Assembly (NCBI GenBank): GCA_021799495.1 | Contig: JAJZAI010000036.1 | Coordinates: 1 to 37,274 of the forward strand | DNA: 37,274 nucleotides | Source: Deltaproteobacteria bacterium | Lineage (GTDB): Bacteria; Desulfobacterota; Binatia; Binatales; Binataceae | Reading direction: 5' to 3' | Shown here: piece after piece, positions 1 through 37,274 of the stretch | How positions within the stretch are numbered: the stretch's first letter is position 1 | Layout: each line of letters opens with the position of its first letter | Notes under the pieces: model-generated | The model's input: only the letters and a program-made list of their open reading frames with translations | Databases searched by the model: none | What the model was told of the DNA's origin: nothing | Position numbers and translations under genes: made by a program

Positions 1-169
1 CCTCCGTTCGCGACCGCTGTCGGCGAAGGCAGCCGAACCGCAACTCTGAACCCGCCGCCGCCGCACCGCCGAGAACTATGAAACTGAGTAATCAAACGCT
101 TTCGTCAACAGCCTGCTAGGCGGTTTCCAAGCTTCGTCGCGGCAGGTATTCTTTCGGGACTGATCTCCG
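1..169. other. Leading segment, no gene assigned
   Basis: All three forward frames hit a stop between about 46 and 120, so this could hold only the tail of an upstream gene. The 15-26 residues readable in each frame are not recognisable. The last 50 bases are the aspS leader. No clear Shine-Dalgarno sequence precedes the aspS ATG at 170, and I see no convincing promoter. Confidence 0.4.
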
Positions 170-1966
170 ATGCCTGAAATCAAGCAAGCGTTGATGCCGA
201 CGCCGCCATGGCGGCGCACCGATTACTGCGGCGCGCCGCGCGCAAAAGACGCCGGACGCGAAGTAGCGCTATGGGGATGGGTGGCCACGCGCCGCGACCA
301 TGGCTCGCTGATTTTTATCGATCTCCGCGACCGCGAAGGCATTATTCAGCTCGTCTTCAATCCCGAGCATGACGCCGCCGCTCACGCGGTCGCCGAGGCC
401 GCCCGCGCCGAATTTTATCTGGCGGTCAGGGGACGGGTTGTCCGGCGTTCCGAAGGCTCCGTCAATGCGGAATTGCCGACCGGCGAGATCGAAGTGGTGG
501 TGACCGCGGCGGAGATTCTGAACCCGTCTTTGCCGCCGCCGTTTCCCTTGTCCGGCGCCGAAGGCGCCGCCGAGGAAGTCCGGTTGAAGTTTCGCTATCT
601 GGATTTGCGCAGGCCCGAGATGCAGAGCAATCTCCGCCGCCGCCATCAGGCTTTGCGCGGCGCGCGCGCATACCTGGACGCGCATGGCTTTATCGAGGTG
701 GAAACGCCAATCCTGTTCAAGGCGACGCCCGAGGGCGCGCGCGATTATCTGGTGCCGAGCCGGGTGAATCCGGGACGTTTTTACGCGCTTCCCCAATCGC
801 CGCAGTTGCTCAAGCAGATTCTGATGGTGGGCGGATTCGATCGCTATTATCAAATCGCGCGCTGCTTCCGCGACGAGGATTTGCGCGCCAATCGCCAGCC
901 GGAATTCAGTCAAATCGATATCGAGATGACCGGGCCGCGTCCCGAGGACGTCCACGAAATGGCCGAAGGCATGATGGCGTCGATTTATCAGTACGCGGCT
1001 GAAACCGAAATCGAACGCCCCTTTCCCAGGATGCGTTACGACGACGCGATGGAGCGCTACGGCTCGGACAAGCCGGACCTGCGTTTCGGCCTTGAGATGC
1101 GCAATCTTTCGGCGGCGTTCGCGGGAACGCAATTCAAGGTTTTCGCCGAGACGCTCGCTCGCGGCGAGCAAATCTACGGCCTCGTGCTGCCGGCGGCTTG
1201 CCAGCTCTCGCGCCGCGAACTCGACGACATGGCTGAGGGACTCAGGTCGCGCCAGGCGCTCGGACTGGCGTGGCTTAAAATCGCGCCGGACGCGTGGCAG
1301 GGTCCGATCGCGAAATTCATTTCGGACCAGGAGCGCACCCGCGTGGCTGAAATCGCCGCGCCCGCCGCGGGCGATACGCTGCTGATGATCGCCGGCGCTC
1401 GCGGCAAGGTGCGGCCCGCGCTGGGCGATTTGCGGCTCAGGCTTGGCGCGAAATTCGATCTGATCGATCGCGCCGCGCTCAAATTCCTGTGGGTCGTGGA
1501 TTTTCCGCTGTTCGATTTCAGCGAAGAGGAGAAGCGGCTGGTTTCGGTCAATCATCCGTTCACCGCGCCGCATCCCGACGATATCGGCCTGCTCGATTCG
1601 GAGCCGCTCAAGGCCCGCGCGCTCGCCTACGACATGGTTTTGAACGGGCAGGAGATGGGCGGCGGATCGATTCGTATTCACAACGCCGAGTTGCAACTGC
1701 GGGTTTTCGAGCTGCTCGGCATCGGACGCGAAGAGGCGGCGGTGAAATTCGGATTCTTGCTGGACGCGCTGGGTTTCGGAGCGCCGCCGCATGGCGGCAT
1801 CGCTTTCGGAGTCGATCGAATCGCGATGATGGTGTGCGGCACGGATTCGCTGCGCGACGTGATGGCGTTTCCGAAAACTCAAAAGGCGGTCGATCCGATG
1901 AGCGGCGCGCCCTCGGAGGTCGATCCGCGCCAGTTGCGCGAGTTGTCGATCAGGGTGGCGCTGTGA
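170..1966 (+). CDS. aspS: Aspartyl-tRNA synthetase, probably non-discriminating
   Basis: Class IIb aminoacyl-tRNA synthetase that charges tRNA-Asp in the cytoplasm. At 598 aa it has the usual bacterial length, including the inserted GAD domain. An N-terminal OB-fold anticodon-binding domain (about 15-120) contains RRDHGSLIF and DLRDREG. The catalytic core shows TPEGARDYLVPSR, ALPQSPQLLKQ, CFRDEDLRANRQPEF (motif 2), GGGSIRIH and a C-terminal GVDRI (motif 3). The His in RRDHG and the Gly in RRSEG match what I recall of non-discriminating AspRS, as in Pseudomonas, which also charge tRNA-Asn; E. coli has Leu and Lys there. Start at ATG 170; ATG 194 is possible and neither has a clear ribosome site. 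The stop overlaps the next gene by 4 bases (GTGA). Confidence 0.95.
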   Translation: MPEIKQALMPTPPWRRTDYCGAPRAKDAGREVALWGWVATRRDHGSLIFIDLRDREGIIQLVFNPEHDAAAHAVAEAARAEFYLAVRGRVVRRSEGSVNAELPTGEIEVVVTAAEILNPSLPPPFPLSGAEGAAEEVRLKFRYLDLRRPEMQSNLRRRHQALRGARAYLDAHGFIEVETPILFKATPEGARDYLVPSRVNPGRFYALPQSPQLLKQILMVGGFDRYYQIARCFRDEDLRANRQPEFSQIDIEMTGPRPEDVHEMAEGMMASIYQYAAETEIERPFPRMRYDDAMERYGSDKPDLRFGLEMRNLSAAFAGTQFKVFAETLARGEQIYGLVLPAACQLSRRELDDMAEGLRSRQALGLAWLKIAPDAWQGPIAKFISDQERTRVAEIAAPAAGDTLLMIAGARGKVRPALGDLRLRLGAKFDLIDRAALKFLWVVDFPLFDFSEEEKRLVSVNHPFTAPHPDDIGLLDSEPLKARALAYDMVLNGQEMGGGSIRIHNAELQLRVFELLGIGREEAAVKFGFLLDALGFGAPPHGGIAFGVDRIAMMVCGTDSLRDVMAFPKTQKAVDPMSGAPSEVDPRQLRELSIRVAL

Positions 1967-2688
1967 AGCGATCCGTTGCTCCGGCCGTGCTGGCCGCAAT
2001 CGTGTTTTTCGCCGCGGCCGGATGTTCCAAGCAGATCAATCAGCGGTTCGAGGATCAGGTCAGCGACACCGTGCATTCCCTGCCGCTGATCGGCGATCAA
2101 AGCGGCCTTAAGATTCACGCGGTTCGTTCGATCAAGGAAGTGGTGATTCACAAGATCGCCGTGATGCCGCTGGTCGACGCGCCCGATCAAGTCGACAAGG
2201 CTTTGCCGCCCGGTTCGTCCGAATCGGTCACGGCGGCGCTCTATGCGCAGGCGACGGTGGTCGGCGGATGGGCGGTGGTGCCGCAGGACGACGTCGAGGA
2301 CGCGATGCAGCAGTTGCCGCCGACCAATCTTTCCAATCTCGACCAGAACGCGATCGCGCTGGGCAAGGCGGTCGCCGCCGACGGCGTGCTCTACGGCATG
2401 GTCAGCATATATCGCGAGCGCGTCGGCTACGATTACGCCGCGCAAACGCCCGCGGCCGTCGCCTTCACGCTGAAATTTCTCGACGAGCATTCGGGCCAGG
2501 TGGTCTGGACCGCCAAATATGCGCGCGAGCAAAAGGCGTTGACCGAAAACGTTTTCGATCTGCCTCACTTCATCTCGAATCGTGGCCGATGGGTGCGCGC
2601 GCATGATATCGCGGAAGAGGGCGTGCAGGCGGCGATCTCAAATCTTTACTCCAAACTCACGGTGCGGCCCGTCGTACAGGGCAATTAG
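1963..2688 (+). CDS. CsgG/LpoB-like outer-membrane lipoprotein
   Basis: A 241-aa protein starting at GTG 1963, inside the aspS stop, so it is probably translationally coupled to aspS. Residues 1-21 form a lipoprotein signal: KR, a hydrophobic stretch, then lipobox AAAGC with the lipidated Cys21. The mature part has IHKIAVMPL, an Ala-rich helix, and a stretch ending in AIALGKAVAADGVLYGMVSIY. This is the pattern of the CsgG/LpoB/TolB-N type alpha-beta fold, in which a conserved IAVLPF strand is followed later by a GxADAVLxG strand. Likely role: a periplasm-facing lipoprotein in envelope assembly; the specific partner is unknown. Family membership rests on motif resemblance. It ends 40 bases before the convergent ald gene. 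Confidence 0.75.
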   Translation: MKRSVAPAVLAAIVFFAAAGCSKQINQRFEDQVSDTVHSLPLIGDQSGLKIHAVRSIKEVVIHKIAVMPLVDAPDQVDKALPPGSSESVTAALYAQATVVGGWAVVPQDDVEDAMQQLPPTNLSNLDQNAIALGKAVAADGVLYGMVSIYRERVGYDYAAQTPAAVAFTLKFLDEHSGQVVWTAKYAREQKALTENVFDLPHFISNRGRWVRAHDIAEEGVQAAISNLYSKLTVRPVVQGN

Positions 2689-2728
2689 TCTCCAGGGTCA
2701 GGAAGACGTCCCGAACGGCGCCGCGCGC

Positions 2729-3835
2729 CTACTCCCAGGGCGAAGCGGCCTTCATCCTGAGCGATTCCGCGACCGCGGGATGCGCGACTTTTCCCTCGTA
2801 CACGTTTAAGCCGTGCCGCAACGCCCGATTGCGCGAGCCCGCTTCGAGCAGACCATGGTCCGCAATCTCGAGCGCGTAAGAGAGCGTGGCGTTGGTGAGC
2901 GCGTAGGTTGAAGTGTGCGGCACCACGCCGGGCATATTGGTGACGCAATAATGAACCACGCCGCTATGGATGTAGATGGGCCGGCGATGCGTGGTCGGAC
3001 GCGAAGTTTCGGAAACGCCGCCCTGATCGATCGAAAGATCGACGATCGCGGCGCCTGGCTTCATTTTCGCCACCGTGCGGGCGTTGATCAGCCGCGGCGC
3101 TCTCGCGCCGGGCACCAGCACCGCGCCGACGACGAGATCGGCCGCACCGATTTCTTCTTCGAGCGTCGCCCGGTTCGACATCACGGTCGTGGCTTGCGCG
3201 CCGAGCAAATCGCTCAGATAGCGCAGGCGCGTCGGATTCACGTCGAGGATGGTCACTTCGGCGCCGACGCCGGCGGCGACGCGGCATGCGTTCAGTCCGG
3301 CGATTCCGCCTCCGATAATCGCGACTTTGCCGGGGCGCACGCCGGGCGCGCCGCTCAACAGCACGCCGTCGCCGCCGTTTTGCGCCTGCAGACACCATCC
3401 GCCGACCTGCACTGCCAGACGCCCCGCGACTTCGCTCATAGGCGCGAGCAGCGGCAGGCTGCCGTCCTCAAGCTGCACGGTTTCGTAACCTAACGCGCTG
3501 ACGCGGCGGCGCATCAATTCTTGCGTGAGCAGGCGATCGGCGGCCAGATGCAGATAAGTGAAAAGAATCAGGCCAGGCCGGAGAAACCGGTACTCCGTCG
3601 GTTGCGGCTCCTTGACTTTCAGGACCATCGCGGCCCGGCCCCACACCGCCGCAGGAGAGCCGGCGATGCGTGCGCCCGCGGTCCGGTAATCGCGATCGCT
3701 AAAGCCGCTGCCGGCGCCCGCGCCGCTCTGCACGATCACGCTGTGGCCATGATGTTGAAGCGCGGCCGCTCCGGCGGGTGTGAGCGCCACGCGCCGCTCG
3801 TCGGGCTTGATTTCGGTGGGAACGCCAATCAACAT
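2729..3835 (-). CDS. ald: Alanine dehydrogenase
   Basis: NAD-dependent L-alanine dehydrogenase interconverting alanine with pyruvate and ammonia; cytoplasmic. From ATG 3835, which has a GGAGG ribosome site 6-8 bases upstream, it is 368 aa, close to the usual 370. The N-terminus MLIGVPTEIKPDERRVALTP is diagnostic. KVKEP (catalytic Lys region), TYLHLAAD (catalytic His region), the Rossmann loop GGGIAGLNA and VDLSIDQGGVSETSRPTTH follow in family order. The C-terminal HYCVTNMPGVVPHTSTYALTN block is also typical. An in-frame upstream extension of 14 codons was rejected because MLIGVPTEIK is the family start. It is divergent from gcvH and convergent with the lipoprotein gene. Confidence 0.95.
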   Translation of the reverse strand: MLIGVPTEIKPDERRVALTPAGAAALQHHGHSVIVQSGAGAGSGFSDRDYRTAGARIAGSPAAVWGRAAMVLKVKEPQPTEYRFLRPGLILFTYLHLAADRLLTQELMRRRVSALGYETVQLEDGSLPLLAPMSEVAGRLAVQVGGWCLQAQNGGDGVLLSGAPGVRPGKVAIIGGGIAGLNACRVAAGVGAEVTILDVNPTRLRYLSDLLGAQATTVMSNRATLEEEIGAADLVVGAVLVPGARAPRLINARTVAKMKPGAAIVDLSIDQGGVSETSRPTTHRRPIYIHSGVVHYCVTNMPGVVPHTSTYALTNATLSYALEIADHGLLEAGSRNRALRHGLNVYEGKVAHPAVAESLRMKAASPWE

Positions 3836-4000
3836 TTCGCCTCCTCCATGGTTCCGCATCGCGCGGCCGTCGATCATTTTCGCGGAACTTTTACGGCATT
3901 CGCGGCGGCGAATCCGCCGGCGGCGGGCGCGCGCGAAGCCGCTGGCGCGTCGTGCGCGATACGATCACGGATCGCGTTATCACGCAAGCCTTGCGAAGCC

Positions 4001-4030
4001 TTGACATTGCAATTACCGCCGCGCTTGATG
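4001..4030 (+). promoter_or_regulatory. Possible promoter for gcvH
   Basis: A perfect -35 box TTGACA lies at 4001-4006, in the ald/gcvH divergent spacer and about 80 bases before gcvH. The matching -10 (TTGATG at 4025-4030, spacer 18) is poor, so this is only a suggestion. Just upstream is a short AAGCCTTG direct repeat. Confidence 0.2.
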
Positions 4031-4109
4031 ATCCAGTGTGCCGCAAATTCAATTCGGCGCGCGCGGCGTCCGCGCGGACGCGCCGATCGAAATATCCGGG
4101 GTGATGAAG

Positions 4110-4499
4110 ATGGAGGCTCCGCCAGGACTCAAATACTCGAGGGAACACGAGTGGGTATCGACGGAAGAATCGGTCGCCACCGTCGGCATCACCGATCATG
4201 CGCAGGAGCAGCTTGGCGAAATCGTTTACATCGAATTGCCTTCGATCGGCGAAAAAGTCAGCAAGGACGATCCCTTCGGAGTCGTCGAATCGGTAAAAGC
4301 GGTGTCCGATATCTATGCGCCGGTCAGCGGCACCGTGGTCGCGGTCAACGAGGATTTGCCCGAAAGTCCCGAGGTTGTAAACGAAGATCCTTATGGCGAC
4401 GGGTGGTTGATCAAAGTGAAAGTCAGCGACCCGGCCGATCTCGATGATCTGATGGACAGCGCGGAATACGAGGAGATGGTGGCGCGCGAAAAGGAGTGA
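4110..4499 (+). CDS. gcvH: Glycine cleavage system H protein (lipoyl carrier)
   Basis: Lipoyl carrier that shuttles the aminomethyl group between the P, T and L proteins of glycine cleavage. Start chosen at ATG 4110 because GGGG at 4098-4101 is correctly spaced and the product then begins [15 protein letters not shown], matching family length (129 aa). GTG 4101 and ATG 4104 are alternatives. [19 protein letters not shown] and [17 protein letters not shown] are present, with the lipoylated lysine at Lys63. The C-terminal [19 protein letters not shown] is typical. No gcvT, gcvP, lipA or lipB lies in the window, so it is an orphan here. It may serve a glycine cleavage complex encoded elsewhere, or act as a lipoyl donor. 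Confidence 0.95.
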
Positions 4500-4509
4500 C
4501 GGCCCGCGG

Positions 4510-5733
4510 TCAGCCCGCGTCCGGCGGGGCTGGCGCCGCCGCTACCGCATCCGCGACCATCACGTCGAAGCGCGCGGCGCCGGTCGGAGGATCGACGAAG
4601 ACGACCACGAACGGCGTCGTCGCCGCCGGTTCGAGGGCAAAGGCTTTCGGCGGATCGAGTTTCTGGAAGAAATCGATTTCGTGCGGCGTCATCTGCGCGA
4701 CCATCGCGGCGGAAAGCGTATTGCCGCAGAAAATCGATCGGCTCGCGAGCGCGCGTTGCCCGCCGGCGCGTAAATCCACCGCGATTCGCACCGCATGCAG
4801 CGGATTGTCGCCGACGTTCTCGGCGATTCCGGTGATCACCAGCGCCTGATGGCCGCCCTTCGTGCGCAGATAATCCGCGTGCACCGCCCGCAGCGCCACA
4901 AGGCGCGCCGGCGTGATCGGCGTCACGAACCGATCGCCAATCAGCGGCATCCGGCTCAACGCGTCGGCGGCGGCCGCGGGCGCGCTGCGCACCAGCAGGG
5001 TCAACGCTCCATAGCCGAACGCGACCAGCAGAACCAATCCGAGCACGAAGCGCGCGGAATGCGTGACCTGATGATTGTAGATCGGCGCCGCCGCGTCATC
5101 GATGAAATCCGGCTCCGCGGCCGGGTCTTTGCGCGGCTTGCGCGGCGCGCGTTTTCGTTCGACGGCCTCCGGAGCCGGCGCGTCGAAGCTCGCCTCGTCG
5201 CCGACGCTCCATCGCTCGGAGTCGTCCGGAACTTCGGCCGCCGGCTCGGGCTGGCCGGCATCTTCCATTTCCAGCGGTTCGTCGGCGAAGTCGAAGCTGA
5301 GGCTCTCGCCCGTTGGCGGATCTGTTTCCGGATCGGAATCGCGAATCGGCCGCGACATCAAATCGTCCGTCGCCGAACGTTTCGCGGCGGACGCGACCGG
5401 CGGCGCCGTCTCGCGAGGAGCGGCGGACGCTGCCGGTTCGACGGCGGGTTTCAACACGCTCGGCGGCGGCGGTTCCGATTGCCGTTCGCTCCCGCCGATC
5501 GATGGCGGCTCGCCATCGCCGGCCGGCGCCGCTTCAGGATGCGGCTCGGGCGCGCGCTCCGGTGGCTCGCGCTTGGCGGCCGGCTCAGGCGCTGCCGGTT
5601 TCGCCGGCCGCGGCTCGAACGTGAACACGTGGCCGCATCGCGAGCACTTGAAAGTCGGCGTGCCTTCGGGCAATACCTGCTCGTCGATACGATAGCGGGT
5701 ATGGCAGCTCGTGCATTGAACTTCGATGGTCAC
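4510..5733 (-). CDS. MJ0042-type zinc-ribbon membrane protein with DUF3426-like tail
   Basis: A 407-aa protein from GTG 5733, preceded on its strand by GGAGGGG 3 bases upstream; the product then begins MTIEVQCTSC. The zinc ribbon uses Cys7, Cys10, Cys30 and Cys33 (CTSC and CSRC). It is followed by about 180 residues of Pro/Ala/Glu/Ser-rich, probably disordered sequence. One transmembrane helix lies at about 229-248, then a 159-residue folded tail resembling DUF3426 (VITGIAENVGDNPLHAVRIAVDL). The expected topology puts the ribbon in the cytoplasm and the tail outside. Function of the family is unknown. It is convergent with gcvH, with 10 bases between the stops, and divergent from the glycosyltransferase at 5817. 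Confidence 0.8.
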   Translation of the reverse strand: MTIEVQCTSCHTRYRIDEQVLPEGTPTFKCSRCGHVFTFEPRPAKPAAPEPAAKREPPERAPEPHPEAAPAGDGEPPSIGGSERQSEPPPPSVLKPAVEPAASAAPRETAPPVASAAKRSATDDLMSRPIRDSDPETDPPTGESLSFDFADEPLEMEDAGQPEPAAEVPDDSERWSVGDEASFDAPAPEAVERKRAPRKPRKDPAAEPDFIDDAAAPIYNHQVTHSARFVLGLVLLVAFGYGALTLLVRSAPAAAADALSRMPLIGDRFVTPITPARLVALRAVHADYLRTKGGHQALVITGIAENVGDNPLHAVRIAVDLRAGGQRALASRSIFCGNTLSAAMVAQMTPHEIDFFQKLDPPKAFALEPAATTPFVVVFVDPPTGAARFDVMVADAVAAAPAPPDAG

Positions 5734-5816
5734 AGCCCCTCCGCCTCCGCTCGCAAGGCTAACATAATCGATCCGCGTCCACATCCGGCCATATCGCGCC
5801 GCCGGCCTCATCCGCG

Positions 5817-6950
5817 ATGCGCCTGGCGCTGATCACACGCCGCTTCGATCCCGCCGGCGGCGGCACCGAGCGCGACCTCGCCGTTACCGCGGGAATTCTC
5901 GCCCGCGCCGGCCATCAGGTGACGATCTACGCCGCCGAAGTCCGCGCTCCGTCCTCCGACTGGATCGTCAAGCGCGTTCCCACGCCGCCGCTCGGCCGCG
6001 CGATACGCTTGCTCTGGTTCGCGCGGAGCGCGGGCGCGATCGCCCGCCGCGACGGCGCCGAGCTCGTCGTCAGCTTCGCCCGCATCATCGACGCCGACGT
6101 ATTGCGCTCGGGCGGCGGCGCCCATTCGAGCTATCTCCGCGCGGCCCGGCGATGGCGTTCCTCTGCCGGCGCGGCCGCGATGCGCCTCGCGCCGTATCAT
6201 CGCGTGCAGATCGCGGTCGAAGCCGCCGGATTTCGCAATCCCCGGATGCGCCGCGCGATCGCCGTGTCGAATCTCGTCCGCGACGACCTGAATACTACGT
6301 TCCAGCTCGCTCCCGGCGTCGCCACGACGATCTACAACGGCGTCGAGCTTGATCGTTTCCGTCCCGAACCCGACTCCGCCGCGCGCGGCGAAATCCGTCG
6401 CCGGCTCGGCCTTGGCGACGGCGACTTCGCGGCGCTTTTTGTCGGCAACGGCTTCGCGCGCAAGGGCCTGCGCTATCTGATCGAGGCATGGCCGCCGGCA
6501 AATCCCAACGCGCGGCTTGTTGTGATCGGCGCCGATCGCCAGACCAACGACTACCGCACGCTGGCGCATCGGCGCGGCCTGGATGGAGCGGTTACGTTTC
6601 TCGGTTCGCGCAACGATGTCGATCTCCTGATGCGCGGCGCCGACGCGCTCGCGCTGCCGTCCCTGTTCGAGCCGTTCGGCAACGTCGCCGTCGAGGCGAT
6701 GGCCTCGGGCGCGCCGGCTCTGGTCAGCGCGTGGTGCGGCGCCGCGGAAGTGATGCCGCCTGATTTGCGCCGCTTCGTCGTCGCCAATCCGCTCGATTCC
6801 GCCGAGATGACGGCGAAGCTTGGCGGCTTGATCGAACAGGCGCCTTCGCTGCGCGCCGCCGCGCGCGCCGCCGCCGAGGCGTGCACGTGGGAACGTCACG
6901 GCCGCGAACTGCTCGCGCTGATCGACGAGGCCGCGGCGCTTCGGCGTTAA
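5817..6950 (+). CDS. GT4-family glycosyltransferase, LPS-core type
   Basis: A 377-aa GT-B fold retaining glycosyltransferase. The N-terminus RRFDPAGGGTERDLAV is a nucleotide-sugar/acceptor loop of the WaaG type. The C-terminal half carries FVGNGFARKGLRYLIEAW and the donor-binding E-x7-E motif EPFGNVAVEAM (Glu285, Glu293). It probably adds a hexose to the LPS core or another surface glycan on the inner face of the inner membrane. The acceptor cannot be read from sequence, and no waa symbol is assigned. It faces GT2 and methyltransferase genes, supporting a surface-glycan role. Its TAA stop overlaps the TAA of the opposite-strand GT2 gene through a shared TTAA. Confidence 0.88.
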   Translation: MRLALITRRFDPAGGGTERDLAVTAGILARAGHQVTIYAAEVRAPSSDWIVKRVPTPPLGRAIRLLWFARSAGAIARRDGAELVVSFARIIDADVLRSGGGAHSSYLRAARRWRSSAGAAAMRLAPYHRVQIAVEAAGFRNPRMRRAIAVSNLVRDDLNTTFQLAPGVATTIYNGVELDRFRPEPDSAARGEIRRRLGLGDGDFAALFVGNGFARKGLRYLIEAWPPANPNARLVVIGADRQTNDYRTLAHRRGLDGAVTFLGSRNDVDLLMRGADALALPSLFEPFGNVAVEAMASGAPALVSAWCGAAEVMPPDLRRFVVANPLDSAEMTAKLGGLIEQAPSLRAAARAAAEACTWERHGRELLALIDEAAALRR

Positions 6951-7813
6951 TCCCGCCTCCCGCGCAATCCGTCGCGCATCCCGCGCGCGATCGCGAGCCG
7001 CCGCTCTTCGCGCGCGATCCGCTTCACCGGCGCGCCGGCCAGTTTCGCGATCCAGAGCCGCGCCGCCGCGATCGTTTCCTTCACGATCGCTTCTCGCGCC
7101 GTATGCCGTTCGTGAAGCGTGCGGCAAAATCCGCGCTCGCGCGCGATGCGGATAAAGCGTTCGCGATCGGCGCGCGCCGGATCGACCTCGTGCAGCACCA
7201 ACGCCTTGGGCGCGTAGCCGATTTTGTAACCCGCCCGCGTCAGCCGCCGCGACATCTCGGTCTCTTCCTCATGCCCGCACGCCCCCGGCCCCAGCCGTTC
7301 GTCGAACGGTCCCGCCGTGCGCAGCGCGTCGGCGCGAAACGCCATGTTCGCGCCCAGCACGCCGCGCACTTCGATCGTCGCTTCGCCATGATCCGCGATC
7401 GGCAGGTCGAGGTACGGCGCCATCGCTCCGGCCTTCGCCGCCGGATCCTCCGCCGGCAGGATGCGGCCCTTCATCGCGGCGAAGCCGGGATAGTCGGCGA
7501 AAAAGCTTTCCACCGCCGCCACGAAATCGGGCGCGACCGCAAGATCGTCGTCAAGGCAGGCGATGATCGCGCCGCGCGCTTTGGCGATCGCGCGATTTTG
7601 CACGCGGCATTTGCCCGGACGCGGATCGTGCTCATTAATGACGCCGATTCCCGGCGCCAATGCGGCGAAATCCATTTGCAGCGGTTGCGGCGTGCCGTTT
7701 TCCGCAACGAGGATTTCATGCTCGCCCGCGCGCAGTTGCGGCGCGAGGCTCGCGATCAGCCGCGCCAGAGACTCGGGTCGCCGATGGGTCGCGATGACGA
7801 TCGAAAGTTTCAC
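6947..7813 (-). CDS. GT2-family glycosyltransferase
   Basis: A 288-aa inverting GT-A fold glycosyltransferase. The start MKLSIVIATHRRPESLARLI (GTG 7813) is the classic GT2 N-terminus, followed by VAENGTP. A metal-binding DDD occurs in IIACLDDDLAVAPDF, and GACGHEEETEMSRRL is the family's acceptor/base region (ED-like motif). The GTG start lies in the stop of the upstream methyltransferase (GTGA at 7810-7813), so the two are translationally coupled. Together they probably modify a surface polysaccharide or lipid-linked sugar. The longer open frame upstream is rejected because it runs through the methyltransferase gene. Confidence 0.88.
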   Translation of the reverse strand: MKLSIVIATHRRPESLARLIASLAPQLRAGEHEILVAENGTPQPLQMDFAALAPGIGVINEHDPRPGKCRVQNRAIAKARGAIIACLDDDLAVAPDFVAAVESFFADYPGFAAMKGRILPAEDPAAKAGAMAPYLDLPIADHGEATIEVRGVLGANMAFRADALRTAGPFDERLGPGACGHEEETEMSRRLTRAGYKIGYAPKALVLHEVDPARADRERFIRIARERGFCRTLHERHTAREAIVKETIAAARLWIAKLAGAPVKRIAREERRLAIARGMRDGLRGRRD

Positions 7814-8544
7814 CGGCCGGCGCCGTTCAGCCCGATCTTCTCCTCCGGCCGCATCTTCCGCATCCGCATGATCAAATTTTCGTCCATCAGCAGGCTCGCG
7901 CTGGTCATCATCCGGTAAAGCTGGCGATTGATCCGCCGCTGCGCCGGATCGTTCACGCCGCGCACGTAGAGCAAATACGAAAACAGTTTGATCGGCCCGT
8001 AAAGCAGGGGAGCGTAGATCATCGCGCGCAGTTTTTTGCGGCTGGTTCCGAGCGCGTCGAGCCATAGCCCCTCGCCGTGCGCGATCCAGTGGAGATCGTT
8101 CAGCCCCATGATATGCCAGTTGCGGCCGTCCGCCGCGCGGTAGCGATAGGGCAGGGGCGCGCGCCGCCCCTTGTAGAATCCGCTCAGGAGGTAATGAATT
8201 CGCGAGGTCACGTTGAGCCGGTTCGGCGTCGAGAGAATCGCCGTCGCTCCCGGCTTCATGATGCGCGCGATTTCGCTCAGCGCATGCGGAACGTCGGCCA
8301 GATGTTCGATCACTTCCAGCATCAGCACCAGGTCGAATTGTTCCGGGCGCAGCGGAAAATCCCGATTCAGGTCCGCCGCGATCCATCCCGCTCCGCGCGG
8401 CCGGTACTCGGTCGCGAACACCCGCCATCCGCGCTCCTGCAACGCGCGCACGGCGCGGCCGTCGCCCGCGCTCAAATCGATCGCGATTCCCGGTTTCAGA
8501 TCCGCGGGGATAAGCCGCAGTGCGCCGCGGATTCGGTCATCCAT
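7810..8544 (-). CDS. Class I SAM-dependent methyltransferase (Methyltransf_11 type)
   Basis: A 244-aa protein. Motif I is AIDLSAGDGRAV, followed by an acidic loop (DLVLMLEVIEHLADV) and the post-II strand GATAILSTPNRLN, as in small-molecule or sugar methyltransferases. The C-terminal third is basic with a hydrophobic stretch near LLYGPIKLFSYLLYV that could touch the membrane. Its stop overlaps the GT2 start, so it is the first gene of a two-gene minus-strand unit. Probable substrate: a glycan or lipid-linked sugar made by the adjacent glycosyltransferases (inference). Confidence 0.85.
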   Translation of the reverse strand: MDDRIRGALRLIPADLKPGIAIDLSAGDGRAVRALQERGWRVFATEYRPRGAGWIAADLNRDFPLRPEQFDLVLMLEVIEHLADVPHALSEIARIMKPGATAILSTPNRLNVTSRIHYLLSGFYKGRRAPLPYRYRAADGRNWHIMGLNDLHWIAHGEGLWLDALGTSRKKLRAMIYAPLLYGPIKLFSYLLYVRGVNDPAQRRINRQLYRMMTSASLLMDENLIMRMRKMRPEEKIGLNGAGR

Positions 8545-8683
8545 CGCGCCCGATTTTGCGCCACCGGCCGCGCACGCTCAAGCCGCCAGCCGCACGGATT
8601 CGCCGCGTACCTGTGTTATGCTGGCCGCAACCGGACCGGCTTGAATTGCCGCCTACGGAAGGTTAAACAATTTGGTTCCAACC

Positions 8684-8769
8684 GCGAGAGTGGCGGAATG
8701 GCAGACGCGCAAGGCTCAGGACCTTGTGAAGGCAACTTCGTGGGGGTTCAAGTCCCCCCTCTCGCACCA
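8684..8769 (+). tRNA. tRNA-Leu(CAG)
   Basis: An 86-nt class II tRNA. The acceptor stem is GCGAGAG with CTCTCGC and discriminator A, and CCA is encoded (8767-8769). The anticodon stem CAAGG/CCTTG closes a 7-nt loop CTCAGGA with anticodon CAG at 8717-8719, reading CUG leucine codons. The long variable arm and the T arm GGGGG-TTCAAGT-CCCCC fit tRNA-Leu. It sits 107 bases before valS on the same strand. Confidence 0.97.
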
Positions 8770-8876
8770 TCCAACTTTTACTTGGTAAGGTTTACTTCGC
8801 CGCGTGGAGCTCGCGTGGCGTGCCCGAATCGATTTTTGACGCGCCGGGCGACGCCGGTCCTGCGCGCCGCCAATTC

Positions 8877-11783
8877 ATGATGGAACTGAGCAAGACATTC
8901 GATTCCAAAGCCGCTGAAGAGCGCTGGTTTCAACTCTGGATCGACCGCGGCTACTTCACCGCCGATCCGGACGCGCCCGGCGAACCCTTTTCGATCGTCA
9001 TTCCTCCGCCCAACGTCACCGGCCAGCTTCATCTGGGGCACGCGCTCAATGTCACGCTGCAAGACGTGATCGTGCGGATGCGTCGGATGCAGGGTTTCAA
9101 CACGCTCTGGATACCCGGCACGGATCACGCCGGAATCGCCACGCAGAACGTGGTCGAACGCGAAATCGCGAAGCAGGGATTGACGCGCCACGATCTCGGC
9201 CGCGAAAAATTCGTCGCCCGGGTTTGGGAATGGAAGGAAACCTACGGCGGCAAGATTCTGCATCAGTTGCGCCGGCTCGGCGCCTCGTGCGATTGGAGCC
9301 GCGAACGCTTCACGCTCGATCCCGGACTGTCGCGCGCCGTCGCCCGCGTTTTCGTCTCGCTCTATCGCGAGGGCCTCATCTACCGCGGCCATCGGATGAT
9401 CAACTGGTGTCCGCGATGCGAAACCGCGCTCTCGGACCTCGAAGTCGATCACAAGGACGCCAAAGGCAGCCTCTGGCACATCCGCTATCCGTTCGTTGAC
9501 GGCTCGGGTTCGATTTCGGTCGCGACCACGCGGCCCGAGACGATGCTCGGCGACACGGCGGTCGCTGTGAATCCCGACGACGAACGCTATCGCGCGATGG
9601 TCGGCAAGACGCTTCGGCTGCCGCTCGCCGGGCGCGAAATTCCGCTGATCGCCGACGCCGCCGTCGAACGCGAATTCGGCACCGGCGCGGTGAAGATCAC
9701 GCCCGCGCACGATTTCAACGACTTCGAGATCGGCAAGCGCCATCAGCTTCCGCAAATTTCCGTGATCGATATTCATGGCCGGATGAGCGATCAGGCTGGC
9801 GCCGCCTATGCCGGGCTCTCACGCGAAGAGGCCCGCAAGCGCGTGGTCGCCGACCTCGATGCGCAAGGCCTGTTCGAAAAGGTCGAGCCGCATGCGCACA
9901 AGCTCGCGGTCTGCTCGCGATGCGACACCGTGGTCGAACCGCTGATTTCGGAGCAGTGGTTCATGCGGATGGCCGAACTTGCGGCGCGCGCGAAAGAGGC
10001 CGTGCAGGACGGCCGCACGAGCTTCCATCCTAAGCACTGGGAAAACACCTACTTCGCTTGGCTCGACAATATCCAGGACTGGTGCGTCTCGCGCCAGCTC
10101 TGGTGGGGCCATCGGATTCCGGCCTACTGGTGCGACCGATGCGGCGGCGCGCCGATCGTCGCCGAAGAACGTCCGGCATCTTGTCCGAATTGCGGCAATA
10201 CTGAATTGCGTCAGGACGAAGATGTCCTCGACACCTGGTTTTCGTCCGGCCTGTGGCCGTTTTCTACCCTCGGATGGCCCGACAATACGCCGGAGATGGC
10301 CAAGTACTATCCGACCACGCTGCTGGTCACCGGATTCGACATCATCTTTTTCTGGGTCGCGCGGATGATGATGCTGGGGTTGAAGTGCGCCGGCGATATT
10401 CCCTTCCGCGATGTCTATATCACGCCGCTGGTGCGCGACCAGTTCGGCAAGAAGATGACCAAATCGCGCGGCAACGTGGTCGATCCGCTCGAAATCATGG
10501 AGCGCTACGGAACCGACGCGGTGCGCTTCACGCTCGCACAATTGGCGGTGCAGGGCCGCGACCTGATTCTTTCCGACGACCGGCTCGCGGCCTCACGCGC
10601 CTTCGCCAACAAAATCTGGAACGCCGCGCGCTTCGTGATGATGAATCTCGGAGACCCTCCGAAAATACGGTTCCCGCGCGCCGAGGAAAACCTCGGACTG
10701 GCCGAGCGCTGGATTCTCGATCGGCTCGACGAGGCGATTCGCAACGTCACCCGCGCGATCGACGCTTACGAATTCAACAACGCCGCGATGGTCGTGTACC
10801 AGTTCGTCTGGCACGAGTTCTGTGACTGGTATATCGAGCTGGCCAAGGAGCCGCTGCGCGCGGGCGGCGAACGCGCCGCCGGGGCGCGTTACGCGCTGCT
10901 TACCTGTTTTGACCGGATGCTGCGCATACTGCATCCGTTCATGCCGTTTATTTCCGAAGAACTATGGCAGGCGCTGCGCCCGTGGTTTCCCAGACCGTAC
11001 ATGCAGGTGAGAGGTCCTGACTCTAAGGCAGGCGACGCGCCTACGGGTCGGGGGTCGGAGGTGATCGAATGGCGGCCTTCTAAATTTGAGCATCAGGGAG
11101 GTGACGACGCGGAGCATCTGGCGATCGCCAAATGGCCAACTCCCGCCTCCGCTCCGCGCCTCGTTTCGAAAGAACCAATCGTGATGCTCCATTTTATGGA
11201 GGTAACGCAGGCTCTTAACTCAGTTCGATCTGTTCTGGAACTAAGTCCAAAAGACCAGATGACGGTATTCATTAAGCCGACTCCGCCAAGCGTTTGGGCC
11301 ACCTCAAAGATCACCGAAGGAGGTAAACTTACGCGCCTTTCAGTTAGCAGAATTGAGAAGCCGACTGACGAACAATTACAAACGGTCGCAGGCTCAAGGC
11401 CTCGGCTGGAAGAAGAAATTCCACTTTGGCGAAATTATGCGTCGACGCTAGCGAAGGTACGGTCGCTAACGCAGCTTGCTCTCGAATCCCCAAGGCCTGA
11501 GCGAGCGGTCGCGCAGACGCTCTCCTTCTGCGAGCTGTTTGTGGTTGCTCCTGAAAGTTTCGATTTTGCGAAGGCCGTACGAAGACTCGAAAAACAGCGG
11601 GACGAGTTGGTTTCGCAATCCCAAAGTGACCAAGCTCGCCTTGACAACCCGGATTTCAAGCTTCACGCTCCGTCGGAAGAACAACAGAAAATCGCTAATC
11701 GGTCGATAGAATCGCTAATGCGCGTTGCGCTGATCGAATCACATATTCAGTCTCTTGGTGGTGCGGAGAAAAGCGAGACGTAA
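8877..11783 (+). CDS. valS: Valyl-tRNA synthetase, with divergent 3' end
   Basis: Class Ia synthetase, 968 aa from ATG 8877 (ATG 8880 and an upstream GTG 8820 are alternatives; none has a good ribosome site). PPPNVTGQLHLGHALN carries the HIGH-type motif and KKMTKSRGNVVDP the KMSKS-type motif. The editing domain (TTRPETMLGDTAVAVNP) and a Cys4 zinc site (YWCDRCGG ... CPNCG) are intact. After about residue 700 an unusual run of some 35 residues follows PWFPRPYMQ. From there the tail, including the tRNA-binding coiled coil (RRLEKQRDEL ... LDNPDF), uses AT-richer codons than the rest. Its stop overlaps the nadC start (TAATG). Confidence 0.95.
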   Translation: MMELSKTFDSKAAEERWFQLWIDRGYFTADPDAPGEPFSIVIPPPNVTGQLHLGHALNVTLQDVIVRMRRMQGFNTLWIPGTDHAGIATQNVVEREIAKQGLTRHDLGREKFVARVWEWKETYGGKILHQLRRLGASCDWSRERFTLDPGLSRAVARVFVSLYREGLIYRGHRMINWCPRCETALSDLEVDHKDAKGSLWHIRYPFVDGSGSISVATTRPETMLGDTAVAVNPDDERYRAMVGKTLRLPLAGREIPLIADAAVEREFGTGAVKITPAHDFNDFEIGKRHQLPQISVIDIHGRMSDQAGAAYAGLSREEARKRVVADLDAQGLFEKVEPHAHKLAVCSRCDTVVEPLISEQWFMRMAELAARAKEAVQDGRTSFHPKHWENTYFAWLDNIQDWCVSRQLWWGHRIPAYWCDRCGGAPIVAEERPASCPNCGNTELRQDEDVLDTWFSSGLWPFSTLGWPDNTPEMAKYYPTTLLVTGFDIIFFWVARMMMLGLKCAGDIPFRDVYITPLVRDQFGKKMTKSRGNVVDPLEIMERYGTDAVRFTLAQLAVQGRDLILSDDRLAASRAFANKIWNAARFVMMNLGDPPKIRFPRAEENLGLAERWILDRLDEAIRNVTRAIDAYEFNNAAMVVYQFVWHEFCDWYIELAKEPLRAGGERAAGARYALLTCFDRMLRILHPFMPFISEELWQALRPWFPRPYMQVRGPDSKAGDAPTGRGSEVIEWRPSKFEHQGGDDAEHLAIAKWPTPASAPRLVSKEPIVMLHFMEVTQALNSVRSVLELSPKDQMTVFIKPTPPSVWATSKITEGGKLTRLSVSRIEKPTDEQLQTVAGSRPRLEEEIPLWRNYASTLAKVRSLTQLALESPRPERAVAQTLSFCELFVVAPESFDFAKAVRRLEKQRDELVSQSQSDQARLDNPDFKLHAPSEEQQKIANRSIESLMRVALIESHIQSLGGAEKSET

Positions 11784-12634
11784 TGGAGTTGTTACGGCAA
11801 ATCGATCTGGACGACCTGCTGCGCCGCGCGCTTGTCGAAGACGTGGGGCAGGGCGATATCACCACCGCCGCCACGGTCGATTCGGCCGCGCGCGGCCGAG
11901 CCCGTATCACCGTCAAGGAAGCGGCCGGCATCGTTTTTTGCGGCGGCTTTCTGCTCGAACGGGTCTTCGCGCTGACCAGCTCCGAACCCGCCGTCCGCAC
12001 GATCGTCAGCGAGAGCGAGCGGCTCGAAGCCGGCGCCGTCGCCGCCGAAATCGACGGCCGTTTGGCTGGCTTGCTCACGGGCGAGCGGGTCGCGCTGAAT
12101 CTTCTCCAACTGATGTCCGGCGTCGCCACCGCCACGCGGCGCTATGTGAACGCGGTAGCGGGAACGCGCGCGCGCATCGTCGATACCCGCAAGACCCATC
12201 CGGGCCTGCGCGCGCTCGAAAAATACGCCGTGCGCATCGGCGGCGGCTTCAACCATCGCTTCGGCCTCGACAGCGGCGTGCTGATCAAGGAAAACCACAT
12301 CGCCGCCGCCGGCTCGGTCACGAACGCGCTGGAACGCGCCCGCCGCTTCGCGCCGCATACGTTTCGCGTCGAAATCGAATGCGAAACCCTCGCGCAGGTC
12401 GAAGAGGCGCTCGCGCACGGCGCGACTTCGATCCTGCTCGACAACATGACGCCCGCCGAGATGCGCAACGCGCGCGCGCGCGCCGGCGACGCGGTCCTGC
12501 TCGAAGCGTCGGGCGGAATCACGCTCGATTCGATCCGCGCGATCGCCGAGGCCGGCGTCGATTTGATCTCGGTCGGTGCGCTGACTCATTCGGTCCGCGC
12601 CGTCGATCTGAGCATGCGGATCGAAGTCGTCTGA
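11783..12634 (+). CDS. nadC: Nicotinate-nucleotide diphosphorylase (quinolinate phosphoribosyltransferase)
   Basis: A 283-aa cytoplasmic enzyme converting quinolinate and PRPP to nicotinate mononucleotide in de novo NAD synthesis. Diagnostic blocks appear in order: LVEDVGQGDIT, GERVALNLLQLMSGVAT, DTRKTHPGLRALEKYAV, GGGFNHRFGL, LIKENH, EIECETLAQV, LLDNMTP and EASGGI. The ATG at 11783 overlaps the valS stop by one base, implying translational coupling. birA follows 22 bases later. No nadA or nadB is nearby. Confidence 0.96.
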   Translation: MELLRQIDLDDLLRRALVEDVGQGDITTAATVDSAARGRARITVKEAAGIVFCGGFLLERVFALTSSEPAVRTIVSESERLEAGAVAAEIDGRLAGLLTGERVALNLLQLMSGVATATRRYVNAVAGTRARIVDTRKTHPGLRALEKYAVRIGGGFNHRFGLDSGVLIKENHIAAAGSVTNALERARRFAPHTFRVEIECETLAQVEEALAHGATSILLDNMTPAEMRNARARAGDAVLLEASGGITLDSIRAIAEAGVDLISVGALTHSVRAVDLSMRIEVV

Positions 12635-12656
12635 GCGACGGCCGGAGACGCCCGCG

Positions 12657-13454
12657 ATGCCCGCGAATCCTTATCAATCGATCGAAAGCGGAACGCCGGG
12701 CCGCATCGGCTGGCGAATCCATTATTTTGAAGAGGTCGGCTCGACCCAGAAGGTCGCCGCCGAGTTGGCCGAAGAAGGCGCCGCGCACGGCACGATCGTA
12801 ATTGCCGAGCGGCAGAGCGCCGGGCGCGGCCGGATGGGCCGTTCGTGGCATTCGCCGCCGGGCCTCAACCTCTACCAGACGATGATCCTGCGGCCGGCGA
12901 TGCCGATCGCGGAAGTGCCGCGGCTGAGCCTGGTCGCCGGAGTCGCGGCGGCCGAAGCGCTCGAGACCGTCGCGCCCGGCATGGTCGCGCTCAAGTGGCC
13001 GAACGACGTATGGCTGCGCGGGCGCAAGGCGGGCGGCATTATCGCCGAGGCGGTGACCGATCCGGGGCAGGGCCTCAAATGCGTCCTGCTGGGAATTGGA
13101 ATCAACGTCAATCTGGCCGCCGACCAGATTCCCGACGAGCTGCGCGACAAGGCGACCTCGGTACGAATCGCGACCGGCCGCTTGTGCGACCGGATCGCGC
13201 TTGAAGCGGCGCTTTGTAATCGGCTCGACTCTCGCTATATGGAAGTTCAGCAACACGGCTTCGCCGCCATGCGGCCGGCGTGGCAGGCGTACTCGGCGCT
13301 AACCGGCAAGCGCGTGACGGTCGTCGATGGCGACGCGCGGGTTGCCGGGACCGTTCGGGGAATCGACGCCGACGGCGCGCTGATGCTCGAAACGGCGAGC
13401 GGTCCGGCGCGAATCCTGACGGGCGACGTGAGCGTCGAGGGCGCTTACGACTGA
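12657..13454 (+). CDS. birA: Biotin--[acetyl-CoA-carboxylase] ligase, lacking the repressor domain
   Basis: A 265-aa biotin protein ligase that activates biotin with ATP and transfers it to carrier lysines. The STQKVAAELA segment, the biotin-binding loop GRGRMGRSWHSPPG, LKWPNDVW and LLGIGINVN are all present. The C-terminal SH3-like domain (TGKRVTVVDGDARVAGTVRGID) is intact. There is no N-terminal helix-turn-helix, so this is a class I ligase and not the E. coli-type biotin-operon repressor. GGAG lies 9 bases before the ATG. It continues the valS-nadC unit. Confidence 0.94.
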   Translation: MPANPYQSIESGTPGRIGWRIHYFEEVGSTQKVAAELAEEGAAHGTIVIAERQSAGRGRMGRSWHSPPGLNLYQTMILRPAMPIAEVPRLSLVAGVAAAEALETVAPGMVALKWPNDVWLRGRKAGGIIAEAVTDPGQGLKCVLLGIGINVNLAADQIPDELRDKATSVRIATGRLCDRIALEAALCNRLDSRYMEVQQHGFAAMRPAWQAYSALTGKRVTVVDGDARVAGTVRGIDADGALMLETASGPARILTGDVSVEGAYD

Positions 13455-13668
13455 CGGGCGAGTGCGGCCGCGCCGGGACACGAAGTGGCGCCACGGTACA
13501 TCAAATGGCGCCGCGGGCCGGGACGGACGGCGAAACGGATTGCGGACATATCGGGAGCGCGCGGGGGCGCGCCGTCCCGCATCTCGGTTGGCCTGCGGCG
13601 GTGCGGCTCGCAATGACGATGCGTGCTCCAGCTAACGTTAAGCGAACGTTGCGGAGAGGTGAATCGTT
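13455..13668. other. Intergenic spacer with short palindromes
   Basis: A 214-base spacer between birA and the EF-G-like gene. It holds a perfect 10-bp palindrome GTGGCGCCAC at 13485-13494 and a nearby TGGCGCCGCGG echo. Towards the right is a GC-rich stretch ending in CTCGCAATGACGATGCG, which resembles debris of a palindromic repeat. The last 20 bases carry the ribosome site GGAGAGG for the next gene. No promoter is convincing. Confidence 0.4.
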
Positions 13669-15771
13669 ATGGCAGTCGAAAATCCCGAGCGTTTGAGGAC
13701 TATCGCAATCGTCGGCCAAGGCGGCGCCGGCAAATCGCAGCTCGCCGAGGCGATGCTGTACACGGCCGGCGCGGTCAAAAGCCTCGGGCGTCCCGATGAT
13801 GGCAGCTCGAGCCTCGATTTCGAACCCGAAGAATTATCGCGTCATATCACGATTAGCTCCGCTTTCCACCATCTAAGCTGGAAAAAGACCGAAGTCATCC
13901 TGGCCAACACTCCCGGCTACGCCGCCTTCCTGCCCGAGACTTTCGCGACGCTGCGCGCGGTTGACGCGGCGGTCGTCGTGATCAGTCCCGGCGGCGATCT
14001 GAAGGTTGAGGCGCAGAAGATTTTCGACGAGCTTCGTAATTTGGAATTGCCGCGAATCGCCTTTGTTTCCCGGCTGGATCGGGAGCGAACCAGTTTCGCG
14101 GCGTCGCTTGCCGACCTTGAAAAAGCGCTCGGCGCCAAGCCGCTGGCGCTCACGCTTCCGATCGGCGAGGAGGCGGGCTTCAACGGCGTAATCGATCTGC
14201 TGGCTATGAAATCGCTCGTTTATGCCGACGCCAGCGGCAAACCGCGCGAAGAAGAGCTTGCAGGCGAATTGAAATCGCGCGCCGACGAGGCTCGGATGCG
14301 GCTGATGGAGGCGGTCGCGGAGACGGACGACGCGCTGCTGGAAAAGTATCTCGAACAAGGTTCGCTCGCCGATGACGAACTGCGCGCAGCGCTGCGTAAT
14401 GCGATAATCTCCGGACGCCTGACGCCCGTGATGGCCGGCTCAGGCGCGAAAAATATCGGCATAGGGCCTCTTCTGGACGCCGTCGCGGCGCTGCTGCCCG
14501 CGCCCAAAGAGCGCCCGGCGCATCGCGGTACGGGACCGTCCAATGGCGCCACAATCGAGCGCCAGCACGATCCGGCGGCGCCATTTTCGGCCCACGTCTT
14601 CAAGACGATTATCGATCCCTTCGCCGGCAAGCTCTCGATTATGCGGGTGGTTTCGGGACACGTCGCCACGGACGCGCACGTGCTCAATTCCACGCGCGGC
14701 GCCAAGGAGCATTTCGGCCATCTGTTGCGGCTGGAAGGGCGTAAACAGGCGCCTATCAACGCCGCCGAAGCGGGCGAGATCATCGCCGTCGCCAAGCTCA
14801 AGGAAACTACCACCGGCGACACGCTGTGCGACGAAAAAGCGGTCGTGATCTATCCAGCGCGGGAAAAACCCACGCCCGTGATTTCCTTCGCGATTCGGCC
14901 GAAAACCCGCGCCGATGAAGAGAAATCTTCGATCGCGCTGCAGCGGCTGGTGGAAGAAGACCCGGCTCTGGAGACCCATCGCGACTCCCAGACGCACGAG
15001 ATTATCCTCTCCGGCACCGGCCAGATGCATATCGAGGTCACGGTCGAAAAGCTCAAGCGCAAATTTAATGTGGAGGTTGAACTTCAGGCGCCGAAAGTAC
15101 CGTACCTCGAAACGATCAAGGGGCGCGCCGAAGCGCAGGGCAAGTACAAGCGTCAATCTGGCGGACGTGGCCAGTACGGCGATTGCTGGCTGCGCATCGA
15201 GCCGCGGCCGCGCGCGGAAGGATTCGAATTCGCCGATGAGATCGTCGGCGGATCGATACCGCGCCAGTTTATTCCTTCGGTCGAAAAGGGCGTACGCAAC
15301 ACGCTCGCCGAGGGCTTTATCGCCGGCTACCCGATGGTTGACGTCAAGGTCACGGTGTACGACGGCAGCTTCCACGAGGTCGATTCCTCGGACATGGCGT
15401 TTCAGATCGCCGCGTCGATGGGACTCAAAAACGCGCTCGAAAAGGCGAAGCCGATTCTGCTCGAACCGATCATGGCGGTCGACGTCACCTGTCCCGACGA
15501 ATGCATGGGCGACGTGATCGGCGATCTCAACTCGCGCCGCGGGCGCGTGCTCGGGATGGACAGCAAGGGCGGCGGGCAGGTGATCAAGGCGCTGGCGCCG
15601 ATGGCCGAAATTCTCAAATACGCGCCGGACCTGCGCTCGCTCACGTCCGGGCGCGGCGCCTTCGAGGTCCGGTTCCATCATTACGACGAAGTGCCGGCCC
15701 CGATCGCCGAAAAAATTATCAAGGAGACGCGCGAGGCGCAGGCGAACGCCAAATCGCACGCTCACGCCTGA
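13669..15771 (+). CDS. EF-G-like translation factor (FusA paralogue) with degenerate G motifs
   Basis: A 700-aa five-domain EF-G homologue; GGAGAGG precedes the ATG. Domains II to V look complete: HVFKTIIDPFAGKLSIMRV, SGTGQMHIEVTVEKL, KYKRQSGGRGQYGDCWL, GLKNALEKAKPILLEPIM and SRRGRVLGMDSKGGGQVIKA. The G domain is unusual. P-loop GQGGAGKS (16-23) is normal enough, but G3 reads Asn80-Thr-Pro-Gly-Tyr84 instead of DTPGH, and G4 reads Ser134-Arg-Leu-Asp137 instead of NKxD. Tyr for the catalytic His is common in the EF-G-like branch as I recall; Asn in G3 and Ser-Arg in G4 are less expected. Likely a ribosome-associated factor distinct from housekeeping EF-G; nucleotide preference is uncertain. Confidence 0.88.
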   Translation: MAVENPERLRTIAIVGQGGAGKSQLAEAMLYTAGAVKSLGRPDDGSSSLDFEPEELSRHITISSAFHHLSWKKTEVILANTPGYAAFLPETFATLRAVDAAVVVISPGGDLKVEAQKIFDELRNLELPRIAFVSRLDRERTSFAASLADLEKALGAKPLALTLPIGEEAGFNGVIDLLAMKSLVYADASGKPREEELAGELKSRADEARMRLMEAVAETDDALLEKYLEQGSLADDELRAALRNAIISGRLTPVMAGSGAKNIGIGPLLDAVAALLPAPKERPAHRGTGPSNGATIERQHDPAAPFSAHVFKTIIDPFAGKLSIMRVVSGHVATDAHVLNSTRGAKEHFGHLLRLEGRKQAPINAAEAGEIIAVAKLKETTTGDTLCDEKAVVIYPAREKPTPVISFAIRPKTRADEEKSSIALQRLVEEDPALETHRDSQTHEIILSGTGQMHIEVTVEKLKRKFNVEVELQAPKVPYLETIKGRAEAQGKYKRQSGGRGQYGDCWLRIEPRPRAEGFEFADEIVGGSIPRQFIPSVEKGVRNTLAEGFIAGYPMVDVKVTVYDGSFHEVDSSDMAFQIAASMGLKNALEKAKPILLEPIMAVDVTCPDECMGDVIGDLNSRRGRVLGMDSKGGGQVIKALAPMAEILKYAPDLRSLTSGRGAFEVRFHHYDEVPAPIAEKIIKETREAQANAKSHAHA

Positions 15772-15779
15772 GCGGCTCC

Positions 15780-15799
15780 CGGCCGGTCGCGCCCGGCCG
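15780..15799 (+). terminator. Hairpin after the EF-G-like gene
   Basis: A perfect 7-bp stem, CGGCCGG with CCGGCCG, separated by 6 bases, begins 9 bases after the EF-G-like stop. No T-run follows, so it is a weak terminator or only an mRNA-end hairpin. Confidence 0.3.
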
Positions 15800-15843
15800 T
15801 CCGGACTGATACGATTTTCCATGGCGCGGCGCGCCGCTTCGCG

Positions 15844-16065
15844 ATGGCGTCGTTGGGAAAATCGATCGTGCTGCTGGGAGTGCTGCTGACCGCCATCGGA
15901 TTGGCGCTATGGATGGCGCCGTCGGCGCGATGGCTGGGGCGGATCGGCCGCCTGCCCGGCGACATTTACGTGCGCCGCGGCGATTTTACTTTCTACTTCC
16001 CGCTCGCGACCTCGATTATCATCAGTATCGTGCTGACTATTCTGTTCGCGTTGATGAGGCGTTAG
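15844..16065 (+). CDS. DUF2905 small membrane protein
   Basis: A 73-aa protein with two hydrophobic helices (about 5-26 and 51-70) around a conserved loop. The loop GRIGRLPGDIYVRRGDFTFYFPLATSI is the family signature split over residues 31-57. Function of the family is unknown; it is expected in the inner membrane. It ends 5 bases before the NtrY-like kinase start, so the two are probably co-transcribed and perhaps coupled. Confidence 0.88.
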   Translation: MASLGKSIVLLGVLLTAIGLALWMAPSARWLGRIGRLPGDIYVRRGDFTFYFPLATSIIISIVLTILFALMRR

Positions 16066-16070
16066 GGCGC

Positions 16071-18290
16071 ATGGCCGATCGCGCCGACAACGCTCCCAGC
16101 GCCGCGGAAATAAAGCGCCGCCGGCGCGAGCTGATCGCGGTGGGAATCGCCGCCGCGACGCTCTGCGCCTTCGTCCTTGCGCAAACCACGCTGCCGCCGC
16201 TCAGGTCGCATACCTCGCTGGTCTCGAACCTGGTCGTAATTCTGCTGTTCGATCTGAGCTTCCTGCTGCTCGGCCTGATGCTGGTGCTGGTCGGGCGGAA
16301 CCTGGCCAAGACTTTTTTCGAGCGCGGCCGCGGACTGATCGGATCGAAGCTGCAGGCGCGGCTGGTGTTCGGCTTTATCGCCGTCGCGCTGGTGCCGAGC
16401 GCGTTCCTGCTTTACGTCGCCGGCGCCTTCCTGCACGCCGATATCGATAGCTGGTTCAATCCCGAATACCAGCAGGTGCTCGACGATTCGCTTGAGATCG
16501 CGAAAGTTTACTATCTCAATTCCGCCAACAACACCGCTCATTTCGCGCGCGTGCTGGCCGAAAAGATCGCGGAACATCAACTGCTCGATCCGGCGAATCG
16601 CGTCAAGCTGCGCCAGATGCTCAGAAAGTCCCAGCAGGAATACAATCTCGGCACGATCGAGATATTTTCCGCCAGGCACAGCCTGATGATGGTGGCGCTC
16701 AGTCCGCGCACGCCCACGGGGATCGGGGTCGGCCCGGATTCGCCGATGGTCGCAGGGACGCTGGCCGGCCGCGCGATAACGCGCACGGATCGGATGGGCA
16801 AGGCGGACGTGATTCGCGGCAGCGCGCCGATCTATTCGTCGCTCGATTCGGACAGCGTGACCGGCGCGCTCGTAATCGATTACTACATCCCGAAAAGCCT
16901 TGCCGATCGCGCCGCCGGCATCTCGCGCTCGGTCGAGGAATATTTTCAGCTCCGCATACTGCATCAGCCGATCATGCACAGCTATATTCTTGCGCTCGTG
17001 CTGATTGGCCTTGCGGTCGTGCTGCTGGCGAGCTGGTTTGGAATTTATCTGGCGCGCGGAATCACGGCGCCGATCGCGATGCTGGCCGAGGGCACGCAGG
17101 CGGTCGCCGGGGGAAATCTGAATTTCGAGATTACCGAAGTCCGCGACGACGAAATCGGCCGGCTGGTCGAATCGTTCAACCGGATGACCGCCGATTTGCG
17201 CGCCTCGCGCGCCGAACTCGAGCGCCGCCGCCGCTACACCGAGACCCTGCTGCGCAACGTTTCGGCCGGGGTGGTCGGACTCGACCGCGGCGGCGTGGTG
17301 ACGGCGATCAATCCCTGCGCCGAACGGCTGCTGGGCTTGCGCGCGGCGGACGTGCAGGGGCGGCGTTACGGCGAAACCTTCCCGCTGCCGCTGGCGCGCG
17401 CGCTCGACGACGCGCTGGCGCCGGTTTCCCGGCCGCACGAAGCGCCGGCGTCGCTGAAATTCGACGCCGGCGGCGCCGAAACCGAACTCATGATGACGGC
17501 GAGCCCGCTCGGCGACGAATCCGGCGAATTGGGCGCGGTGCTGTTTTTCGAGGATGTTAGCCAGATCGCGAAAGTCGAACGGATGGAAGCGTGGCGCGAG
17601 GTCGCGCGGCGCATCGCGCATGAGATCAAGAATCCGCTGACCCCGATTCAGCTTTCCGCCGAGCGGCTGCGGCGCCAGTTCGCGCGCGCCGAAGGCGCCG
17701 ACGCGCGCCTGCTGGACGAATGCACGCACGTGATCATCGGCGAGGTCGAGGACCTCAAGCGCCTCGTCAACGAATTCTCGGCCTTCGCCCGGATGCCGCA
17801 TCTGAATCCCGTGCCCGGCGATCTGAACGCGCTGGTCGATGAGGCGGTCGCGAATTTCCGCGAAGCCCATCCGGAAGTCGAATTCGCGCTCAGCCTCGCG
17901 CCCGCGCTGCCGCGCGTGGCGATCGATCGCGAGGCGCTGAAGCGCGCGGTCGTCAATCTGCTCGACAACGGCGTGGCCGCCAGCATCGCGAGTTCCAACG
18001 GCCAGCGCCCGCGAATCGAGGCGCGCACGGCGGTCGATTACCAGACCGGCGTGGTCACGATGGAGATATCGGATAACGGGCCGGGCATCGATCCGCGCCT
18101 GCGCCAGCGCATCTTCGAACCCTACTTCTCGACCAAAAAAGGCGGCACCGGACTCGGCCTCGCGATCGTCGCATCGATCGTGACGGACCATCACGGATTC
18201 GTCAGGGTGCGCGACAACAAGCCGCGCGGAAGTAGATTTATCGTCGAATTTCCGGTAAAAGATCAGGTGTTTCCCCGAACTGATGCGTAG
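16071..18290 (+). CDS. NtrY-like transmembrane sensor histidine kinase
   Basis: 739 aa from ATG 16071. Helices at about 21-40, 52-76 and 95-118 precede an extracytoplasmic sensor region, then a further helix (HSYILALVLIGLAVVLLASW). A HAMP domain (RGITAPIAMLAEGTQAVAGG), a PAS domain (YTETLLRNVSAGVVGLDRGG) and HisKA with RRIAHEIKNPLTPIQLSAERL follow; phospho-acceptor His is about 517. The ATPase domain has an N box (LLDNGVAAS), DNGPGID, EPYFSTKKGGTGLGLAIV. The H-box and architecture match NtrY. Its partner should be NtrX, but the next gene, 105 bases on, has an NtrX-like receiver joined to LpxC. No sigma-54 activator is present here. Confidence 0.92.
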   Translation: MADRADNAPSAAEIKRRRRELIAVGIAAATLCAFVLAQTTLPPLRSHTSLVSNLVVILLFDLSFLLLGLMLVLVGRNLAKTFFERGRGLIGSKLQARLVFGFIAVALVPSAFLLYVAGAFLHADIDSWFNPEYQQVLDDSLEIAKVYYLNSANNTAHFARVLAEKIAEHQLLDPANRVKLRQMLRKSQQEYNLGTIEIFSARHSLMMVALSPRTPTGIGVGPDSPMVAGTLAGRAITRTDRMGKADVIRGSAPIYSSLDSDSVTGALVIDYYIPKSLADRAAGISRSVEEYFQLRILHQPIMHSYILALVLIGLAVVLLASWFGIYLARGITAPIAMLAEGTQAVAGGNLNFEITEVRDDEIGRLVESFNRMTADLRASRAELERRRRYTETLLRNVSAGVVGLDRGGVVTAINPCAERLLGLRAADVQGRRYGETFPLPLARALDDALAPVSRPHEAPASLKFDAGGAETELMMTASPLGDESGELGAVLFFEDVSQIAKVERMEAWREVARRIAHEIKNPLTPIQLSAERLRRQFARAEGADARLLDECTHVIIGEVEDLKRLVNEFSAFARMPHLNPVPGDLNALVDEAVANFREAHPEVEFALSLAPALPRVAIDREALKRAVVNLLDNGVAASIASSNGQRPRIEARTAVDYQTGVVTMEISDNGPGIDPRLRQRIFEPYFSTKKGGTGLGLAIVASIVTDHHGFVRVRDNKPRGSRFIVEFPVKDQVFPRTDA

Positions 18291-18395
18291 CGGCGAAGAT
18301 GCTTTCGGATCGTTCCTGACGGCGGGACGAAATCCGCGCGCTTTGCTCCGGTCCGCGCCGCGCGGCGGCGATTTCAAATCGATAATCGAGGCCAA

Positions 18396-19667
18396 TTGAA
18401 CAACGTGAATGCGACCGTGCTGGTGGTGGATGACGAGGAGCGGATCCGGTCTTCACTGCGCGGCATCCTCAACGACGAAGGTTTCCGCGTGCTCGACACC
18501 GGCGACGCGCCGGGCGTGATGGAGTTGATCGAACGGGAGCGTCCCGAGCTGGTTTTGCTCGACGTGTGGATGCCCGAACTCGACGGAATCGAGCTGTTGC
18601 GGCGGATCAAGGCGGAACTGCCGGCGACGCGCGTGATCATGATTTCGGGCCACGCCAATATTCAAAACGCAGTCGCCGCGACGCGGCTGGGCGCGGAAGA
18701 TTTTCTCGAAAAGCCGTTTTCCGTCGACGGATTGCTCGCGGCGATCGGGCGCGTGATGGCGGGCGATTCCGGCCGCGCCGGCACGCCGGGCGCCGCCGCC
18801 TGCGCGGCCCAGCTTCCCGCAGCCGGGCGCGCGCCGCGCGGGGCGCTTGCGCGTCCGCAGCGCACCGTGGCGGAATCGTTGGTGCTGGCCGGCCAGGGGC
18901 TCCATTCGGGATTCAAGACCGGCGTGATTCTGCATCCGGCGCCCGCCGATTCCGGAATCGTTTTTTCCTCGGTGGCCGACCAATCGGAAATTCCGGCGCG
19001 GCTGGAGAACGTGACCGAGACCGGCTACAACACCACGCTGAGCGGCGGCGGCCATTCGATTCGCACGGTCGAGCATCTGATGTCCGCGCTGCACGGACTC
19101 GGCGTCACCAACCTGCTCGTCAAGACCGACGACGAAGTGCCGGCGCTCGACGGCTCGGCGCTCGAATTCTGCCGGCATCTGCGTGCCGCCGGAATCGTCG
19201 AGCAGGACGCCGAGATCGAGCCGATCGCGGTCGCCAAGCCGATTCAGATCGGCGAGGGAAGCGAATTTATCCGGATTGAGCCGGCGCGCCGGCTGGCGAT
19301 CGATTACACGCTGGAATATCCGGCCCCGATCGGCCGCCAGCAGGTCCACTTCGAGCTCGATTCGCCCGAGGATTACGTTCGCGAGATAGCGCCTGCGCGA
19401 ACTTTCGGATTCGTGCGCGAATTCCGCAAGCTCGCCGAGATGGGCTTGGCGAGCGGCGGCCGGCTCGACAATCTGATCCTCGTCGACGACGAAAAGGTGG
19501 TTAATACCGCCCTGCGGTTTCCCGACGAATTCGCGCGGCACAAGGCGCTCGATCTGATCGGCGATCTCTACCTGCTCGGCCGCCCGATCGTCGGCCATAT
19601 CGTCGCCTCCAAGACGGGACATTCGGATAATCTCGCGTTGCTGCGCGCGATCGCGGCGGCGCTCTGA
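18396..19667 (+). CDS. lpxC: Response-regulator receiver fused to LpxC (UDP-3-O-acyl-GlcNAc deacetylase)
   Basis: One uninterrupted 423-codon frame joins two intact domains. Residues 5-123 are an NtrX-like CheY receiver: Asp12, Asp13, phospho-acceptor Asp56 (LLDVWMPELDG), Ser84 (ISGHAN) and Lys106 (EKPF) are all present. A roughly 30-residue Ala/Gly/Arg-rich linker leads to LpxC at about 154-423. It keeps QGLHSG, TVEHLMSALHGLGV, HKALDLIGDLYLLG and SKTGHSDN, hence zinc ligands His227, His382 and Asp386, and catalytic Glu226 and His409. LpxC commits precursor to lipid A synthesis. The AAA+ and DNA-binding parts of NtrX are absent. TTG 18396 has GAGG four bases upstream; GTG 18405 is an alternative. 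An internal start near residues 120-121 (GTG-ATG) could give LpxC alone. Confidence 0.93.
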   Translation: MNNVNATVLVVDDEERIRSSLRGILNDEGFRVLDTGDAPGVMELIERERPELVLLDVWMPELDGIELLRRIKAELPATRVIMISGHANIQNAVAATRLGAEDFLEKPFSVDGLLAAIGRVMAGDSGRAGTPGAAACAAQLPAAGRAPRGALARPQRTVAESLVLAGQGLHSGFKTGVILHPAPADSGIVFSSVADQSEIPARLENVTETGYNTTLSGGGHSIRTVEHLMSALHGLGVTNLLVKTDDEVPALDGSALEFCRHLRAAGIVEQDAEIEPIAVAKPIQIGEGSEFIRIEPARRLAIDYTLEYPAPIGRQQVHFELDSPEDYVREIAPARTFGFVREFRKLAEMGLASGGRLDNLILVDDEKVVNTALRFPDEFARHKALDLIGDLYLLGRPIVGHIVASKTGHSDNLALLRAIAAAL

Positions 19668-19736
19668 CGGCGGCGCGCGCCGTTTCCGATCGCGCGCTTC
19701 GTTGGCGATAGCGTCCCGCAAATAATTTTTCGAAGG

Positions 19737-19805
19737 TGGATTGCCGGGTCTGGGCCCGGCAATGACGAAAAAAGCCGTCATGCCCGGACTTGATCCGGGC
19801 ATCCA
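19737..19805. repeat. Compound palindromic repeat (REP/MITE-like)
   Basis: A 69-base element between lpxC and the reductase gene, built as a large imperfect palindrome. TGGA at 19737 faces TCCA at 19802-19805. Inside are three hairpins: TTGCCGGG/CCCGGCAA (19741-19762), ATGACG/CGTCAT (19762-19781) and TGCCCGGA/TCCGGGCA (19781-19801). Segments such as GTCATGCCCGG resemble palindromic repeats I know to be abundant in many proteobacterial genomes. It encodes nothing; it could fold in RNA as an attenuating or stabilising structure at the end of the lpxC transcript. Confidence 0.8.
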
Positions 19806-19862
19806 GGCAGATCCCGGCCGAGGCACGATGTATAAACTTGTTTTCGGGACGTCACGTTAGCG

Positions 19863-20597
19863 ATGGTTCTGCGGGACAAAGCGGCGCTGGTCACCGGCGC
19901 GGGCGGGCGCGTCGGCCGGGCGATCGCGCTCGCGCTGGCCGAACGCGGCGCGGCGGTCGCGTTGCATTGCCGCAATTCCCGCGCCGAGGCGGAATCTGCA
20001 GCCTCCGAGATTGAAGCGCGGGGAGGGCGCGCGCGCGTGCTGGCGGCGGACCTTGAGGCGATCGCCGCGGCCGAGGGACTGGTCGCAACGACGATCGGCG
20101 CGTTCGGGCGAATCGACGTGCTGATCAATTCCGCCGCGGTTTTCACGCGCGGCGCGCTGGAGGAGATTTCCGAGCGCGCCTGGGACGAGACCTTCGCGGT
20201 GAATCTGAAGGCGCCGTTTTTTCTCGCGCGCGCGGCGGGCGCCGCGATGCGCCGCCAGGGGGCGGGCAAGATACTCAATCTGAGCGATATAGCGGCGCGC
20301 CGGCCGTTTTTGAACTATATTCCTTATTCGATCGCCAAGGCCGGTGTGGAGGCGATGACGATCGCGCTGGCGCGCGCGTTCGCGCCCGAGGTGCAGGTCA
20401 ACGCGCTCGCGCTCGGAATCGTCGCACCGCCGGAGGATTTCGATCGCGCCGAACTCGAACGGCTGGTTCGCCGCATTCCGGCCGGCAGGATCGGAGCGCC
20501 GGAGGACGCCGCGCGCGCGGCGATCTTCCTCTGCGAAGCGGCCGACTTCGCCACCGGCGCGACGATCACGCTCGACGGCGGGCGTCTGATAGGTTAA
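19863..20597 (+). CDS. Short-chain dehydrogenase/reductase, pteridine-reductase-like
   Basis: A 244-aa classical SDR. Cofactor loop TGAGGRVGRAIA (11-22), NSAA in place of NNAG, catalytic Ser141, Tyr155 and Lys159 (YSIAK) and the C-terminal TGATITLDGG are in order. The style of the N-terminal loop, ALHCRNS and LNLSDIAARRPFLNYIPYSIAKAG is closer to pteridine reductases (FolM/PTR1 type) than to FabG, so NADPH-dependent reduction of a pteridine is a reasonable guess. The queC gene follows 20 bases later; both can handle pterin-like compounds, but the link is inference. No ribosome site is evident. Confidence 0.85.
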   Translation: MVLRDKAALVTGAGGRVGRAIALALAERGAAVALHCRNSRAEAESAASEIEARGGRARVLAADLEAIAAAEGLVATTIGAFGRIDVLINSAAVFTRGALEEISERAWDETFAVNLKAPFFLARAAGAAMRRQGAGKILNLSDIAARRPFLNYIPYSIAKAGVEAMTIALARAFAPEVQVNALALGIVAPPEDFDRAELERLVRRIPAGRIGAPEDAARAAIFLCEAADFATGATITLDGGRLIG

Positions 20598-20617
20598 ATC
20601 ATCTCGCGGTTTCTCCG

Positions 20618-21355
20618 ATGGCCCGCAAAAACCGCGACACTTCGCCCGCGCGCGACGATTACCGTATCGATCCGGAGCCCGGCCGGATCGCGGTGCTCGC
20701 CAGCGGCGGGATGGACAGTTCGGTGATGCTGGGATGGATCGCGCGGCGCGGCGCGGCCGTCTTTCCGATCTATATCCGCGCCGGCCTGAGCTGGGAACGC
20801 GACGAACTCGCCGCGTTGCGCGGTTTCGTGCGCGCGCTCAAGCTGCCCAACGTCGCACGGGCGGCCGCGCTGAAAATCCCGATGGGCGACGTCGCGGGCG
20901 ACCATTGGAGCATGACCGGGCGCGACGTTCCCGGCTACCACGCCGCGCTCTCGTCGAATTACATCCTGGGCCGCAATTTCACGCTGCTGGCCAAGGGCGC
21001 GATTTTTTGCGCGCGCCACCGGATCGGCGAAATTGCGATGGCGCCGCTCGAGAGCAATCCGTTTCCCGACGCGCGCCCGGAATTCTTCCGCGCCTTCGCA
21101 CGCGCGGTCGAACTGGGAGTCGGCCTGCCGCTCAAAATTTCGACGCCGTTCGCCGGAATGTCCAAGGCGGATGTGGTGCGCCGCGGCGCCGGGATGCCGC
21201 TGGAGCTGACGCTTTCATGCGCGCGGCCCAAAGGGCTGGTCCATTGCGGCGCGTGCACCAAATGCGCCGAGCGCGTGCAGGGATTTCGCGAAGCGGGCGT
21301 CGCCGACCCGACGCCGTATGCGCGCAAGCCCGCCCGTCCGCGGCTTGCGCATTGA
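20618..21355 (+). CDS. queC: 7-cyano-7-deazaguanine synthase-like protein
   Basis: A 245-aa PP-loop ATPase. SGGMDSS at 29-35 binds ATP, and a Cys4 zinc site lies at Cys201, Cys210, Cys213 and Cys216 (SC ... HCGACTKC), followed by GFREAGVADPTPY, as in QueC. QueC converts 7-carboxy-7-deazaguanine to preQ0 in queuosine synthesis. STPFAGMSKADVVRRGAGMPLELTLSC also matches the family. The N-terminus and the middle (SNYILGRNFTLLAKGAIFCARH) are somewhat divergent, so a paralogue acting on a related substrate is possible. No queD, queE or queF is nearby. Confidence 0.85.
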   Translation: MARKNRDTSPARDDYRIDPEPGRIAVLASGGMDSSVMLGWIARRGAAVFPIYIRAGLSWERDELAALRGFVRALKLPNVARAAALKIPMGDVAGDHWSMTGRDVPGYHAALSSNYILGRNFTLLAKGAIFCARHRIGEIAMAPLESNPFPDARPEFFRAFARAVELGVGLPLKISTPFAGMSKADVVRRGAGMPLELTLSCARPKGLVHCGACTKCAERVQGFREAGVADPTPYARKPARPRLAH

Positions 21356-21365
21356 CGCCGGGCGC

Positions 21366-22157
21366 TTATCGTTGGGGCGCGTCCGCGCGCTCCGCCGGTT
21401 CCGGCGCGCAGGCGGGCGCGAAGGCGGTGCGGCAGGGCGGGCCGGGCGCGAAGAAATGGCTTGCGGTGAGACCGTCGCGGCCGATGAAGATCATGCTGGC
21501 GGAACGCGTGCCGTAGTCGCCCAGATGCATGCAGAGCGAGTTCGGCCGGCCGTTGCGCGGATCGAGCTGGGTCGAATGATCGGCCAGCAGGCGCGCCAGA
21601 TCATCGCGCCGCGCCAGTGGATCGCGCGCGAACTCCGGGTCCGCGCCCAGCTCGGCGAAGCGGCTGAACGAGCGGCTGATGCGCGGACATTCGAAATCGT
21701 CAACGTCGGCGTTGGTCAGCAGATGGAATCCGGGCGCGAGTTCCGCCTGGTCGATCGCGCCGCCGCGATTATAGGTGACGAAGGCGGCCGCGGCCGAGGC
21801 GATGAGGAGATTGAACGGGTTGTAGGCGGCGCCGGACTGTTGCGCGGCGAAGCGTGCCGCCGCCCGCGCGTCGCGGAAACCCAGCGCCTCGAGGCAGAGT
21901 AATCCGCGCGAGCGCAGCTTCGGATCCGCCGGGCCGTAATCGGCGGTGCGGCGATTGAGCAGTCCGGCGATCACGCCGTACTCGTTGAGGCCGAGCCAGG
22001 TGCCGCCCGCGCGCAGGTCTTTGCCGCCGGCGATCCGCGGGGATTCCGACAGGATCGCCGGCGCGGCCGCCGGCCGATCGAGGTATTCGTCGCGGTTGGC
22101 CGCCACCACGACCGGGTAGCCGGGAAAAACGCGATAGTAAATCGCGAGCGTGCACAT
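21366..22157 (-). CDS. NRDE family protein (TANGO2-like)
   Basis: 263 aa from ATG 22157, with AGGAA upstream on its strand. It starts MCTLAIYYRVFPGYPVVVAANRDEYLDRP: Cys2 is the conserved N-terminal residue and NRDE is at 21-24. GGTWLGLNEYGVIAGLLNRR is the second family block. Members have an Ntn-hydrolase-like fold; the biochemical role is unsettled, with heme or lipid handling proposed for TANGO2. It is convergent with queC, 10 bases between the stops. The longer in-frame upstream extension was rejected because Cys2 must be near the N-terminus. Confidence 0.88.
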   Translation of the reverse strand: MCTLAIYYRVFPGYPVVVAANRDEYLDRPAAAPAILSESPRIAGGKDLRAGGTWLGLNEYGVIAGLLNRRTADYGPADPKLRSRGLLCLEALGFRDARAAARFAAQQSGAAYNPFNLLIASAAAAFVTYNRGGAIDQAELAPGFHLLTNADVDDFECPRISRSFSRFAELGADPEFARDPLARRDDLARLLADHSTQLDPRNGRPNSLCMHLGDYGTRSASMIFIGRDGLTASHFFAPGPPCRTAFAPACAPEPAERADAPQR

Positions 22158-22328
22158 GGCGCCATTCCTTGCAAATTCACCGTCCCGAATACAAGGGCCG
22201 CGGCGCCGCGCCCGCACGCGATCAGCGCCCGGTTTGGGCGCCGTTCGGGTTTGCAGCCGATACATGGCATGATATGGAACATCAATTGCGCGGCACGGGC
22301 GGCCAGCCGCAGCTATCGAGGAGGCTGA

Positions 22329-23312
22329 ATGTTTTCATCGATCGACGACGTTATCGAGCGTTTCGCCGAAAACCGCTATATCGCCAGCCGGCGAATCGCC
22401 ACCGTGATCTATCTCGCCAGTTCGCTCCAGAAGCCGATTTTGGTCGAAGGGCCGGCCGGCGTCGGCAAGACCGATTTGGCCAAGGTGCTGGCCGCCGCGC
22501 TCGGCGAAGAGATGATCCGCCTGCAGTGCTACGAAGGTCTTGATGAGGGCAAGGCGCTCTACGAATGGGAATACGCCAAGCAGCTCCTCTATACCCAGAT
22601 CCTCAAAGATAAAATCGGCGAAGTATTGACCGGCACCAAGGGGCTGGCGCAGGCCGTCGATCGGATCGCGAGCGAGGACGAAGTTTTTTTCTCCGAGCGC
22701 TTTGTGCTGCCGCGCCCGCTGATGAAGGCGATTACCTCGGAGAAGCAGATCGTTCTGCTGATCGACGAAATCGACAAGGCCGACGCGGAATTCGAGGCCT
22801 TCCTGCTCGAACTGCTGTCGGATTTCCAGGTCACCGTGCCGGAAATCGGGACCTTCAAGGCCAAGCAGATTCCGCTCGTGATCCTGACTTCGAACAACGC
22901 GCGCGAGATGTCCGACGCGCTCAAGCGCCGCTGCCTGCATCTGTATATCGATTTTCCTACGCGCGAACAGGAACTCGCGATCATCCGGCTCAAGGCGCCC
23001 GAAGCGGCCGAAAAGCTCGCCGACGAGGTCGTCAACGTGGTGCAATCGCTGCGCAAGCTCGACCTCAAAAAAACGCCCGGAATCAGCGAGACGCTCGACT
23101 GGGTGAAGGCGTTGACGCTGCTCAACGTGCAGAGCCTCGACAACGCGCTGGTGGACGAGACGCTCGACACGATCGTCAAGTACGAGGGCGACGTGCGCAA
23201 GGCGCAGGAGGAGCTCAAGGAGTACTTGCGCAAGGTGCGCACGCGCCGCGGCGGCGCCGACGCCTCGGGTTCGGGCAGCGGCGGCGGCGCCGACAAGGAT
23301 CTTCTCAACTAG
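22329..23312 (+). CDS. MoxR-family AAA+ ATPase
   Basis: A 327-aa chaperone-like ATPase; GAGGAGG lies 4 bases before the ATG. Walker A is GPAGVGKT (41-48), Walker B LLIDEID has Asp146 and Glu147, and sensor 1 is LTSNNAREMSDALKRRC. The C-terminal Ala/Gly/Ser-rich tail is probably disordered. MoxR proteins usually work with a VWA-domain protein to mature or insert metal cofactors; the VWA partner follows 98 bases downstream. The pair resembles CoxD/CoxE of carbon monoxide dehydrogenase maturation, but no Cox structural genes are in view, so the client is unknown. Confidence 0.93.
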   Translation: MFSSIDDVIERFAENRYIASRRIATVIYLASSLQKPILVEGPAGVGKTDLAKVLAAALGEEMIRLQCYEGLDEGKALYEWEYAKQLLYTQILKDKIGEVLTGTKGLAQAVDRIASEDEVFFSERFVLPRPLMKAITSEKQIVLLIDEIDKADAEFEAFLLELLSDFQVTVPEIGTFKAKQIPLVILTSNNAREMSDALKRRCLHLYIDFPTREQELAIIRLKAPEAAEKLADEVVNVVQSLRKLDLKKTPGISETLDWVKALTLLNVQSLDNALVDETLDTIVKYEGDVRKAQEELKEYLRKVRTRRGGADASGSGSGGGADKDLLN

Positions 23313-23410
23313 GGCGGCTGCAATTCGCCGGGCGTCAGCGGAAGTTCCGGAACGGCCGGCGCCTTCGCCGTATCGCGCGGCGCGGACGGCGGGGCGGGGC
23401 GGTAATAAAG

Positions 23411-24823
23411 ATGGAAGACAAACTGGTCGAATTCGCCAACCTGCTGCGGCAGAACGGCGTCCGCGTCTCGCTCGCCGAAACGCTCGACGCGGTGGCCGCG
23501 GCCGAAGTTTCGGGCCTCGGCGATCGCGATTCATTCCGCTCGGCGCTGCGCGCCACGATGATCAAGCGGGCGAGCGAACTGCCGGTCTTCGAGCAGCTCT
23601 TCGACGTCTATTTCTCCGGACTCGGCGAAATCATCAAGGGCGCGAGCAAGGAAGTGCAGGACGCGCTCTCGATGTCCGACAAGGACTTCCAGCAGTTCCT
23701 CGACGACGTCGATCAGCTTCTCAAGGAGCACGCCGACGAACTTTCCGAACTCGCCAAGCAATTGCTGCGCAACGAGAACGGACAGCTCGAAAAAATGATG
23801 CGCGAGGCCGCCCGCGCGGTCCGGATGCAGGGAATCCAGCGCACGATCGAGGAGAACTACTTCGCCCGCGCGCTCGCCCGCGCGCTCGGACTCGACAAGA
23901 TCGAGCAGGAGATCAAGGAGCTGCGCGAGCAGCTCGAAAAGCTCGAGCTCGGCTCCGCCTTCCGCGCCAAGATGGAGGAGTATCTCGACCGCCGGCTCAA
24001 GATGCTCGAGGACATCATCCGCAAGTACGTCCGCCAGGAGCGCGAGAAGCGCGACCTGAAGTCGCGCGAAGAGGCGCGAATGAACCAGCTTGCGGACAAG
24101 AGCTTCTACTACCTGAGCGAAGAGGAAATGACGAAGATGCGCGAGGCGATCACGCGCCTCGCCCAGCGGCTCAAGAACATTATCGCGGTCCGGCGCAAAC
24201 GGAAGAAAAAGGGCCGCTTTGATATCAAGCGCACGCTGCGCAAGAACATCGAATACGGCGGCGTGCCGTTCAAGCTGAAATTCGATCAGCGCAAGAAGGA
24301 AAAGCCGCAGATCCTCGTGATGTGCGACGTATCGGACTCCGTGCGCAACGCCTCGCGCTTCATGCTGCAGTTCGTGTACTCGCTGCAAGACCTCTATTCG
24401 CGCGTGCGCAGCTTCGTCTTCGTCGCCGATATCGGCGAAGTGACCGAAAGCTTCCGCACCAACGATATCAAGGACGCGCTCGACGTTGCGCTCAAAGGCG
24501 ACGTGATCAACGTATACGCGCACTCCGATTTCGGCCGCTCGTTCCGCAATTTCATCAGCGACCATATCGGCGCCGTGAACAAGCGCACCACCGTGATCAT
24601 TCTCGGCGACGCCCGCAACAATTATAATCTGCCGCACGATTGGTGCCTGCGCGAGATTCGCCAGCGCGCGCGCCGTATAATCTGGTTAAATCCGGAAAGC
24701 CGCAACACGTGGGGATTCGGCGACAGCGAGATGGAGCGGTACCAGGTTCATTGCGACCTGGTGGAGGAATGCCGCAATCTGAACCAGCTCTATCGGGTCA
24801 TCGATCAGCTTGTTCCGCGTTGA
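23411..24823 (+). CDS. VWA-domain protein, CoxE-like partner of MoxR
   Basis: A 470-aa cytoplasmic protein. The first 200 residues are helical and strongly charged, including coiled-coil segments (KIEQEIKELREQLEKLELG, EEYLDRRLKMLEDIIRKYV). A basic stretch RRKRKKKGRFDIKRTLRKN precedes a C-terminal von Willebrand A domain whose MIDAS motif begins at Asp306 (CDVSDSV, a DxSxS site). VVIILGDARNNYN supplies the later metal-binding Asp. The order MoxR then VWA is typical of ATPase-insertase pairs. The start ATG lies after a weak purine stretch. Confidence 0.9.
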   Translation: MEDKLVEFANLLRQNGVRVSLAETLDAVAAAEVSGLGDRDSFRSALRATMIKRASELPVFEQLFDVYFSGLGEIIKGASKEVQDALSMSDKDFQQFLDDVDQLLKEHADELSELAKQLLRNENGQLEKMMREAARAVRMQGIQRTIEENYFARALARALGLDKIEQEIKELREQLEKLELGSAFRAKMEEYLDRRLKMLEDIIRKYVRQEREKRDLKSREEARMNQLADKSFYYLSEEEMTKMREAITRLAQRLKNIIAVRRKRKKKGRFDIKRTLRKNIEYGGVPFKLKFDQRKKEKPQILVMCDVSDSVRNASRFMLQFVYSLQDLYSRVRSFVFVADIGEVTESFRTNDIKDALDVALKGDVINVYAHSDFGRSFRNFISDHIGAVNKRTTVIILGDARNNYNLPHDWCLREIRQRARRIIWLNPESRNTWGFGDSEMERYQVHCDLVEECRNLNQLYRVIDQLVPR

Positions 24824-24957
24824 TCGGCCGCGGCGCGGCGCTCGCGCGCCGTCTCCGATTGACGATCGCGGCGCTATGGTCCAAGATATTCCCTAGACGA
24901 CGCATCGCGCGCCCGGCTCCGCGCAGCCGGATCGCGCTTGCTCCAGCGAGACCTCGT

Positions 24958-25500
24958 ATGACCGGGCCGAAGGAAGATTTCATCCTCATGATGGTCGGCG
25001 GATTGACGCTCGATCCGACCACCAAGATGCCGATCGTCGTCCTGAAAGATCCCGATAACAAGCTCAATCTGCCGATTTGGATCGGTCCGCTCGAAGCCGC
25101 GTCGATGGCGACCGAGCTCGAAGGGATCAAGCCGCAGCGCCCGATGACTCACGATCTGATCCGCAATCTTCTGGGTGAGGTCGGCGCGACGGTCGAAGCC
25201 GTCGATATCACGGAACTGCGCGAAAACACCTACTTCGCCCGCATCGAACTTAAGACCCGCGACGGTTCGACGCTGCAGATCGATTCGCGTCCGTCCGACG
25301 CGATCTCGCTCGCGCTGCGCACCAAGTCGCCGATCTACGTCGCCAAGGCCGTGCTCGAGGCCTCCAGCGAGCTGCACGAAGCCGCGGCGGAGCCGGCCTC
25401 CGCGGCGGCGTCCGATCAGAATCTCGCCGGCGTCTCTCGCGACAAGTGGTCAGAAATCCTCGAAAAGATGTCGCCCGAGGATTTCAAGTACAAAATGTAA
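24958..25500 (+). CDS. Bifunctional nuclease domain (DUF151) protein
   Basis: 180 aa. Core: MMVGGLTLDPTTKMPIVVLKD, LPIWIGPLEAASMATELEG, RPMTHDLIRNLL and DSRPSDAISLALR, all hallmarks of DUF151. Some plant members have dual DNase/RNase activity; bacterial roles are mostly unknown. An Ala/Ser linker leads to a C-terminal helix (DKWSEILEKMSPEDFKYKM) that may be a docking tail. ATG 24958 chosen because the domain begins right after it. A longer in-frame upstream extension overlaps the VWA gene and is basic and low-complexity. Confidence 0.88.
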   Translation: MTGPKEDFILMMVGGLTLDPTTKMPIVVLKDPDNKLNLPIWIGPLEAASMATELEGIKPQRPMTHDLIRNLLGEVGATVEAVDITELRENTYFARIELKTRDGSTLQIDSRPSDAISLALRTKSPIYVAKAVLEASSELHEAAAEPASAAASDQNLAGVSRDKWSEILEKMSPEDFKYKM

Positions 25501-25557
25501 ATTTCCCCTCCGTCAGGCTCCAATGCGCCGTTGAGACCGGCGGGGCGGGGCGGTAGT

Positions 25558-26349
25558 ATGCCCGCGATGGCAACTTCCCGGCATCGTATAGACCGCGCCG
25601 AGCTGAAACAGCCCGACGAATTCGTCGTCGGTATCGAATACCTCTGGCGCAAAGTCACCGAAAATCTGCCGCGCGTGATTATCGGCGCGGTTATCCTGAT
25701 CGCGCTCGCCGCGGTCGGATTCGGCGTGAATTTTTATTTTGAAAATCGCGATCAGATGGCTGCGGCCAGGTTCTACGACGCGATGACCGCCCTCAATCAC
25801 AAGGACTATAAGCAAGCCGAAACTGGTTTCGGCGCGCTCGCCGAGCAGGGCTCGGGCCGCCTGTCGCGGCTCGCGCGCGTCTATCTCGCCAGCGCCTTGA
25901 TCGCCCAGAAACAGTACGCTAAAGCGTGCGACGTGCTCCTGCCGTATGTCGATAATGGCGGCGATTCAATCTTCCAGGGCCTGGCGCTCAGCCAGCTTGC
26001 CGTCGCCTATGAAAATCTGGGCGATTTCGCCAAGGCTCATCAGGCCTTCGCCCGCGCCGCGGCGCTGCGCGGCCCCGCGAGCGACAGCGCCCAGATTGGC
26101 GCGGCGCGGACGCTCGCCGAGTCTGGCGACAAATCCGGCGCGATCGCCGCCTATCGTAAATTTTTGGCGGATAATCCGCTCGCGCCCGAGCGCGAAGACG
26201 TAATCGCCGCGCTTGCCGCGATGGGCGCGGCGCCGGCGGTCACCCCAGCCAGCCGCGGCAAGACGATCACGCTCGATTCCGGCGCGGCGGCCGAAGCGGC
26301 GCCCGCGGCGTCAAAGGCGCCGGCCGCGGCGCCTCAGCCGAGCCATTAA
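25558..26349 (+). CDS. Single-pass membrane TPR protein (YfgM/TPR_21-like)
   Basis: 263 aa from ATG 25558 (ATG 25567 also possible). A cytoplasmic N-terminal 35 residues is followed by one transmembrane helix (VIIGAVILIALAAVGFGVNF), then tetratricopeptide-like helical pairs (YDAMTALNHKDYKQAETGF, LSQLAVAYENLGDFAKAHQAF) and a short Ala/Pro-rich tail. This layout matches the YfgM-type family, which helps outer-membrane protein traffic at the Sec translocon; the assignment is by architecture only. It follows the DUF151 gene by 57 bases on the same strand. Confidence 0.8.
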   Translation: MPAMATSRHRIDRAELKQPDEFVVGIEYLWRKVTENLPRVIIGAVILIALAAVGFGVNFYFENRDQMAAARFYDAMTALNHKDYKQAETGFGALAEQGSGRLSRLARVYLASALIAQKQYAKACDVLLPYVDNGGDSIFQGLALSQLAVAYENLGDFAKAHQAFARAAALRGPASDSAQIGAARTLAESGDKSGAIAAYRKFLADNPLAPEREDVIAALAAMGAAPAVTPASRGKTITLDSGAAAEAAPAASKAPAAAPQPSH

Positions 26350-26418
26350 GCCGCAATCAGTCCAGCGGTATCCGGTTGACGGCCGGGGCAGAGCGGGGCG
26401 GCGGCTTCGCGACCGGAG

Positions 26419-27330
26419 TTACTTCGCCGCCACTTTGCGGTCGCGCAATTGCTCGCTGATCACGTAGTCGAAGACGTTGCTGCTCGGCAATCCCACCACC
26501 GGAACGCCGTTGATGATGAACGTCGGAGTCGAATTGATCCTGGCTTCCTGCGCGTCCTTGATATCCTGCTGCACGCGCGCCTCGGCCTCCTTGCCGAGCA
26601 TGCAGGCGTTGAGCGCCTTGCCGTCGAGGCCGAGCGAACGCGTGTAGCTGTCGATATGGTCGCGCAGATTCTGCGGCGTGATTTCGTTCTGATCGCGGTA
26701 GAGATCGCCGGCGAACTGCCAGAACGCGGCCGGGTTCTGCTGCCGCGCGCATTCCGCCGCCACGGCGGCCTGCTCGGCCCACGGATGTTCATTCAGGGGA
26801 AAGTTCTTCCAGATTAGCCGCACTTGGCCCTTGTGGCTGGTGTTGACCAGCGTTTCGATTTCGCCGAACGCGCGCGCGCAATACGGACACTCGAAATCGG
26901 CGAACTCGATTATCGTGACCGGCGCGTCGGCCGGCCCGAGCGTAGCGTGATCGTCCAGATGCAGCTTCGTCACGTCGAGATGGAGCCACGGATGGGCCGA
27001 ATCGACCACCGCGACTCCCAGCGGCTGCGCGATAATCGCCTTGTCGCCGGCCGCGTTGGAGAAAATTTCGAGTTCGGCCTTCGACGCGGCGCTGGCCGGA
27101 TTGGTGATCGTCAGCTTGCGCGTGAAGACGCCGGGGAACGGCCCCGGCTTGGGCGCGCCCAACTCGATATTTTTCGGATCCGGAATCAGCAGCCGCTTCT
27201 GGACTATCGCGGTGAGCTGGCGGTCGGCCGAGGATTCGGCGGCGCGCACGCCAGTGGCGGCGATCGCGACGGCGGACGCGGCGCAGAGGAGGAGAGCGAG
27301 CTTGCGGGCAACGGCGTTAATCGGCGTCAT
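26419..27330 (-). CDS. DsbA-like periplasmic thiol oxidoreductase
   Basis: 303 aa from ATG 27330. Residues 1-30 are a signal peptide (RK, then LALLLCAASAVAIAATGVRAAE). An N-terminal region of about 110 residues precedes a thioredoxin-fold DsbA-type domain with active site DFECPYCARAFGE. A helical insertion (EHPWAEQAAVAAECARQ) and the cis-Pro loop INSTPTFIINGVPVVG follow. It probably forms or isomerises disulfides in exported proteins. The in-frame extension upstream of 27330 is not signal-like and was rejected. A perfect 15-bp palindrome lies 87 bases upstream. Confidence 0.9.
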   Translation of the reverse strand: MTPINAVARKLALLLCAASAVAIAATGVRAAESSADRQLTAIVQKRLLIPDPKNIELGAPKPGPFPGVFTRKLTITNPASAASKAELEIFSNAAGDKAIIAQPLGVAVVDSAHPWLHLDVTKLHLDDHATLGPADAPVTIIEFADFECPYCARAFGEIETLVNTSHKGQVRLIWKNFPLNEHPWAEQAAVAAECARQQNPAAFWQFAGDLYRDQNEITPQNLRDHIDSYTRSLGLDGKALNACMLGKEAEARVQQDIKDAQEARINSTPTFIINGVPVVGLPSSNVFDYVISEQLRDRKVAAK

Positions 27331-27416
27331 CACGGACGGACATGATAGAGAGAGGAGCGGCGTCGCGCCAGCGCCGCGCACTGTCCGAATCGCGCCGCGC
27401 GGTCGCGCGAGAAATC

Positions 27417-27431
27417 TAAAGTAATACTTTA
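27417..27431. promoter_or_regulatory. Perfect 15-bp palindrome upstream of the DsbA-like gene
   Basis: TAAAGTA-A-TACTTTA is a 7-1-7 perfect inverted repeat in a short AT-rich patch that stands out from its GC-rich surroundings. Its position, 87 bases before the DsbA-like start, suits an operator for a dimeric regulator, or part of the promoter. No regulator is assigned. Confidence 0.4.
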
Positions 27432-27544
27432 ATTTTATCGTTTCTTCGCTCGCCGCTTCGCCGCCCGGCTCAATCTCCACCCTGATCGCCCGTCCATTCG
27501 CTCGTCATCTGATTATTCGCATAAGATACATTATGTTAACTAAT

Positions 27545-27572
27545 GTGGCGATTTTGTTGATGTTGACACTCA
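27545..27572 (+). repeat. Left inverted repeat of the IS1595 element
   Basis: Starts GTGGCGATTTTGTT and ends GACACTCA, 26 bases before the transposase ATG. It is the partner of 29946-29973. It also lies within a 31-base window (27539-27569) that recurs in direct orientation at 29972-30002. Confidence 0.8.
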
Positions 27573-27597
27573 ATTAAACCTGCGCTAGTCTATCCTC

Positions 27598-28554
27598 ATG
27601 GTGACCTACGAAGAGTTCGAGAAGCGGTTCCCGACTGACGACGCCTGCCGCGAGTTCATCGTCCAGCAGCGCTGGCCGCACGGCGTCCATTGTCCGCGCT
27701 GCCAGTCGGGCGAGAAAATCTATGCGCTCAAGGCGCGCCCGTTCCATTGGGTCTGCAAGAACGCGAATTGCGGCGGACGGCCCGGCTATCGTTTCTCGGT
27801 GACTACCGGAACGATCTTCATGGACACCAAGGTCTCGCTCAAAATCTGGTTCAAGATCGGCTATCTGATGCTGACCAGCAAGAAAGGCATCAGTTCGCTG
27901 CAAGTCCGCCGCGTCATCTTCGGCGAAGATTCCGGAACCGACTGGCGTACCGCCTGGTACATCTGTCATCGCTGGCGCGCGGCCATGCGCGGCGACGCCT
28001 TCGACCTGAGCGGCACCGGTCCGGTCGAAATGGACGAAACCTACATCGGCGGCAAGGATCGTAACCGCCATTGGGGCAAGAAAAGCGCCCAGCGCCGCAA
28101 AGCCGCCGGGCCGCGGACCGGCTTGGAGAAGGTCGGCGAGGGCGTCGGTTACGGCAAGGTCGGCGTGATCGGCGCCATCGAGCGCAAGGGCAACGTGGTC
28201 GCCCGCGTCATTGGCGACATGGACGCGCGGACATTGGGATCGTTCGCTCGCAACGTCGCCAACGACAAGGTTTCGCTGGTCGTTACCGATGAGAATCCGG
28301 CCTACAGCCACGCCTTCGGCAATCACACCAAGCACGCGACCGTCAACCATGGGCGCGGCGAATACGTGCGCGGGAACATCCACACCAACAACATCGAGTC
28401 GTTCTGGTCGCTGCTGAAGCGCGGCGTGATCGGAACCTACCACAAGGTCTCGAAGGATTATTTGCCGCTCTATCTGAACGAGTTCTCGTTTCGCCATAAC
28501 AATCGCCACAATCCCAACGCCTTTGCCGACCTGATTACGACGTGCGGTAACTAG
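27598..28554 (+). CDS. IS1595-family transposase (zinc ribbon plus DDE domain)
   Basis: 318 aa and apparently intact. The N-terminal zinc ribbon uses Cys32, Cys35, Cys53 and Cys58 (HCPRC, WVCKNANC). A helix-turn-helix-like region follows (KKGISSLQVRRVIFGED). The ISXO2-type catalytic domain carries Asp146 (EMDETYIGGK), Asp231 (VVTDENPAY) and Glu267 (HTNNIESFWSLLKRG), with the typical ending YLNEFSFRHNNRHN. It catalyses cut or copy transposition at the flanking inverted repeats. Codon use resembles the host, so residence may be long or the donor similar. No clear ribosome site; GTG 27601 is an alternative start. Confidence 0.96.
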   Translation: MVTYEEFEKRFPTDDACREFIVQQRWPHGVHCPRCQSGEKIYALKARPFHWVCKNANCGGRPGYRFSVTTGTIFMDTKVSLKIWFKIGYLMLTSKKGISSLQVRRVIFGEDSGTDWRTAWYICHRWRAAMRGDAFDLSGTGPVEMDETYIGGKDRNRHWGKKSAQRRKAAGPRTGLEKVGEGVGYGKVGVIGAIERKGNVVARVIGDMDARTLGSFARNVANDKVSLVVTDENPAYSHAFGNHTKHATVNHGRGEYVRGNIHTNNIESFWSLLKRGVIGTYHKVSKDYLPLYLNEFSFRHNNRHNPNAFADLITTCGN

Positions 28555-28586
28555 CCCGGCGCCCGTCGCTGCGGTAAAGTTCCAGC

Positions 28587-28733
28587 ATGCCCCGGAAGCA
28601 ATCGAAGCCGAAAAAGCCGCTCAGCGAGAAGCAGCGCGCCAGCGACGAGGCGTTGCGCGAAGAACTGCGCCGTTTCGACGTGAATAAATTCGGCAAGCTG
28701 CTCGCCAAGGCGGTTAATTTGCCAAAGAAATAG
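28587..28733 (+). CDS. Small basic protein, IS passenger (paralogue of 30917-31096)
   Basis: 48 aa, Lys/Arg-rich, beginning MPRKQSKPKKPLSEKQRASD, 32 bases after the transposase stop. The core SEKQRASDE-ALREEL is shared with the protein on the minus strand at 30917-31096, with about 16 identities over roughly 31 aligned residues. At DNA level 28 bases are identical (28622-28649 against the complement of 31007-31034). It is predicted to be one amphipathic helix with a basic N-terminus; it could bind nucleic acid or the transposase. Function unknown. It is too short for most gene callers, and the paralogue is the main support for its being real. Confidence 0.65.
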   Translation: MPRKQSKPKKPLSEKQRASDEALREELRRFDVNKFGKLLAKAVNLPKK

Positions 28734-28763
28734 GTATCCAAAGAGCGGAACGGAGTTGCGACG

Positions 28764-29228
28764 ATGAGCGGCGGTTGGGTCGGCGACTTAATAGCGGAGC
28801 AACGGCGCGTGGCGGAAGCGAACCAACGCGAGAGCGAGTTGGAAATGCTTCGGCACAAGCGCTTTTGCGATCTGGCGTCGGTCATCTGGCGCGCAATCAA
28901 TGATCGAATCCGCGCATGCATCGTCGAATTCAACGCCGGAATTGACGCTACTGAGAAGCGATTGGCGATCAGAGAGTTAAATTCCTTTGGCGTCGCCATT
29001 TTTCGCGAATCGCGGCCCTTGGATGTTTTTTCCGCAACACTCAATCTCGAATCCGGCGTCCTTCGATTCGGCCCCGCGTATCCGGCTTCTTGCCAAAACG
29101 CCTTGGTCGTCAAGATTGAGTCCGACGCGCATTGGAGCTTTAAAGATACGCTCACGAATTCCATCGTTCCGCTCGAACGGGTTGACCGCATCATCTTGAC
29201 CGACTTTCTCAAATCAATGGCCCGCTAA
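28764..29228 (+). CDS. Hypothetical passenger protein
   Basis: 154 aa, not recognised. The N-terminal 70 residues look helical and charged (EQRRVAEANQRESELEML, DLASVIWRAINDRI). The C-terminal half is strand-rich with LESGVLRFGPAYPA and LERVDRIILTDFLKSM. No signal peptide or membrane helix. It lies inside the inverted repeats, 30 bases after the small basic gene and on the same strand as the transposase, and its base composition is more AT-rich than the chromosome. It could be cargo or an accessory factor. Confidence 0.6.
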   Translation: MSGGWVGDLIAEQRRVAEANQRESELEMLRHKRFCDLASVIWRAINDRIRACIVEFNAGIDATEKRLAIRELNSFGVAIFRESRPLDVFSATLNLESGVLRFGPAYPASCQNALVVKIESDAHWSFKDTLTNSIVPLERVDRIILTDFLKSMAR

Positions 29229-29280
29229 CCGCTATCGCCAGCAAGCTCGTTTATCGTTGCATAGCAAGAAATCTTCATGC

Positions 29281-29844
29281 TCATGAACCAAACAGAAAAT
29301 TAAATCGAGAGGGAACCGTCGCGCGAACTTCAGCATTGATGTTCAATCGAAACTCTCTTGGATCGCCGGGTTCCAAAAGGCGCTTTGTTGTAATCTTGAA
29401 GTCCGAGATCAGCCCGTCGTTTTGAAGTAGGCAAAAGAAGAAGGGCGCCTCATCTGGATTCGGCGCGTCGTTCTTCGGAATTTGGTTCTCGTTCTGCGGC
29501 ATCTGAAGCGCATCGAAAAGCGTGTTGATGCGATTGTCCAAGTCGCCGCCATTGCCGATTAAGGCGCCGGGCGGCTGCCGACGCATGAACTCGATCTCCA
29601 AGCCGCAGACCAAGTCCAAGCTCTCAACCACCAGCGGCACGAAATGAAAGCCCCGAATTTTCTCAAAACGAGTGAAATCAGAGGGTTCTCTCGCTTGCAT
29701 AGACCGGAGAGTCGCGGCGAATTTATCATCCTTCCAGAATTGGGCGAGTTGCCGATGAAATATCCGCCTCAGTCGCTGGCGATCCTTAGACGATGCGGCG
29801 TTGCTGGAAGGCAATTCGCCCTCAAGAACCAACGACAGGCGCAT
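29281..29844 (-). CDS. Hypothetical passenger protein with RusA-like motif
   Basis: 187 aa from ATG 29844 (GAGGT nine bases upstream; an in-frame start at 29916 is possible). A run at 101-113, DLDNRINTLFDAL, followed by LLQNDGLISDF (Asp143), recalls the RusA Holliday-junction resolvase pattern of D-x-D-N, a downstream D and a later D-D. Small uncharacterised proteins of this kind occur, as I recall, in phages and mobile elements. The residue aligned with RusA's catalytic Lys is Asn107 here, so activity is doubtful. It is encoded convergently to the hypothetical at 28764 and lies inside the right inverted repeat. Confidence 0.6.
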   Translation of the reverse strand: MRLSLVLEGELPSSNAASSKDRQRLRRIFHRQLAQFWKDDKFAATLRSMQAREPSDFTRFEKIRGFHFVPLVVESLDLVCGLEIEFMRRQPPGALIGNGGDLDNRINTLFDALQMPQNENQIPKNDAPNPDEAPFFFCLLQNDGLISDFKITTKRLLEPGDPREFRLNINAEVRATVPSRFNFLFGS

Positions 29845-29945
29845 TAACGGAAGACCTCGCTTATAGCCTTTTCCCAGGGTTGCTTGGACGGCCATCAGAC
29901 GATCTCCGGGAAGCAACCAGTTGACAATCTACCACGCCGTGCGCC

Positions 29946-29973
29946 TGAGTGTCGATTGAAACAAAATCGCCAC
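29946..29973 (-). repeat. Right inverted repeat of the IS1595 element
   Basis: Read on the minus strand it starts GTGGCGATTTTGTT and ends GACACTCA, matching the left repeat at 23 of 28 positions with identical spacing. It lies 102 bases beyond the start of the RusA-like gene. Confidence 0.8.
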
Positions 29974-30002
29974 TAATGTGGGCATTAGGTGGATGTTGAC
30001 AC
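29972..30002 (+). repeat. Direct copy of the element's left end
   Basis: 31 bases match 27539-27569 at 26 positions in the same orientation: the first ten (ACTAATGTGG) and the last eleven (GATGTTGACAC) are identical. It overlaps the right inverted repeat by two bases, so a right end and a left-type end lie back to back. A small CTAATG/CATTAG hairpin is embedded at 29973-29988. Confidence 0.7.
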
Positions 30003-30095
30003 CACTGATTCTTTAGATAGATCAAAGGACGCATGGAGCCGCACCAACAGGGCTCATGGCATTATTCTATCCGAACGGTTAATTAGCTCGCCGAT

Positions 30096-30902
30096 ATGCT
30101 GCAATACCCGGTCTGGCAAATTGGCCTCTTCCTTGTTCACATGAAAGAGGTCCAATGGATGGCGCGCGAGCTCGTTGTGAAAGGCTTCGGAAACGAGCGG
30201 ATCAAAGCGGAATTAAGCGAGGAGCTTATCCGCCGACTCACCGATTACGAGGGCCATTGTCGAGATTTGGAACTGACTGGAGCGCTGGGCCGGATCGGGC
30301 ATTTCAACGTCAGTATAAAAGCCGGGATGACCTATCAACAGGTGATGGACGAGGTTCGAGTGCTTCGAGAAGCGATCGAATACGACTTGCAATACCGCAA
30401 ATTTGCTTATGTTCCGATTGAAAAGGCGGCGCGTCTCGACAAAGTTGAGGTCGAATGGGCCGACGCAATCAGAGCCTTTCCTTCGGCGCACGATGATATT
30501 GTCGCGGCCGTGGAATGCTATGCCCTCGATTGCAATACAGCTTGCGTTTTTCATTCGATGCGTATCGCGGAACGCGGACTGCGGGTTCTATCCAAAGCGC
30601 TGAAGGTCAAAACAATCGGGCCGCAAAAACACCCGCTTGAATTTGCCGAATGGGGCCAGATTTTAATGGCATTGCGGGGCAAACTGAACGCTATCCAAAA
30701 CTCGCCTGGACGAAACGCGAAGAAATCTGCGCTCGCAAAATTTTACGCAGATGCAGCCAGCCAAGCGGACTATCTAAATGAAATTTGGCGCAAAGAAGTA
30801 TCGCACGCACGCTATGCATATAACGCCCCGGAGGCGCTCAATGCGCTGACGCGCACGCGCGAATTTATGCTTCTACTCTCGCAAAAACTATCCGAGCGCT
30901 AG
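30096..30902 (+). CDS. HEPN-like hypothetical protein
   Basis: 268 aa, mostly helical. The segment EWADAIRAFPSAHDDIVAAVECYALDCNTACVFHSMRIAERGLRVLS belongs, as I recall, to a widespread uncharacterised family found in accessory regions. The C-terminal IWRKEVSHARYAYNAPEALNALTRTREFM places R-K-E-V-S-H where other members have RNxxxH; RX4H is the HEPN ribonuclease signature. Thus it may be a HEPN-fold RNase or a non-catalytic relative; Lys replaces the usual polar second residue. It starts 93 bases right of the back-to-back repeat ends. No antitoxin-like partner is recognised, although a small basic gene lies convergently just downstream. Confidence 0.7.
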   Translation: MLQYPVWQIGLFLVHMKEVQWMARELVVKGFGNERIKAELSEELIRRLTDYEGHCRDLELTGALGRIGHFNVSIKAGMTYQQVMDEVRVLREAIEYDLQYRKFAYVPIEKAARLDKVEVEWADAIRAFPSAHDDIVAAVECYALDCNTACVFHSMRIAERGLRVLSKALKVKTIGPQKHPLEFAEWGQILMALRGKLNAIQNSPGRNAKKSALAKFYADAASQADYLNEIWRKEVSHARYAYNAPEALNALTRTREFMLLLSQKLSER

Positions 30903-30916
30903 CGCCGCCATTGAAA

Positions 30917-31096
30917 TCAATCCTTTTCAGTCGAGGAACGGAATAGCGACTTGACCAAGCGCTTGAATTTTTCGGGGTTGGCCTCCGCGAGTTCCTTTCG
31001 TAGGCGCTCGTCGCTGGCGCGCTGCTTCTCGCTGGGCGCTCTTCCTGCCCGGTGCCGGTTGCGGGCCTTGCCGCGCCGGGAAATCGTGCGGAACAT
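30917..31096 (-). CDS. Small basic protein, paralogue of 28587-28733
   Basis: 59 aa from ATG 31096 (an in-frame TTG at 31117 would add seven residues). It begins MFRTISRRGKARNRHRAGRA, then SEKQRASDERLRKELAEANPEKFKRLVKSLF, the same core as the small gene behind the transposase. Basic N-terminus and one predicted long helix; no known domain. It is convergent with the HEPN-like gene, with 14 bases between the stops. The 28-base DNA identity with the other copy, in opposite orientation, implies a shared mobile origin. Function unknown. Confidence 0.65.
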   Translation of the reverse strand: MFRTISRRGKARNRHRAGRAPSEKQRASDERLRKELAEANPEKFKRLVKSLFRSSTEKD

Positions 31097-31119
31097 CGAA
31101 TCGATTTCCGCTATCAATA

Positions 31120-31943
31120 ATGCAAGTGGCCATGATGAATGACAACGATCCAGCCCGGATGACGGAAATTGCGGAACGGACCGCTCTTTTTCGCAAGACG
31201 ATCGGCAAGATTTTACGCGCCGCGAACAGCGCGGTTGGACGGCTATTCAACCGATCGTCCACGAACGCTCCGATCGATGTCGGCCGGAACTCGCCCTTGC
31301 AGCGAAGAGCGAACACCCTCGCCGAAACTGGAGCGTTTCTGGGCGGACCAGCGGCCCATTTCCACGCGATTGGATGCAATCAGCTCATCACCCTGCTGGA
31401 ATCAGGACTCATGCCCAGCATCGCGTTCTGGATATAGGCTGCGGGTGCCTTCGTGGAGGGTATTGGTTAATCCACTTTCTCGATCGCGAACGATACTTCG
31501 GAATTGAACCCAACATAGCGATGCTTGAGCTGGGATTGAAGGAATTCATCCCGGCCGCGACCCTTGCCGGCAAGGCTCCGCGTTTCGATCATAATTCGGA
31601 TTTCAATTTTGGCGTGTTTTCTGAAAAGTTCGATTATGTGATCGCGCGATCCATCTGGAGTCACGCGGCTCCGGTTCAGATTAAGCAGATGCTCGATCAG
31701 TTCGTGAAATGGTCCACTCCGGAGGCGGTATTTTTGACTTCGATTCTCAAGGCTGATTATGGCCAGGACCAATACCGGGGCGATACGTGGGTTGGACGGA
31801 GTCACGAATCCGATAGTGGCGGAGTGGTCCGCTATCGTCTCGAATGGATTAAAGATGAGTGCCGCCGGCGAAGCCTCGCCGTTGACGAACTGAAACGCAA
31901 CATACTGGATCAGGTCTGGCTCAGGATCAGCCGGGCAAAGTAG
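31120..31943 (+). pseudogene. SAM-dependent methyltransferase broken by a frameshift
   Basis: Two overlapping frames together make one class I methyltransferase. The first (31120-31437) ends ...AAHFHAIGCNQLITLLESGLMPS, then runs into TAG at 31435. The second frame supplies HRVLDIGCGCLRGGYWLIHFL (motif I) from about 31419 to the stop at 31943, with FDYVIARSIWSHA as motif II/IV. Joining MPS to HRVLDIGCG at about 31414-31419 restores a natural sequence; one lost base would explain it. This could be a true mutation, a sequencing error or programmed -1 shifting; no slippery heptamer is seen. If intact it would be about 274 residues. The C-terminal piece alone has an in-frame ATG-less start and probably would not fold. 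Confidence 0.7.
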
Positions 31944-31980
31944 CGACTATCAAATGGCTGCGGCAACATCTTTCGGAGAT

Positions 31981-32010
31981 AAAAAAAGGCGGCGCCGCTA
32001 TGGCGCCGCC
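31981..32010 (-). terminator. Rho-independent terminator of the lipoprotein gene
   Basis: On the minus strand a perfect 9-bp stem (GGCGGCGCC with GGCGCCGCC, 5-base loop) is followed by seven Ts. It begins about 22 bases after the lipoprotein stop at 32032. It may also serve the plus-strand methyltransferase as a weaker barrier, though no T-run lies on that side. Confidence 0.9.
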
Positions 32011-32031
32011 CTGCCCCGTTCTAACCGATAC

Positions 32032-33372
32032 TCACTTCACGCCCGGCAACGGGAAGAATTTCACGCCCTTGCCGTTGTCGCACTTGGTCACCGTCGTGGT
32101 CGTGCCCGCGCAATTCCCCGCCGGCGGCGCGGTGCTGATTCCGGCCGGATCTTTCTTGAAATCGGCCAGGTTCACCTCGGCCAAGAAAGTAAAGTTGTAA
32201 TTGACCGCGAAGCCGCTCAACGGCAGCTTCTTGCAGGCCGCCACCGCGACCGCATACGGATCGCCCTGGGTGCCCCATACGGCGCCGAGCGGATCGTTCG
32301 ATAACTTCGAAGATTCGGACGTGATGTTTCCCGCCTGGATCTGCGCAACCGGCTTCTTGGGCAACTGCAGCAGCGCAACGCCGTTCTCGCCGTCCGAGAT
32401 GAGAAACGCCTGATGCGTCGAGGGATCCACCGCCGAACCGGCTGTGGCGTTCGGCAGGTTTGGCACCAGCACGGAATTCGGCGGCGTGCCGCCTTCGTCG
32501 AGCGTGCAGGGCGTGCCGGCCGCTGGATTGTAGGTGGAGCCGTTCAGATTGATAACCGTCGCGTTGTCGCTTTCGTTGCTGACCACGACGATATTGGTCG
32601 TGTTGTCGAAAGACGAACCGTCGTTGTCGCTGTCGATATTGGCGTCGCTCAGCGTGCAGGCGCGCGCTCCGGGTACGTCAACGGCTCCGATTTGGCCGGA
32701 GTGGTCGTCGTCGCTCGCGTCGATCACCGTGTTGGTCTTGGAATTAAGCGCGAAAGTTTCCGCATAATTGGCCTGGATAATGCCTCCGAAGGTGTGCGCG
32801 ACCGGATCGAACAGCGCGAAGCCCGTATCCGCAGTGCCGCTTGAACAGGTCGCGCTGTCGCAGGTCGCGACGACCGCCTGATGCGTTGTCGGATTGTAGA
32901 GCACCTGCCCGAAATAGCCCGACTGCGATCCCGGCGGAAACGCGAATGGGGAACCGGCGACCAGCGTGTTCGAGTTTTCGTCGATGAGATCAACTTTGCC
33001 GTCCTGGCCGGACGTCTGGCCGCTGACCACGATGATTAGCGAATCGTCGTTGTCGAGCGCGGTGCCGGTCGGAATGTCCGGATGGGTCAGATGGACGATG
33101 GTGACGCGCGGATCGGTCGTGTCAGGATCGACGGCTAGATTGATCACCGCGACCTGGCCGTTGCCGCTGCCGTCCAGGGTATCGAGCGGGACGTAGGCGA
33201 GCTGGCGGGCGCAATCGACCGCGAACAGGCCCGAGCCCGGTGCGGTGACGGCCGGGGGCGGAGGCGGTGGGGCAACGGTCTTGCCGCCGCTGCTATCCGA
33301 ACCGCATCCGAATACCGCGATAGCGCCAAAGAACACGGCTGCGGTTCCAAAGACCACTTTAAGCAATTTCAT
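32032..33372 (-). CDS. Secreted lipoprotein with beta-propeller-like repeats
   Basis: 446 aa; GGGGGAGA lies upstream of the ATG. The signal MKLLKVVFGTAAVFFGAIAVFGC has lipobox VFGC with lipidated Cys23, followed by Gly/Ser and a run of six prolines as a tether. The mature part is Asp/Asn/Thr/Gly-rich with recurring strand-turn units (LAYVPLDTLDGSGNGQVAVINL, NTNIVVVSNESDNATVINL-like segments split by turns) that suggest a YncE/NHL-type propeller. Several Cys pairs (CDSATC) could form disulfides, consistent with the DsbA-like gene at 26.4 kb. It stands alone with its own terminator; function is unknown. Confidence 0.82.
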   Translation of the reverse strand: MKLLKVVFGTAAVFFGAIAVFGCGSDSSGGKTVAPPPPPPAVTAPGSGLFAVDCARQLAYVPLDTLDGSGNGQVAVINLAVDPDTTDPRVTIVHLTHPDIPTGTALDNDDSLIIVVSGQTSGQDGKVDLIDENSNTLVAGSPFAFPPGSQSGYFGQVLYNPTTHQAVVATCDSATCSSGTADTGFALFDPVAHTFGGIIQANYAETFALNSKTNTVIDASDDDHSGQIGAVDVPGARACTLSDANIDSDNDGSSFDNTTNIVVVSNESDNATVINLNGSTYNPAAGTPCTLDEGGTPPNSVLVPNLPNATAGSAVDPSTHQAFLISDGENGVALLQLPKKPVAQIQAGNITSESSKLSNDPLGAVWGTQGDPYAVAVAACKKLPLSGFAVNYNFTFLAEVNLADFKKDPAGISTAPPAGNCAGTTTTVTKCDNGKGVKFFPLPGVK

Positions 33373-33737
33373 CTCGATTCTCCCCCGCTCTGCATAATCT
33401 TAAAGAAGCTCTTGACGACTGATTCAACTCATGTTGTGCCAAATATAGTCGAACATTTTTCTAACGCGGCGTCGCATCTGTTGTCAAGAAGTTATGAGAT
33501 GTTATTTATATCTATGAAATATAAAAATAGTTTTTTTAATTTTTTAAAGGGTGAATTTGAAACATAATTGTCTATAACGTTGATAAATTCCCCGGGATTC
33601 GGGTTTTCTGGGGCGAAATGCGCCGTCCATCGCGGTGAACGACGGTTGGGGATGAAAAATTTCGCCCTTATGCGACCGCTGAGAATCGCGTTAAAAATTC
33701 GCTTGTGAACGGATTATTGGACGGCGCCGTCGCCCTG
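33373..33737. other. AT-rich noncoding region upstream of the lipoprotein gene
   Basis: 365 bases without a gene, in which 33410-33600 is strikingly AT-rich (runs of T and A near 33520-33550) compared with the GC-rich chromosome. On the minus strand TTGACA lies at 33482-33487, a plausible -35 box with a weak TTAGAA -10 box 17 bases on, which would drive the lipoprotein gene. No other motif, repeat or small gene is convincing. The right end is the 3' flank of the TPR gene. Confidence 0.45.
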
Positions 33738-34382
33738 CTAGTTGCGCTTGTTGGCGGGGGCGTCTTTGTTGGGATTCGGCGGTTTGTCGGTTGGCGCCGA
33801 TCGCGTCTGAGCCTTGGGGCGGCGGCCGAGGTCGGCCAGCGCCCGCCGCACGGCGAAATTCCCCGGTTCCAGCTCGAAGGCCCGCTCGAGATAGTTGATG
33901 GCGCTCGCGAGGCGTTCGGTGCGAACGCACGCGCGGCCCATCGCGAGCAGCAAGTCGGCGTCGTCGCCGCCGGCTTCGCGCGTCAGCTTGAACATCCTGA
34001 GCGCCGCCTCGAAATCCTCGCGATCGGCGAGCAGCACGCCCAGACCGTAGGTGGCGGCGCGATTGAGCGGATCGAGTTCGAGCGCTTCGCGATAAAGCGC
34101 GTAGGCGCCGCGCCGGGCGCCCTTGAGCCTAAGGTCGTCGGCCGCGGCGGCGAGCTGGCGCGCCTCCGCGTCGAGCGCCCGCACCTCGATTTCGACTTCG
34201 GCGGCGTCGGCGGTCAACTCCGCCATCACGATTCGGACGCGCGCGCCGAGGTACTCGCCGATGCGTTCAAGGATCGCCTGATCGTGTCCGGGCGCGACGT
34301 CGAAGAAAATCGCGCCGAGCAAATCGCCGATATGATCGTCGCGCAGAATCCGGAGCTTTCGACGTTGTCTCGCCCGCCCCAT
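33738..34382 (-). CDS. Tetratricopeptide-repeat protein
   Basis: 214 aa. After a basic start (MGRARQRRKLRIL) and a variable N-terminal domain of about 65 residues come TPR units: RGAYALYREALELDPLNRAATYGLGVLL, DFEAALRMFKLTREAGGDDADLLL and LASAINYLERAFELEPGNFAVRRAL (each split across helices). The C-terminal tail is Lys/Pro/Asn-rich and disordered. No signal or membrane helix is seen, so it is probably a cytoplasmic scaffold. GGAGGGG abuts the ATG, unusually close. It follows dgt by 23 bases on the same strand. Confidence 0.75.
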   Translation of the reverse strand: MGRARQRRKLRILRDDHIGDLLGAIFFDVAPGHDQAILERIGEYLGARVRIVMAELTADAAEVEIEVRALDAEARQLAAAADDLRLKGARRGAYALYREALELDPLNRAATYGLGVLLADREDFEAALRMFKLTREAGGDDADLLLAMGRACVRTERLASAINYLERAFELEPGNFAVRRALADLGRRPKAQTRSAPTDKPPNPNKDAPANKRN

Positions 34383-34405
34383 CCCCTCCGCTCCGCCAGG
34401 CTCGA

Positions 34406-35566
34406 TCAGACCCGTTCGTCGGGGTCGAAAAGTTTGCGATACTCGTCGAGCGCGAACCTGTCCGTCATCCCGGCGATATAATCCGCGATCACTCGCGGCA
34501 GCGGTTCGCCGTCACGTTCGACGCGCGCCAGCACATGCTCCGGCATCTGGCGCGGCTCCGCCATGTAGGTATCGAACAGGCGCGCGAGCGCCCTGCCCGC
34601 CTTCTCCGTCATCCGGCTCACCCGGTAATGGCGATAAAGGCGGTCGCGCATGATGCGCTTGAGTTCGGCCACCTGGTCGCCGATTTCTGGACCGAACGCG
34701 GCCAGCGCCCGGCCCGCGCTTCGCACCGCATCGACGCTGTCGATGCGCGCGGCGGCGAGTTCGCGGTCGATATTCGCCGTCAGGTCCGTCACCATCGCGT
34801 CGATCATCCGAATCACGGTCTGGTAACGCGTTATCCGTTCGTCGGCGCCGGGCGCGGCCGCGCGCGCCGCCGCGGCCGCATCGCGGTACAGCCGCGATTT
34901 TTCCAGATCGGCCGCCGTCAGCATCTGCGCCTTCAGGCCGTCATCGACGTCGTGCGCGAGATAGGCGATCTCGTCGGCGAGATCGACGATCTGCGCTTCG
35001 AGGCACGGGTAAAGTTCGGAGTCGAATTCGCGCGCGGCCGCGCGGCCCTTGAACGCCGAATGCTTGATGACGCCTTCGCGCACTTCCCACGTCAGGTTGA
35101 GGCCGCGGAAATGCGGATAGCGCACTTCGATCCAATCGACCGTGCGCAGGCTCTGCGAATTGTGATCGAATCCGCCATGTTCGCGCATCAGCCCGTGCAG
35201 CACGCGCTCGCCCACATGTCCGAACGGCGTATGGCCGAGGTCGTGGGCAAGGGCTACCGCCTCCGCAAGATCGCGGTTAAGGCCGAGCGCGCCGGCCACC
35301 GTGCGCGTGATTTGCGCGGCCTCGAGCGTATGGGTCAGGCGCGTCCGGTAGTAATCGCCCTCATGATTGACGAAGACCTGCGTTTTGTATTCGAGCCGCC
35401 GGAACGCGGCGGAATGGATGATGCGATCGCGGTCGCGTTGAAAAACGGTGCGCATCGGATGCGGCGGTTCGGGGATGCGCCTGCCGCGGCTCATCCGCGC
35501 GAGCATCGCATACGGCGCGAGCGTGCGCTGCTCGATTTCTTCCAGGTCTTCGCGTGTGCGCATCAT
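34406..35566 (-). CDS. dgt: dNTP triphosphohydrolase (Dgt-like, HD domain)
   Basis: 386 aa from ATG 35566; ATG 35563 and GTG 35599 are alternatives. It hydrolyses dNTPs to nucleosides and triphosphate. Core motifs: FRRLEYKTQVFVNHEGDYYRTRLTHTLEA (first His), VALAHDLGHTPFGHVGE (HD pair), HNSQSLR and DEIAYLAHDVDDGL, split across the family's order. The C-terminal third is helical and ends FALDEYRKLFDPDERV, as in the short Dgt subfamily. It is divergent from rlpA (156 bases) and followed by the TPR gene. No regulatory site is evident. Confidence 0.93.
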   Translation of the reverse strand: MMRTREDLEEIEQRTLAPYAMLARMSRGRRIPEPPHPMRTVFQRDRDRIIHSAAFRRLEYKTQVFVNHEGDYYRTRLTHTLEAAQITRTVAGALGLNRDLAEAVALAHDLGHTPFGHVGERVLHGLMREHGGFDHNSQSLRTVDWIEVRYPHFRGLNLTWEVREGVIKHSAFKGRAAAREFDSELYPCLEAQIVDLADEIAYLAHDVDDGLKAQMLTAADLEKSRLYRDAAAAARAAAPGADERITRYQTVIRMIDAMVTDLTANIDRELAAARIDSVDAVRSAGRALAAFGPEIGDQVAELKRIMRDRLYRHYRVSRMTEKAGRALARLFDTYMAEPRQMPEHVLARVERDGEPLPRVIADYIAGMTDRFALDEYRKLFDPDERV

Positions 35567-35722
35567 TGCGGCCGATCTCGACGCAGTCGAATTTACCACG
35601 CCGGCGCGACATTCCGAACCGCCCGGAGATTTCCACGCGATTTCGCCGCGGCGCCGCCGGGCGGAATTCGTATTCAGGCTGGCGCGTCAAATGCGTATAA
35701 TCGGCGCCGAGAGGTCGTGGAG

Positions 35723-36391
35723 GTGGAGCGGAGAACGGCGCTTCGATGCGCGCGGTTCGGCGCGCTGACGATTGCCGCCGCGATCTTCGCGGCCTGCTCG
35801 GCGACGCGGCCGCCGCCCGCTCCGATTGCAGTCGCGCCCGCCAATGGCGCGTCGATCGTGGGCGTCGCTTCATGGTATGGGCCCGGCTTCAACGGCCATC
35901 GCACGTCCAGCGGCGCCATTTACGACCAGGACGGCCTGACCGCGGCTTCGACGGCCTTTCCGCTCGGCTCGCGCCTGCGCGTCACCAATCTTGATAATGG
36001 GCAGTCGGTGGTCGTTACGGTTAACGATCACGGCCCGTATGTAAAAGGCCGCAAGCTCGATTTGTCGCGGCGCGCAGCGCGCCAAATCGGGATGATCGGC
36101 ACAGGCACGGCTCCCGTGCGGATGGTCGTGCTGGAGACGCCGGCGGGCGGGCCCGCGCTGGGCGAAAGATACTTCGTGCAGGTCGGGTCGTTTGCCGATC
36201 CGGCACATGCCGAAAGCGTCCGCGAGCGGCTGGCGGCGCGATATCACGATGTCGAAATTCAGCCGGTCCGCGACCCATCCGGACGGCTCTACCGCGTCCG
36301 CATGGGCGCATTCGCGTCGCGCGAGGACGCGGCGGCGCGCGCGGCGCGGATGATCCGGATGGGCTTTCCCGCGTTTGTGATTACTGAATGA
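35723..36391 (+). CDS. rlpA: Septal-ring lytic transglycosylase RlpA (DPBB plus SPOR)
   Basis: 222 aa from GTG 35723, chosen because GAGAGG lies 8 bases before it (GTG 35717 is too close). The signal ends in lipobox FAAC with lipidated Cys25. The double-psi beta-barrel domain follows: GVASWYGPGFNGHRTSSGAIYD, LGSRLRVTNLDNGQSVVVTVND and HGPYVKGRKLDLSRRAA. A C-terminal SPOR domain (YFVQVGSFADPAHAESVRERL ... YRVRMGAFASREDA) binds denuded glycan strands at the division site. RlpA members cleave or bind naked glycans in some species; catalysis varies between species. Confidence 0.93.
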   Translation: MERRTALRCARFGALTIAAAIFAACSATRPPPAPIAVAPANGASIVGVASWYGPGFNGHRTSSGAIYDQDGLTAASTAFPLGSRLRVTNLDNGQSVVVTVNDHGPYVKGRKLDLSRRAARQIGMIGTGTAPVRMVVLETPAGGPALGERYFVQVGSFADPAHAESVRERLAARYHDVEIQPVRDPSGRLYRVRMGAFASREDAAARAARMIRMGFPAFVITE

Positions 36392-36535
36392 TGTCCGGCG
36401 GCGCCGCGTGACGGTCCGGGCGGGACAATCGCTTGCGAGCCGGTTGGCCCGACGACTATCGTGCGGCATGCAGACGGCGGGCCGATTCGGCCAGATCGAG
36501 CGCCCGATGACCAGCGGCCTAACGCCGCAATCGCA

Positions 36536-37274
36536 ATGACGCTTCCGCTTCGTTACTTCCGCCGGCTGACCCGCGTCATTCTGCCTGCGGTGGCCGCGAT
36601 CGCCATAGCCGGATGCGCCTACGCGCTGGTGAACGGCGGCGTCGTCGATCAATCGAAGGCGGCGGAAGTCCGCGCGCAAATCCAGAAGTTCCGCGGACTC
36701 GATTTTCTGCGGCCCGTGCCGCTGGTGGTCAAGACGCGCGACCAGGCGCAGGCGATGCTCGAAGCCGAGATGTCGCGCGAGCACAGCAACGAGGATTTGC
36801 GAGTCGGCGGGATGAGCGGCGCGATGACCGGCCTGTATCCGCGCGGCATGGATTTGAAAAGCCGCACGCTCGCGCTGATGCGCAGCCAGATAGCCGCATT
36901 TTACGATCCGCACGACAAGCAGATGGTGCTGGTCGAGGGCCAAGCCGACCGCAGCCTCTGGAACCGCGCCGCCAGCATGATGAACCATCGCGACATCGTG
37001 GGCGAAATGATCCTCGCGCACGAACTGACGCACGCCTTGCAGGACCAGCATTTCCATATCGAAAAGATGCTGGACGGCGTCAAGGACAACGACGACCGCG
37101 ATTTGGCGCTGAAATCGCTGGCGGAGGGCGACGCCACGCTCGCCGGGTACGGCTACGTGATGGGCGGACTGAGCAGCCAGTCGATCGACGCGATTTTGAC
37201 GCGGATGCGCGATCTGCCGCGAATTTTCGCGGCGCAGTCGGGCGACGTGCCGATCGGCTTGAGCGCGCCGATGA
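36536..37274 (+). CDS. Metallopeptidase-like lipoprotein (partial, runs off the window)
   Basis: The frame from ATG 36536 is open to the window end (246 codons seen). It begins MTLPLRYFRRLTRVILPAV, followed by lipobox IAGC, so it is an envelope lipoprotein. Residues 162-166 are HELTH within LAHELTHALQDQHF, the gluzincin-type HExxH zinc motif. The third ligand should be a Glu downstream; SLAEGDATLAGYGY (Glu in AEGDA) is a good candidate. Resembles DUF-type secreted peptidases of unknown substrate. It starts 144 bases after rlpA. Confidence 0.8.
   Translation, partial: MTLPLRYFRRLTRVILPAVAAIAIAGCAYALVNGGVVDQSKAAEVRAQIQKFRGLDFLRPVPLVVKTRDQAQAMLEAEMSREHSNEDLRVGGMSGAMTGLYPRGMDLKSRTLALMRSQIAAFYDPHDKQMVLVEGQADRSLWNRAASMMNHRDIVGEMILAHELTHALQDQHFHIEKMLDGVKDNDDRDLALKSLAEGDATLAGYGYVMGGLSSQSIDAILTRMRDLPRIFAAQSGDVPIGLSAPM

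Follow-up and report, generated by a model that had tools for sequence, protein, structure and literature searches.

The window, by which we mean the whole 37,274-nt stretch of DNA analysed here (contig JAJZAI010000036.1 of assembly GCA_021799495.1, from a bacterium of the family Binataceae), carries at positions 18396-19667 a single reading frame in which a receiver domain, a linker and a complete LpxC follow one another, and directly upstream of it lies the gene for an NtrY-like sensor histidine kinase, with 105 bases between the two frames. The features of the locus are the following:

15909..18290, forward strand: NtrY-like membrane sensor histidine kinase, 793 aa, the probable cognate kinase (Pfam NtrY_N, HAMP, PAS, HisKA and HATPase_c)
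18396..19667, forward strand: receiver-LpxC fusion protein, 423 aa, one ORF with a TTG start (a GTG at 18405 is possible)
18417..18746, forward strand: NtrX-type receiver domain, residues 8-117 (Pfam PF00072, Response_reg; NCBIfam NtrX; PDB 4d6x)
18561-18563, forward strand: codon of the predicted phospho-acceptor Asp56, a conserved position
18756..18851, forward strand: variable linker, about residues 121-152 (dN/dS, low AlphaFold pLDDT)
18858..19655, forward strand: LpxC deacetylase domain, residues 155-420, without a C-terminal tail (PF03331 and TIGR00325, Foldseek)

Pfam places Response_reg at residues 8-117 (105.8 bits, cut-off 30.2) and LpxC at residues 155-420 (303.3 bits, cut-off 27) of the one frame, which bears out the original prediction of an in-frame receiver-LpxC protein of 423 codons. 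The TIGR00325 model for LpxC is passed at 255.9 bits against a curated cut-off of 187.25, and Foldseek lists 50 PDB matches, 49 with LpxC titles and one titled as a LapB-LpxC complex. Response-regulator receivers are defined by an acidic pair, a phospho-accepting Asp, a Ser or Thr, and a Lys, and the window protein has all of these as D12, D13, D56, S84 and K106; E226, H227, H382, D386 and H409, which we take to be the zinc ligands and catalytic residues of LpxC, are all present as well, and every residue that had been named beforehand for phosphorylation, zinc binding and catalysis is thereby found in the sequence. Profile and active-site residues identify the protein as an LpxC, with predicted deacetylase activity on UDP-3-O-acyl-GlcNAc. 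Pfam finds receiver and LpxC only, with no AAA+ or HTH domain in the window protein, in agreement with the claim that the DNA-binding and AAA+ parts of NtrX are missing. Relatives (e.g., L034 and L038) have a start-type codon aligned with the GTG at 18405, and a search for sigma70-like promoters in window positions 15600-19900 returned none (shuffled sequences gave a mean of 0.7).

The kinase adjoining the fusion gene is NtrY-like by its Pfam domains, and it stands well apart from other kinases of the window genome, with a match of 1738 bits to itself and 122 bits to the next kinase. This arrangement suggests that it is the cognate partner of the fused receiver. An elongation factor G-like protein is encoded directly upstream of the NtrY gene (13669-15771); farther along the window are a frame for an AAA ATPase followed by a CoxE-type VWA protein (22329-24823) and a transposase frame of the IS1595 family (ISXO2-like; 27598-28554).

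The fused gene is the sole lpxC found in the window genome, a 3.43-Mb assembly that is 98.19% complete with 0% contamination. A PF03331 search of this genome returns one LpxC match, the fused one, in keeping with the prediction that there is no separate lpxC, and a second stand-alone lpxC was accordingly rejected for this genome; both kinds do occur together in two other genomes, G257 and G300 (L216 and L217), where a solo lpxC lies upstream of an NtrY without NtrX and a very divergent receiver-LpxC is encoded elsewhere in the genome. Together with the one match to lpxB, the one LpxC match indicates that the lipid A pathway is probably present. The companion claim, that no separate ntrX exists, stands only in part: eleven sigma54 activators were found in the window genome with E < 1e-60, none of which exceeds the curated NtrX cut-off (best 398.7 against 600 bits), yet this cut-off is strict, being passed in none of the eight genomes tested, including G331, whose NtrX adjoins NtrY, so that the lack of a protein above it is not by itself proof of absence. 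In six of these eleven activators the frame also encodes a receiver, and for five of the six there is a kinase match in the same locus.

The receiver itself resembles that of NtrX. Among curated receiver families, NtrX scores best against the window protein (116.4 bits, ahead of FixJ at 97 and NtrC at 92.6), though the match covers the receiver only and falls short of the 600-bit cut-off of the NtrX model (NF051870), and the best PDB receiver match is 4d6x, which we take to be Brucella NtrX. A receiver tree was built from 90 rows, comprising 55 receiver-LpxC proteins (hand-picked out of 85), 6 NtrX-LpxC proteins, 16 NtrY-adjacent NtrX proteins and 13 other receivers, nine of these last from the window's own genome. 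Receiver-LpxC, NtrX-LpxC and NtrY-adjacent NtrX fall into one group (SH-aLRT 99) in this tree, which has few columns and weak inner forks, and only one of the 13 other receivers, the long-branch L229 of G345, falls inside the NtrX group. By profile, PDB match and tree, the fused receiver is derived from NtrX, and the NtrX likeness first read from the letters of the gene is upheld.

The fusion is class-wide and old. Exactly one LpxC match was obtained in 55 of 57 genomes sampled from the window's genus, family and class (its own genome included), the two genomes without a match being 53% and 92% complete. All 55 loci were inspected, and in every one of them the receiver lies in the same frame as LpxC (a contig end truncates L019 and L264). 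All 54 class genomes for which upstream DNA is available encode an NtrY-like kinase directly upstream on the same strand; at one of these loci, L020, the kinase frame overlaps the start of the receiver by 25 bases. Intact fusions were also found at 95, 94 and 89% identity in MAGs from other projects, some named Candidatus Binataceae and some being the same genomes as in the class sample. Because the fusion is intact both in these MAGs and in 55/55 class genomes, chance or a frame error is excluded, and with it the frameshift or assembly merger that had been named as a possible refutation. The search for receiver-LpxC proteins in relatives that had been proposed thus found them throughout the class.

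Conservation of individual residues was followed in 91 distinct fused proteins, 85 of them receiver-LpxC and six with AAA+. Leaving out LpxC matches with fewer than 240 aligned residues (among them L043, L051 and L054) gave 118 distinct sequences, including four Bacteroidota rows that are not counted among the 23 solo proteins of the phylum. D12 and D13 are kept in 89 of the 91 fused proteins, the remaining two not covering the site; D56 is likewise kept in 89, the two exceptions being a gap and a T (the latter in L053, which matches the window protein only from residue 53 on), and K106 in all 91. The five LpxC residues are invariant in fused (91/91) and solo (23/23) proteins alike. When five pairs with relatives sharing 79-95% protein identity were compared (NG86), dN/dS came to 0.000-0.078 in the receiver, 0.064-0.160 in LpxC and 0.42-1.36 over the 32 codons of the linker, and every pair has a lower value for the receiver than for the enzyme. 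The receiver joined to LpxC has been kept by selection. An AlphaFold2 model made from 22 aligned sequences has a mean pLDDT of 82.8 and a pTM of 0.82, with pLDDT below 50 at linker residues 124-149, and because of this low-confidence linker it gives no receiver-LpxC interface.

These data bear on the plainest alternative, namely that the gene is an ordinary passive fusion, or an artefact, without regulatory meaning. Adjacent genes can fuse, and several relatives do have lpxC next to ntrY(X); the artefact part of this explanation is excluded, however, and an in-frame receiver in 55/55 class genomes with an LpxC match, a dN/dS lower in the receiver than in the enzyme in 5/5 pairs and a preserved phospho-site leave the passive fusion hardly credible.

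Outside the class, the distribution and INTERMEDIATES were examined in a phylum sample of 395 genomes, at least 91 of which have fused or fused-like rows among the matches listed. Among these same matches, 53 genomes have an alignment to the window protein that begins at the receiver (in two it is cut short), 18 have frames of 448-490 aa that align by LpxC only, and 20 have frames of 600 aa or more that also align by LpxC only. Nine of the 18 shorter frames were read and all nine contain a receiver (partial in G137), and all 12 of the longer frames that were read have the order REC-AAA+-LpxC, as judged by Pfam on three and by alignment on the rest. A receiver has therefore been seen in the fusion in at least 74 genomes, with 17 more inferred by frame length, among the matches listed.

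The long forms are NtrX-LpxC intermediates. L128 aligns to the NtrX model over positions 3-452 of 452 (290 bits, cut-off 600), and the AAA+ domain that is missing from the window protein is present in degenerate form in its relatives L126-L130 and L145, two of which (L127 and L145) lack most of the HTH region as well. Six aligned NtrX-LpxC proteins keep Walker A and have lost both the Walker B glutamate and GAFTGA, the sigma54-contact loop, which is absent from all 12 intermediates read (the six aligned and six more). NtrY is encoded upstream of six of these 12 (L128, L129 and L265-L268), and two of the other six, L269 and L270, have little upstream DNA. In the LpxC tree, which was made by a quick method and carries long-branch warnings, the 91 fused proteins all group together as a single clade (SH-aLRT 99, branch 0.82), separate from the 23 solo LpxCs of the same phylum. 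The series of forms suggests that NtrX-LpxC came first and that AAA+ was lost later, an order that the tree, on which the AAA+ form needs three changes, does not prove.

Some individual loci deserve separate mention. A receiver-LpxC on a MAG labelled Spirochaetes (L055:1-1287) sits on a very long branch inside the window's class, through transfer or misbinning, and the single-contig genome G436 has two receiver-LpxC copies (L136 and L137). Eight long stop-to-stop frames (L106, L110, L125, L152, L158, L159, L163 and L165) were considered as kinase-receiver-LpxC triple fusions and rejected: Pfam on L152, L159, L163 and L165 finds receiver and LpxC only, and six of the eight have the kinase in a frame of its own, which ends 18-75 nt before the receiver. 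The other two, L125 and L152, belong to one genome (G229), where the same strand showed no NtrY-like kinase.

The intermediates also speak to the idea that the receiver signals elsewhere, with LpxC as a passive carrier and the receiver serving NtrY at the membrane as a phosphate sink, localiser or protein-contact domain. NtrY does look like a membrane kinase, and the linker is unconserved, so the two domains may act independently; we nevertheless regard this idea as improbable, since AAA+ is degenerate or absent while the linkage to LpxC is kept in one clade, which points to LpxC as the output that remains.

The genomes of the phylum that have a solo lpxC show how the genes are arranged where there is no fusion. 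Twenty such genomes were hand-picked among high-ranking stand-alone LpxC matches, not drawn at random, and all 20 have NtrY-like kinases. NtrY has a stand-alone NtrX as its neighbour in 15 of 19 (the locus of the twentieth is cut), on the opposite strand in G318 and split over two frames in G077, and the other four have NtrY without NtrX beside it. In nine of the 20, lpxC precedes ntrY on the same strand by no more than about 1.2 kb, and a tenth (G399) has the two on one contig, no more than about 1.6 kb apart. The three genes lpxC, ntrY and ntrX therefore seem to have been neighbours for a long time. A good match to NtrY, at 298 bits or above, was found in 25 of the 27 fusion genomes searched outside the window's class, and beside NtrY in these 25 stand a free NtrX in one (G331), an NtrX-LpxC in two and neither in 22; G331 has NtrY and NtrX together and a separate receiver-LpxC. 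The difference in stand-alone NtrX beside NtrY, 15/19 solo against 1/25 fusion genomes, gives a Fisher p of 2.3e-7 with relatedness ignored. Where NtrX joined LpxC, the free NtrX has usually gone from the side of NtrY. The receiver-LpxC gene is mostly without an adjoining NtrY outside the class, and for this reason the partnership with NtrY can be assigned there by elimination only.

Fused and solo enzymes differ at the C-terminus. After the aligned LpxC core there are 0-22 residues in all 91 fused proteins (none in the window protein) and 27-39 in all 23 solo LpxCs of the phylum (L181-L200, L132, L217 and L144). These solo tails may serve as protease tags in the phylum; 15 of the 23 end in Ala. 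As all fused LpxCs belong to a single clade, the loss of the tail could have gone together with the fusion in one correlated event, and the comparison is not an independent test. The level of E. coli LpxC is controlled by proteolysis with a C-terminal degron, according to the sections of a recent review drawn on here (PMC12444477), and the receiver might correspondingly control the stability of LpxC and not its catalysis, with phosphorylation exposing the protein to a protease or hiding it, in the manner of an adaptor, in place of a lost C-terminal tag. The missing tail of the fused forms fits such control, which we judge unlikely though worth keeping in view: no candidate protease or adaptor was identified, FtsH control of LpxC is described in those sections as largely restricted to Enterobacteriaceae (PMC12444477), and the solo tails, even those ending in Ala, are putative degrons only.

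The reading that we favour, and consider probable, is that LpxC, the committed enzyme of lipid A synthesis, is under direct two-component control by NtrY through a fused receiver that once belonged to NtrX. The membrane-bound NtrY would autophosphorylate on its HisKA histidine upon an envelope or redox cue and pass the phosphate to Asp56 of the receiver, and NtrY may also remove it. The phosphorylation state of the receiver would alter LpxC output via the flexible linker, and the physical coupling could take the form of docking on the catalytic domain or of receiver-driven dimerisation. NtrYX represses lpxC in Rhodobacter and Caulobacter, and because of these transcriptional effects we lean, by analogy and only slightly, towards phosphorylation lowering rather than raising lipid A flux. 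As to origin, an NtrX encoded near lpxC and ntrY would have been fused to the N-terminus of LpxC, after which its sigma54-activating AAA+ and HTH parts would have decayed and been lost in many lineages, leaving the receiver. A wider version of this reading is held with distinctly more reserve, the balance being just in its favour: control of lipid A synthesis may have passed from a transcription factor into the enzyme in the whole class and in several lineages related to it, as NtrX was joined to LpxC, gave up its DNA-directed functions and turned into a phosphorylation switch replacing tail-dependent turnover, by which a membrane sensor sets outer-membrane synthesis, with the intermediates recording the conversion.

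The closest known relationships are those of NtrY-NtrX in alphaproteobacteria, where an NtrY-like kinase and an NtrX-type receiver are likewise linked to LpxC and LPS (PMC7240162; PMC12444477). Deletion of ntrYX in Rhodobacter sphaeroides raises the lpxC transcript 8.8-fold and about doubles LPS, an effect that is transcriptional and indirect, the authors having found no NtrX site upstream of lpxC in the portion of their report drawn on here (PMC7240162), and in Caulobacter crescentus NtrYX inhibits lpxC transcription (PMC12444477). There, NtrX binds DNA and lpxC is separate and indirectly regulated, whereas here the receiver is within LpxC. With the LpxC of E. coli and Pseudomonas the window protein shares its fold and active site, and post-translational control of output, established there, is predicted here; the controls described in the cited sections are FtsH-LapB proteolysis and MurA binding (PMC12444477), in contrast to an N-terminal receiver and no C-terminal tail here. 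DVU2934 of Desulfovibrio vulgaris is a response regulator with lpxC as its single target, but in the account drawn on it acts transcriptionally on a separate gene, with no fusion (PMC3333781). LpxC is also part of a fusion in Bacteroidota (LpxC-FabZ; L059-L062, 464-468 aa), where the extra part, presumably FabZ, is C-terminal and no receiver match was found in these four proteins.

On a more general plane, REC domains on standard metabolic enzymes put them under environmental control (PMC5847659), and the present protein follows the same plan of REC plus metabolic enzyme. It differs in that the enzyme is the sole LpxC found and commits the pathway, in that the receiver is derived from NtrX with intermediates surviving, and in being class-wide, as against the narrow distributions given for archaeal fusions in the part of that paper used here (PMC5847659). 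Receiver-enzyme fusions are thus an already known kind, and LpxC as the partner is the new part within the literature searched: titles and abstract openings found by literature search held no receiver-LpxC fusion, as the original prediction had supposed, though the output-domain reviews of Galperin (2006, 2010) could mention one, and the words 'fusion', 'fused' and 'response regulator' are absent from a 2025 review of lipid A regulation.

How LPS synthesis is matched to the state of the envelope is, according to the same recent review, still emerging outside E. coli and Pseudomonas (PMC12444477). With a signalling domain in cis on the committed enzyme, a single gene pair offers a defined kinase and a defined target that can be put to the test, and the intermediates provide a series for the turning of a transcription factor into the regulatory domain of an enzyme. 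Antibiotics are directed at LpxC, which lends interest to a natural regulatory surface on the enzyme. The findings suggest that the link between NtrY and lpxC extends beyond the alphaproteobacteria, and in these little-known environmental bacteria a membrane sensor could probably adjust the building of the outer membrane directly.
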